Source: Halichondria panicea (lineage: Eukaryota > Porifera > Demospongiae > Suberitida > Halichondriidae). From it: 64,000 bases of DNA. The DNA lies in NCBI RefSeq assembly GCF_963675165.1, contig NC_087382.1, forward strand, positions 6,806,315 to 6,870,314, in the 5' to 3' direction. Of this stretch, positions 1 through 64,000 are shown in pieces (within the stretch, counting starts at the first letter, position 1; the number at the start of each line of letters is the position of its first letter). The translations under genes and the position numbers were made by a program. The notes beneath the pieces were generated by a model. It did not search any database. It saw only the letters and a program-made list of their open reading frames with translations, and was not told the DNA's origin.

Positions 1-1661
1 CGCTTCGGGCTTCTGGCAAGTTCAAGTTCATCCTGACTCCAAGGAGAAGACTGCTTTCATCACCCACCAAGGCCTCTATCAATTCAATGTTATGTGCTCC
101 TGCAGTGGTTGAATATTTGGGACACGTTCTCACACCAATGGGTATTCGTCCAAACCCGGAAAAGGTTAGAGCTGTACAGCAGCCCACCTCGTACTACCGA
201 CGGTTCGTGAAAGGGTTTGCTACATGCATTGACTGAGGCCAACTGCCGGACCGCGGATTGTCAAGTATCCTTCAATGCCCTTCGATGCCCTCAAGTCGAG
301 AATGCTCATGTCACCGGTGTTGGCTTTCCCTGATTTCTCTCTCCCTTTCACTCTGGAAACTGACGCCAGTATTAAGGGACTTGGAGCTGTACTGTCTCAG
401 AAGGGGCAGGAGGATGGAAGGGTTCACCCTGTGGCCTATGCGAGCATACTCAGTGACAGAGTTAGAGACACTCGTGGCAGTCAAGCACTATCATGCATAC
501 CTCTATGGACATGACGTTGTAGTCTACACAGACCATTCAGCTGTGAAAGCCGTTCTGAGTAATCCTCAGGCTAACGGGAAGCATGCAAGGTGGTGGAGCC
601 AAGTCGTGGTATCAAGAACCTGGAGATAGTGTATCGAGCAGGGCGAGATAATGCTAATGCTAATGCTTTGTCCCGGGCCCCAGTTACCCAGCCGACATCT
701 GACGTCGAGTTGGTCACGGATGTCCAGATAGCGACTATTGACAGCCTGGAGTGTGAGGACCTCTTACAGATCGATCTCGACCCTAATCAAGGTTGTATTT
801 GAGTGGCGAGCAAGCTGAAGACCCTGAGTGCCAGACGTTGCTTGATTTTCTGTGAAGAAACAGCGGTCGCCAAGACCCTATTCGATGTGGTGGATGGGGT
901 ATTGTGCTTCCTAGGCCCACGGCAAGGCAAGGCGAGTGGTCCCCAAGAGCTGTCCAAGGCTATCATAGCAGTGCGTCATTTCTCAGCGCCCAAACTTGTC
1001 AAAGCTATCGCACGACATTGGTGGTGGCTTACTGAACACTGTAGTTCCTGTCTTCAGTGTACTGCCGTTATGCCTCTGGATGCATACATCAGCCCCTACT
1101 CACACCGATCCCGATTATGGGGTTGGACATCATGGACTAACCAAAGACGAAGAATGGCAACCGTTATGTGGCGGTGTTTCAAGACTTCTTGACGAAGTGG
1201 CCCTTCGTGTTTGCGATGCCTGACCAGAAAGCTATCAGACTTGTGAGATTATTGGTTGAAGAGGTGATTCCTATCACAGGCGTGCCTGAGAGCCTACTTT
1301 CCGACAGAGGTACCAATCTCCTCTCACATCTGATGACTGGTCACATCTGATGACTGGAGTTAAGAAGCTCAATACCACTTCATATCACCCAGCCTGTGAT
1401 GGGCGATTCAATCGAACGCTGAAGACTGCTCTGAGGAAACGAGCTGTGGTGACCAGTGGGACAGATACCTCTCCGGTGTTGTGTGGGCGTACAGGATGGG
1501 CGTACAGGAATGTCCCTCACGAGTCCACGGGATTTTTCCACGGGCGAGAAGCCCTCGTTCCTCCTGTACGTTCCTCCTGTACGGTACGCTCACCAACTGA
1601 GGCTGCACTGCTTCCTCCCTCCCCACTCACGTTGACGTCAACGTCAATGACAAGAAATTGA
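1..1661 (+). pseudogene. Ty3/Gypsy retrotransposon pol relic (RT end, RNase H, integrase)
   Basis: Fragments of a Gypsy-class polyprotein lie in order but in shifting frames. Frame 2 at the window start reads [18 protein letters not shown], a reverse-transcriptase signature. The catalytic YxDD part is missing, and the thumb piece [18 protein letters not shown] follows. RNase H (FTLETDAS, GLGAVLSQ, then a YTDHSAVKAVL piece) covers about 275-700. A HHCC-like integrase finger lies near 1000-1070, and the integrase core (KWPFVFAMPDQ, SDRGTNLLSHL, NTTSYHPACDG) spans 1168-1450. Several frameshifts, internal deletions and tandem microduplications (for example 1324-1357) disable it. No LTR could be delimited. 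The element is truncated at the window edge on the left. Confidence 0.9.
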
Positions 1662-3039
1662 ATACTTCATGAATAAGGCATAGATGGGATTGGAAACGGG
1701 ATCACGTGGGCATGCGAACAATCCAGGCTGCGTGCTAAATCACGCCCGTCCAGAGATACAAAGACAAGGTTTTCTCCTGTTCTAGGACAAAGGTAAAGCA
1801 CTAAAACTAGTAGCAGTCTTACCATGTAGATACTTATTATTTATTGGGACCTGTCCTATATCAGTCTGTACCTATATCTTTTTTGTTATACAAGCTACAG
1901 AATTATACAAGCTACAGAATTAGGTAAGGAATGAAATGGTGTTGAGTTGGCACTAAGAAAAGTTCACAACATGGTGATAAAATGATTCCGTACCTCTCTT
2001 TGACATATAATTTGAGTATTTAAGTGTTGTATAATTATTGTGCAATAGACAATTATTGTGCACTGAAAAAAGCTGTGATGTTTGGTCCACATGTATATTT
2101 ATTTGTGCCAGAATGACGTTATGAATGTTTTTTTTAGACCAAAAAAAGAAATAATCATCAGATAAGGCTCCACTCTCTCTATGTGTCAAGCCCTGCAAGT
2201 AGCCTTCAAGTTCTTCACAAGAGATTGGCCCTCGCTGATGTAAAACCTGATGGTAAGTGCAAACATTATAACTCATTCTGTAGGATGGAGCTGTATCTTA
2301 GAGTCTGACGAGCTTAACCATTTATTGCAGTCTGCCGGAAAATTGCCCCCTACCTTTTAACTGTGCCTCAATCTCTTTCGTGTGTTTCTCGTGTGAATGG
2401 TTTCTTTAACACCTTGTAGAGACGAGTGATTTGACACTGTTTTGGAGGTATATGTTTTTGGAGATATGTGACAGGGCCCTAGGGGGTATACCCGAGTTTA
2501 TTTTTATTGTTGAATTGGATAAAGCGTTCTCTAAGCTTCAAAATGATACCAAGATCGACCTCCTAGCTATTTTCTATCGGGAGATATGTTCGAGGGAACG
2601 CTACGAAGGTATTGCAACGCCCTCTTGAGTAAATGACGCTCAAACGTCATGAAAATTGAAATTCAATTATTGCCTTCCGGGCACTTCCGTATACTCATAA
2701 AGCTTCGTAAAAGATGTTCTGGAGAAGACAAGTTAGTTAGATGAAGGCTAGGCGTTCTAGGACTCTCTAGCTAGCTAGTATAGCTATGTAGCTGGATTGC
2801 TTGGCACCTAGGAAGGATCTTCGAAGAAATAAAGAGGCAAAGACTCCCGTCGCTCGAATGGTAAGCTCTCATGTCTTGTTATAAGCTTGTACTTATTATC
2901 TGTGTAATGTATCTATCTGTGTAATGTATCAGTCTTATAAAAGATCCCTCACTTGTATGGAGCCTACAGAAAGTGTCTCTGTCCTTCATACAGCTTAAAG
3001 GAAGCCTAAGTGATCTATTATAGGTAGTCTTTCACTTAG
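1662..3039. other. Non-coding stretch, no recognised gene
   Basis: No LTR, tRNA or protein similarity was recognised. The open frame 2431-2628 (+) has no known motif. Exact tandem duplications occur, for example near 1895-1930 and 2902-2936. A piece near 2490-2530 resembles sequence near 42810-42840. Confidence 0.4.
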
Positions 3040-3730
3040 TATTCGTCCGTATCGATCTAAGGCTTGATCCAACTTATTAGTAGCCTTATAAGAAGCTTTC
3101 CTCCTTTAATTTAGTACTGGTATCACTGCCATTGTGCTTAGTAGTAACAGTCCTGATGGGATGGGTGATCACATCATGGAGGGCCCAGGAAACTGCGTGG
3201 AATTGGAATTGTCGTATAACATTTATATTGATGGTGATTGATATTGTGTCTATCTTAACTTACTACTTATCTGTAGGTTGTTATGGAGTGTTTTTATGAG
3301 GATAAATGGCACGGGATACGTACATCTAAAGAAACAAGAGTGGATCTACGCCAAGCTAGCTAGCTAGATAGCTGCTCTTTCTAATCTATTTCTGTTGCTA
3401 AATTATGTTTGTTAAGAAGTGGAGCTATAATATACCTGGCTCCTCTTGATGATTGTAAGTACTGTACTGATGAAAATAATAGTCCTTACAAGTTGTCCTC
3501 TTTTATTTGTTAAAAATAATTAACAATAATAGGGACACGTAGACAGTAAATTTCATTATAATAAATGAACGTTCGGTGAGTTTCTTCAACGTCTGCGCTT
3601 GACCTGTTTGACCTGTTTAAAGCTTCGTAGAGACCCAAATTTTTACAGGTAGGTAGAGGAAGGGTTGAAGTTAGCACCTGTGAAAAAAATTTTTTGCCCA
3701 TGTTTTTCATTTCTACTAAATTGGCCTATA
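3040..3730 (+). repeat. Dispersed repeat, copy 1 (inverted copy at 60350-60900)
   Basis: The sequence from the 'cgtccgtatcgatctaag' region to 'tttctactaaattggcc' matches, in reverse complement, 60350-60900, with small indels. Shared landmarks are a 'gatgggatgggtgatcacat' block and an 'aacgttcggtgag' block. A weaker copy lies near 42690-42750. No coding capacity was recognised, so this is an unclassified interspersed repeat. Confidence 0.75.
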
Positions 3731-3989
3731 GCTTAATTTAATTAGTGCCGCGTTAAGGGGGGTTTTCCTAGGCCCTAGGCCCTGCTAGGCCCTGTCACAT
3801 AATTATGTTATATCATTCAGAGTCCGAGTCCGATATAATTCCCTTTCCAACTATTCAACATGTCAGGTGTGAGCTTCTTTGTATATCACCAGCTGAGAGC
3901 TGAGTGCACACGTTACAGGAAGAGCTAACTGCAGCAAACAGTCTCGACAGACCACCCTTCGTATCGAATCAAGCAGTCATGTAAACCAT

Positions 3990-4524
3990 CGATATCTCAC
4001 AAAAGATGAACTTAGCAAGAAGTGCACAGACGTGAACGAACAATTCCAGTGTAAAAATTGCAAAGGATGTGGATATGTGTTACACAAGGATTCTCTCTAA
4101 ACATCCTCCTGATTCATTTCCACACATTTCCACACATCTTCTGGAAGCAACAGCTTCAGTCTGCCTCTCTACCTAATGATCGTCAACGAAGATGGCATCC
4201 TCTGATGATAAAGTGGCATCTATCTGGAAAGGCCCGGTCTGGTGTTCTTGCCCTACCATCCCAGCGCACACCACCTACTGTACCCTTGGGTGCTGTAGAC
4301 ACGCAACTAATGGAAGTGGTGAGCTGCAAGATTTTGTGGCTGTAGTCATGCACATCAAGGAAGAACTGGTATTCAGCAAGCATTCTGGTGATCTCATTGA
4401 CCTTCTTCTGCGTTCTCTGGAGTCCGATGCTCTCAAATCAATGCTTGTGTTTCCTAGTCTGCGATTTCCATATGTGCAATTTGCCACCCGCTCTCTTAGT
4501 TGTGATGTCATCTTCAAACCTTAA
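3990..4524 (+). pseudogene. P-element-like transposase fragment (family A)
   Basis: Short blocks match the P-superfamily transposase at 10640-12963: IFWKQQLQSASL, RRWHPLMIKWHL, GVLALPSQRT, HIKEELVFSKHSGDLI and FPYVQFATRSLSCDVIF. They are split between two frames. A 10-bp tandem duplication at 4116-4135 sits in the first block, and removing one copy aligns it with the other family members. Only the region around the RNase H-like fold start is kept; the N-terminus and C-terminus are gone. Confidence 0.75.
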
Positions 4525-5039
4525 AGGATGGTCATAGCTTTTCAACTTGCATTCAAGCACGGACATACTCTGCTGATAAAAGATACGTTTATTTCTTTTC
4601 AGACCCCCCTCACCTATTGAAGGCTGCCTAGCAAGCGTACGGAATGCCATAGTGGACAATACTAGAGTTTGATTCCGATTGTTGATGGCGATTATCGATT
4701 TCCTTTCAAGTGATCGATCATTGGAATCGATTGTCATAGAGGAATCGAATCGTCATAGAGGGGTGGTAGAATTGAGTGGTAGAATTTAATGTTTGGAATC
4801 GATTGCCACCATCGATTGCAGGAATGGATTGCCACCATCGATTGCGGTCAGAGGAATCAATATGCGATCATAGGAATGGATTGTTGGAGTCTATTGCCCC
4901 TCTCCGCTCATTAAAAATTATGATTACAAAGTTGTTCATAGCACATGCCTGATAGCACATGCCTGTACAATTTACATTGATATCTTCGCAATCATTTAAT
5001 CAACAATAATAGTGTCATATTAACCAAGGTATAATATAC
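4525..5039. repeat. Non-coding with degenerate short repeats around 4700-4890
   Basis: The motif 'gattgccaccatcgattgc' recurs at 4806-4850, with variants such as 'ggaatcgattg' nearby, giving an irregular minisatellite-like tract. No gene was seen. Confidence 0.5.
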
Positions 5040-5262
5040 GTACATAGACTCTAAACTACTACACCACATTATAAGTGGGGTTGTCCATGTGTCTTTGAAA
5101 TGTTCGTAGTCTGTCTTTACTACATAGACTGAAACTACTAGACCACATTATAAGTGGGGTTGTCCATGTGTCTTTGGTTCGTAGTCTGTAGTCTGTCTTT
5201 ACTACATAGACTGACTCTAAAGAAGATGAACTACTAGACCACATTAAAAGTAGGGTTGTCCA
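5040..5262. repeat. Three-copy tandem repeat
   Basis: Three adjacent copies of a roughly 75-85-bp unit carry 'ccacattataagtggggttg' (third copy slightly diverged) and 'gtctttactacatagact'. Unit ends vary by small duplications. Non-coding. Confidence 0.8.
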
Positions 5263-5284
5263 TGATTATTTACTAAGCCCGTAG

Positions 5285-6625
5285 GTATAATAAATGATTG
5301 ATCACAAGTGTGAGAGGCAACAGCATCAGAGTCGCTGAAATCCAGATGTATAGATTTTGGGAGGACTTCGAACACTACTAGTGCAATGTAAAATAAACTG
5401 ATTCAGTCCTGAAAAAAGATGTCATTGCATGTTATAAAGGTTATAAAGGCCACTAACAGTGAAGATGTAGCATACCAACCTTTTTGTCCAATGTACTGAT
5501 GCAAATGAATCCCTGTCGACAAATATGGCTTCAGCAACTTCCACAGCAGACACATTGCCAGTGTAAACAAAGAGAGGTAAAAAAATGTTGGGAAAGGACT
5601 TAAGGAGGCCCATTATTTGCAGCCCATCAGTAAATTGATCGAGCATTCTAGATATGCGAGTAATTGAATCATAGGCAACCACTTCGTGTGTGATTGCGTC
5701 TCTTGTAGAAATCTAATGAAAAAGATTACAATAATTAAATTTTGTGACCATACATAAAGCATACATAAAGCATACATAAAGCATACATAAAGCTTTGACA
5801 TTGTTTCACCGTGAGTGCTTGGGCGCGCGCTGCAGTGGCTAGGTCAGAGCTCTTGGTCGTTAGTTGCAGCCTTCACCTGCTTGTAAGGCACTACAACTAC
5901 AACATCAATAGGCAAGTTTACTTACACTGTAGATGAGGCACACTTATCTGTACACTTATCTGTACACACGAAACAAAATGCACTCTAGATGAGGCACACT
6001 TATATGTACACACGAAACACGAAACAAAATGCATTTGCTGCATCAGGCACACTTCACACTTATCCGTACACACTTATCCGTACACGCACACTTATATGTA
6101 CACGAAACAAAAAACAAAATGCATTTGCTGCTGAGGCACACTTATCCGTACACTTATCCGTACACACGAAACAAAAACAAAATGCATTTACAACATTTTA
6201 CAACATCAATAGGCAAGTTTACTTGTTGTATGAGCAGAGCTGTATCAGCAGGAAAATATTGTGTGGAAACTGTCCCCTCCAACCATGTCCCCTCCAACCA
6301 TGTACCAATAACACGTTGGTGAGAGAAACGGAAATCCGATGCCTTCCTCTGTGAGCCACCATCTTGCCAAGTATCTTTAGCAACCAAGTATCTTTAGCAA
6401 GCCTGAAGATCCTTCAACAACTTAATGACACGGTTGTCTGCAAAATCTTGAAACACTACACCTGACGCCTCACCCCTCCAGCAGCATCAATAGCCGGCGA
6501 ACCATTAATGGTAATTTTTACCTGAGTATTGTCATTAATTTCGCCCTTTGTACAGTGCCACCATATCGCTCCACAAATCGTCAAAATCTATTAACCTTTG
6601 GGTGTTCAAGATAAGAAGGCAAAGT
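5285..6625 (-). pseudogene. Decayed HECT-domain protein gene (second HECT lineage)
   Basis: Reading the minus strand from about 6612 to 5285 gives blocks in HECT order. They are a VKITINGSPAIDAAGGVRRQ block, a FQDFADNRVIKL block, a GT..FPAD..LLIQQVNLP block, LDQFTDGLQIMGLL with FPNIFLPLFV, and finally LPKSIHLDFSDSDAVASHTC, which looks like the C-lobe with the thioester cysteine. The blocks change frame and are interrupted by stops and by a minisatellite at 5930-6195. Some gaps may be introns. The sequence differs clearly from the intact HECT gene at 47381-50724. Assignment is from motif memory. Confidence 0.55.
5930..6195. repeat. Minisatellite, unit about 35-70 bp
   Basis: Repeated blocks of 'cacacttatctgtacac' and 'acgaaacaaaatgcat' occur about four times, with small internal duplications. 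It lies inside the decayed HECT gene. Confidence 0.8.
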
Positions 6626-6829
6626 AGGATATTCACAAGACACACGGAGGCAGCATCGTAATTGTGCCCAGAAGCAACAGAAGCAACAAAATATTTATGC
6701 TTTGCCGATACAGTTTCAGATCGTCAAGTGACTTACACTGATACCTGCTTTGCCGATATTCACTAACAAAATTGGTTAGAAGATCGTCAAGCGACTTACA
6801 CTAGACTCGCCTAGACTTGCACCACCACT

Positions 6830-6965
6830 GCTAGAGGTTGACAACGTTTCAACTAGTGGCTGGGTGACGGAGGGGGTCCCAGAGGTTGACAACGTTTGAG
6901 CTAGTGGCTGGGTGACGAAGGAGGTCCCAGAGGTTGACGACGTTTGCTGGGTGACGGAAGTAGTG
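6830..6965. repeat. Tandem repeat, three copies
   Basis: The unit includes 'agaggttgacaacgttt' and 'agtggctgggtgacgg'. Two full copies and one shortened copy are adjacent. Open frames across it are a by-product of the repeat. Confidence 0.75.
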
Positions 6966-7121
6966 GTAGCTAAAAGTGCGCCATGTACATCCTCTTCTGT
7001 CCCTAGTCCCTAGAATGATGGTCATCATCAAGAATTGAATTGTTTAGGCAACCTCGCAGCATATTCGATTCTGACGAGCTAGAGAACTGTACATGAGCTG
7101 TCCAAAAGAACACTCTCCCCA

Positions 7122-7822
7122 CTCTGCGCACTTAAGGCCCGGGTCCAGATTTCAACACCAAAATTTACACTATGTTCATACTGCTGTATTATTTGCAATA
7201 TACAGTGTATGCTGCATCAAAATGATCCAAAATGAAGCTCAATGTTTTATTTTTCCAAAAAACTAATCAGCTTAATTCAATTATGCTAATTAGTCCCATA
7301 AATGGTGATGACGTCATGGCACTTTCAGAAAGAGAAGTGCAAATACGGCGTTGAAGATGCCAAGATCAAGCTTCAAAAACAAGGCTAGATGAACATCTCA
7401 TAGCTAGGTACTAGTATCCTTGATGGGAAGAGTAGGAGTTATTGTATACTTGAGATACACAAAATAGCCTACCTCTAGAGTGGCTGTCAGAGCTAAAGAA
7501 GCTAGCATAGCTAAGAAAGTTTTGGACATTTTTACTTCCCATCAAGGAAACATAATCATAACAACATTCTATCTTTTGAGGGCCTAAACAGCTACTCTTA
7601 CCTTGTTTAAGTCCGCCGTATTTGTTGCCAAAGATAATCTATAATAGTTCTAGCAGCTAGCTAAGCAAATACATTGACCTTATGACGTCACATGCAATGA
7701 ATAACATTAATAAACATTATGAATCTCATTAACACTACATGATCTACATGATCTACATAAAATGTTGGCAATGAATAAAATTAATCTTATCAGTGCCTGA
7801 CCCAGGCCTTAACTGCGCAGAG
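7122..7822. mobile_element. Mutator-like MITE with 11-bp target duplication
   Basis: The ends are inverted: CTCTGCGCACTTAAGGCC on the left and its near complement on the right. The flanks carry the same 11 bases (cactctcccca) at 7111-7121 and 7823-7833. A 9-11-bp target duplication is typical of Mutator-like elements; the class assignment is inferred from that length alone. The element is 701 bp with no transposase. Related copies are at 20643-21110 (inverted), 55735-56232 and, partially, 22990-23100. Confidence 0.8.
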
Positions 7823-7833
7823 CACTCTCCCCA

Positions 7834-8534
7834 CACTTCAAACATACTTCCTTAACCTGAAAAGGAATGTTTCAACATTGTGTGTATTTACATTGCCAAG
7901 TGAAATACCTTGGTTGTTTCTTCATCTGACTTCAAATCAACACTACTGGAGGCTTTAAGTGAAATTGGCTTGGTCGGGCCTGCCATTACCAACTTGCCTC
8001 TCTAGGTTCCTTGAATTCGAAATACATCGGACCCCCCACAATCTTTAAGCTTGGGGAAGTGCTTAGTCAATTCTTCTTTAAACTGTGCAATCAATGTCCT
8101 TAATAGCAATCGCATTTTTGAGGTACTAGTTGCAGGAACTTTGTTGCCCGACAAACATACAAACTTATTAGTCCATGTGATTGTTTTCCTGAGTTTCCTT
8201 GTAGGAGTTTGGGTTATTGAAGATGAACGTTAACCACTAAATAACGATCTTTGTTCATCACGAATAGATACTGCTCCTCTCATATTTGGCTTGACAGATA
8301 GGCATGACCGAATCTTGACCAAGCTACACGAAAAGGACAAGACTAAAATCGTACATAGACTGACTTCCTACCTGTGAATAACAAACGGTATGTCAACCTT
8401 CGCTACCAGCTTGTGACCCAGGCATGGGTACATCTGACTGGCCTGGCTCAGATTGGGTCACTGACTGTCCTCCAGGTGAAGATCCTATAGCTGGAGGTAC
8501 GGCATCAGCTACATCTTTAAGAACTTTAATAGCA
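7834..8534. other. No recognised feature
   Basis: Contains short open frames without motifs (for example 8051-8233, and the minus-strand frame 8393-8614 that overlaps the CACTA relic). It may be upstream sequence of the CACTA relic that follows, but no left terminus could be found. Confidence 0.3.
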
Positions 8535-9205
8535 TGGTGCTTAGAGTGTAACACCAAATATTCATATGCATGCACATTTGGTAAAATGCGTTCGAGAGTT
8601 TGGACCAATATCAAGTTTTTGGTGCTTTTCCATTGAGCTCCAGTTTATGCAGCGTTTTGTAAGTGACAATTCTCATTTTCAGTTAGTAACAAGTCAACCA
8701 GACACTTCAGAAATTAATGAAATATTCTCCAGTGCAGTTGTTCATCATGCATGACTTGAATGTTATTTATCGAAGAAATACACTATTTCGAGATTTAATC
8801 CTGCTGAAATGGAAGTTGTTTTACTTTTGTATCAAAACTATGTTCCCAGATAAACTTGATGCCCACCTAGATATTTGTCAATCTTTCAAGAAAATGGACT
8901 CAATCACAATCAATGGGCAGGAGTATAGATCCAAACAAATTGTGATGGCCAAAAGTGTTTTTCCTACAACAGGCACATTCACAATTCGAGGGGCATTCAC
9001 TCGTACTGCCTGCTAAGATTAACTACTTTGCTCTGCATACACAATCTATGGAAGATGTTCCATCCCTTACAAACTGTTTCGCTGTTGTAGATTGGTTAGA
9101 TGAGCATCCTTTACAGTCAGTTGCACCACAGTCAGTTGCACCACTCGGTAATCCATTCATAATGATGTGCAAGGATACTTTTACAGAAACTTTCTGACAG
9201 TGGTT
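8535..9205 (+). pseudogene. CACTA/EnSpm transposase (Tnp2-type) C-terminal relic
   Basis: The frame through 8540-8640 reads TPNIHMHAHLVKCVREFG, then a block ending FWCFSIE. This fits the 'TPNMH..HL' and 'FWCF.FE' region that follows the catalytic core in Tnp2-type transposases. Downstream, RINYFALHTQS and NCFAVVDWLDEHP match the C-terminal 'INYF.KH' region. Frames shift between blocks. A 16-bp tandem duplication at about 9115-9150 lies in the last block. Confidence 0.65.
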
Positions 9206-9281
9206 GAGAACATACACTCGCTTACGTTACCTGCAAGCTATACTTTTAGTGGTAACAATGTCCTAACTATTACACCTTTAA

Positions 9282-10171
9282 CCCTTTCCCGGCTTTAGCC
9301 GTCATATGACGGCAACGGTAGTGATAATTTTCAAAAAATCGTTGTGGGCGCTGTGTTGGAGCTATGCACACACTGTAGGTACCAGCACATGCACATTGGG
9401 CTGCTCTTTCACATGGTATCTTTAATATCTTGCCTTGAGGTACGCTTGGTGCAGTACTGTCGAAAGAAAAGTGACCGTTTGATAATGGCTACAAGATCTT
9501 TGTAGTACAACCTCAGCGAGGTTCTAGGGCAGCTAGACAGTGAGAATAACGATGCTTATGGCCTTGTTGAGTAAGAGGACAGTGACTGGGATCATACCAA
9601 GAGAGGAAACTACTTTTCAGAGGTCAAGCTATAAATATAGAGCCTGAAGAACCGGAGGAAGAAGCTCCTGAGCATGAACCAAAGTCCTGGACCTTGTAAG
9701 TAACTATGGAGTATCATAATGTAGTCTGGATAGCTTCAGTATGGTATGCTTAGTCTAGTTAGTACACAAGTGGACATCATGAGCCACCATTGAACTTGTA
9801 AACCTGTGTGTAGGTGAAGAAAACATTTCCCGGGAAAAGAGCGTCTGCCGATACGACCTCGCAGAGAAGTTTCTGCTGATCCTGATTGAACCATGTCACC
9901 GTGAGAACATTGAGAACACTTATTTAGTGTCTTTAGTTACTTCATGCCTTCATACAATATTGTTTATGTTCATAATTGTGAAATGTGTAAAAAAATCGTT
10001 AATTAGTGGGGGGTGGTCAGTTGCTAGGTAACGATGATGATGTCATGGTACCCCCAGGATATGGGCTACCTGTAGGAAATAGTTGCAAGTGATTACAATG
10101 AGATATGTATTTTTAAAGAAAAATGTGTATTAATTCTGTATTTTGTTTTTTTAATTAAAGCCGGGAAAGGG
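9282..10171. mobile_element. Non-autonomous piggyBac-like element, TTAA-flanked
   Basis: TTAA lies on both sides (9278-9281 and 10172-10175). The termini are CCCTTTCCCGGCTTTA and its inverse, as expected for piggyBac-type ends. At 890 bp, it keeps an acidic open-frame remnant (about 9520-9690) that may be the first part of a transposase gene, but has no catalytic domain. Diverged copies or pieces lie at 17790-18335, 29015-29110 and 61980-62510. Confidence 0.85.
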
Positions 10172-10194
10172 TTAATTCTTTAGTTTATCATAAT

Positions 10195-10423
10195 TGTGAA
10201 CAATAAATTTATGTTTATTGTCTGTAGGAAACGTTGTAAAGCTGTTTAAAATAAACGTCAAGATAAACATTAAATTTCACATTATTAGGAAACACTGTAT
10301 AATATATCTTGGGAAACCTAGTGTGGAAACTAGGAGTATCTCCCTAGGAAACATTACATGAAATACACAAATGGATTTCCTATAATATTACGTTTTCCAG
10401 GAAACCTATTATTTTACGTAGTG
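10195..10423. repeat. CACTA subterminal repeats
   Basis: At least six dispersed copies of a 'taggaaac' core (as in gtaggaaacgttg, attaggaaacactg, ccctaggaaacatt) occur in both orientations just inside the TAGTG end. This fits the transposase-binding subterminal repeats of CACTA elements. Confidence 0.6.
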
Positions 10424-10639
10424 TAAGACAAGCACCACTGTTAATGATACAATGAAAATACCAATTAATCTGCATTATTTACCTGTTATTTTAAACCCTT
10501 CTATTGTCTGGATAGAGAGAAGCATTTTCGCTCAGTAAAACCACTTCTGCATTTGACAGAGTACTGCCAATCTTGCAGATACTTGAGAAAAGTATCTTTC
10601 AACCACTGTAAAGTAAGAATTTAAATAGAGCACACTATG

Positions 10640-12963
10640 CATCCTCCTATAAACTCACGGACAGTCTATTGTCGGAGGGGTCTCGGTATGGTCTTAAATC
10701 TGGTTTTCTTTTCTTTTTACAACACTCTCCTTGAAACTTCGCACATTGAAACAGTCAAAAAGACGATCAAATAAACGGACGAAGTTTGTTGTTTCTCCCA
10801 TCTCGCTATCACCATAATAGTTGAAGGCATTGGCAACTGATGCGCTTAGAACCTACAAGGAATACAACTTGTGAAATTTCAATAGTTGTATGTATTGAAA
10901 TGGTACTAATGAGTGACAGCTTGAATTCTTCTTACCTGAGCTGCCAGGTTCACTTTCATCCTTGAATATGAAGTAAAGGTGGAGTCCCGACTGAGTCTTA
11001 GTACGCTCATACAAGTGTTTGAGGTGGCCCCAGCTGATGTGCTTGCCATTAATCTGAAATAATTAAGGACATGCATGTGTTTTCGCCTAAAATAACGTTT
11101 TAATAACTTACCCAAAGGGCTCTAGAATTCTTGTTCGCAAAAGAATTGGACCAAAAGAATTGGACCAACAATTCCTTGTGGTTTTTATCAGATGGGGTAC
11201 ATCACTTATAAAATATATCTCTCGCTCAGGTTGAAAAGGATTCGTAGTCTTGTTCACAACACCATTCCCTCTATCGTGCATCTTATAAAATTTTCTGTTA
11301 GGAGAGGCACCATCAGAGCAGAAAGCTATAACATTTAATCCACAGCACTCCAAATGTCTATAAACCAATGGAAACAGTGCATCTGCGGTGATTCCTCTTG
11401 TAGCAAAGTGGGCATAGGGAAACTCGAGGTTTGAGAACATTCCTCACACGTGTGCTACTATTTGAGTTTAAATCTTCACTAGCTTTGTCCAGTTGAGCAT
11501 TCACATCACCAATATTCAAAAACCCCATCAACTCGCAGCTATGCTTATTAAAAACTAAATCTTGACATATCTTCATTTCATCCCATACAAGAACTACAAA
11601 TTTGTCTTTTTCCTCAGACACACGTGCTTCTTTTATTAACTGAGCATCAACTTCAGGCACAAATCCTATCCCAGGACGTATCCAATTGGTATAATCTCGC
11701 AATGTCCTTTCTGAGGGCAAAGATATCAGACCAGAGCCACGTAGGGCATGGTAACAAGCAGATGAAATGATGTAAACACCATTTTATAATCGCAGGGTGC
11801 CATCGAACTTGCCTTGAATCCGTTACTCTAACTGACTTTAATTGTTGGTCCCAAAAGACTCGTTTAAAAGAGCCTTCTGGGCATTCTTGATGGACACTTT
11901 TTGTCATTCCGTCCATTAACTGAACAATATCCGAGCTCAAACTTGAATCTAGTACAACGTGGTTCTTTTTAGTCATTTGTACAATTTTTTCTCTGAGGCA
12001 CTCAACTCCTTTTGACTGTGCATGGTACCGACCTCTCAAATCTTGCAAACTTTTCAGGTGTACTCAAGTAGCGAATATTTACTCTACTTTTTGACAACTT
12101 GCGGATCGGAGACTTTAATTTTCGTTTGGACCAGCGATGAAATATTCCTCTTAAGGAATCCTTTGACACCTCGAGTTTCGTACAGTTTTTGGGTACGTAG
12201 TACCATCGAGAATAACTGGCTCAAAACTATCCACAACATCAATACCACTTTTTGAAAACAGCTTTCCTTTTTTGGATTCAACCATGTCAACAAATTTGTA
12301 GTCTGGATTACCGGGGCATACGGAGCACTTGTATACAAGTTCTTCAATATGTTTGGAATTGCTTTTAGGACGTCACATTCATCAGTGTAGTGTTCACCTT
12401 GTTAACAACTAAACACAATGTTATAGCCAACGATTCTTTGGAATGCATATTGCTCACATTGCAGAGATTTTGATCCTGCCTAATCCACTTGCTACTTGGT
12501 AGCTTAAGGTTCAATAATGGTGGCGGTGTGTGAATTTCTTGCTGTATGTCTTTCGGAGCAGAACCCACTACGTTGTGTGCTGTGATAACATCACTATCGT
12601 AACTTGAATGGCTGTCAAAACATTCAGTGGTGTCACTAGGCTAGTGTGTGAATTTGTTGTTGTATATTAGAACCATCAACGTTATTGTAATTTGATTGAC
12701 TGTTTTTTGACTGTCAAAACAATCAGTGGTGGTGTCATTAGTACTCAATGCACTACTGAAACTGGTGGAGCCGGAAACAGTATTTTCCACATCTTCTGAA
12801 GACACATAAGTATTCGTAACACATAAGTATTCGTACCAGTAATATCGGGTTTTTTCTTAGATTGTTTCGTAGGCCTACCGACTGACTTTTTTTGACTTTT
12901 TTGGGCATATTCGCTCGAAATTTTTAGCCAACTTATTGAATCTAAGTTTGCGTCGACCCATTA
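10640..12963 (-). pseudogene. P-element-like transposase relic (family B)
   Basis: The minus-strand reading starts near 12963 with MGRRKLRFNKLAKNFERIC and a basic stretch, then a serine/threonine-rich linker. A GSFKRVFWDQQ...RWHPAIIKWCL block follows, then PSERTLRDYTNWIRPGIGF, FVVLVWDEMKICQDLVFNKH (first catalytic Asp), AFCSDGASPNRKF (second Asp) and the YFISDVPHLIKTTRN block. Next come NGKHISW-type and KVNLAAQV-type pieces, and finally VANAFNYYGDSEMG...FDCFNVRSF. The order matches P-superfamily RNase H transposases. Exact duplications of 17, 10 and 14 bp (12802-12835, 12883-12902, 11139-11166) each break the frame. Some breaks may also be short introns. Confidence 0.8.
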
Positions 12964-13559
12964 CTGTTTGGAAAAAAAACACTTCTAATAGCACTTCATA
13001 GCACCAATGACTAAATTTATGACTATGATACAGGGCTAGAGAAAATCCCACACATTAATGTTGTCTAGCACAGTCTAAATAGTCTGTCCTGAAGAAAGTA
13101 TGTTCATAAATGAAGTTAACATCACTAAGCTCTGGTTAGGTCCACACCGCCTAGGAAAATCCCACAAAGTCTGGAAATGAGCTAGTTTACTAGGATAAAC
13201 CAGATGTATTTTTGCTCTCTGCTGCCTGACACGTGGTACAGTTAATGCTCTATATCTAGAAGTACTCTAGAAGTACTTGCAGTGCAACTGCGCAAGTGCA
13301 GAAGGTTTCTCAGAGTAGCAGTGTCCTTGGGAACCACACCAGTTGCTTTTCTGGGCGCCAAACTCCCAATTCTATTGCGTGGGTACACCCGTGACACGCA
13401 TGGGCCGTTCCAATCCCTCTCCTATGGTGTAATAGATCTATAATTCTGTGCTGTTTTATATATACTCACCATCTTATTTTCTTTATTACACGCAGCCATG
13501 TGGCATTAATTTTGACCTTTTAACCTAATTAACTTTTAACCTAATTAATGGCTTTACAC
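12964..13559. other. No recognised feature
   Basis: 5' flank of the P-like relic. No terminal inverted repeat partner could be paired by eye. Exact duplications occur, for example near 13250-13275 and 13510-13545. Confidence 0.3.
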
Positions 13560-14160
13560 ATGCATGGTTATAGGTTACATAACAAACTTTCCAGCTGTGT
13601 ACAACCAGCATGTGTGTACAACACAGTGTACAACAGTAATGGGAATAACATGGGTAAATAATAAATTATTATGTATGCACATTACACTATGCACATTACA
13701 CTGGCACAGTTGTGCGTAAGTGACATTTATACACATTGACTTTATACTGTATAATGTGTATAACACTGTGTATAACATGTGTATAACGTGGTATAATTAT
13801 GCATGTTATGCACATTATACTGGTATTTTGGGTCGGTATTTTGGGTCCCAGTTGTGCGTAACTTCGGTAAGTGTTACTGTATAATGTCTAACATGAACAT
13901 GTAAATAATTATGCACATTATACTGGTATTTTGGGTCCCATTTGTGCGTAACTTCGGTAAGTGTGACATTGACTTTATACTGACTTTATACTGTATAATG
14001 TCTAACATGTATATAACACTGTGTATAACATGTGTATAACGTGGTATAATTATGCATTGAGTGTACAGTTGTGAGGAAGTGTGATATTATATACGTTGAT
14101 CGTATACTGTATAATGTCTAACATGTAACACTGTATAACGTGGTATAATTATGCATATGC
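13560..14160. repeat. Degenerate satellite, unit roughly 100-170 bp
   Basis: Recurring blocks are 'tggtattttgggtccca', 'tgtgcgtaacttcggtaagtg', 'actgtataatgtctaacatg' and 'gtggtataattatgca', arranged head to tail about four times with deletions and small duplications. Apparent open frames are artefacts of the repeat. Confidence 0.85.
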
Positions 14161-14645
14161 AAAAAGAAGTCTACTGAATGTTTAGAGTCGCCTGCATCAT
14201 ATTATAGACAGGCCGTAAGATTAAAATATTAAAAATTCAATCGGTTGTAGTTGCTTACAGTACTGTGTTCCATGCCTACATTGTATGTAGAATCGCTAGA
14301 AGCTGTATGGTTAGTACTGACTGTACATGATAGATAGTAGTTGTATCTAGAATTTTTAGTGCTGAAAAGCATTGATTAGCCTTCTTTGTGTAGGTGTGGC
14401 TGGATCCAATAATCAGAGATGGGGCCACGTATGTACAGTGAACGTGAACAGAGGAACAGTGGCAGTAGCAGCGAGGTGAGACAGGGTACTACTATAACCT
14501 AGAGTGTTTTTTGAAATAATTCTTTGAGTAACAATAGTCTGTGTCTGTGGCTACTGCTGTCCGTGAGTACTTGCTGTCACTGCCCAGTGCCCCTTCGCCT
14601 CTGTCAAGGGTGGAATACATGGTTAGACACATCCTCGCGTAAATT
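14161..14645. other. No recognised feature
   Basis: Unique-looking sequence between a satellite and a CA tract. No motif was seen. Confidence 0.3.
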
Positions 14646-14835
14646 CACACACACACACACACACACACGCAAGCATAATCATACACACATACACGCACAG
14701 ACACACACACCACCACACACACCACCACACGCACTCTCACTCACACTCACACACACACTCTCTCACTCACACACATACACGCACAGACACACACACCACC
14801 ACACGCACTCTCACTCACACACACACTCTCTCACT

Positions 14836-14869
<34 letters not shown>

Positions 14870-14913
14870 CACGCACACGCAAGCATACACACACACACAT
14901 ATGCACACGCAAG

Positions 14914-14962
<49 letters not shown>

Positions 14963-15020
14963 GCACACACACACATATACGCATATACGCACGCACACAC
15001 GTACTCTCACAAATACACGC
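14646..15020. repeat. Long imperfect CA microsatellite
   Basis: (CA)n interrupted by 'cacgcaagcata', 'cactctcactca' and similar blocks that recur, giving a compound microsatellite. All open frames here (His/Thr-rich on plus, Cys/Val-rich on minus) are repeat artefacts. Confidence 0.97.
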
Positions 15021-16019
15021 ACATTACTTTGTACAGGAAGGTTGACGTTCGTGGTAGGACTGTCACAACAGTGGTCAGCAGTATTCCTCAGTGTTCCTCA
15101 GTGTCATGTCCTGTCCAGATCTACATTTTTGCTAATAAAATAATTATTGTTGTACTTGTGGTCTTGTTTTTAGTCCATGCATTGAGTGAAGCTATTTTAT
15201 TTGTTGGTTGGAGTAATGTAACTGTCCAGCTCCTCTCTAAACTGTTATTGATCAGAAAATTCATCATCACTGCCCTCCACCTCCATGACTGGCACACGTC
15301 TCTGTCTATTTCGCTGTACTCATTCGCTGTACTCAGCTGTTAGATCTTCTATGTCAATCTCTGCAGGTCCCCATTGTCCAGAATTTCTTACAGCACCTGT
15401 CTAGTGTGGCCTCTTGGCCATGATTGTAGCTCTATATAATTTTTTGAAAGTGTTGCCAATAATTAATATTTAATTTGTAAAGTAGCTGCATATTCAAGCG
15501 GGTATTAAAAATATTTTCTACATAGTATGAGTTTTTGACTGCATATTATACTTACCTGAACAGTAACTCACTGGACGTATCGTAGCATTAAACTAGCTGC
15601 AGCCTCACCCTGGTTTCTTTACCGCAGAGAGAAGCCGGATCGCTGCATATGACGCCAATTGGCCGTGTCAGCCACTTACCAGAGTGACGCCAATAGGCGT
15701 CCTTGGCGCATAATCGTCTCCAGCGTAACATAATTATGTTAATATTATAGCTTTCTCTTTATTGTTAACACTGCTGTGTGTATAACTTGCACAGCAATAT
15801 TTAAATTTCCTGTAACAGTCCAGATGTTGTCTGTAGGATTTGTTAACTGTCCTTGTGCCACTACATTTCCTGTGGCACATTCATTTCCTGTGGCACATTT
15901 CCTGCGGCACATTTCCTGCCTTCACATTTACTACTACAGGATAGTGCAATGTTTCCTGTAGAACTTCCTTCTTTATACCTTTCTTATAAACTGTCATTCA
16001 TAAATCCTTAGCATATAGG
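15021..16019. other. No recognised feature
   Basis: Short open frames without motifs. A local array of 'catttcctgtggca' units is present at 15865-15920. Confidence 0.3.
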
Positions 16020-16425
16020 CCACTTCATGCTCACTGCAGTGTGTACTTCATCACCCACCAGTTGGTATTTACTGTAGCAAGAGTCCACCACATATAAACT
16101 CTACAATAGTCCATACTCACTGTAACAATACTGACCACCCACTAGTCCATGGTCAATGCAACAATACTTGACATCTGATGTACACACCTGACCACCGTCC
16201 ATGCACACTGCAACAATACTTCACATCCACTAGTCCATGCTAACTCCACCCACTATATAGTTCATGATTGCTCACTTGTACTGCCTCACTTGTACTGCAA
16301 TAAACCTCGACCACCCACCAGTCCATGCGTACTGTAACAATACCTAACCACCTAACTACCCACCAGTCCATGTTGCACCCACCAGTCCATGCATACTGTA
16401 ACACCCACCACTGGCTCAGAAGAAG
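16020..16425. repeat. Degenerate minisatellite
   Basis: About ten imperfect copies of a 30-40-bp unit are built from 'ccaccagtccatgc' and 'actgtaacaatac'. Non-coding. Confidence 0.85.
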
Positions 16426-17789
16426 TATACGACGGAACGAACGCAAATAATTATATGATCAGGGTGCTATCAACAATGATATTGACAATGAGCAAAGGCA
16501 TTGACTCTAAAGTACCCTTTTCTTGGAGATTATGTAAGTATACTCTGGTATAGTGTGTGTGTGTAGACTATCCTAGTATTGTTTCCCGGTATCCCGGTCC
16601 CACTCTTTAATCTGGTTCTGGTTTTGTAGCTATGAATCGACATGGGTTTCATTTGGTACTAGATAGATAGTTTCGAACGTAGGCATCAGATGTGAGTTTG
16701 CATGTACTTTCTTGATAACGCTTGGATTGGTCTTGTGACAGATACAGGGGTTACTCCTACATAACTATATCTAATTTTTTTACTGATTCATTAAACGTAA
16801 TTATTCCTTTGTATCTAGAGAGGTTGGCAGGGTTTCTTTATACTCGATGCCACTTTATACTCGATGCCAAAACACCAAACCATCCAGCTTTACCATCCAT
16901 CTGACTTTACCATCCATCTGACTCAACATGAACAGTATGAAGTGGCACAGAATATTTAATTGTGAAAGCACCTTGTATCCCTTGGGAAAAACCATTCTTG
17001 GCCAACCATTCAGAGACTTAATCAACAGACATGCTGTCTAGCTCTATGCTCTATGTTTCAGCTCAAAATCAATCGAACACGTGGCTGCATCTTTTGGCAT
17101 GCGCTCTAAAATGGGCGTGCCATAGACATTAATTGAACCGTAAAGGGGGAGTGGTTTCCAGTCTTGTTCAAATCAAATCATTCAAATCTCGCTATAGCGG
17201 TGTGCTTTCCGTTGCTCAGTTTGGAGAAACCACATACGCCACCACATACGCCACACTTCATACTTTCGAAGCGCACTCCTTTAGATGTGAATTCACCAAG
17301 AGTACCAGCAACTACCAGCAACTACTCCACTTTAATGTCCCATCTTTCACGACAGCATAGATGTTGAAAGTCAGATGTTGAAAGTCCTAGTGTACATACG
17401 TGCAGTATAGCACAACAAACTAAACAGTGGACTACATGTTGTATAATTATAACAACTGTTTGTCAGTCAACTTTATAATACTTCAACTGATCTCCTCTGC
17501 ATGTGATACTTTTTTTATGTGTGTTTTTTGTGTGTTTGGGTGGGGAAGCGTTGAAATAGTTCTTGCACAAGCCAGCTTCTTGTCGAATAAAAAAGTCAAA
17601 GTAGCAGATTTTCCATACCCACAGGAAAAGCATCCGTAGAGTGTCAAGCTGTTTATCCCTCAGAACTAACAAGAACTCAGTGTCAGCTATATGTAACACA
17701 GACCACTAAAATTAGAATACAAAATACAAAATAGTATACTACGTGTTTATTTTACTGACAGTATCCACCTTGGGCTTGAATCGAGGCTA
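16426..17789. other. No recognised feature
   Basis: Contains several exact tandem duplications (16842-16877, 16880-16916, 17217-17242, 17352-17383). No gene was recognised. Confidence 0.3.
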
Positions 17790-18335
17790 AAGCTTGGTAT
17801 GCACAGGTACCAGCACATGTTGTGCTGCCTCGAGGTACGCTTAATCTTGCGTCAGAGGGGAGTGACTGGAAGAAGCGGACTAAGTTCTCTAGAGTAGTTA
17901 GCATCTGTAGTTAGTTACATCGCAGTGGACATCATGATCACCATTGAACTTTGTAAGACACATCAAGCAGTGGACAAACGTTGTAAGAAAGCAAAACATT
18001 TCCCAGGGATACGACCTCATAGACTGACTCATACAATATTGTGAATGTTAGTTAGGGGTGGTCATCAAGATACCCCCGGGGTCTGGGCTACCTGTAGGAA
18101 TAATTTACGAGTGAATGGATGGCCGTCATAATTTAAGACGGTGGTAATTTTCTATGCCTCCACGCTGTAAGCATGCGCATTGATCTGCTGCCTCGATTGA
18201 TCTGCTGCCTCGAGGCCTCGAGGTACGCTTCGTACAGAAATATCGAAAGAAAAGTGACCGTTTGAAAAATACTGCTAGCTACCTCAAGTTAGAAAATAAA
18301 TAGTACTTGAGGAAGAAGCTCTTGAGATGGTCTCA
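17790..18335 (+). mobile_element. Two truncated piggyBac-like copies in tandem
   Basis: 17800-18115 and 18130-18330 each share blocks with the 9282-10171 element: 'gaggtacgctt', 'aagtgaccgtttga', 'gggctacctgtaggaa' and 'gccgtcat..gac'. Both lack clean TTAA-flanked ends, so they are degraded. Confidence 0.65.
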
Positions 18336-19759
18336 GTATATCTTTATTTAGGCTACAGCAGTGGTTAGGCTACAGCAGTGGACATCATGAGCCACTGCGT
18401 GACTCAAAGACGACACTCTTATACTGCCTATTATATTGAACCCAACTCTGGCCCCGCTACAATATCCACCTCCCTATCCTCCATTCTTTCCATACGGCAC
18501 TCTCCTACCCCCGGCGCACCATAATTATATCGACCCCCGCACCATCTCTCGTACTGAACTTAAAACACGACTACAGCAGAAGGGAGATCGTTAATGAAAA
18601 CCATTTAATAATCGTACCCACCTCTGTTGCAATCATACAGCAAACTATTGAGCGAAAGCAAAAACGTTTACTATAGTACCGTGTGTTCTATAGGATGGTC
18701 GTCGAGAGGTCCGAGAAACTTGATACTTTTCTGTAATCTATTCTGTAATCTAATCGGCAAATGCAATACTCAGGCAAATGCAATACTCAATATCCAGCAA
18801 CATTTGCTTTAGTTCTTAGCTTCATTGATCAAGGCGCAACCAGGAGATAAATATGACATTGCTTTCGGTAATCAATCTGAGATAAGGGGATGCTGTTGCT
18901 ATAAATTAGAAAAAAGCTTAGAAAACAAGCAGAAGTCAGCAAAGACGTTTAGACCAAGAAGAGAAGTTCTCAGTGGTGGGAGCGGGTCGTAAACATTTAC
19001 CCTGGATTCAAAATTAAAATTTCAGAATTATTACTCAGCTGGATCTGCTCAGCTACGATTTGTGGCACAGTTAGCATAGGATCGCCACAGCATACAGTAA
19101 GATATAGTGACCAAATTAAATAATTATTATGTCGAGTGTACCAATTGCACTAGGCTTCTAAAGGTTTAATGATGCCACCCAGTTTCACAGCTTGCCTGGT
19201 CAAGGATGCGTGCTACCGCAGTGAACCGCCAACGTCAACTGCGGTACAATATTTCAGTTAAACAATCTCTCTGAAAATATTAATGCGTCATGCATGCGTC
19301 AGAACAACCCTGATTAATAAATAGCACGGTTTTCGCGATGTTTGTGTTTAGGACCCTGAGAAAATTGGGCCTATAATTAATTTTGACCGGAATGTAGCTG
19401 CCTAAATGTAGGGTAACATAAAAGACCATGCGAAGTCAGACCAACATGAGAGAACAGCTACGCCACAACTTTGAGTATACAGGGTTTTTTAGGTATCCTT
19501 GCAACATGTCAAGGAAGTTAGTTTGTCTGCATAATTATAATTACATTATACACAGTGCTGTTTTATTATTCAATAATCACAGCTAGTCTAGATAGGGAAT
19601 ACTTATGTCTTGTGAACCTATTCAAATGATCTGAGGTGGAGAATGGTGCACAAGTCTCATCGTCAAGTAGCTGAAAGTTTGTGTGTTTGTCTTTCAGCTG
19701 TTAGTTTCTCTTTTCAATAATACTGGAAATAATACTGGAAGTGTGGAAGTGTGGACAAG
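18336..19759. other. No recognised feature
   Basis: No coding motif. Exact duplications occur near 18360-18390, 18722-18750 and 18760-18800. Confidence 0.3.
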
Positions 19760-20642
19760 CAGTCTGCCCTAAGACCCCAAATGTTGTAAGACAGGAAGTG
19801 CTACAAGTTGCCTCATGAATATATTAATGAGAACAGTTTTTCTTTGTTTCTGATAAAAGTAAAGGTTTTTAGAGCTATCTAAGTTGAAATATGTAATAAG
19901 AAGACAGTTTAACATACGATAAACACTTTAAAATATGAATTTGGGTCAAACTGGCATTAAGTTGTGAAAAAGTTCGAGAGTTTGAGCAAGCTGTTCACCA
20001 TCAACGTAGCAAGCTAAAAATTGGTTGATCAAACAAAAGGATCTAAATTACAACATATTCAAGGTAAATGCCATACAAATACAAATGAATGGTGTTTGCA
20101 AAGCAGTTACACAAACTTGAAATAAATGCACAACTTGGCATGGCAATAGCATAGAACACTTCATGAATGACTTCAAGCCTTCTAGCTTGCTGCTAAGCAT
20201 GCACATGCATCAGATGCACTAGTTGATACTTTAGGCAGTCTCTGGTTCCATTCACATTCACATCTGGAGATATGCAGCCATGAGTTCCACCAACCACAGA
20301 GATTATTCAGAATGAGCTAACTTTGAGAGTTTGCGCAAGCTGTTCACACTATCTCAATGCAGTCCAAACTTGCTGAGTCAATACATTCCATATTGAACTA
20401 ATATTTATCTCCTAGTAACAGGTTCTAGTTCAGTAAATGGTCTGTGTTATGAGCTTTGGAAATTCAGAAAAAAATCACCCTTCACTACAATCTGACAGAG
20501 TTGTAGGGTGTCATCATTATGAATCTCATTAAAACAATGTTTTTGTGATGTCATCTTTATGAATACCATTAAAATACTTGTGGTATGTATTTCCTGTCTT
20601 GTCTTGCAAATACTGAAAACTCGGGGGTCTTAGGGCAGACTG
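19760..20642. mobile_element. 883-bp MITE with 19-bp inverted ends
   Basis: The termini are CAGTCTGCCCTAAGACCCC at 19760 and its exact complement ending at 20642, flanked by 'aag' on both sides (19757-19759, 20643-20645). Internally there are two diverged copies of 'gagagtttgagcaagctgttcac'. No transposase, and the superfamily is unclear. It abuts the truncated Mutator-like MITE copy that follows. Confidence 0.75.
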
Positions 20643-21110
20643 AAGCTCTGTGCCTGGGTCAGGAAGATTAATTTTATTCATTGCCTACATTTTATGTAGA
20701 TGATGTGTTAATGAGATTCATAATGTTTATTAATGTTATTCATTGCACATGACGTTGTATTTGCTTAGCTAGCTGCTAGAACTATTATAGATTATCTTTG
20801 GCAACAAATACGGCGGACTTAAACAAGGTAAGAGTAGCTGTTTAGGCCCTCAAAAGATAGAGTATGTTGTTATGATTATGTTTCCTTGATGGGAAGTAAA
20901 AATGTCCAAAACTTTCTTAGCTATGCTAGCTTCTTTAGCTCTGACAGCCACTCTAGAGGTAGGCTATTTTGTGTATCTCAAGAATACAATAACTCTTACT
21001 CTTCTTCCCATCAAGGATACTAGTATCTAGCTATGAGATGTTCATCTAGCCTTGTTTTTGAAGCTTGTTTTTGAAGCTTGATCTTGGCATCTTCAATGCC
21101 GTATTTGCCA
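20643..21110 (-). mobile_element. Mutator-like MITE, truncated inverted copy
   Basis: Reverse-complement match to 7320-7810 over most of its length. Shared blocks include 'aggcctgggtcagg'-like terminus remnants, 'ggcggacttaaacaaggtaag' and 'cccatcaaggatactagtat'. The outer ends are damaged. Confidence 0.85.
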
Positions 21111-22859
21111 GTGCTAGAAGTTTCCAAGTGCATACAAAATAGTTCGCTAGAAGTTTTCAAGTCCATATTTGGCATGCAACAGGACATATGCAACAGGACA
21201 TATGCAAGGATGGAAACTGAACATTTACAAGTATGGATATTGCTTGAGAAATTTTGGTTCATTTATTAGTAGTTTCTAGTCTGGGAGATGTACAGTGTAC
21301 AATCTTGCATTCCACTTGTCCACTTTAGTATACAAGCTAGTTTCCAAGCTGGAAACTGATCAATTTCCTCCTGTGTCAATTGCTTTTCAACTGCATGTTT
21401 TGTGGTCTATGGTTTGACAGCCACAGCCACACCCAGACTCCGCATGTATGGGAGTGGTCCCGCCTTTCAATGAGCAAGTCAGGAAATTAAAACTTGTGGA
21501 CTGGTAATGACGGGTCTGGTGCTCATAATAAAACTCAAATGTGCATTCCGTTTGAGTCAATTTTATGCCGAGGTTCCATCCAACCCAGTTAGCACACACG
21601 TACTTGATACGGGCCTGGCTTGCCAGCCGGGTGAGTTCTTTTCCTCGACAGTACCTTGGATCTAACGATCATCCCAGCGTCTATGTCGCGTATGTATTTG
21701 ACTCAGCTGTAAAACCCCAAGAATCTATTGTTAAAATGCACAAAATAATTGATAGTGAGAATAAATCCTAAATAGTATCTGCATTCTGTCCCAATTCATA
21801 GGACAACAAATTCAAAAAAACTGCTAAGAAAACTGGAAAACACCATACAACAACAGGAATCACAGTTTATTCAAGGAGGCCATATTCAAGGAGGCCTTAA
21901 TTATCATTATTATTCCCACTCATTCCCACTCATGTTTCGTCACTCAGGTATCGTCCCATCGACCATCAGACGACATGGCCTCGGCACGCAACTTCTGAGT
22001 GTGTAGCAGCTGGAGACATATCCACCTCCTTCATGGGTCCATTCCTCTTATACGTTTGTACACGAGTCACTCTAATACCCGCCTGAGTGAAAACAATAAA
22101 ATTATATCAGAGGCACGAGGCACAATATTACACAATATTTATGCTGACACTTTTATACGGAAGTTTGAACACATTTTTAAAAGTAGAGGGGTGTGTTGTC
22201 GGCTAATGAGCGTGCCCCCCCCCCCCCCTTGGCCTAGACCTGGCTGTTCCGGAGTGTCAAAAATAAAAATCGATCTACTTGGCAAAATCGATTGCGATCT
22301 GCAAAATTCAGATCAAAACGTCAAAACTGCATGCTCAGCAAATCAATCTGCAAATCGAAACTGCAAATCGAAACGGCTAATTAATTCTGACAAAAAACCC
22401 TTTAAACATTCAGTTTTAAACATTCAGTGTATTAACTTGACCAAGAAATTGAATAAATATTTTTTCCAAGTGAGTGTCATTGAGTGTCATTGATAAACGA
22501 CTGATCATCACCCCAGGCTATTCCATACTCGTCCTATACACACAACACGATATTTTGTACCGTAATTATAGCATTCCATGCATCCAAAGCACGAGCTGAG
22601 CTTAGTGGGCAGAAAGTGAACGGTAAAATGTAAACACCATAGGTGCATTGATCATCGCAAGATCATCGTAATCAAGATGATAAAACAAATGATACCAGTG
22701 AACACATCCAAAACCTTGGATACTGCCTCTTCCTGTTCCGCATAATTATGATCCACATTTGATCCACATTTTCTCCACCCCTATCACACCGGACCCAAGT
22801 TCTTGCATGCATGGCCTGCATATATATATATATACACGAAGCACGTCATGTATTATATT
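21111..22859. other. No recognised gene
   Basis: A poly-C run lies at about 22207-22222 and a short TA run near 22821. Short open frames have no motifs. Confidence 0.3.
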
Positions 22860-22989
22860 ATATCATATTACATTATGTCATGCATGTCGAATGATAATAC
22901 ACAGCAAAAACTGATATTTAAAAATGACGTCAACTGTTACCAAATATGACAATTTAACCAAAAAATCCAACTGTATGTTAATGACAATG

Positions 22990-23100
22990 TGTATGTTCAA
23001 TGTACATTTCGCTACCGGGGTCAAAGTCTGTATTACTTGCAACATACTATGATCCAAAATGAAGTTCAATTATGCCCATAAATGGTGATGACCACTTTTA
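22990..23100 (+). repeat. Partial copy of the Mutator-like MITE
   Basis: 'atgatccaaaatgaag' and 'cccataaatggtgatgac' match the left part of the 7122-7822 element (7220-7315). Confidence 0.55.
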
Positions 23101-23204
23101 GTAAGAAAACTGCAAAAAGCGGTCCCGTGGATACATCAGAGAAAAAAAGTCTATATAGCTAGCTAGCTAGAGACAGTACTCTATTTTCTTCTGATAGAAT
23201 CAGT

Positions 23205-23470
23205 ATAGTAGTGTTAAATGGGCGTGGCCTGTCCATATAGGCTCCTTTCAGACGATCGTCATCCACACTCTGTGAGTCTTTTGTTAACATAGCAGGCTAA
23301 GGGTAGCTATCAGAGAATGCGGGCTAGAAACCTTCAATCGAACTTTCTATCTACGTACTTCCTTCATCCTTTCGTTGTGACGTCATAGTTTTACTGAGCA
23401 TAAACGATGTTATCCAAAGCCCCCAGGGATATTAGTGCATGCGCAAGCAGTCGATACCAGGCCCACTTCC
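23205..23470 (+). repeat. Dispersed repeat (inverted copy at 37125-37440)
   Basis: Blocks such as 'gggcgtggcctgtccatata', 'aacatagcaggctaaggg' and 'gtgacgtcat..ttttactgagc' recur in reverse complement at 37125-37440. Confidence 0.75.
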
Positions 23471-23671
23471 ATTGAGGCACAAACGGGTGTGGGCTACACT
23501 GTTTTCGAAGAGTGAATGTTATTGCAAAAAAATCGACCCCCAACATCACAGATACATACCAAGCATACATACCAAGCACATTTTGAGCTTGACTAAACTT
23601 AACATGTCTAAGCTTACTACATAATTATTATTTGCTAGATCTTTTTGTTTATTACTATTATATACTACTAT

Positions 23672-23746
23672 CAAGAGTTCATAAGAAGAGAAGAGTATCG
23701 AACTGCCTATACTGCTACGTAAAAACTGTGCACAAAGTAACGTGAC
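23672..23746 (+). repeat. Left terminal inverted repeat of the P-like element
   Basis: Pairs with 28436-28518. The first mismatch by eye is about position 71 from the end. The outermost bases adjoin the 7-bp target duplication. Confidence 0.88.
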
Positions 23747-23880
23747 ATCCTGTTAGATGCACGTGAGATAATCGCAATTGATGACGTTGCACACGAGCTT
23801 GCGCCTCATTACGCAATGCAATCATGAGTGCTAGTAGGGCCGCCCATCTAGAGTGCTAGTACGAGTATCGAGTACGAGTA

Positions 23881-25418
23881 ATGGAGGATCAACTGGACTC
23901 TTTTTCTCTCTACTTAGATGATGATTGTGAAGATGTTGAGGTTGAGGTTGAAGCTGAAGAGAGCTGCAGTCAAGTTCCAGGTAAAAAATTAAAAATAAAA
24001 TTCTTATTTACCATGCATATTAGACTGCTACATGTGTACATACATATTGATAGCTAGCTACATCTCTACTGGTTGCTCTCTCCTTATATAGGGTTACCAT
24101 TACACGAAAATAGTACACAGATTACAAATGCTAGCTAGTTGCTTTACGCATCTATGCTTCACGTAATTATATATTTTCCTCTGTCAAGTTCCAGGTGGTA
24201 AAGCTGGGCGTAAGCGAGGTCGAGGCAAGGGTGGTGCTGCTGCCTCTGGATCTGCTGTGAAAAGGAAACGTCGATTGTTGAACAAGGAAGAAAAGGCTCA
24301 AGTCATACTCTCTATATGTAATGTCGACATTCGTGACCTTCTTTCCTACGTGAAAGACACAGTTTCCGGTGAAAAACACTTAGTTGAGAGCGTTGCTAGG
24401 CAGGAGTTTTGGAAATGTCTGCAAATCTCTGAGACTTTGGTCAGTGAATTGTTGCGCACACTTGCAAGTTTGTTTGGTTTACTCTACAAAAACTGTGACA
24501 AGGGTAAAGACAAGTACATGAAATTCCAATTGGAGTGGCATCAATGTTGTAGTGTTTTTCTACTGCCTCCCGGAAAAAACTTGTCTGATGTAGGTATTGA
24601 TTCCAAAAAGAAAGTGGAGCTTGCCCACTTCCAGCAGCGATGGATTGGATATTGTGATGGAAGCTGTGCCGACAAGCATACTAGGGATACATACTAGGGA
24701 TACTAGGGATGCTGTGATGATATCAGTTTGCAGTGCTGTGTACAATTACCTTCTCAAGCGTGTGTCACAAGTTCAGCAGTCATTATTGATGGAAACAAGC
24801 AGTGGCATATTAAAAGGGGATGTAGACTCTGTTTATTACCGTTTCTGTGGAGCAGCTCTCGCAAGCATGCTACATGCTCGATACAATAAACGTCAATCGT
24901 GTAAAAACGATCAGAGAGAAACTATAAACCAGGAAATAGAAGTGCTGAGATGTATTCAGTGTACAGACAAGGATCACATTCCTGGAGAACTAAAGTATCG
25001 TGATCGAGGACACATGTACTTCCCTTCCAAGGATTTTTTGACAGTCCTAAGGGGAATTGATAGTTGTGTCATGGAAAATGCAAACGAATCTACTTTAAGA
25101 AAGTATGGTCCCGACATGATCGATGTTGCCGTGAAGCAAGTAGAGGCTACTCAAAAGTTTCAATGCCAATTTAAATCTTTGGTTACAAACTGTCTGTTGG
25201 AAAAGGATGGTACTGTTGATGTACTAACGTTTGACCTCGCTATTAAAGTGGTGTACAAAGAACTTTGTCGTAAACTATGCCATACTCGTCTTGGCGAATA
25301 TATAAGTGCGACGCAGCAAAACTTGGCTGCTTTAAAAGGGAAGTCGACTCTTGCTGGCCAAAATTTAAGAGATGAACTATTGACATCACATGTGAACACA
25401 AAGTCATTTTTGAATTAA
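23881..25418 (+). CDS. Unassigned accessory protein of the P-like element
   Basis: Two exons, 23881-23980 and 24195-25418, joined by a GT-AG intron of 214 bp in phase 1. The start MEDQLDSFSLYLDDD is acidic. It is followed by a basic, AT-hook-like stretch (GRKRGRGKGG, then KRKRRLLNKEEKAQ) and a roughly 350-residue helical-looking part with scattered Cys/His but no classical finger. A block GHMYFPSKDFLTVLRGID and a C-terminal LAGQNLRDELL stand out; I believe similar uncharacterised proteins occur in sponges, from memory only. A 22-bp duplicated insertion at about 24677-24710 shifts the frame. Without it the exons make 433 codons with no other break. The stop lies 42 bp from the convergent transposase stop. 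Basic N-terminus and location suggest nuclear DNA binding (inference). Confidence 0.7.
23981..24194 (+). other. Intron flanked by a 14-bp direct repeat
   Basis: The 14 bases 'gtcaagttccaggt' occur at both splice junctions (23969-23982 and 24183-24196), exactly one intron length apart, each containing AG|GT at the splice point. Confidence 0.85.
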
Positions 25419-25460
25419 AAAAAAAATTTCACGTCACATGCAATAATTACATTACAAAAA

Positions 25461-28294
25461 TTAGTTCTGTTTCTCTCCTGTATATTGTTTCTTAGTTATT
25501 TGCATGCTAGGAAGGAATAGGGGCATATCTCGATAGTATTTTCCACTGTGGTGACTTGCTGAAACTGCTTTGCTACAGAGGTACTTGGCTCTAGAAGTCG
25601 TATAATTGACCGCGTCTAGCTTGTTTCCGCTTAAATACTTATACTGGGAAAACAAAGTTTCCACAGCACTTCCAGAGACTCTTAGCGGAACCAAATAATA
25701 TCCAGGGTAGCGAATGAAAAAATCGTTGCAGAGCAGTTTGAAGCCAAACACATCAATGCGTAGGTTGTCCCAGGCTGTTGTGTATATAGATAGTGCATGT
25801 GTTTATTTATAATAATTATTATAGTGCGCATTATATAGACTTACTTTGCCATGATAGGAATAACTTCTGTCTGGCATTACAGGGATGAAATTGTTTATCG
25901 TCTATATATAATACATTCGGTGAGTCATAATTCCAACTAGCGTTAACAATAATACTTACATTTTTTCACCAAGTATTCATTCCATTTCAAAAAGAATTGA
26001 TAGCCTTTATCAATACTCTTGAGGACCTCGCTGTCGTTATCCCTGATCTTGGTGTAACAAACAAGTCCTCTCTCAAAAAGCTGATTGCATCCTTCCAAGT
26101 ATAGCCTGGTAATCCCAACTGATTGGGCATCTTCAGGAGGTGGAACTTGATGAAACAATTCCGTTAGAACCTGCTCCTGCTGCAATTCCGTGGTATATAG
26201 TGAGTAAATACATGCATGCATGTACGTATATATTACACCTGCATCACTTTAGCAGGAGCTACGTTCAACTTTGTCCATGCGTCACGTAGGACGTAAGATT
26301 CTCGGAGACGAGGTACCATTCGTGCAGCACCCAGGTTACGTCTTTCAACTTCACGTTTGAACATGTCAATTATTGTTCTCCATCCAAAGTTAATGCCATT
26401 CATCTCAAATGACTTCGTCCCTCCTCGTTGCGAGGAATAGAGGGCATTGATCATGTTCTTTAGCTGAAATATTCTTTAGCTGAAATATAAATATTGGAAT
26501 TAGCTATACAGGAAACAAGAAAATTTCCACTATATATACCTGATGGCTTGGACAGATAATCCAATAAATCATTCTTCCTGGGTTGAAAGGGTTCCTAAAT
26601 TCTGGCTTTACCTCATTGGTCCCAAATGCGCCCTTTACTCCACTCGTTGCCTTCACCACAGATATATTGGGAGCAGCTGCATCACATACTAAGGCATATG
26701 TATTAAATCCATACAAATGAAATGTCTTAATAGACTCGAACACACACGACAAAATGAATTTGCTTTCAAGTGGACCAGAGCTTGTGAAGTATGGACCAAC
26801 CACATCAAACCACATCAAACGGTGATGTCAAATCACGCCATAAAACTTGCAGTATGTATGCGGTTTGCTTTGTTCGGTAGTCTGGATCTAGCAGCTGGTA
26901 AACGTCAGTGAGAGAGGCAAGTTCTTCATGAGTCATTGCGAGTCCGACTAGCTGATGACTACGAGAATTCCACATCAACCGGCATACAACCTTTACTTCA
27001 TCAAAAATCAATACACCATCACCGTGCGGTACCTTCAGTTTTTCTGCTACTCTCTGTAACTTGCTCTGTAACTTGAACTCTTCAAAACGCTTGGCTTCTT
27101 GTGCAAGTCTTGTGTGTGAGGCTCCTATATAATAGTATAGTATATATAATTATATGATAGTTGGTACTGTAACACTGACCTGCTTCATCACGAAATGCTC
27201 CTGTATATGACTGCAGTGTTGCCCGAGAGGGTAGCTGAAGAAGACCGAAGCTTTTCAACGCATCATAAGCTGCAGGAGATCTAGTGAAAACAGCTAATGC
27301 GAGCCTTATTGTTACAATGCTCCATCGATTTCTTCGACTGCCGGTCACTGCATTATACAAGGTGCATGTATTATATAATTATAATGAGCATTGATAATTA
27401 TATAAGTGCTTAAAATACCATTTTTTTGTTGGTCTCCTTCCAACTCCTTCTTGACGTTTTGAAGGTCACTTTTCCACAATTCTCGAAGAGCTAGTCCAAC
27501 TCCATGGTTGTCGCCATCAGTGAACATGGATTCAAGCTCCTTAGCGTTGGAGACTTTATCCACAATATCGCACATTTGGTCATGCTGATCTTCACTAAGG
27601 CTTATTTCCGTGTGTGTATAGTTCTTTAGCAGTGCTGTGCGCTCCTGTTGCATGTTCTGCCGCTTCTTCTTCAGGCTTTTCGGGGACAGGTACTTTTCAG
27701 GAAAACGTGAAGACGCATTCACATGGTGTTGTTTCTGTTCGGAGGTAGTATTTTGCACTTTTTTCAATCTCTGATTAAGTTCATTAATTAAGCACTTGCA
27801 ACCTGAACACATTACGTCAGTCATATTATCTTTCTCCAAGAGTTTATGCCATAGCTTACATTTGCCAGAATCGATTCGCTGGACAGGATGCACCGTACGT
27901 CTCAGTTTCTTAGGATCGTATCGAATAACATCATGATACTTGGTTTTATACATGTCGGGATTAATCCCTGGACAGAACTTGTAACCGCCTTTCACGGAAA
28001 CCTGGTCACACAATAACATGTACTCATTAACAGTGCCAATCTTTCCCTTCTCCTTGCTAAAAAGAAGAACTTGGTAGTCATATTTGCCTGCAAGTCTTTT
28101 CTACAGCAAGTTAATGCACCAGCTCCATCTACCTTTGTGCAAATAGAAAACATAAGATCAGGATACTTCTCTTTGCCAGCTTTCTCAAACTCAGCAAGTG
28201 TAAAAGCAACAATCCTGGGCCTCTTTTCACACTCTTGGACTTGAAGGTCAGTTGTCCTTCGCTTTCCTAGCATATGATTTGTAATATCCTCCAT
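25461..28294 (-). CDS. P-like transposase, intron-rich
   Basis: Exons read on minus: 28294 to about 28090, then to 27419; 27347-27180; 27124-26540; 26463-26239; 26179-25960; 25901-25845; 25774-25461. All listed junctions are GT-AG and phase-consistent. Domains in order: basic N-terminal region; Cys-rich LCDQ..GGYKFCPGI and CSGCKCL; helical coiled region (LKKKRQNMQQERTALLK); SFGLLQLPSRATLQSYTGAF; VLIFDEVKVVCRLMW (first Asp); YALVCDAAAPNISVVK (second Asp); FNPGRMIYWIICPSHQ; and the C-terminal GYYLVPLRVSGSAVETLFSQ. Lesions: a 10-bp duplication (26801-26820) and a frame change near 28090 that could be a small indel or a very short intron. The usual P-type SDVPH motif is CPSHQ here, so activity is uncertain. 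Confidence 0.75.
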
Positions 28295-28435
28295 CGTGCA
28301 GCTCGATCAGCTTTGAACGCGAGCAATTCATGATTTCATCCTACGTTTCTACTAATCCCCCACGCCCCCAAAAACGTCACGGTTAACATTTACTGGAAGA
28401 TTACTAGTAATTTTACAATGTTGAATCGCGTGCTA

Positions 28436-28518
28436 GTCATGTTACTTTGTGCACAGTTTTTACGTAGCAGTATAGGCAGTTCGATACTCTTCTCTTCTTA
28501 TGAACTCTTGAACTCTTG
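28436..28518 (-). repeat. Right terminal inverted repeat of the P-like element
   Basis: Reverse complement of 23672-23746 with one extra 8-bp copy of 'aagagttc' near the outer end. Confidence 0.88.
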
Positions 28519-28628
28519 CTACTATACTAAAGTATGTGTGTATTTATGCTGTACTTGTACTTGTGACACTGATTCGATAGACCAACCCTATACGGTATAG
28601 TTCCTGGACTTGGGACATCTTGCCTTGT

Positions 28629-28668
28629 CAGTGGCGGATTGCAGGGGGGTGCCATGGATCCCCCCTTT
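28629..28668 (+). mobile_element. Possible hAT terminus
   Basis: 'cagtggcggattgcagg' resembles the CAG.GGCGGAT start of the hAT element at 32028. No partner end was found nearby. Confidence 0.35.
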
Positions 28669-29753
28669 CAGACTAAGCTATTGTGGCTTTACTACAGTTT
28701 GTGTTTACAACTGAACTACTCAATAATAAATCCACTAGCCACCGCATCAATCTGTGAGTTGGCTTATGATGGATTTGGATGCTTATAATTAAATTATCTT
28801 CTGATCACCCCTCCCAACATAACTATTCATGAATTATTGCATATTATTACAATATAATCACGCTAAAAACTTACCTCTAAAAGCTGATAGAGTAGCCTAC
28901 CCATAGAAAACTGCTTATTATCTCACCTGAAATTCTATTCTATAATTATCACTATTCTATAATTATCACACACCTGGGAGAATTACATACCTGATTCTCA
29001 CATTAAAGATACATTAAAGATACCACGTGCTCAATGCTGGTACCTATAGCGTGCACATAGCTCCAACACAGCGGGCACAACAAATGACGTTAATATTCGG
29101 CTATGTTCTGTGAATCTATGTCATACATTGACTATTAGGAAGACCTCAAGCAAAAATTGTGTTACGACAATTGACAAATAGTTTGTACTAATACAATTCA
29201 CTCTAGACTCCTTATTGATTGTAGTAACAAATTTAAGTAACAACGTAATCAAATATCAAATAATTCACAGAAACAAAAATATTATAGCATATTATAGTCA
29301 TTTCATATACATACATTTCAGCGCAAATAATCAAACTAGTGATACCAGTGAAGTGAGCAAACTAGTGATACCAGTGAAGTGAGTGGCACTTGATAGATGG
29401 TAGATGGTTCTTGATAAACACCCAGAAATCTAATGGTAGGACAAGTTGATAGGTGGAGTTCAACAATTATGAAGTGCAGGGAGTAAGGTAAGGAATGTCA
29501 AGGAATGTCAATTGTTGCTTTTTTACTTACCTAAGCTGTGAGCCGGTAAGACGACTGTGTATTACTGTCCTTAGCAACTCTACGTAAAGTTGTATGTACT
29601 GTGTCCTAAGCAGTACTGTGTCCTAAGCTGAAACTGTCAAGACACCAGATGATTTTAGAGAGGTTATTGTTTCACAAATTGGAGATAGTGTATCTAAGAA
29701 AACAACGTTCCCTATTATTTTAAGAAGTCAGAAAAGGTGTGGATCAATAATGT
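28669..29753. other. No gene; piggyBac-like scrap at 29015-29110
   Basis: 29015-29110 has 'taccacgtg', 'gctggtacctatagcgtgcacatagctccaacacag', matching the reverse complement of the 9282 element end. The rest has no motif. A 25-bp exact tandem duplication lies at about 29336-29385. Confidence 0.45.
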
Positions 29754-30218
29754 GTGGATCAGGATGCGTTGGACTTAATTAAAGAGACAGGGAAAGTTGG
29801 TGTATCGGTCCTGGAACTGGAAAGAAGCGCGATAGACCTGCAGATGATTCTGATGATGACTGCTCGGCTTTTAAAAGTTAAGCTTCGTACGAAGCATGGC
29901 TCTTTCTATTCCGGTGTTCAATATGCTATGTGGGCAGATATACTAGTAGGTGGAGGCCACGACAGCATGGATGAACCTCCCCCGGCACCGGAATGTCCAG
30001 AGTTAGAGGGTCAAGTATGTCGGATGCATTTACTGTACTGGCAGGATCTATTGCTTTCACCTCTGCCTAAAGAAATAAACCATAATTCTCCAACTAAATC
30101 CGTTACACTGCGTGGCAAATACATGGAGCAACTCTGCGATCTTGTGCATTTAAAAGAGATAGGTGCCCTTACGGAAGAAGAATATCAGGAGCAGAGAGTG
30201 ACTATCGTGAATCTATGA
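29754..30218 (+). other. Open frame of 154 codons, unrecognised
   Basis: It lacks an ATG at its beginning and follows a 14-bp duplication (about 29738-29766). The C-terminal half is acidic (ALTEEEYQEQR). It lies just upstream of the Tc1/mariner relic and could be a gene fragment or chance. Confidence 0.3.
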
Positions 30219-30249
30219 ACCAACTAAGTACAGGCATGGACCCAAGAAG

Positions 30250-30560
30250 TTATGATTATTGTTATACATATGATATCAAACAAGCCAAGTATGTATTTGG
30301 AAGAAATTCAAGAAAAACTGTTCTACTTAACTGGGACTTACGTTCATGTATCTACAATTTGTCGCACTGTGCAATATCTTGGCTTCACTAGGAAGAAATT
30401 ACAACACTGCAATGTGTGATGATAATCTACGAGGAAAATTCATGGCAGAAATTTCAACATAGCTATGATTGTATGGGTGGATGAGTCTGGTCACAACAGA
30501 AAGAACACAATTAGAAATTATGGATACAGTATGCCAGCAATAGATTATAGATTATCGAAT
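30250..30560 (+). pseudogene. Tc1/mariner-type transposase fragment
   Basis: The frame reads MYLEEIQEKLFYLTGTYVHV then STICRTVQYLGFTRKKLQH (second HTH part). After a frame change come FNIAMIVWVDESGHNRKNT, with the first catalytic Asp of the DDE core, and a NYGYSM block. The rest of the core is absent. Confidence 0.75.
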
Positions 30561-31867
30561 TAAATTTGGAGGAGTCAGAGTGAAAGGAGTCAGAGTGAAT
30601 GCAGTGTCTTTGATCTTCTTGGGAATGTCGCCCTCCTCGCCGTAGGTGTCCCGTCAACACTCTTTTTGGCGTTTTGCGTAGCTTTTGCCTGGCGAGTCCC
30701 TTCATTCTGGTACAGTTGTGACCAAGGTACCCATCATATACAGGAAGACCCAATCGGTCCGTCTTCCAATGGCCTTGTTGGTTGCCTTCCTGTGTCATGT
30801 TGGCTTCTTGCAGCAGACCTAGGTTAGTGATGTGGTAGTGTGAACCGCATAATGACATTGTGCGACCAGTTAGAGTGGCCGCGTTTCATAATTGGGCACT
30901 CAATTTTGTACAAGTGGAGAGGGCAAGTCAGTCTCTCTTATTGTGTAGTCTGGCGGCATTTACTACAGCTGCATACCATGGTTAGCAAGCGCTCAGAAAA
31001 TTCTTAGGGCTGCTCGAGATAATGTAGAAGTTGTTTTGCACCCTTTGGCAGAAAGCGTCTGTCATGCATCCGCATCCCACATGGTACAGTATTCCGGGAA
31101 ATCATCTTTTTGTACCAGAGTGTCAACTCTTTGAGCTTTGAGACTCTGCCATCTCTTTTAAAGGTTTACTCTATAAATCCTGCCATCCTTCCTCCTTTGC
31201 CGTCTTTACCGTCTTTATTAGCACTGCCGTCTTTACTAGCACTCGTGCCGCGCAGATTTGATTTAGACGATCCTTGATTGCTCAGGCACAATTCGTTCGA
31301 ACCCAAACACGTACAGTACTTTTGTGCAAGGTGTACTTTTGTGCAAGGTGTGGTCTGTACAACATGCATGTACCCATAGTAAATTCCCTGAAGGTTCAAC
31401 GATTCAAACGCACTTTCTGGGACTGGGACTCTAAGGCTTTTTTGGATGATGTAGCTGCAGCAGTATATTATATAGATATATAGACAGTGCGTGCCAGCTG
31501 GACATCGATCTAAATAATTGTGGCACATTTGGATATCCCCACACCACACACACCTTCACCTTCTGAGGTAGCAGACAGCTTGAAACACGATCGTTGGTTT
31601 CTCAAACACAGACTTCGACTCGACTAGATAGATTCTAGTACTAAGCTAAGGTGTTGGAGAGTAGATGCTGCCGTATTGGGTACACTATAATAGTAGATAG
31701 AATAAATGTGGGCAAAGTTTTAAGAAGTATTTGATAACAATGGACCTCTTTCCTCCTCTCCTTAAGTTGATCCATCTTCCATCTTCCCATCTCCACCTTC
31801 TTCTCCCTCCCCCTCAGATTCCAACCTGTCTTTATCGTATTAGCATCGAACTTTGCCGCAAAATATT
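30561..31867. other. No clear feature
   Basis: The minus-strand frame 30511-30858 faintly resembles the end of a LINE reverse transcriptase but was not accepted. Exact tandem duplications occur near 30570-30600 and 31318-31352. Confidence 0.3.
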
Positions 31868-32027
31868 ATAGTACCGTACTTAACCGTCGAACCGCCCATA
31901 ATTATGTTTTGATAGTTACATTTAGGCTAAACAAGGGGTGGGCGGATATTTGATTATGTGGCTACTGAACCGTGCAAGCGCCCACCTAACTCAATTAACA
32001 CTCGGTATTCGGTATTCAACAACACAG

Positions 32028-35000
32028 CAGAGGCGGATCCAGGGGGAGATCCAAGGGAGCAAAGAGGAACCCCCCTTTTGCTCAAAATATTAAAATTGAT
32101 TTTTAGCTATCTACAGTCATTTACAGTCATGTTTTACCTATTCTACTTATGTAGTAATGTCAATACCTGCATGTAGTCCACTCTAGAAGGAACAGAACTT
32201 AGCTAAAAGCAGTGGCAGCTTCTTTACTCTTTCTCAACTGATCGCGTTGCAAAAACTGCATAGTAAGCAGTAATTAATTGGATACAAGATGGGGATAAAC
32301 CCACATCCATGTGTCCAGTGGTCATGCAGCTTTGATTTTGTGGTAATTTTGTTCAACCAGATTACTTATTAAACAACAATGAGTAACAGAAAGAGACCAA
32401 GTCAAGTGCCAATTTCAACATTCTTCAAAAAGAGTAAAGCAGGTACGGTTTCACATAAATAAAAATCCAAATCATATAAATTATGATAAATAAACAACAA
32501 AACTTATAAATAAAAACAACTTCAATTGTAGGTTCAGAGTCACAGGATGCTATTGTCAGCCCCGCTGACTCGTCTCCCCCTTCATCTCCCCCTACTGACG
32601 TCCCCAGTGACACTGAAGATTCAGACAGTGAACTTGAGATGGAGGAGGGTGACTGCGTTATCCGGTGTGGCTTAGGTGGTGCTACCTCAAGTGATGATTG
32701 TGACATTGGGAAACTCCTTAACTCAGGGGTAGATATTAAGAGTTTAACAAGAGATCACAAGTATCGAATCTTGACTACCAATCCCAATACTGATCCAGAG
32801 AGCTATCCACGCACCAGACCATGTCCTTCAAGCAATTTCCGTCGGTTCAAACCAGAATGGCTGAGATCATACCCGTGGATGCATTACAGTCAATGTTCTG
32901 ATGGAGTGTATTGTCGTGCCTGTGTACTTTTCTCACCATATCAGGTTGGTGGTCAAACGCTTGGTAGATTTGTTTTGACTCCATTTCGATATTGGACAAA
33001 GACGGCATATACAGCAACGGTTCATTGCAAGACTGGGTACCACCGCAGTGCGATGGCCATAATGACAGAGTTTTTGGTGCGATATGAGTCGCCATCTCAG
33101 GCTGTAGATGCTGTTATGAACAGTGAAATTGCACAGACAATGGAGAAGAATCAAAAGGTAATAGAGTCCTTGTTGCGAATTGTTATCCTGTGCGGCAAGC
33201 AGGGACTACCTTTACGTGGTCACAGAGACGACAGAATTGATTGGCAGTCAATAGAGGGGTCAAACGAGGGCAACTTTATCCAGCTGGTTCGTTTTAGAGC
33301 AGAAACTGATACCATTTTGTCTGGCTATTTGGCAACAGCTCCAAAAAATGCACGTTACACTTCAAAGACCATCCAAAACGAGCTATTGACTGTAGTTGGC
33401 CGTAGTTGGCCGTAGTATTCGAAATGACATCATAGCTGAGGTGAAGTGCGAAGTACTACTCCATTATTGCTGACGAAACCACTGATGCTGCCAACTACGA
33501 GGAGCTCTCCCTTGTTTTCCGATATGTTCTCAACGAGGAGGTACGAGAAGTGTTCGTGGACTTCCTTGAGGTTCAGAGAATAACTGGGAGGGTGTTGGGG
33601 GAAGCCATTATCAGCTGGCTAAAGGCTCATGACATCTCTCCTGCTGACATGCGCGGTCAATGTTACGATGGGGCTTCGAATATGAGTGGTGCTAGATCTG
33701 GTGTGAAGGCCATCGTTCAAGAAGATGCTCCTAAGGCAATGTACTACCATTGCGCAGCTCATTGCCTCAATCTAGCAATTGTTTCCGCATGTCGAATCCA
33801 AGCCTTCAAGAATGCAGAGTCCTATATAGGTGAAATATCCAGGTTTTTCAGCTACTCAGCGAAGAGACAGAGACTACTCGATAGTTCGATTGAAGCTTGT
33901 GACTCCACATCCAAAGCCAAGAAACTGAAGGATTCATGCCGAACACGCTGGGTTGAGAGGATCAATTCCTACACAGTTTTTCTTGAACTCCTTCCTGCTC
34001 TGCATCTCTGTTTGGAAGCTATGGTCCACCCAGAATTGCACCCAGACTTTGGAACAGATTGGAATTGGGACGGAGAAACAATATCCAAGGCAAATGGTTT
34101 TCTCTTCCAGCTACAGTCACCGTTGTTCTTGATATCGCTCCAAATTTTGCTTCAGGTGTTTCAACTGCTTAGAGAACCAACAATCAAGCTACAATCGAGA
34201 GCCATTGATGTCATGTCAGCTTACAAGCTGCTGAACAGAGTGGTTTCAACGCTGGAAGCTATCAGGAGTAGATCTGCAATAGAATTGAAAAAGCAATTCA
34301 CTGAAGCAGCAAAAATTGGGAAACAGCTCCATGGTGAGCAATTTCAGCTGACGACACCAAGGCTATCTGGGAGGCAGATGCATCGCAGCAATCCACCCTC
34401 AAGTGATCCAGAAGAATACTACAGGATCACACTGTATAATGAGTTTCTGTCTCATGTACAAACTGAATTGGAGGAAAGATTTGTTAACAACCCGTCACGA
34501 AGTATCACCATCGGCCTTCTCCATCTTCTACCAACCGAGTGTCTCAAGGTCAGTGATGATGTCATGGTTCCTGACGATCTGGCAAAGGCAGTTGAGATTT
34601 TCAAAGGTGATCTGCCCCATGCTGTGATGTTCAATATTGAATACGACTCATGGGTGCGGCAGTGGAAAGACAGTCCACCGACAAATGTTCCAGACACGTT
34701 AGGAGCTGCCTTGAGAGAGTGCCATGTGATGACATATCCAAATGTGAATCTTCTGTTGACATTGGCTCTGACACTTCCTATTACATCTTGTGAGAGCGAG
34801 AGGAGTTTCAGCCAACTAAAACTTATCAAGACAGCCCGACGTGCTACCATGTCGGAATCGAGATTGGGTTCACTTGCTTTAATGAAAATTAATCGTGACC
34901 GATGCAACCAGCTTTTGTCTGCAGAAAATATGAAAAAACTAGTAGTATCATACAGCCAGCTACACCCAAGGAGAATGAAACTCCCTTTTATGCTACCTGA

Positions 35001-35348
35001 TGATTGAATGTCTTTATATTATGTGTTTTACAATCAATTATTAAATACTCTAAGCTCTTGTATAAAAATTACTCATTTACTCACTCACACACTTACTTAA
35101 CTTCTTGATCTTACTATCACTGCACTGGAGCCATAGCTATTATAATAATAGCTAGACATAATCTTACATCTACTACAGACCTCCCTAGGCCCTAGGCGCC
35201 CCTAGCCCTTGGCCTAGCACTCAGGTGACAGGAAACGACACCGGAAATGGGCGGAGGTCACACCGGAAGTGGGCGTGGTCCAATTCTGCGTGCAGCTTAA
35301 TTCAACTTCACCCTTCGGACCCTTTTCTAATGTCTAGATCCGCCTCTG
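32028..35348 (+). mobile_element. hAT-superfamily transposon with 5-bp target duplication
   Basis: The termini are CAGAGGCGGATC and its inverse. The adjacent 'cacag' is on both sides (32023-32027, 35349-35353). The length is 3,321 bp with one two-exon transposase gene. Inserted in the MITE-like element described for 31868-35906. Confidence 0.85.
32379..35007 (+). pseudogene. hAT transposase (ZMYM/TTF-finger type), two lesions
   Basis: Exon 1 is 32379-32442 (MSNRKRPSQVPISTFFKKSK, resembling a PIP-box-like N-terminus). The intron is 32443-32531, and exon 2 runs to 35007. After an acidic Ser/Pro linker comes a TTF-type finger region (YSQCSDGVYCRACVLFSP), then the RNase H-like core with YYSIIADETTDAANY (first Asp) and GQCYDGASNMSG (second Asp). 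The C-terminal hAT dimerisation domain has TSCESERSFSQLKLIKTA, containing the catalytic Glu. A 10-bp duplication at 33392-33411 and a small indel near 33450 break the frame. From 33550 to the stop 485 codons are open. Otherwise near full length. Confidence 0.85.
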
Positions 35349-35906
35349 CACAGATAACAGACTTGAAAGGATACATGTATGCAAGATAAAAAGCAATATA
35401 TAGCATAATAATTTGTGAGCTCAGTCTTCCTCATCTTGATCTTCAGAGTCTTCATCAGGAAGGGATCCCCCATGAGGGATCCCCCATGCTGTCGAGTCTG
35501 AGGAGTCCTGGTTTACTTGGTCATCCTCTGTTTCATCCACAGACTAAAAAGAAATGCACAGCCTTCAGGAATGATGATAAAGAAGACACTCTGCCACAAC
35601 TGTCAAGAGGAAAAGGGCTGGAAGTACCATGTGTTCTGGTGTGTCATCTTGAACGCTTGATGTCAGTTCTAGAATAGATCCAACAAACTTGTACAACTAT
35701 ATAGATCTAGCTAAAGTCATTGTTTCTGAGCTAGCACTCTAGATAAGTGCTAGCTATATCTCTAGCTCTCTAGCTAGCTAGCTAGATCTAGCTTCTCAAT
35801 GTATCCTGTTGACCTTTTGACCTTTACCCGATTATACGCATGCGCTATAGTGGGCGCTTCTACGATAGGACTTTCAGCGGTTAGCGGTTCGACGGTTAAG
35901 TATACA

Positions 35907-37124
35907 TTTAACAGAACCTCAATGTACACCTTATTTTACATGTTACAATGGTACAGTGTGGCAATGTACAAAAGACTATGCGAAGCTAGTCATGCACGTG
36001 GTCCGGGTCTATGTATGTATGTATGTCTACCGTGGACCGGCAGGCCGGCATGGACCGTTAATGACTCGTGATCCTTCTACGTGAGTCAATAACTTTAGCT
36101 AGATAAAGATATGAATATCGTCAAAACTAGCGATAAGAAGGATCCTCAGAAACAGCTAAAAAAGAGGCTTGCAAGACCCAGAGAAAGATACTATCTGCCA
36201 CGGTGTCATTTGCACAATATCTTTCAGCAGATGCTTGCGTCACCCTAGTATTAGATTGATTATCGAATAACTGACCGTGGACAGTGTTTTTATACTACTA
36301 TCAACTGTATGACTCTGAACAGTTTTCGAACTTGTTTATTTTACTCCTCCTGCCATGTACATGTACTCAATAATTATGAATTCTGGCTTTACAATAAATA
36401 GTTAGGCACATTTTCATATAAACTTTGTTTTTTAATTGCAAGTTATTGAACGACTTTGGGCTTGAAACGATCCTCCACCTATCACCTAGCCGAGGCCATT
36501 ATGTTCTCCATTGCTGCCGGAGGATGTTGTTGAATCCACTTTTCAGGTATAAACAGCTATTGTGTGCTACCTGTCCAGGCTCCGGTTTAGCCACTTCTCT
36601 GGTCCAAGACTGTGCACCAACACTCAGCACTTATCGCCTTTTTTCCAGAGTCCAGGTAATACAACCAGTAACTTATTGTTTTGTGGCTATCTACCATGGC
36701 ATCCAGGTGGCAGACAGACAGACAAACAAACAGACGAACTAGAGCACTTTCCTCGGCTGGTGACATGATTATAAAGAACAGAAGAGTGATATGCAGGAAT
36801 GTAGTGATGTATCAATATAACAGACTGGAGGGCATGCTGAGTTTTTAGTGGTACATGAGATATGCTAGGGCTTCTTGGCTTCGTTCTCGAGTTATGCCTA
36901 GCTTTGCTTACCTTTTCAGAAGAGTTCGTAGCAAAACTTGTTCACCGAGTGTTGCTGCTCTACGTGGCAGTGCAAGAGTGAGAAAGCTTAAACTTTTGGC
37001 ATTGGTATTGATCGTTTTTAACAACGACCATTCGTCGATCATTACCCACTCTTTCATTACCCACTCTTTGAGTTTCCCTGTGATTCGATTGCTTTGTAGG
37101 TTGTGGGTTAGCCTCGATCCCAGG
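35907..37124. other. No recognised gene
   Basis: 36900-37080 shares a block (gtagcaaaact..., ttggcattgg, gatcattacccact) with 54985-55250, an unclassified repeat. The rest is without motif. Confidence 0.4.
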
Positions 37125-37440
37125 CCGCTCTTCCTCGAAGAGAGGGCCTGGTATCGACTGTTTGCGCATGCGCCACATAATCCCCAGAAACTGGGGACTC
37201 CGGATATCATCGTATAATGCTCAGTAAAACCATGACGTCACAACGAACGGAAGTGGGTTGAAGAAAGTGGAGAAGAAGGTTTCTAGCCCGTGTGATAGCA
37301 TTCTAATAGCTACCCTTAGCCTGCTGTGTTAACAAAGAACTCACAGCCTGCAACAGTGTGGATGGCAATCGTCTGAACGAAGGGAAGGCTGACAATAGCC
37401 TATATGGACAGGCCACGCCCATCTGACACTAACCTTGGTG
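37125..37440 (-). repeat. Dispersed repeat (inverted copy at 23205-23470)
   Basis: See the block list for 23205-23470. Outer parts diverge. Confidence 0.75.
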
Positions 37441-38119
37441 AAAGTCTACATGTAGACTCTATCAGAAGAAATAGCATGCTGTAACCTGCTGTAACCAAAT
37501 GTACAGCTCTGTCTCTAGCTAGCTAGCTATATAGCTCTGTGTATGTAGTGTTCTTTGTGTGTATATGTTATTCAGGATATTTTTCGGGTAAAATGTCAGT
37601 TTAATGGAAACATTACGGGGAAATTATCCAATAATTTTGCGCATGCGCAAACAGTCAGTAGCAGGCCTCCTTTTGAGGCCTTGTGAAGGAGGCTAGTTGT
37701 GGGTGTGTGTTGTTGCATATCATGAAGCTGTATGTATCATTCATGCACGCAGTCACCTAAAATTATGCCACGTAAGCTTGTCAGAAGAAAAACTGGGAAA
37801 TCCAAAGAAACAGGCGACGAGAGAGGACCAGATAACAAATGTGTGTGTGCGTGTGCATGCACACGTTTAATGTTTATATAGTTGTATACAACAGACTTCA
37901 CTTTTTTGTCTGTCATCAACACTCATTTATGAGATTCACCCATAAATGAACAGTTGTTGTACCATCTGGATTTGACCCCCAGAAATAATTATAGCAGAGT
38001 TAATTAAACTTTGCAAAATTAATTCACAATCTCCCACTCCCATCATCACTCCCATCATTACTCACCACACACTTACAGTCGATACTGACCTCTCATGGAA
38101 GTCCCGAGCACGAGGTAGT
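37441..38119. other. No recognised feature
   Basis: Includes GC-containing 'gcgcatgcgc' motifs and a short CA/GT tract. No gene was seen. Confidence 0.3.
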
Positions 38120-38970
38120 AAGGCTACGTGAGAAGTCAACAAGCAAACGGTCTCCATGAAGATCTACACTCAATTATGGGTGAACATAAAGACTCAATCG
38201 GGCATATTTCGACGACTTTTCGACGACTTTTTTGGGACGAACAAATGAAAGCAATGAATGCAAAGCAAATGAGATGGCATCCCATGATAAATTTGAAAGT
38301 TTTGTCAACTTTTGTCTCTTCGCACTTCTGGTTTTATCAAGTTGCCTTCTGAACGTACTCTAAACGTACTCTACGTGATTACACTAACTACTTTAAGAGT
38401 AAGGAAGGATTCCAGCCCGAGGTCGATTTAATGTTAAAGAAGGTTCCAATGAATCAACTGTATTTTATTTGATGAGATGAAAGTGAGAGAAAGTTTGGTG
38501 TACAATAAGTACACTGCTCAAGTGGTAGGATTCACCAAGATTGGAGATCTGAACGATCAGTTTGAACAGTTTGATGCCAATCACATTCTTGGTGTTATGG
38601 TCGGTGTGTTCAATAGTCTGCGATTCCCTTAGTGACACTAATGGTGCAAAGGGAAGCAATAGAACGTTTAGAGCGGTTAGTGACCAACAGGAAACTATTT
38701 GGCAAATCCACACATCTACTTTTTCTCTGAGGAATTGCTGGTCCCATAATTGCTGGTCCCACTCATTTGCTCGTATCATATAGTGCCGATGCAGATCAAC
38801 GGCAAGCACATCGGTTGGACTCACTGTTGTATGATGCAACGATGTCACTTGCTGAAGGACACCTAACATCGATTCGAGTTAGCCTTGCAGCAGAAGTAAT
38901 CCATCCAATTAGAGTCATACTGGATTTCAGTACAACAGTGGCTGAAAGGTCCGGAGACAAGTGAAACTCA
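38120..38970 (+). pseudogene. P-element-like transposase fragment (family C)
   Basis: Blocks in order are RRLFWDEQMKAMNAKQMRWHP, a RDYTNYFKSKEGFQPEVDLML piece, DEMKVRESLVYNKYTAQVVGF (first catalytic Asp), IGDLNDQFEQF, then ADADQRQAHRLDSLL and SIRVSLAAEVIHPIRV from the distal part. The second Asp and SDVPH region are deleted. Frames shift several times, with exact duplications at about 38207-38230 and 38742-38772. Confidence 0.75.
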
Positions 38971-39054
38971 AAGAGTTCCTAGACTGTACATCTCAGCTCT
39001 AAGAAGGCCTTCCTGGCTCAAGTTATACAGCTCACACAGCAAAGCTATTATAAA

Positions 39055-39440
39055 CATACCGTACTTAACCATCGAACCGCCCATATAGCTATATTTAGGC
39101 TAAACAAGGGGTGGGAAGATATTTGATTATGTGGCTACTGACCGTGCAAGCGCCCACCTAACTCAATTAACGCCCACCAAACTCAATTAACACTGTCAGT
39201 AAATCAACAACACGTACAGATACATGTATATATATGCAAGATAAAAAGCAATAGCATAATAATTTGTGAGCTCAGTCTTCCTCTGCATCAGAGAAGGGAT
39301 CTGTCTACATCTGAGTCTGAGGGGTCCTGGCTTACTTGGTCTTCCTCAGATATGATGTCAGATATGATGTCAGGGAGAAACCTCTATGTCATCCAGAGCA
39401 TTAGCCAATCCACAGACTAAAAAGAAACGCACTACTGTGA
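39055..39440 (+). repeat. Uninterrupted copy of the 31868-35906 element
   Basis: Matches both hAT flanks continuously: 'ccgtacttaacc.tcgaaccgccc', 'ggctaaacaaggggtggg', 'gcaagataaaaagcaata', 'tttgtgagctcagtcttcctc'. It serves as the pre-insertion reference for the hAT. Confidence 0.85.
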
Positions 39441-41110
39441 TCGCTGGATGCCCAGGATCTTGACACCCAGTCAAGATTCCCAGCTTTAGTGCTTTAGTGG
39501 TGGGTACGGGTCTGTCCTGCTTGATCCACTCCTCCCATTATTGTACATTTGTCCATGGGCTGGATGATCGATCCAGGAATGATGAGAAAGAATGATGAGA
39601 AAGAAGACACAAAAGGGCTGGAAGTACCAGGGAAACAGGGAAACAGGGAAAGCTAGTTTGCACAATAGCCAATTGCTTTTGGCTTACTACTTTACATTGC
39701 GCATGCGTGAATCTTGTCGCCTTGTGGCGGGCCACGCCCATCTAAGACTGCTAGATTGCGTTAGTAAACATCCAGTGTCCTATGTGTCCAATGTGTTCTA
39801 CTTGACTTCCACATAATTATGCTATGTTAATCTTCTGTGTGTCAACTCAAGCATTGTCCATAATTATTGTTGTTGTAACATTGTTGTTGTAACAATTTGT
39901 GTACCACGTATGATTATTTTATCTCAACTCCAGGGCGATGTGTGGATGTTGCTGTATAATTATATAGAGCTAGAACTTAACATTGTTTTCCGGCCCCCCT
40001 CATTTTACTCACATTTTACTCACTCATACTCATACTTTGACTAAAATTAATAATTTAATTTAAATAATCATTATTGTTCACTTCATTTTATTGTTCATTT
40101 CATTATTTAATCATAATGGTTATTCATTATTTAATCATTATTGCTCACCTGGAGATAGTCTTCACCTGGAAATAGTCTTCACACAACAATATCTTGGTGT
40201 TAAAGCTTCTTTGTCGAGCAAAAGCTAAGAAGCTTAAACATGCAAGGTACGGGATCACTTCAGCTAAAAATACGTAGTCAAGGCTTCAGCTGAAGTGATC
40301 CCGTACCAGGACCAGGAACAATTGAATACTGTACTGGTTGTTGAATCCTATACGTACTTGACTCCAGGTTTTGTCTCATGCATGTACGTTGTTAGTCTTG
40401 AGTTGCTGTACTGTGCTAGCGCATGCTACATGCACTGCTCTTCTGGTTTCTATATTATCTATATTATCATGTTGCTCTAGTTGGACTTGGAGTGCAGTCA
40501 GATGGCGGGTGGCGGGAGCAGAAATTGTTGGGCTCACCATTAAATACTTACCGTCGCAGGGTATGGTTACCCAGAAACAGGAAGGTAAAAATGTAGATAA
40601 AATATAAGTATAATAATCATAGTCATGTTTATTGTATGTTGATGCAGCCTCCAACGTATTTCCGACAGTGTTACAGAGAGTTGTTACAGAGTTGCAGTTG
40701 AAACCGGTAACAGTAGAAATCTACATCAACGGTTCATGTTCAACTACAAAAGCTGTCATAGGTACGGTACGTTTTACCTTTTGAAACTTCAATCCAGACG
40801 AGTCATCCTGATAAAATCTATATGCTGAGATATATTATGTTTGTGGAACGAGTAGTGGGATCGTGCAAGTTAAACGCAGAGCCCATATGTATTATGGTAA
40901 TACAGTTAAACAATGGTCCTATCAAGAACTATCAAGAAGATGGTCCTATCAATCTTGAGGCGATGTGTGTCCAAGCATGTTTTGCATGAAATGTTTTGCA
41001 TGAAATGAGCGTTACAAATCAGCTTCAGAAAACTGCACGTAAGCAGGCCTCTAGAAGTTTAGAGATAGAGCAGAGCATTGCCACACAATGATATGCTTAG
41101 TGTTCACATA
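39441..41110. other. No gene; one perfect hairpin
   Basis: No recognised coding motif. The hairpin 40246-40307 is listed separately. Exact duplications occur at about 39584-39612 and 39868-39895. Confidence 0.35.
40246..40307. repeat. Perfect 20-bp-arm hairpin
   Basis: Arm 40246-40265 (ggtacgggatcacttcagct) pairs perfectly with 40288-40307 around a 22-base loop. Origin unknown; possibly a minimal foldback element. Confidence 0.85.
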
Positions 41111-41953
41111 CAGGGGCGTAGGGAGGGGGAGGGCTGCAAAAACTACACTAAGAGCCCCACCTTCTCTCAGCCTGGGAATTACTGGCAAACAGCATGTCCA
41201 AGAGCTAGCTATACTATACTAGTAACTTTGATTCTTTAGTGCAACTAAGCTAGCTAGCTACCTACGGCTAGCTAGAATTGAAGCAAGGTGTGCGCAATGC
41301 ACTGTGCAACTGATTAATAATCTACCACAGAGGTTGATTGAGACGGTTGATTGAAAGCAGCAACGTGTCACAGAAACTGGACAGCTACTTCTCAAGGGCA
41401 AGCTCTAGTACTGCCAGCCTGAGTACTGATGAAGAGCCAGCAAAGTAACTGATCAGCTATTGTACATGCACATGTATATAGTTAGCACTATAAAATATTA
41501 GCAATGTTTCATGCATATTAATTCATATTAATTGTTATTAAGAACAACAAAATTGTAACATCATAAAAATTAATTATATTACAAATACAACAAAATTATA
41601 ACTATACACGGCCAATAGCAAAACGAGTCCATGCTGTAGATCAGTCAAACCAAGACGTGGTGTTGTACATTGCATTGCCCTCAGCTGAAAAAACCGACAA
41701 CAAAAAGTACCACCTGATTGTTGACCAAATGATTGTTGATGAATTTGCCAGGCGTCATCCACGTAGACTGAAACTATTATAGCTATAATAGCTATAATTA
41801 CTAGCTTGATTGTTGGTAGGATATAGAGTTCACTTCCCGGAACTGAGTCATTAATTAGGGGGTGTGGCTTCCGGTCGACGAAAAATTTCAAACCGGGTGC
41901 AAAGCACCCGAACAGCTCAGCCCCCCTTCCTCAAATTCCTGCCTACGCCCCTG
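41111..41953 (+). mobile_element. Non-autonomous hAT derivative, 5-bp target duplication
   Basis: The termini are CAGGGGCGTAGG and CCTACGCCCCTG, flanked by 'acata' on each side (41106-41110, 41954-41958). At 843 bp, it retains a short exon-like piece near 41360-41450 (LDSYFSRASSSTASLSTDEE in one frame), which resembles N-termini of hAT transposases. No catalytic region. Confidence 0.8.
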
Positions 41954-43189
41954 ACATACCTAGTTTTTATGCGAACTTGAAGCCGTAAAATGTAGTATCG
42001 AGAAAAACGGCTCTCAAAGATTTTCGATGGAAAGAATTGGATTTAGATTAAGGAGGAATTTAGATTAAGGACTTTATTTGAGATTTTATACGCTCCTCAA
42101 TACTCGTTTTGATCAATTTAAACACAAAAATTCAATTAGTGGGCGTAATTTTAAGGCAAACATCTGGGTAGGCGTAATTTCAAGACAAAGCTTTCGACCG
42201 TTGCCCATCCCACTTGCCTAAGCTGCTGCGTAGCATGTGCTTGGTAGAATTTGTAATCTTGGTAAAATTTGTAATACATACACGAGATCAAAAATTAATA
42301 ATTTGGATGACGTGCGTCCGGATCCTCGGGGCGTAGCCGCACGAGGAATACGGTAAAGCTGACTGTGTGTGTCTGTGTGTGTATGTGTATTTGTGTATTT
42401 TTGCTCAACCGTTAACGCATGATTTTGACTTGTGGATTTGCAAGCTAAAGCTTAGTTTTACCTGCTGCTGCAGTTTGTTCAGAATCTTTCATAGCATCCT
42501 CTGTTCGATCCTCTGTTCGCATAAACATTCTACTCAACTTATGACTAACCTCCCACTAAAGCGCTAGCGGTCTGCCAGAAGCAAGGAACTCTGACCTCTT
42601 TGCAGATTCACCCATTTTTTATTATTCATTGACATTGACTAAAATATCCCTCATTACCTACAGAAACTCTACAGAAAGAGTATTCGTCCGTATAACTTAT
42701 TAGTAGCTCCTTTACTGCCATTGTAAGTTGTGCTTATGCACTTGTCAAATGATTTTAATTGACTGGGCTGGGTAGAAAACCTGTCATCACTATGCCTAGG
42801 AAAACACCCTCGAATTTATTTTTGTTGTTGAAGCGTTCGCTTTTTTGAGATATCTTGAGGGTAATCGACGACATTGAAGTGCATCTCCTGCATCTCCGTA
42901 ATCTAATGCCAACAAGCCACGCCCATCTGTTCGTGATTGCGCAGCTAAGCGAACCAGCTAGGTCAACTGTAAGGGTAAGCTAGTACGTTTGATCGGTACT
43001 TCGTAGGTAGGTCAGTGCCTGCTTGTTTATGTTAAGTTTGTCATAGATATACTGTTACTTGGGTTGTGTGAGGATGCTGGTTACTTTCGAAAGTTGTGTA
43101 TCAATTTCATTTCCATTCTTTTTGACACCAAACAACTAACCTCCCGGCCCCGTCCGTACAACCTGAACCACACCCAAACATAATAATTA
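41954..43189. other. No recognised gene
   Basis: 42690-42750 is a weak copy of part of the 3040-3730 repeat. The rest has no motif. Confidence 0.3.
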
Positions 43190-43970
43190 GCCTGTAAAAT
43201 TAATATCTGGGTATTCTTTTGGTAGAAGCATTTGGATTAGATGAGAGAAGTGGTTCTTAAAAGAACCGGTTGGAATCATGTACTGCTTGAGCAGGTTGTG
43301 TCCAGGCTGTTTGCAGCGGACACAATGGACACAATGCCGTGGTCTCTTGGTCTGAGTGGGGGATGGTAATTCAGGAGTGCCCTGGCGACTGGTACAACGT
43401 CGCTGCAGGGCAGAATTCCCGTCTTTTTCATACAGGTACCACTGCCGCTGTGCTGACAGGCGTAATGACAGCTCACTGTGGTCATCAAATGTGATCTGGG
43501 TATTCTTTTGGTTGTTGGTGGCTCTTAGAAGAACCATTTGGGATTAGATGAGAGAAGTGGTTCTTAAAAAGAACCGGTTGGAATCATAGATTCATGTACT
43601 GCCTGGCGACTGGTTGATTTGGGTACAACGGCTGTATTTTTCCTACAGGTACCACTGCCGCTGTGCTTTCGTCCGAAATCAGTTGTGCCTCGTTGCATTT
43701 TCCTGACTTCTGGACAACATCTACAATTGACCGCTACAATTGACTGCAGACTGCCTATTTGTGTCCGAAGACTATTTGTGTCCGAAGAGACCAAGCACCA
43801 GCACCAATCAGGTGCAAACTTTGTGTGACCCACTACCAGTGTGATGTTGATGATGTTGTGTGCCTTCCCGTGATGACCCTCCATAGCAGGTACTATTAAC
43901 AATGTATTGCCCGTGCTTCTCGAAGAAGTAGTGGATGGAGCCCTTCCCACAGCCTCCAGCCTCATCACAT
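43190..43970 (-). pseudogene. Transposase relic with GHTKF-PDW motif, partly tandemly duplicated
   Basis: The minus strand gives GHTKFAPDWCWCL near 43830, then SIVAVN. Downstream are LSAQRQWYLYEK and KNHFSHLIQMLLPKEYP. I associate these motifs with a large uncharacterised transposase-like family of marine invertebrates (memory, unverified). A segment of about 290 bp is repeated in tandem: 'atctgggtattcttttgg' starts at 43204 and at 43494, and 'gattagatgagagaagtggt' follows in each copy. Stops and frameshifts are present. Confidence 0.45.
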
Positions 43971-44072
43971 CAGCCTCATCACATCAGCCTCATCACATGG
44001 GAAGGCTTCACAGTGAACTCCGAAGATGGCGACTGTGAGGACGAACACTGGGCCGGGTTGTAGTGGATTACT

Positions 44073-44245
44073 TATGGAGCGCCAAAGTGGACAAAAATAT
44101 CGACGATTGATAGGCCAAGATCGTGAGTACATAATCGATCCAAAAGTGGGCGCGGTCATACATTTTTGATGATCGAAAAATATCAACAATGGATAGGCCA
44201 AGATCGTTAGTACATAATCGATCCAAAAGTGGGCCGCCCATACAT
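44073..44245 (+). repeat. Left terminal region with two subrepeats
   Basis: Two copies of a unit with 'gataggccaagatcgt.agtacataatcgatccaaaagtggg', separated by 'catacatttttgat'. Inverted relative to 50806-51064. Confidence 0.9.
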
Positions 44246-44365
44246 TTTTGATAGTTTGATAATGCCGCGCCAATTGATATTCGATCTACATGCAACCTGT
44301 GTGATGATTTAGTCTATTATCGACCTCTCAATCGTAGACATTGTGTTTGATATTCAAGAAGGTGT

Positions 44366-44515
44366 TAGCCTCGAGACCACGTCTTATTTCAATCGGCGTG
44401 GTCTCGAGGCTAAGAACGTGTCAGCCTAGCCTCGATTCAAGGCCTAGTAAAATCAGCACTTTCTACTGAAGACCACGCCCTTTCTATGAGACTATGCTAT
44501 GTAAAGGGCGTGGTC
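44366..44515. repeat. Two short perfect hairpins
   Basis: 44366-44381 (tagcctcgagaccacg) pairs with 44397-44412. 44471-44483 (gaccacgcccttt) pairs with 44503-44515. Both contain a 'gaccacg' arm. They lie inside the transposon, upstream of the integrase gene. Confidence 0.8.
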
Positions 44516-45243
44516 TCTACTCTAGTTCTCACCTACAATAATAGCAGCTATTTTCTTTGCCAAGATCAAGAGCATGATAAGTGAGCCAAGCTGATTAATT
44601 CGATTGAGGGAGGGCATAGAGTATTAAGGTACTATAATTATTTGGTACTGTTTTATTAATCTTTAGTTTAGTAGGCTAACACAACCGTTTTCTACTTTGT
44701 TCGTTTGTTCTTGTAAGTATAAAAGAGTCATGGTGTAAGGTTGAGGATCTTCTCAAAGTCATAGGTAGCCTAACAGAATGACGTGTATGCGTATGTATTT
44801 ATATTGTGGGGAAAGGACGTCCCTCCCCAAACTGGACGTGAGCTATTGTATGCATATACCTACCTAGAATATTAAACTTTGTAATGCTTTACAATGTAAT
44901 GAAGGCTAATGAACTTGTCAATCTAATTCCCCCTCGATTAGACCAATCACATGATATAATACCCCTACCTTTGGGCATGTTATTTGGTTTAATCCCCCTA
45001 GTACAACATGGGGGTTATGTGGGGAATAGACCTATCACTACGTATAGCGAGAAGATAACAAATACAGAATCACTATATAAATATTGACAGCTATACTCTT
45101 ATAAAGCAAAAAGGCAGAGATTGCTTAGGATTAATAAACTGCTCTCACTGTACTCAGCATGTGTTGGAAGGATGAGTATGGCATGTGATCTTTTGACCCA
45201 ATGCATGCATCAGGTGATCTGTCTAAGTCCCCTAGGTAGGGAC

Positions 45244-45388
45244 AGAGGAGGTCCGACATGCGTGCACGAATCACTACAAGTTCAGTGCATTACAAGTTCA
45301 GTGCATTTGGCCTGGACATTATCACGTGACCGCAATGATATCAATGTACTGAACTTGTAGTGATTCGTGCATGTCAGACCTCCTCTGA
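45244..45388. repeat. Imperfect inverted repeat upstream of the integrase
   Basis: Arms of about 45 bp (45244-45289 and 45344-45388) share 'acgaatcactacaagttcag', with a 16-bp duplication in the loop side. It could be a foldback insertion or a regulatory palindrome. Confidence 0.8.
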
Positions 45389-45473
45389 GGTAGGGGAGCA
45401 ACTTCAAGTCTAATCCCCAACTAATCCCCACCTGGGGGAGGTGGGGCATTACTTTTACAAGTGCACAAATAAG

Positions 45474-45483
45474 TCTATAAAGA
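45474..45483 (+). promoter_or_regulatory. Possible TATA box of the integrase gene
   Basis: 'tctataaaga' lies about 35 bp before the ATG at 45517. The spacing would give a very short leader. Suggestive only. Confidence 0.35.
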
Positions 45484-45516
45484 CACACCCTCACTGTTAG
45501 GTACCATTTTCCTCAC

Positions 45517-47042
45517 ATGGCGATTTCTTTCCTTAGAATGTCAGCTTCTGAGATGATTGACTTCTTGCTTGAGGCTGAAGATACTATTACGAGAACAAAC
45601 ATGATGATACTTGAAGGTGATTTAACTGTTGTCGAAGATGCACTTTGTACTGCTGAGATGGTCCTTGGAGATATTCTGAGTGCTGAAGATTTGTTACCTT
45701 TTGGAAGTGGAGAAATATTAGTTGAACATGTGAGAAACATAGTTGTGTGTATTAATGAGGTGATTGATGATGAACACCGTTGTCACATTAGGGGACGACC
45801 ACAAATACCAATTAGTGAAGAAAGCCTTATTTTGCTGCTAAAAGCTCATTTTTCAACTACAGCCATTGGGAAAATGTTAGGCGTTTCATCTCGTACAATA
45901 AGGAGAAGAATAGTTCAATACGGAATGCAAGATGAGATAACATTCTCAGGGTTGAGCGACTCTGAGCTTGATGATATTACAACAAATTTTATCAGGACGC
46001 ATCCTAATTCTGGAGAACGATCACTAAGTGGCTTTTTGTGGAGTATAGGTATTCGGATCCAGCGCGCAAGAGTCAGGGAAAGTCTGAAGAGAATTGATCC
46101 CATTGGTGTGGCTTCACGCTTCCGGCAAGTTCTCCACCGGCGAAAATATAATGTATGCATGCCAAACAGCCTCTGGCACATAGACGGTTATCATAGGCTC
46201 ATTAAATGGCGTATTGTCATACATGGAGGCATTGACGGCTACTCCCGACTCCCTGTATATATGAAAGCTTCCACAAACAACAGGGCAGAGACAGTTTTAG
46301 ACAGTTTTTTGAGTGCAGTTCATGAGTATGGTCTACCCTCTAGAGTCCGAAGTGACAAGGGAGGAGAAAATGTGCTGGTGTCTCAGTTTATGCTTGATCA
46401 TCCAGAACGTGGGCCCGGACGTAAAAGTTTTATTACAGGACGGAGTGTCCACAATCAACGAATTGAGAGGTTGTGGAGGGACCTATTCACAGGATGCATA
46501 TCACTCTACTACGAGGTGTTCTCCTCCTTACAAGAAGATGGATTGTTGGACCCTCTGTGCAATACAGACCTGTTTTCCTTGCATTACATATATATCCCCC
46601 GAATCAACAGCCATTTGGATGAATTTCGCCAATCGTATGCTCATCATCGTTTAAGAACTGAGAAGAATCAGACTCCATACCAGTTGTGGACGAAAGGATT
46701 GTTACAAGGGTCAGGTGATGCTGCTGCTATACAAGGTGTTGCAAGTGATACATTGGTAAGAGTACAATGTAATTGTTTTGGGTGTTAGAGTGTTAGTTAT
46801 TAATGTTTTCTTCAGTGTTATCACAATGTGATTTATTGTAGGAATATTTTGGAATTGACTGGGAAGGTCCCGTCACTGTGTCTGATGATCTTGATCGTGT
46901 CACTATTCCTGAGACTAGGAATTGCATAAGTAGAGAGCAGCACATTGAGCTAGCACATGCTGTTGATCCTCTTGAAACCTGTGATGATCTTGGGATATCT
47001 TTGTATATTATCACTCGGGCTTATGTTGAAGCATGTCAGTGA
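45517..47042 (+). CDS. IS3-like DDE integrase-type transposase
   Basis: Exon 1 is 45517-46755 and exon 2 is 46842-47042, with a phase-0 GT-AG intron of 86 bp; 479 residues. The N-terminal helical region (about 1-105) is followed by a helix-turn-helix (about 108-145: STTAIGKMLGVSSRTIRRRI). An rve-type core has SLWHIDGYHRLIKW (first Asp), RVRSDKGGENVLV (second Asp) and SVHNQRIERLWRDLF (Glu). The C-terminal exon (EYFGIDWEGPVTV onward) is poorly known but keeps the frame. No stop, frameshift or microduplication was seen, in contrast to most coding sequence here. The start is the first ATG after the putative TATA box. It would catalyse end cleavage and strand transfer of the element. High confidence in type, lower in exact subfamily. 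Confidence 0.9.
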
Positions 47043-47215
47043 CTGTAATTAATTTATATATAGCTAGTGTTTTAGTGTTTATATTTGTTTTGTCATGTGA
47101 TGCTGAATAAATTAATTTTGGCTACATATTAATTAATTTATATATAGCTAGTGTTTTAGTGTTTATATTTGTTTTGTCATGTGATATTGAATAAATTAAT
47201 TTTGTTAACTTGTTA
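47043..47215. repeat. About 83-bp tandem duplication in the integrase 3' flank
   Basis: The block beginning 'aattaatttatatatagcta' occurs twice in direct succession, with a two-base difference (gatgctg / gatattg). Each copy has an AATAAA, so it may duplicate the polyadenylation signal. Confidence 0.9.
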
Positions 47216-47380
47216 TTAGAATCAATCATATAAGGTATATACCATATATTTGACGAAAGTGATGAGGCACAAAAGTGATTACATATGTGATGCCAAAATT
47301 AAACTGTCATGGTAGTAATGAATGTGAATCGAAAAAACACTGATAGCTGATTATATCTGAAAAATACACGAATGTTAGTG

Positions 47381-50300
47381 TTAGCACATTCCAAAACCTC
47401 CATGGTTTAGTATTCCATACTCCATGTTTTCTTTAAACCGGAGTTCATCATCATGAAACTTGGTTGGCAATGTTAATTGCAATGCACATGTTGAGGCCAA
47501 GGGATAGTTTGAAGTGGAGCTGAAGTGAATACTCACAGGGTTTCGACTATCAAAGCCCAAAACAGGTGGGTAGTCACTGCCAGTGAAGAAGTTTAGAACC
47601 TGACCTAGGCTCAACCCTGACTCGCTGCCTCCATCTGCATAAATCGGGGGGAAGCCGTTTAGTGTAGCATGATTTTTAATCTAATTACCTATTACCTTGT
47701 ATGTTATGCAACATATCCAAAAAAAGCATATACGACGCTTTCTCTTTGACTAATTCAGAAGTTCCAGATTCTGAAAAATGCACGTCACCTATCAGAGACC
47801 TAATCATATCTGAACAAAATAAAATGGAGGTAACAAACAAATTAAGAGGGATGCCAACCTACTTGCTGAAAGAGGTGGTTGCATTCCTTCAACAAAGAAT
47901 GGTTTTAGAATCTCACTGTACTTGGACATGGCCTCCCTCATCCCTAGAATGTTGAGCCCAGCTCGCAACTGGTCCAGAACTGCTTTGTTTCGGTACACAA
48001 CGAAGTGGAGCAATAGTGCTTTTACAAGCCCAGGTTTCTCTGACATGGTGATGGAAGCAATGGGTTTGGTGTACCCAGCTTCAAGTGCAGTGTCGATATC
48101 ACTCTGACAAGTCTGTCTAAGGCTTTCATTACATTCAGCTGCCTCGATCTTAAAAAGAAATCATGCAGTTATACATTATTTTTTAATAATGATAAGGTGT
48201 TCACCTGAGAGATATATTCCTTGACTTCGTAAGCCGGAACATCCTCCACACTGACATTCACCGATTCTGCACTCACGCCACATAAGTACTCGTATATCGG
48301 AGGTGCAATGAATGGAACACCACTGCTGCCTTGGAGTAACCCCATAGCAATCAAATTGCCAACATGTTCAAATTTCTTGTTCTAGAATAGCATAATTATA
48401 ATGGAGGCAAATCTATACATAAGAATAGTGAACCTGCAGTGCAACAACATCATGCCTTGGCACCAGGCGATCTCCAACCCCCTCAAACAAAGATGACTTC
48501 ACTTGCTTAAACAGGAGACACCAAAACTCCCGTTTTAAACCACCCCCATCTTCACCTGCCTCCCCAAGAAACTCCACCTATATTACAGTAACACATGCAA
48601 TCAATTATAGTGGCCAATGTAAAGTACCTTCTTACAATGATAGTGTGGTCGATTGGAAAAGAACCACGCCTAACGGTGCGTAAAGCATCGTCGAGAACAT
48701 TTTCCCGTCTCACAGTTACAGTCACTTCTTCACCTGTCACATACTTGGAGAGAGACTTCAGAAGGTCTGCTATTGTTGCAATTGATTCAGAACTGAATAG
48801 GGCATTCATTTAATCTCAACTACAACCAACTTGCGTAAATTACCTGTTGTTCTTAGAGAGAGAAATTGCACGGTCTATCATCTCTTGCTCGGTTTGTTCA
48901 ACCTGTAGTAAAAGATATCATCAAAAATCTAGTAAATGTATACACTTCCCACTTACATCATTGTCAGACTCAGAAGAAATTGAAATAAGGGGCTCTGATG
49001 TTGGCTTCTTCGGTGGGGGGGAAGTGTCATCACTATCCCAATGAAGTTCTCGTTTCAAGCTGTAAAGCAATTAATGACATTGTTAAATCATCATTAATTT
49101 TTGTAAAGTATCAACCTCAAAGGAGGCCTTCTTGGTGGAACAGGGTCTTCAAAGTCGTCTGAATCACTGTCTGATTCGAGTCCACGGCTCAGACTAATTA
49201 CAGTATAATTATACATAATTATAATTGATTAATGGCAAGTACCTTGACTTCTTCCACTTGCAAATGTTAACGTGAGCACGTAGGTCAACCACTGGCACTT
49301 TAATGTCACAGTGTAAACACTTCTCCTTTAGCTATTAGAGATAGATAATTATACATGTAGCCAACTAGCTGAAGGTGCATGTTCTGTATTTTACCTCATT
49401 AGAGTTTCCTGCTATAGGATTGACATCTAAGCTTTTTTGAATGGGTCGGATGAATACCCGGCCATTGCCAATGACGCTCTTTAGTACCTTGGGAGATGCT
49501 GCAATTACTGGTGAAATTAATTCCAGATCTTTAGTATTTGGAACACATCGAAGCAGCTCGAACCCTCCACACCCATTCAACTTGGAGAATGATGAGATTA
49601 TGATTTCGTTGAAGTCCTTTGCAGAGCATTCTATGTCTGGGATTACTGTCTTTTTTTCTCCTAACCCAGCACTGACAAGCACATTTCGGTCATACACACT
49701 GCAGGGTACTTTTTTTGCTTCTGTACTGCTGAGACAGACTAACTTCACAGTCCAACTCTTGTGTTTCGTTGAACTCTTTCTCTCATATGGGGCAAAGTTT
49801 GCCTTCTGCTCGGATGTTCCCCCTTGGAGTCGTTCCTTCTTGGAGTCGTTCCCTAACGGAACGAAGGGCTTCTACGGCTCTGCTGCATGACCCACTGGCA
49901 CCATGCCTCACACCTAATGGATCATTATTAGTAAGATTGTGTATGCACTAATTATATAGCACCACTCTCAATTTATTCTACTCTTGATTATACCAAAATT
50001 TATTTGTCCAATGGCCATACCGTATAAGCTCTTTTTATGGCGCCACATTAAAATAATTACGCTGGTAAAGGTGGCTCTATTATGAGGTTGGAAAATTAGT
50101 TTCGAGTCTTTAGAAGAGCGCCTTCTAATTGGAGGTAAAAAAACAGCTTTGCAAATGGACTGTGCATGTGCATGGCACCTGCAGCAGTTTTCTTGTTCTT
50201 CCAACAGGCCTGTGCGTACGTTGCACACGTTAAAGAGGCACTGTGTGGCCCAAATGTGGAAGGAAGAATTCTGTGATTGGCTTGCTCATTTTACCTCTAT

Positions 50301-50724
50301 TTACCAATGCACCGTCAAAAAATAATTACTCACACGTGGTGGAGCTCCATTAGGAGTTTCAAAAATTACTTTGGAGGCTTCATGGCGCATCTTTAGAGGG
50401 GCGCTTTAAAAAATGCTTATATGGTATTAATGTGATACTTATTTTCACACAATCACACATCACTCTAGCTCAATAAAGATGTGCCTTATAATTAGCACCA
50501 TGTTAGCACGTACGTACTTATAGCTTAGTATAGTACAGAGTACAAAAGATCTACAGAGAACTCCATAAACTCAAGCTAGCTAGCTGCACTTAACACTTAC
50601 CATGCTGTGAAGGCGTTGACAATGAAGTGGATGTACTGGGTGTAGTGCTCTCAGCCGAGCTCTCAGCCGAGCTCTCAGCAATAGATGCGAGAAGCTTAAT
50701 AGCCTGCTTGACCTTGTCCTCCAT
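47381..50724 (-). CDS. HECT-type E3 ubiquitin ligase carried by the transposon
   Basis: Twelve exons on minus: 50724-50601, 49852-49395, 49331-49243, 49193-49116, 49059-48957, 48902-48844, 48792-48636, 48577-48434, 48381-48205, 48148-47859, 47799-47696, 47634-47381. All introns are GT-AG; the sum is 2,037 nt, 678 residues, no break. The exon 1/2 acceptor is the least certain. Features: a Ser/Thr-rich start with a 12-bp in-frame duplication; a SWTVKLVCLSS... domain; a C2HC-type finger (KCLHCDIKVPVVDLRAHVNIC); an acidic linker; a ubiquitin-interacting-type motif (EQEMIDRAISLS); a HECT N-lobe (VEFLGEAGEDGGGLKREFW); and a C-lobe with PLASTCALQLTLP, including the thioester Cys. It probably transfers ubiquitin. 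The target and the benefit to the transposon are unknown. Confidence 0.88.
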
Positions 50725-50805
50725 ATTACTTGCTACACAACACGTGGTCATTTGCTAACACGCATGCGCCAGTAATAATCACCCCAGCGCCACCGCAGCA
50801 AAAAT

Positions 50806-51064
50806 GTATGGCCGCGCCCACTTTTGGATCGATTATTATGTACTAACGATCTTGGCCTATCCATCGTCGATATTTTTCGATCATCAAATATGTATGACCG
50901 CGCCCACTTTTGGATCGATTATGTACTAACGATCTTGGCCTATCCATTGTCGATATTTTTCGATCATCAAAAATGTATGACCGCGCCCACTTTTGGATCG
51001 ATTTATGTACTCACGATCTTGGCCTATCAATTGTCGATATTTTTGTCCACTTTGGCGCTCCATA
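50806..51064 (-). repeat. Right terminal region with three subrepeats
   Basis: Three roughly 85-bp units, each with 'gcgcccacttttggatcgat' and 'acgatcttggcctatc', ending in the terminal inverted repeat. One unit more than the left end. Confidence 0.9.
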
Positions 51065-51070
51065 ATTACT

Positions 51071-51709
51071 TGGGTAATGCACCTGAAGTACGTGAAGCGT
51101 GCCATTATAGGTTACCCATTAAATTTTTAAGGAGGGTGGTCAATATTAAGATTTGATGACTGTAGGGTACATGTACATGCGCTTTGCTAAGCTTACAATT
51201 AATAAACTGGAATTTGGTTGCCACATACACTGTACTTTAACAATAATATTTTTTAACAATTGGGATCTGAGTTGGCCTGAATGTGCCATTCACGGTGTAG
51301 TGAGTAATGATGGACTCTTTGCACTCTTTCAAGATGGTCGTATTATACGGTGGTCTGGACAGCTGTGCCATGCGTCCAGCACAAGTCTGTCATCCACTCC
51401 ACTTCACGTGACTGTCATCGCATCTTTATATACCTTCCAGCTTTATATACCTTCCAGAGCGTTGTATGTACTCACTGTGTGTCTCTGGTAGTAGTGTAAG
51501 TATAGTATAGAGTGAAATTTCATAGATCGTTCACCGAGCCCCACCTTCTCCCTGATGTCAATTGAAGTGGGTCACTGTCCAACGATGATGGGTGATGATG
51601 GACTGTCCGGGTACCATACTGCTCTTTGCAGTTCTAAAGAGATACCGAGATACCTGGTGACAATAGGGCTGATGGTTATACAAGGTAATGGATTTCTATT
51701 AATGGATTT
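51071..51709. other. No recognised feature (possible 5' part of the CACTA relic)
   Basis: Short open frames without motifs. An exact 17-bp duplication lies at 51421-51456. Confidence 0.3.
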
Positions 51710-52400
51710 CTATGCCAACAGGGACTACCGATCAAACCGTACGAGGTGCGTGTGACATACCCGAGACTTGGGTTTCTTGGACATAATGGAAATTTAGCAT
51801 GTTCAAAATGTCAGAAGGTCTTCCCAGGTGAGATAGTATAAAAAGACAAAGGTAAAGTAGAAAGTGTGTATGGCTGCAGGTACTCTGCTCTACTTGATTT
51901 GCCTTACTTCAATGCCCCTCGAATGTTGTCAATCGACCCCATGCACAATGGATATGTATTTGTATCGATCAGAACTTTATTGCTAAAAACCAGAGCATTA
52001 GTGATAGCATTAGTGATAGCATTAGTGTTCCATCGGACATAACAGCATCTGGTTTCTCAGGCTTTAAAGCTGATCAAATTTAAACCATCTAGAATGCTGG
52101 CGGCACTTCGTCTTGGCGTGTCTGTCGCATCCTTAGCATTATCTATCACAGATGTTAGCATTGCAGATGCCTTACTCATCCGCTTCTGTAAGAAGGTGGA
52201 ACATCTGTATGGCAAAAACTCACCTGCATGGTCATTTTTTGAAGGACAGACCAGTTTTGGCTTTTCTCGTTTGAGTGTTACATACACTGCCTTCAAACAG
52301 CAAATCAATCGAGCCGGAACTCATGAATCCCGCAACTCATGAATCGTTTTCTTGCAGACAATAATATTGTGCTGAATAGTATAAAAAAGAGTTGGCTTCT
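51710..52400 (+). pseudogene. CACTA/EnSpm (Tnp2-type) transposase fragment
   Basis: Blocks: PRLGFLGHNGNLACSKCQKVF up to about 51829, a likely 47-bp intron, then YSALLDLPYFNAPRMLSIDP with the typical Asp-Pro-Met-His-Asn end (from 51877). Next are a SVPSDI piece and SGFSGFKADQ (about 52020-52080), ADALLIRFCKKVEHLYGKN (52170-52220), and IEPELMN/RFLADNN. These are the Tnp2 hallmarks, in order. Lesions include a 13-bp triple repeat near 52000 and a stop at about 52081. No terminal repeats were identified. Confidence 0.8.
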
Positions 52401-52919
52401 ATAGTGGTAATCAAAGAGAGTGACACACTAACTCCAGATGTGTTTAAACTACCTTTGAGATATAAGAAGGGTGTGTTAGATTCTGATTGTAGAAACACTA
52501 CAAACATAAACCTTCAACGACTCTGTTTACAAAAAAAGGTTTTCGATTCAATTGGAACTAAAAGTAGTAGCGTACACTATGTGATTTATGGTAAGCCTCC
52601 AACCTCACTTCCTGTTGACCATCATCCTTTGTCCAATCATCGTAGTCCATCACTATCTGAAAATCTATTGATAATACTCCAGATCTTTGTAACAGACTTT
52701 TTGCATATGTTTCGTGGTTGTTTCCACATCCAGAAAGACATGCCTATAGAAAACCTGCTGAATTATGGTGCAATCAACTATACAAATCTTTCGGGTCACA
52801 TTCGTTCATTCCACTTAACTTATCCCTTATTGTTCCTCTTGAATAGAGCACCAACTGCAAAAGAACAATTATCACTAGACTTGCAATTATCACTAGACTT
52901 ATGCGTGCGTGTTGTTTAA
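52392..52919 (+). other. 175-codon open frame downstream of the CACTA relic
   Basis: The frame has no ATG at its beginning and no recognised domain. Position and strand suggest it is the C-terminal part of the same CACTA gene or a companion open frame. A 17-bp tandem duplication is present at 52866-52900. Confidence 0.4.
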
Positions 52920-53369
52920 CCCTTTCTACATTTGCAGCATGCTTATGAAATTTGGGTCGTAGAAGTGGTGTTCCTTTCACAGGCTAATCACCTGCGTGGC
53001 AGTCTTGGGGGACGCTTCTTTTTAGATGGCTTGTCAAAAGAAACACGTTTTATTAGTTATAGTTACCATAGTTTGTGTTAGGAATGTTTATTAGTAATTA
53101 TCTCTGTTGAGTTTCCTGGAGCAGAGCCTCCCTTAGTAGTCTTTTGCTCTGTGCACTATACCATGCAATGCGTTTTGTCAGTGTGTCTTTCTGTGATCTC
53201 TATTGTTACCTGAAACTCTGTCAAATTCAACGCATCAGATCTCTTGCCAATAGGTTATGGGCCCAGGCAATCAGTAAGAGCAACGAAGACTAACTATTAA
53301 ATGAACATACGATCTACTAGCAAGTCTACTCTACAAAAGTCGTCTTTTAGTGAGGATTGAACGATTGAT
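52920..53369. other. No recognised feature
   Basis: Sequence between the CACTA and copia relics. No LTR was recognised. Confidence 0.3.
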
Positions 53370-54995
53370 CCAATGGCGAACTTTAAAACTGCATTAATTC
53401 CATTTACCTGGAGGGTACAATGTCGAATGGCCCTTGTCAAGGACAGCCTTTGGAGCATAGTCAGGGGGACGGAAGCCGCACCAGGTGGAGATGGAGAACC
53501 ACAGAAAGTTCCTGGCACCAAGCACTCGCAGTGATCGTGCTTGCAGTTGAGCCCTGAGGATCCACAAGCTGTGTGGACGAAGCTGGAGACATGGGCAAAT
53601 AAGAAGAAAGCTCTATGCACTTCAACTCAAGGAAGGTGGATCTGTCAATGACCACATCAAAACGATGAGTGAACTGTTTGCAGCACTCGCAGTGCATCTG
53701 CTCGCTAGCTTGGCACAGTCAGAGAGCGTGCCTAAATGGGAACTAGTAACCGAGAGACTACTGCATGAAGAATCAAAGTTCCAAGAAAAGGCTCCAAAAC
53801 GTACGGATAGCGACGGACGGAAGGCACTCACAGCAAGTAGCCAGAGAAATCTCAGGAGGCCCAAAAGCTCTGCAGGAAGTTCCTAGCGACTCAGAGTCAA
53901 AAGAAACAAGCAGCCAGCCTAGCTGAGACGCACTCAGATGAAGAAGCTCCTCCTTGCACTTAATGCTTCATCAACGAAAGGCGCCTGGATTGTTGACTCA
54001 GGGGCAACAAGTCATATGTGCAACGATGAACTCTCGTTTACGGAGCTGAAGCTACTGCAAACTCCACAAGTAGTGACACTAGGCGATGGGCGCTCTCTCG
54101 AAGGAAGGCATAGTGATACGGCATAGTGATACTGGAGACGCTACTGCCGGATGGACGCACAAAAAAATGCAAGTTGAACAATGTTCTTTTGGTACCCAAA
54201 CTCTCATACAGCCTGTTGAGCGTATCCAAAGCCTCTAGTAAAGGAAAGACAACAAGATTCGACAAGAAGGGCTGTGAAATTCTGAACGAGAAGAAGGAAG
54301 TAATTGCTTTTGCCACACGCGTTGGCAATCTCTACCACCTGGAACACTGTGCTGTGGCACAGACGATATGGACATCTCGAACGGATTGCAAAGGAGAAAC
54401 TTGTCAAACAGATGATGCGGCTAACAAGATCGGTTTTTGCGAGACTTGTGTTGGTGGAAAGCATCATTGTAGCCCATGTACCTCTCAGACGACAGAACTT
54501 GTGCACTCGGACGTGTGTGGGAATATACAAGAAAAGTCCCTAGGAGGAGCTGAATATTTTCTCACCTTCACTGATGACAAAACAAGATACACGTGTCGCA
54601 ATTGGCAATTGGAAAGCACTTGTAGAGAAACAAAGCAAACGAAAGCTAAAAACTCTAAGAACTGATAAATACACTTCAAACGAATTCAAAAAATTCTACA
54701 CGAAAGAACAATCCCTAAAACGCCAGAACAAAATGGAGTGGCCTCTCAATAGGACATTGGTTGAGTCAGCAAGATCTATGCTTTTAGATCTCCAAAGCTG
54801 CTACTTACCTGAAGAATCGTTGCCCTACAAAAGCAGTACAAGGGAAAACATCGTACGAGGCATGGAACGGAGAAAAGCCGAAGGTATGCAACCTTCGAGT
54901 GACGCCCATATTCCCAAAGATGAACGGGGCAAGTTTGACACGACTTGTGTGTCTGTGCTCCAGGGGGTCAGTGTGAAGTGCAAGTACAGTCATGT
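53370..54995 (+). pseudogene. Ty1/copia retrotransposon relic (gag, protease, integrase)
   Basis: A gag piece (VQCRMALVKDSLWSIVRGTE, then WELVTERLLHEESKFQEK) is followed by a protease block WIVDSGATSHMC with the catalytic DSG, and LNNVLLVPKLSYSLLSVSKA. The GAG-pre-integrase region (WHRRYGHLERIAKEKL) precedes the integrase start (HSDVCGNI.EKSLGGAEYF). Pieces of the late integrase region (NRTLVESARSMLL) and a block ending in DERGKFD follow. Reverse transcriptase is absent. Frames shift repeatedly; one shift coincides with a 13-bp duplication at about 54107-54132. No LTRs seen. Confidence 0.88.
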
Positions 54996-55734
54996 TTTCG
55001 TGATTTCGTGGATTTGCAAACTTTGTTCTAAAGTTATGCAGCCTTTTCAGTGCGTAGCAAAACTAGCTATTGGTACTATTGGTAGCTGTAAGAAAGGCTC
55101 TGCTGATCATAATAATAATTGACTTGAAACGTTTGGCATTGGGCAACAATCATGGTCGATCATTACCCATGGTCGATCATTGGTCCTACTCTTTGTAATT
55201 ATTAGCTCCACCCTATTCTTAATGGAGTGGACCATGGAGTGGACCATGATACCGAGATTGACGAGTGACCGTGTTCGAACACTTCAGAACACTTCAGAGC
55301 ATGATTGATGCCTGCGGCCATACAAATGGTGATAGCGCCAAGAACAGTTCACGAGTGCCAAGGAATTACATTTTGCTGGATAAAATAGATTATATCATAT
55401 CACGGCCGTTAATCGGATCGAGGCTCTACATACAACTGATCTATGGTAAGCGCCAAACTGGAATTATATTGTGTGCCACTGGAAAATCTTAATTAATTTT
55501 TGATTGCATAGTGTAATGCATATACTATTCAGTTTTAACTCTGTATAGGTTGGTCTGGTATACGGTCGAAAAACTATGACTGGCTTCTCAGGGTATTAGA
55601 GTTTGTCAGGTTAGGGTGGGTAAAGCACTGAAAGAGCACTGACACTGAAAGAGCACTGACACTGAAAAGTGCAAAGTTGTTGAATCCTCTTCCATACACT
55701 TCCATACACAGCCGATTATTTTGGACGTAAACTT
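54996..55734. other. Unclassified repeat at 54985-55250, otherwise nothing
   Basis: Shares blocks with 36900-37080. 55620-55665 has a 17-bp unit repeated more than twice. Confidence 0.4.
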
Positions 55735-56232
55735 CTCTGCGCACTTAAGGCCCGGGTCAAGAATACCAAAATTTAACCACAATGTTCATACTGTTTTGCA
55801 ACATACTATTTATGCTACATCAAGAGGATTCAACATGAAGTTCAATGTAATTAGCTCCATAAATGGTGATGACGTCATGGCACTTTTAGTACACTTTTAG
55901 TAAGAAAACTGCTCATGAAGACAAGCTTCAAAAAAACAAGGCTAGATGAACAACTCATTGCTAGGTACTAGTATCATAAATGGGAAGAGTAGCAGTTACT
56001 GAGATACACAACCAGCCAGTATAGCTAAGACACATATTGACTTCCCACTTGGGAAACATAATCATGACAACATACTCTATCTTTTGAGGGCTACTCTTAA
56101 GCCAGCCGCTTTTGCATGTTGCTAAAGATATTGTTAATAGTTCCAGCAGCTAGCTAGGCAAACACATTGACTCACATGCACTGATAAAGATTATGACATA
56201 ATCTACACAATCGAACAAGGCCCAGGCCTTCA
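55735..56232 (+). mobile_element. Mutator-like MITE, shortened copy
   Basis: The left end CTCTGCGCACTTAAGGCCCG is intact at 55735. The interior follows 7130-7810 with deletions. The right end is only partly kept (ggcccaggcctt). Confidence 0.85.
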
Positions 56233-57673
56233 GTGCATGGAGTTCACATCGATGGCAATGAAAAATTGGTGATGTGTGCCATTGATGGTTGACAGCAACA
56301 TGCACATGCACACATCCTTCAGGAGCATTCGCTAGCACTCTTTGTTCACAAAGAGTCGGGGATCGGAGAGCTCTGACAGAATCAAGGTCGATGACTATTT
56401 GGACCCACTGCCATCCGTTACAATCTGCCTAGGGGGGAAGGCCGAAAAAACGACCCGATCATCAGCCGCTTCGCTGTCAACAAGAAACTCCGCACACGAT
56501 TTTTGACTGCCCAGTTTGCAAGATCGTCGAAGCGCAGCATGCGCAACTCTCACAGGTAAAAATGTAGCCTCTAACACTGGTAAAGGGGTAAAGGTTAGGG
56601 TGTCTAGTGGAACAGGCAGTCAACGCACTCACCTGCCGCACTCACCTGCAGATGAGCGACGAGGTGACAAAGGAAGAAACTTATTGAGAAACTTATTGAG
56701 AAACTCAAACAGACAGTAGGAGTAAGTATATAATTACCCTAGCAATTTTAAAAATCGCCAATTCTCTTGCAGGGGTCTGGAACCCATGTGCTACACGCCA
56801 AGTCGAGCATGCTCTGTTTCAACGAATACTGAGAGACGGTACATTACAAGACAGTGTATACTTTTAGTGAATTAAATTTTATTTAGAGTGCACCGACTAA
56901 CCTGGCAGATGCCGAGCTATGGATCAGCTATGGATCAGGGACAAGATGACATTTCAGATATGCAACGTTGATCACCCTCAAGATAGACGAATTGTCATAC
57001 TCTGTATTCCTATGCAACATGTTTGGGCTGTCATGTGCTTCAGGTAAAAGCAATTACATGAAATTCGGCATTGCTGCCAATAGACAGCATCCATCGCAGA
57101 TTTATTGCAGCCGGAGGGAATGGCCGAAGGAAGTGCTGAACCGAAGTTAATTGGTATATATGTCTGATATGTTGTCTGAACGAGCAAACAAGTTGGTATT
57201 CCAACGGTTTGTTGTCTAAAATTGTCTAAAATTGTGAATCACATACCTATTGATTAATATGCCCCCCCCCCCTGGGGAGCACATGGGGGAACGCTTCCAC
57301 ATGAATTGGAGGAAGAAGGAAGAAGGAAGATAGATGAGTGTTCAATTAAAATTAAAGGCAGCTCGTCTGGGGGGAAATGAGATTGAAAGGCCAACATCCT
57401 AGACTTGGGAAGATATTCTGTTGTAGGTAGCCCTAAGTAACTGAGAGTACTACAAGAGAGTACTACAAGAGAGACAGTTTTTATTGTGATACGTGAGGTA
57501 AACTCCCCCGGTGGACATTCTTGTGGCCTTAATTGTTCTTTTCATTAAAGCTGATACATGAGGTAAAAGTCACTCTCCCCCCGGTGGACATTCTTGTGAT
57601 GTTAATTGTTCTTTTCATTACAGAGATATCTGGTAGCGGTGAGCACTTACTACTAGTTTCTTAGTGTTGTTTA
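56233..57673. other. Unassigned; possible relic exons
   Basis: 56400-56555 reads open and is followed by a donor-like 'caggtaaaa'. 56771-56840 and 56885-57045 are exon-like with AG and GT borders (KMTFQICNVDHPQDRRIVIL in one frame). No family was recognised. A poly-C run lies at about 57263. Confidence 0.3.
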
Positions 57674-57923
57674 CCGTATAGCGCGAAATTTTCGAGGCAC
57701 TTATATTTCGTGGATTGGCCTGTGGATTGGCCTGTGGATTGGCCTCTAAAAGCCATTTCGTTGCACAATGTTCGCGGAATGACTGCTTACCGGAAGCCAC
57801 ACCTTTAAATCTTGCACGTTATAGCAGGTAAAGAACGATTTTCGTGGACTTAATTTTCGTGTAGGATTGCTAACCCACGAAATCCACGAAAATTAAGCCC
57901 CTCGAAAATTTCGCGCTATACGG
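57674..57923. mobile_element. 250-bp MITE, TA-flanked
   Basis: The termini CCGTATAGCGCGAAATTTTC and the inverse are flanked by TA on both sides (57672-57673, 57924-57925), consistent with a Tc1/mariner-mobilised MITE. It contains a 13-bp unit repeated three times near 57711-57748. Confidence 0.88.
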
Positions 57924-58419
57924 TATATTCATAGTGATTTTCGACCTAATAAGAAGGAGCAACGAGTGGGAGCAAAAGGAAGAGTGGGTTACGAACAGTT
58001 TACTCCGACCATTACCCTGTAGTTCAATCCGCTTTTCTTGATGAAGATATTGTAGTGCAAGGGGAAAAATCGACGTTTGTCTTTGCTAAAAAAAAGTTCT
58101 GGCTCTGTAAAGATTGGAGTTTCCTACGTTATTGACTAAAAGCAACTCAGCACTCTTCCTCATTTTGGGCCACAGTGTCAGGTTATAATCAAGTCTAGAC
58201 TACTATTTCTCTAGAATGAGATGCCAGTGCTAAAGATGATAAGTGACATAGTGACATGCAATTGTTTATAATTTTAAATTTAAATTATAATTATAATTAT
58301 GTCCATTGTAAATCGTACATTATGTGCAGTTATTGGTATCATGTGACTCTGGGCATGGTGTAAGTTAATTTAAAATGTATCTGAGTGACTCTTTTCAGTC
58401 TCGTTCAGCAGAACCGATA
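57924..58419. other. No recognised feature
   Basis: AT-rich with a short palindromic 'aaatttaaatt' region near 58275. Confidence 0.3.
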
Positions 58420-58520
58420 AAAGCTTATTGGAGTTGACACTTCAGAAAGCAACTGACGCTCACAGAATAAGTTGGGGGAGGGAGGCTTTGGTGAAGTGTT
58501 TAAAGGATACCTAAAGGATA
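58420..58520 (+). pseudogene. Protein kinase fragment with glycine-rich loop
   Basis: One frame reads LELTLQKATDAHR and, after a one-base slip near 58465, NKLGEGGFGEVFKGYL. This is the Gly-rich nucleotide-binding loop preceded by a LQKAT-type segment, as in receptor-like and IRAK-type kinases. The catalytic Lys and everything after it are lost behind 9-bp and 15-bp duplications (58503-58560). Confidence 0.7.
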
Positions 58521-58919
58521 CCGTGTTCAGAGATAGTTTGTTCAGAGATAGTTTAAACAGTTTGGAAGTAGTGTGTTGCTAGTCAGCAACACAGCCTGGA
58601 ACCCGGGCATTTAGAATCCATATGATCTACAAGTTCAACTTGAAGCTGAAATTGTAGAAATTGTAGAAATTGTAAGGTATGGCATTGGTGCATGTGGTAT
58701 AAAATATTGCAATCGACATGTATTATTATGCAGATGCAGATGCAGATGCAGAGATGTAGACACAAGAATTCTGTGAAAGGCCTTTTATATGAATATATGT
58801 GACAGTGCCAATGAAAAGAGTGCCAATGAAAAGGCGGCAATAATGCGATTTCTCTTGACTTCGAATATTCGTGATCGTTTCCGTTCGTTGATTCTTCGTT
58901 GATTCAAAAAAAGTTTGCA

Positions 58920-59130
58920 ATATACCTTCGCGAAGTCTGTGGAAAAATTTTTGAAGTAACGGGAATAAGAGTGTCTACTTCAACGGTGTGCAAGGTAGAA
59001 GCTGACCAAAGCTGCACTTCAAAGATCACTTGAACATAGAGCAGCTAAGCTAATATGTTGCAGTATCCTCGAGATTTTTTTGTATGGGTGGATGAAACTG
59101 GAGCTGCGCAAGTTTGGGTATGCTGTTTGT
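58920..59130 (+). pseudogene. Tc1/mariner-type transposase fragment
   Basis: YLREVCGKIFEVTGIRVSTS then TVCKV (HTH part) is followed, after frame loss, by ANMLQYPRDFFVWVDETGA with the first catalytic Asp. It is a different copy and lineage from 30250-30560. Confidence 0.7.
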
Positions 59131-60349
59131 ACACAACTTTTTACACGTGGGAAAAGGATATCTGCAGTGGTCATCTGAATTCTGGTTCAAACAATGGTGA
59201 AAAATTTGTAGACTTTAAGCTTAATACCAGTCACTCAGTCACTCGTGTGTGTGTGTGTGTGTGTGTGTGCGCACGTCCCTGTGTGTGCGTGTGTACCCCT
59301 TGTGCGTGCGTGTGTGTACAACCCCAGTGTGTGTACAACCCCATTGAGGAGCTGTTTATGAGGAGCTGTTTAGTTACTTAAAGTACTATTTGAAAGCCCT
59401 GTGCATATCATACAGGAAGGTCTAAACAGGTGACAAGTTCAAAGTGCAATGGTTGGATAAATCACAGTGGATACACCCACAAAATTATTGCATGGCCACA
59501 TAATACCTGGCCCATCATAATCAAATTCAGTAATCAAATTCAGTAACATTCAGTAACAGTCAATACTCAATACACGCACGCCACTGTTTCTTACTCTTCA
59601 AATTGTACTCAAAATTTTTTTATGTCTGAGAATTGTTTTCTGAAGACGTGTGAGCAGGACTTGGCCGTTTTGACTCAGGGTACTCCTCTCGCTTCCTTGT
59701 TGGCCTGCACTTAAGCCATATTAGTTCTTTTCCTGTTTTCCTTTCATTCCCCTTTCATTCCGTGACCTGGGGGTATGTACCCAAACAAAGTATCGTATCC
59801 TTCAGTGTATTCAGAAAAGTATGACACAGTTTAGCGTCTACTGATGTAAAAACTTCCTTCATGTCGATGTCGTTTTCATGTCGATGTCGTTGACCAGTAC
59901 TTCACCTCCTTTGTTCTTTGGATTAAGCAGAATCACCACCACCACCATCAGCTGATGAAATCTGCACACAAACAAGGCAATCAATCAATTGCTGGGCCAT
60001 GGGAGGGGTACGGGTGGTGTACGTGTACGGGTGGTGTACGTGTGGAGTTATGCAGTGGGGGACTATCTAACAATATAGGCCTAGAGTGAAAAAGCTATCA
60101 TTTGTTACTAGACATCTAGATCTAGCTAGTAATAGCTTAGTCACCTTGATTTCCTCATTTTCAACATATTTCTACTTGCTGAGTTACCAGAACACACTAC
60201 ACGGCCAGACACACATGGTCTTTCCTCAGCGAAGAATTCAGCTTTCGAGTAGTCCATGTAAATGGCGTTGCAGGGCCATGAGCTTCAGACCACGTGGCTC
60301 GGGAAACGGTGAATCACTACGGACACAACACAAAGCACGAGATTCGACG
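59131..60349. other. GT microsatellite at 59245-59345, otherwise no gene
   Basis: (GT)n with 'gtgcg' interruptions. Open frames across it are artefacts. Exact duplications lie near 59868-59900 and 60008-60045. Confidence 0.5.
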
Positions 60350-60900
60350 CCAATTTAGTAGAAATGAAAAACATGGCAAAAAAATTTTTTTTTCACAGGT
60401 GCTAACTTAAACTACCTACCTGTAAAAATTTGGGTTTGAAGAAACTCACCGAACGTTCATTTTTTACAATGAAATTTACTGTCTACGTGAGGGAAATTCC
60501 CAGGGAATTTCCCTATTATTGTTAATTATTTTTAACGAATAAAAGATGACAACTTGTACAGGACTATTTCATCAGCCCAGTACTCAAGAGGAGCCAGGTA
60601 TATTATAGCAACAGAGCTGGCGTAGATCCACTCTTGTTTCTTTAGATGTACGTATCCCGTGCCACTTGTCCTCTCCATAACAACCTACAGATAAGTAGTA
60701 AGTTAAGATAGACATTCTAGCCAATAGACTAGCGTTTCTCAGGCACCATCAATATAAATGTTATACGACAATTCCACGCAGTTTCCTGGGCCCTCCATGA
60801 TGTGATCACCCATCCCATCAGGCCTGTTACTACTAGGCAATTAAAGGAGGAAAGCTTGGCTACTAATAAGTTGGATCAAGCTTAGATCAATACGGACAAA
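60350..60900 (-). repeat. Dispersed repeat, copy 2 (inverted copy at 3040-3730)
   Basis: Reverse-complement match to copy 1, lacking its internal 'gctagctagctag' expansion but with an extra 'gggaaattccc' palindrome near 60491. Confidence 0.75.
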
Positions 60901-61979
60901 GCCACGTATGCACAGTGAACAGAGAGGTGAGCCAGGGTACATATTACGTTTGTTCATATTACGTTTGTTGACCAACAACACAAACATTAGTGTAATGTAC
61001 CAAATTTGGTGTGTCCCAATACACACACACACCAGTTTTGGTGTGACGTGCAATGGGTGTGCTAGATGTGAGGGTCACACTGTGCTATTTCAGTACTGGT
61101 GTAGTACTGGTGTGACACCGATCTTACACACTTTACAGCTACGTCCTATATCCTATAATACTAAGTATTAATCATGTAACAAAGCAACTACTACTTACCG
61201 CTTGACAGAAGCAGATCATCTTGTAGATCTACCTAACTTGTAATATAACTTGTACTATAACTTGTACTATCAAAAGTCGAAGCTGTTTTCTACGGACTAA
61301 ATACAACGTTACGTCATGATCAGTTAATAGGCTCAGTATGAAAAGATTTATCTAGAGTTACTGTATACTTCAGATTTGTCTTCATAAACCGAGATAGACA
61401 CAATATCAATGTCACTTACATTCTAGCCAATATCCATTCTAGCGACAATTTCACAGCGTGATACCAATACTCGTGATACCAATACTGCTGTTGGATCTAG
61501 CATATAGACGAATACTAAGTGAAAGGCCACGATCAGACAGGCAGCTGTATGAAGAACAGATCCATACAAGTAAGCAATCTATTATAAATTATAAGACTGT
61601 TCTGATAACAAGACATGACCGCCAAGCAATCCAGCTACGAATTCATCTAACTACGTAAAATTAATGCATGGTATAACAGTATACAGTCACTGTCATCGTC
61701 ACTATTATATGTGAACAGCTCAGGTACGTAGTCACTCTCACTGTTCTCTCACTGTTCTCACTTTCACGTGGCCGCCTTCGAAGAAGCCAGAAAATAAGTC
61801 TCCTGTACCGGAGATCCCGATGCCTTCTTGGCGCAGCTTACTTACCTGGTGTGAAATATGGGTTGGGTTGGGCTTCTTGACCCATTCCCCTTGGTAAGGC
61901 AGTTGCCTTAGGGTGTCTAAATATAACCATACAACTCTGCCATCTTTTACCCGTTTTAATTAAAAAAAGAAAATGCAGA
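60901..61979. other. No recognised feature
   Basis: Short open frames only. Confidence 0.3.
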
Positions 61980-62510
61980 AAGTTTTTTAAATTGAACAAT
62001 ACATTGAAATGACTTGTAGCGCAGACCCCAGAGGTACCAGAGGTATCTTGACACCATCATTATTACCTAGCAACTGACTATCCCAGCGATTGTTTACCAA
62101 TTATACAATATGGCACAAAGTGACTTCTCAATGTTCTCATGGTATCAGCAGAAACTTGTCTGTCGGCAGACGTACACACAGTCCTAAATACAGTTTATAC
62201 TGAAGCTACAGATGCTACTCTAGACTTACCACATCCAGGAACTTAGTCCGATCTTCTTCATCAGGTTGAGGTAGTTTCTTATCTAGCTATGATCCCAGTC
62301 ACTGTCCTCGGCCATAATCATCGTTCTCCTCACTCGTACTAAGAAGATTACGGTCACTTTTCTTTCAGCAGTACTGTTAAATATACCACGTGAAAGAATA
62401 TACCACGTGAAAGAGCTGGTACCTACAGCGTGTGCATAGCTCCAACACAACAATTTTTTGAAAATAGTCAGTAGTGCGGCCGGAAAAAGACACAAAAGAC
62501 TTAATTTGAA
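61980..62510 (-). mobile_element. Degraded piggyBac-like copy, inverted
   Basis: In reverse complement it matches the 9282-10171 element: 'tgttggagctatgcaca', 'tacc.gc', 'aagtgaccgt', 'gaggacagtgactgggatcat' and 'gtctgccgacagac'. The TTAA-flanked ends are lost. Confidence 0.75.
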
Positions 62511-63768
62511 TTCTTTCACAGCACTTTCACAGCATTATTTCTTTCACAGCATTATAATTACATTAGCCATAGAGAGACGGCTTATTGATACACTATAATT
62601 ATACTGTCAATTATGGAAAGTCGGCAACAAAACAACCATCCAATATTTAACCACATTATACTGCATGGCAGAGTCAGAGTATAGCTATGGTTGATTACAC
62701 ACTAGCCTCGTTCCCAGACCTACAAAGCAGCTGCCACCAGAGCTTCGTATACATCTTTGCTATATGCAACCATTGTCCTCTCACCACAAATGTGTGTTGC
62801 TGATTGACAGATTGACAGAGCCAAGTAGGGGTATTTGCTGCGATCAGTTGAAATAGCTTCGGACATGTACGTAAGGTTACAGCTGTGTATATAAACGTAT
62901 GCTTGCATTATGGCGAAAAAGGCCGGTATTATAATCGCAAACACCGCAAACACGCATATGCTCACCGAGATCATATGCTCACCGAGATACATACTTTCAA
63001 AGTTTTCCGGTTGGCAGTTGCTAGTATGGGCTGCTTCCCATGGTGTAAACATTAATGCCCTAATTCAGCACAGGTTCATGCACCACTTGTAAAATTAACA
63101 TGCTACTGAATCTCTGTAACACGTCCAAATATTAATCGTTACTCGTAGCTGCTAAAAAAATTGCAGTATATAAATGTTCAGTACCTGCACCCAAACACAA
63201 AGGCCGATTATATATGTAACACCACCACCTTCAAAACTGCTGATTTCTGCCTTTTGCTAGCAAGCTCGTGCACTCCCCCAGCCATCTCACTAAAGGTTTT
63301 TGCATGCAGCGAAGCATAGCTGCAATTCATGCCAATAATTATGCTCTGAAAGTGCAGGACATGTTTGTTTTATCAACGTCTTCTTCCGCAATACGATGAT
63401 TCCATTAATTTATTCTGTATTCTGTGTCCTTATCTGTGTCCTCACAATCAGGATGAGTAGCATTTGCCTTCCTTTTTTTCGTAGGGGGCCCTAGAAAAAT
63501 ATGCATGCAAATGACCATTTTTCGATGGCATCCGCTTGTTATAGAACCACTTTCTCAGCTGTGTTTTCCTGCGCTGACTATGTAAAGCTACTAGACATCT
63601 GCGAGGCAAGTAAAAATGAATAGCTAAGCGATGTAGTGTGTAGTGCAGATCTATCTAGTTATGCATGCACGAGTCTAGAGACTGCAAAAGGCCTTACAAA
63701 AACAACAAAAACAAGCCATAACTCGAAAACGAAGTAAATCCACAAGTGAAGAAAAAGTGGAAGCTATA
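62511..63768. other. No recognised feature
   Basis: Exact tandem duplications at 62957-62992 and smaller ones. No coding motif. Confidence 0.3.
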
Positions 63769-64000
63769 CCGTATAGCGGGAAATTTTCGTGGGGTGCAAA
63801 TTTTCGCGTTTTTTCGAGGGCAGAGTAGTCAACGCGAAAATTAAAACTGGGATAAACTCCCACGCACCGGTATACGCAGGTGCAAAACCTATTGGTGGGT
63901 GTGGTTTATTGGCATTGACACGAAAATTAAAACCGCGAAAATTTCTGCTAAGGGCTCTGGGAGCCAAATAGCGAAAATTTGCACCCGCGAAAATTTCCCG
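63769..64000. mobile_element. TA-flanked MITE, cut by the window edge
   Basis: Left end CCGTATAGCGGGAAATTTTC after TA at 63767-63768. The window ends inside the mirrored end (gcgaaaatttcccg). Same family type as 57674-57923. Confidence 0.85.

Follow-up and report, generated by a model that had tools for sequence, protein, structure and literature searches.

The 64,000-nucleotide stretch of the Halichondria panicea genome analyzed here (the window) contains a 7.0-kb element at 44073-51064, with coordinates exact to the base. It is bounded by the termini TATGGAG..CTCCATA and flanked by the 6-bp sequence ATTACT, duplicated perfectly at 44067-44072 and 51065-51070. Its terminal inverted repeats (TIRs) extend over about 180 bp, with 182 columns at 96% between the left and right ends, and are accompanied by subterminal repeats of about 83 bp; the inverted ends and perfect 6-bp duplication reported in the initial annotation were thus confirmed. 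Two genes were modelled within the element, a transposase on the forward strand and a HECT gene on the reverse strand, in convergent orientation (Table 1).

Table 1. Features of the element and its flanks, in window positions.
Feature	Position	Strand	Basis
Target site duplication, left (ATTACT)	44067..44072	.	flank sequence
Left TIR, TATGGAG terminus, internal ~83-bp repeats	44073..44252	+	182 columns, 96% vs right end
Transposase exon 1: HTH-like N-part and DDE core	45517..46755	+	Pfam rva_4 match
Transposase exon 2, through stop codon	46842..47042	+	gene model
HECT exon 12: C-lobe, TC catalytic-type cysteine, GFG C-terminus	47381..47634	-	gene model
HECT exons 11-7 (47696-47809, 47863-48148, 48205-48381, 48434-48577, 48636-48792): N-lobe	47696..48792	-	
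HECT exon 6: UIM-like motif, by eye in window family	48844..48902	-	gene model
HECT exons 5 and 4 (48957-49059, 49116-49193): acidic linker	48957..49193	-	gene model
HECT exon 3: C2HC zinc finger CxxC-x11-HxxxC	49243..49331	-	gene model, motif
HECT exon 2: conserved domain, probably beta-grasp; frameshifted, 14 bp shorter than in other copies	49395..49913	-	
HECT exon 1 with start codon	50601..50751	-	gene model
Right TIR, three ~83-bp units, CTCCATA terminus	50796..51064	-	alignment vs left end
Target site duplication, right (ATTACT)	51065..51070	.	flank sequence

The transposase and HECT genes

The two transposase exons are free of stop codons in the window copy. The protein matches the Pfam family rva_4 (PF24764; E 1.9e-83), and its match to Pfam rve (E 1.1e-7) falls just short of the cut-off, at 32.4 vs 32.6 bits. 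The putative DDE residues are D223, D280, and E317, the last two separated by 36 residues. Ahead of the core, the region in which IS3EU/GingerRoot transposases are defined as having no HHCC motif, Pfam returned weak helix-turn-helix matches at residues 102-138 and nothing else, and it detected no OTU or Ulp1 domain on the protein. No relative of the transposase was found among solved structures (a single match, at E 1.6), and its predicted structure was set aside at a mean pLDDT of 48. In viral contigs, 49 + 15 pattern matches yielded 0 confirmed relatives of the transposase or of the domain encoded by HECT exon 2.

The HECT gene comprises 12 exons, read from 50751 down to 47381, and 11/11 introns are GT-AG. 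It encodes a predicted HECT E3 ligase with a C2HC finger and a UIM-like motif. The HECT domain scored above the curated Pfam cut-off in the window family (F1; 39.7 vs 23.9 bits) and in families F3 and F4 (39.4 and 49 bits); a diverged exon of the C9 type, taken alone, falls under it at 17.1 bits. Among host ligases, HUWE1 is matched by the N-lobe (E 2.6e-8) and UBE3C by the end of the C-lobe (E 3.1e-4). A TC cysteine occupies the catalytic position in all nine HECT sequences read; TC was among the filters of one search, and the nine sequences were also placed by model, HMM, or position. The C2HC finger is found in 7/7 HECT models from four families, and the UIM-like motif has a Pfam match at E 0.12 in one family and none in the two others scanned. 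The exon-2 domain has no match in Pfam; it is probably a beta-grasp, an assignment that comes from one model and for which no Foldseek match reached E <=0.001.

Exon 2 of the window copy is missing 14 bp that are present in the six other gene-bearing copies. This deletion shifts the HECT frame, and when the exon model found open in C7 and C1a is applied to the window copy, it runs into a stop at codon 94. The element had been described as carrying two spliced, unbroken genes that face each other, including an intact HECT gene. The convergent, spliced models and the stop-free transposase agree with that description, but the HECT gene of this copy is not intact. An alternative splice site could conceivably yield a shortened HECT product from it.

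Copies of the window family

Both gene regions are kept in 7/7 gene-bearing copies, six of which are 98.4-99.5% identical to the one in the window, in line with the proposal of a DNA transposon family carrying a HECT ligase. A search for integrase-bearing copies with window-family ends and no HECT region found none. The termini TATGGAG..CTCCATA occur in all six copies that keep both ends, and the flanking duplications of these six differ in sequence, being 6 bp long in five and 7 bp in one. The window element is an animal DNA transposon that has been active recently; ten Wnt matches at about four loci identify the genome as an animal's. At another locus, L017, the likeness to the element is confined to roughly 840 bp at its start plus the end repeats.

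The HECT gene is open in two of the seven copies (C7 and C1a) and broken in five, vs one copy with a broken transposase, so HECT is more readily lost in cis. Four copies (the window copy, C5, C1b, and C1c) have lost the ligase and retained the transposase; in C5 the lesion is a single base within a homopolymer and could be an assembly error. Two copies have in common a 6.35-kb insertion in HECT exon 1, and each has an outer 6-bp duplication of its own. Copies whose HECT gene is broken by this insertion have thus moved, and HECT is not needed in cis.

Four copies of the window family show about ten substitution columns over 7 kb, and the dN/dS comparison between copies that had been suggested as a check was run at this divergence without power. 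Within older families dN/dS ranged from 0.19 to 3.22, with one value undefined, on 5 to 14 substitutions; it was significantly below 1 in none of six within-family comparisons, for which there are too few substitutions to give power. Between families, synonymous change is saturated and HECT dN is 0.61-0.87, with identities of 29-41% for HECT vs 44-53% for the transposase. The exon-2 domain belongs to the regions that have changed less, at 41-48% to F2 and F4 and 32% to F3.

Transposase-HECT pairs across families

A HECT or HECT-like gene lies within 8 kb of 66 of the 114 listed integrase loci, compared with about 1.3 if loci were placed at random across the genome, a figure to be read for a single genome in which copies of the same family are non-independent. 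The orientation of these pairs is convergent in 59, same-strand in seven, and divergent in none. When diverged C-lobe matches are left out, 41/114 integrase loci are paired vs 0.9 expected; conversely, 63 of the 93 listed HECT or HECT-like loci have an integrase within 8 kb. Outside the window family, the exon-2 domain adjoins an integrase at 10/11 loci among the matches listed. For 48 of the 114 integrase loci, these searches found no HECT within 8 kb, and downstream of two long open integrases (L033 and L036) the 5-6 kb that were read contain none; because the searches score best candidates only, loci are undercounted. The pairing count took in 150 of 156 matches, 95/95 entries of another search, 35 of 100 exon-2-domain entries (the other 65 lay in the window family or overlapped entries of another search), and 30 diverged C-lobe entries, with two pieces of one exon joined.

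The transposase-HECT pair is kept in eight families, among which the transposase cores are 46-67% identical. Over these families, the distances of transposase and HECT C-lobe are correlated (Mantel r 0.53; 129 of 40320 permutations). Six elements from three other families all end in TATGGA..TCCATA, and their duplications are a perfect 6 bp in four, 7 bp in one, and imperfect in one. Exon 8 measures 144 bp in F1, F2_C7, and F3_C1y; exon ends in F2-F4 are approximate, as placed by a purpose-built spliced aligner, and the boundaries of F3_C1x and F3_C1y, which are 97% identical, partly differ (exon 8, 169 vs 144 bp). In F4 the transposase model is fragmented, and the F2 copies contain stops. Judged from these sequences, the pairing of transposase with HECT is not a one-family accident.

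Classification and possible role of the ligase

We provisionally assigned the element to the IS3EU/GingerRoot type by its termini and duplication lengths, as described for the group. IS3EU/GingerRoot elements have TA..TA termini and usually 6-bp duplications (PMC10045372); TA..TA termini occur in the window family and in three other families, duplications are mostly 6 bp and occasionally 7 bp, and the integrase-type DDE transposase is a further likeness. The main text of that account contains neither “ubiquitin” nor “hect” (0 times each) and does not mention a HECT gene such as the one present here, although other IS3EU or GingerRoot elements may still carry one. In the same source, IS481EU elements end in TNT..AYA and have duplications near 4, 15, or 25 bp, and Ginger1 has a 4-bp duplication (PMC10045372). 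Both were rejected on the duplications of 6-7 bp; for IS481EU this length alone decides, since the ends TAT..ATA fit TNT..AYA, and for Ginger1 the lack of an OTU or Ulp1 match in Pfam also counts. Polinton/Maverick elements are large and carry DNA polymerase B and virus-like genes; they are a poor fit by size and by the two genes modelled, although a 6-bp duplication would fit.

Associations of transposons with the ubiquitin system or with accessory genes offer several parallels. For Ginger1 elements with OTU or Ulp1, it was proposed in 2010 that the ubiquitin pathway may participate in transposition (PMC2836005). There, too, an integrase-like transposase is tied to the ubiquitin/SUMO system, but through a protease domain on the transposase, whereas here the ligase is a separate, convergent gene. 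Kolobok lineages are likewise marked within one superfamily by accessory proteins (KolX, exonucleases, RecQ, and a His-Me nuclease), encoded on the complementary strand in Kolobok-1_CCri (PMC9587614); however, Kolobok is another superfamily with TTAA targets, and its accessory genes named in that source include no ubiquitin ligase. Host HECT ligases (HUWE1, UBE3A, UBE3C, G2E3-like) share the N- and C-lobe matches and the catalytic cysteine, while the transposon protein differs in its exon-2 domain, which has no counterpart in Pfam and usually sits beside an integrase. Similar proteins are presumably those that fish annotations name G2E3-like. G2E3 is among the blastx hits of unclassified repeats in a fish (PMC5638112), the sole printed hint that we found. 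Among the literature matches listed, none describes the coupling of HECT to a DNA transposon by its title or the start of its abstract.

Our main reading, to which we give a probability of roughly 60%, is that the window copy is a cut-and-paste IS3EU/GingerRoot-type transposon with a conserved, trans-acting HECT ligase that would aid transposition at the level of the host. The transposase would act on the TATGGAG termini with their repeated ~83-bp subterminal units and would generate the 6-bp target duplications, whose anatomy is observed and whose chemistry we infer. The ligase would most likely work in trans. As a weaker inference, it may read ubiquitin marks and ubiquitinate a host protein encountered as the element moves, the likeliest place being the broken DNA or the chromatin where excision or insertion occurs, with an outcome that would favour cell survival or completed insertion. 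Among the points against this reading are that HECT is broken in 5/7 copies and the transposase in 1/7, that 48/114 integrase loci have no HECT found, that within-family dN/dS shows no constraint, that the UIM and beta-grasp assignments are weakly supported, and that the data come from one genome. The selection on the ligase that had been claimed draws support, as long-term selection, from the pair, its orientation, and the cysteine, all kept across distant families. The need for an intact HECT in a copy that moves found no support.

The decay of HECT within one family and the six dN/dS comparisons would be expected if a host gene had been captured by chance and carried unused. However, the cysteine, the finger, the exon sizes, and convergence (59 pairs vs 0 divergent) reappear in families between which synonymous change is saturated; a passenger would not persist so long, which makes this explanation highly improbable. 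Distant families keep HECT, mostly convergent, and this argues strongly that the ligase is conserved equipment of the element itself and not cargo caught once.

What that equipment acts on can be read in other ways. The ligase might mark a silencing factor (of a small-RNA pathway, chromatin, or a zinc-finger repressor) for degradation, enabling expression. Faster divergence than that of the transposase, with the catalytic cysteine kept, is what tracking of changing targets would produce, and copies with a broken HECT still moved, as they would with a trans-acting antagonist; yet the comparatively well conserved exon-2 domain argues for a constant partner, and the finger and UIM-like motif fit ubiquitin reading better. 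We consider this rather unlikely, and more doubtful still that the ligase controls the element itself by ubiquitinating the transposase, so as to restrict or time the level of that enzyme. The correlated distances over eight families are compatible with co-evolving partners, but simple co-inheritance gives the same correlation, and no runaway growth is visible (seven gene-bearing copies found) despite the 4/7 copies that keep the transposase without the ligase.

Beyond the main reading, we tentatively propose, as somewhat less likely than not, that the two-gene module defines a whole branch of the IS3EU/GingerRoot type. The ligase would then be the first of its kind known to be conserved over long times within a DNA transposon, and it would work in trans on host proteins, helping the element to transpose or to evade silencing. 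Within this proposal, the ligase could also read ubiquitin, given its combination of beta-grasp, C2HC finger, UIM-like motif, and HECT. Overall, our findings suggest that ubiquitin control of host proteins is part of the life of these elements. Other transposons are known to carry proteases for ubiquitin or SUMO; a ligase is the opposite enzyme, and it is kept across many families. Its substrate, once found, would reveal the host protein that these elements must change, and its presence in transposons could explain the many near-identical HECT genes of some animal genomes that are annotated as host ligases.

Structure and recent movement of the family

The element belongs to a transposon family (F1) that carries two genes, generates 6-bp target duplications and has moved recently. 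The initial annotation had described inverted ends, a perfect 6-bp target duplication and two genes facing each other, and all three features were borne out (see table). The transposase has catalytic-type residues D223, D280 and E317, with 36 residues separating the last two, and matches the Pfam integrase/DDE family rva_4 at 1.9e-83; its helix-turn-helix matches were weak. The second gene encodes a predicted HECT-type ubiquitin ligase, 714 aa long in copy C7, in which the Pfam HECT domain scored 39.7 bits (cut-off 23.9) and solved HECT structures match both lobes (HUWE1 at residues 350-534, UBE3C at 642-711). One of the hairpins upstream of the transposase has 29-nt arms at 97%; these hairpins may represent a regulatory structure or a small nested element with inverted repeats.

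Features of the element and related loci (positions in the window, or as contig coordinates of the host genome, G000)
Feature	Position	Details
Transposon	44073-51064	ATTACT duplication on either flank
Termini		TATGGAG left, CTCCATA right
Terminal inverted repeats		182 aligned columns, 96%; ~83-bp units, 2 left, 3 right
Transposase gene		+ strand, 2 exons, 479 aa
HECT gene		- strand, 12 exons, GT-AG introns; tail to tail with transposase gene
Tandem copies	47046-47213	two of 84 bp (92%), between 3' ends of the two genes
Hairpins	45243-45387, 44365-44413, 44470-44516	strong, short, 5' of transposase
Carriers of nested insert	G000:C2:2778152-2791644, G000:C1:8641118-8655131	copies C2 and C1b
Same-strand HECT-like loci	G000:C4:2654326, C4:3499349, C15:5971502, C7:4194422	spacing 2987-2990 bp
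Facing integrase pairs	C13:4273596/4280723, C1:8835049/8842779, C16:4429680/4446124, C8:780886/796354, C1:4126672/4153216	same integrase group as L054
Facing integrase pair L054	G000:C9:2872800-2882400	
Integrase locus L055	G000:C10:3897674-3906500	with L033
Integrase locus L056	G000:C6:2971800-2981099	with L036

Whether other copies carry both genes, a question raised by the initial annotation, was answered by a survey of the host's 131-Mb genome in 39 contigs, whose Wnt genes mark it as that of an animal: both gene regions are present in all seven gene-bearing F1 copies, the other six being 98.4-99.5% identical to the window element. Copy C1c lacks its left 724 bp, and one further locus (L017) is an end fragment. 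The six copies with both ends have target duplications that are all different (ATTACT, TTATTC, TGTATC, AAGGAT, CTGACT and the 7-bp CATACTA). Since four full copies differ at ~10 substitution columns in 7 kb, they moved recently.

Contrary to the initial annotation, the HECT gene in the window is not intact: 14 bp of exon 2 are missing relative to other copies, so that the frame runs into a stop at codon 94. Across the seven copies, the transposase is open in six and the HECT gene in two (C7 and C1a), with lesions consisting of one extra base in a homopolymer (C5), a stop (C1c), or an insertion plus one lost base (C2 and C1b). The last two have a common ~6.35-kb insertion in HECT exon 1, 99.8% identical between them and DNA transposon-like, with ~60-bp inverted ends and an 8-bp duplication (one extra base in C1b). 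Their outer duplications nevertheless differ, and thus the derivative transposed after its HECT gene was broken, the insert travelling within its carrier. HECT is therefore dispensable in cis in F1.

Linkage of integrase and HECT genes across the genome

Protein searches of the genome returned at least 95 matches for the transposase, many of them 43-54% identical, and at least 100 exon matches for HECT. Merging the Pfam rva_4 matches listed gave 114 integrase loci. With the first HECT set, 41 of these had a HECT locus within 8 kb, compared with ~0.9 expected by random placement (37 convergent, 4 same strand, 0 divergent). A diverged HECT C-lobe exon, found next to an apparently unpaired integrase and scoring below the Pfam HECT cut-off (0.0044), has 30 matches in the genome; its addition brought the paired loci to 66, against 1.3 expected by random placement (convergent in 59 and on the same strand in 7, with no divergent pair), and 48 loci had no HECT or HECT-like match within 8 kb in these searches.

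Among 23 divergent loci that we inspected (L025-L047), a HECT C-lobe lies downstream on the opposite strand in 20 (at L037 only after extension), and L038 has only an N-terminal HECT part, on the integrase's own strand. The remaining two, L033 and L036, showed no HECT in the 5-6 kb downstream examined; together with L055 and L056, respectively, they have long open integrases, and could be domesticated genes or elements that lack HECT. In one family, four loci have a HECT-like exon on the integrase's strand, ~3 kb downstream of it, unlike the convergent majority. One integrase group occurs in facing pairs ~6 to 26 kb apart. L054 is such a pair: its halves, each with an integrase and a C-lobe exon of HECT, show 99.8% identity over 1975 bp. 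The pairs are possibly larger elements whose long inverted ends contain both genes.

Because copies within one family are not independent, the family count weighs more than the locus count. Eight families with both genes entered a comparison of transposase and HECT C-lobe distances, which were correlated (Mantel r 0.53, a value reached in 129 of 40320 permutations), a result that fits co-inheritance of the gene pair better than repeated capture. The coupling is old, and the pair has been kept over long times. Six elements of three other transposase-HECT families (F2, F3 and F4) all start with TATGGA and end with TCCATA, and their duplications are perfect in five (6 bp in four, 7 bp in one) and imperfect in one. 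In spliced models, neither gene of either F3 copy nor the F4 HECT gene contains a stop; the F2 copies have stops within HECT. F1, F2_C7 and F3_C1y share a HECT exon 8 of 144 bp, and their exon 9 measures 177, 177 and 180 bp, respectively; the spliced aligner placed exon 8 of F3_C1x differently. The dN/dS comparison between copies proposed in the initial annotation proved uninformative, having no power within families, and between families synonymous change is saturated. Between families, dN is 0.61-0.87 for HECT (amino-acid identity 29-41%) and 0.46-0.63 for the transposase (44-53%).

Predicted ligase domains and proposed role

The TC cysteine is present in all nine HECT sequences examined, and the C-terminus is FG plus two residues in five. 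A C2HC finger occurs in 7/7 models from four families, its pattern arising in 0, 0 and 8 of 5000 shuffles each for three of them. The finger is similar to ubiquitin-binding fingers such as UBZ4. Pfam matches were weak in F4 (zf_C2HC_14 at 0.0061, UIM at 0.12), XAF1_C matched across the finger at 0.08 in F3, and a scan of the F1 protein gave neither a finger nor a UIM match. The domain encoded by exon 2 has no Pfam match. Outside F1, it adjoins an integrase at 10 of the 11 loci among the matches listed; all ten have a convergent partner, though at two of them another integrase, on the same strand, is closer, and the eleventh lies 7 kb from an integrase, in divergent orientation. The structure predicted from six sequences (pLDDT at least 90 at 93 of 176 residues, mean 76) had mostly ubiquitin-like folds as its best Foldseek matches (USP7 Ubl, Ras-binding, UBX, FERM, PB1), none at E <=0.001, and the domain is likely, though not proved, to be a beta-grasp.

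IS3EU and GingerRoot have TA..TA ends and 6-bp duplications (PMC10045372), and the window element is likened to them by these features. The Ginger1 transposase carries OTU or Ulp1 protease domains, and the authors proposed a role for the ubiquitin pathway in transposition (PMC2836005). Among the literature matches listed, which did not include Repbase entries or the GingerRoot paper, no DNA transposon with a ubiquitin ligase turned up.

We infer that the HECT ligase would act in trans for the element. Degradation of a host silencing factor ranks second among the roles considered, and control of the transposase third. Ranked first is action at the transposition site or in its repair, since the protein appears to be both a reader and a writer of ubiquitin.
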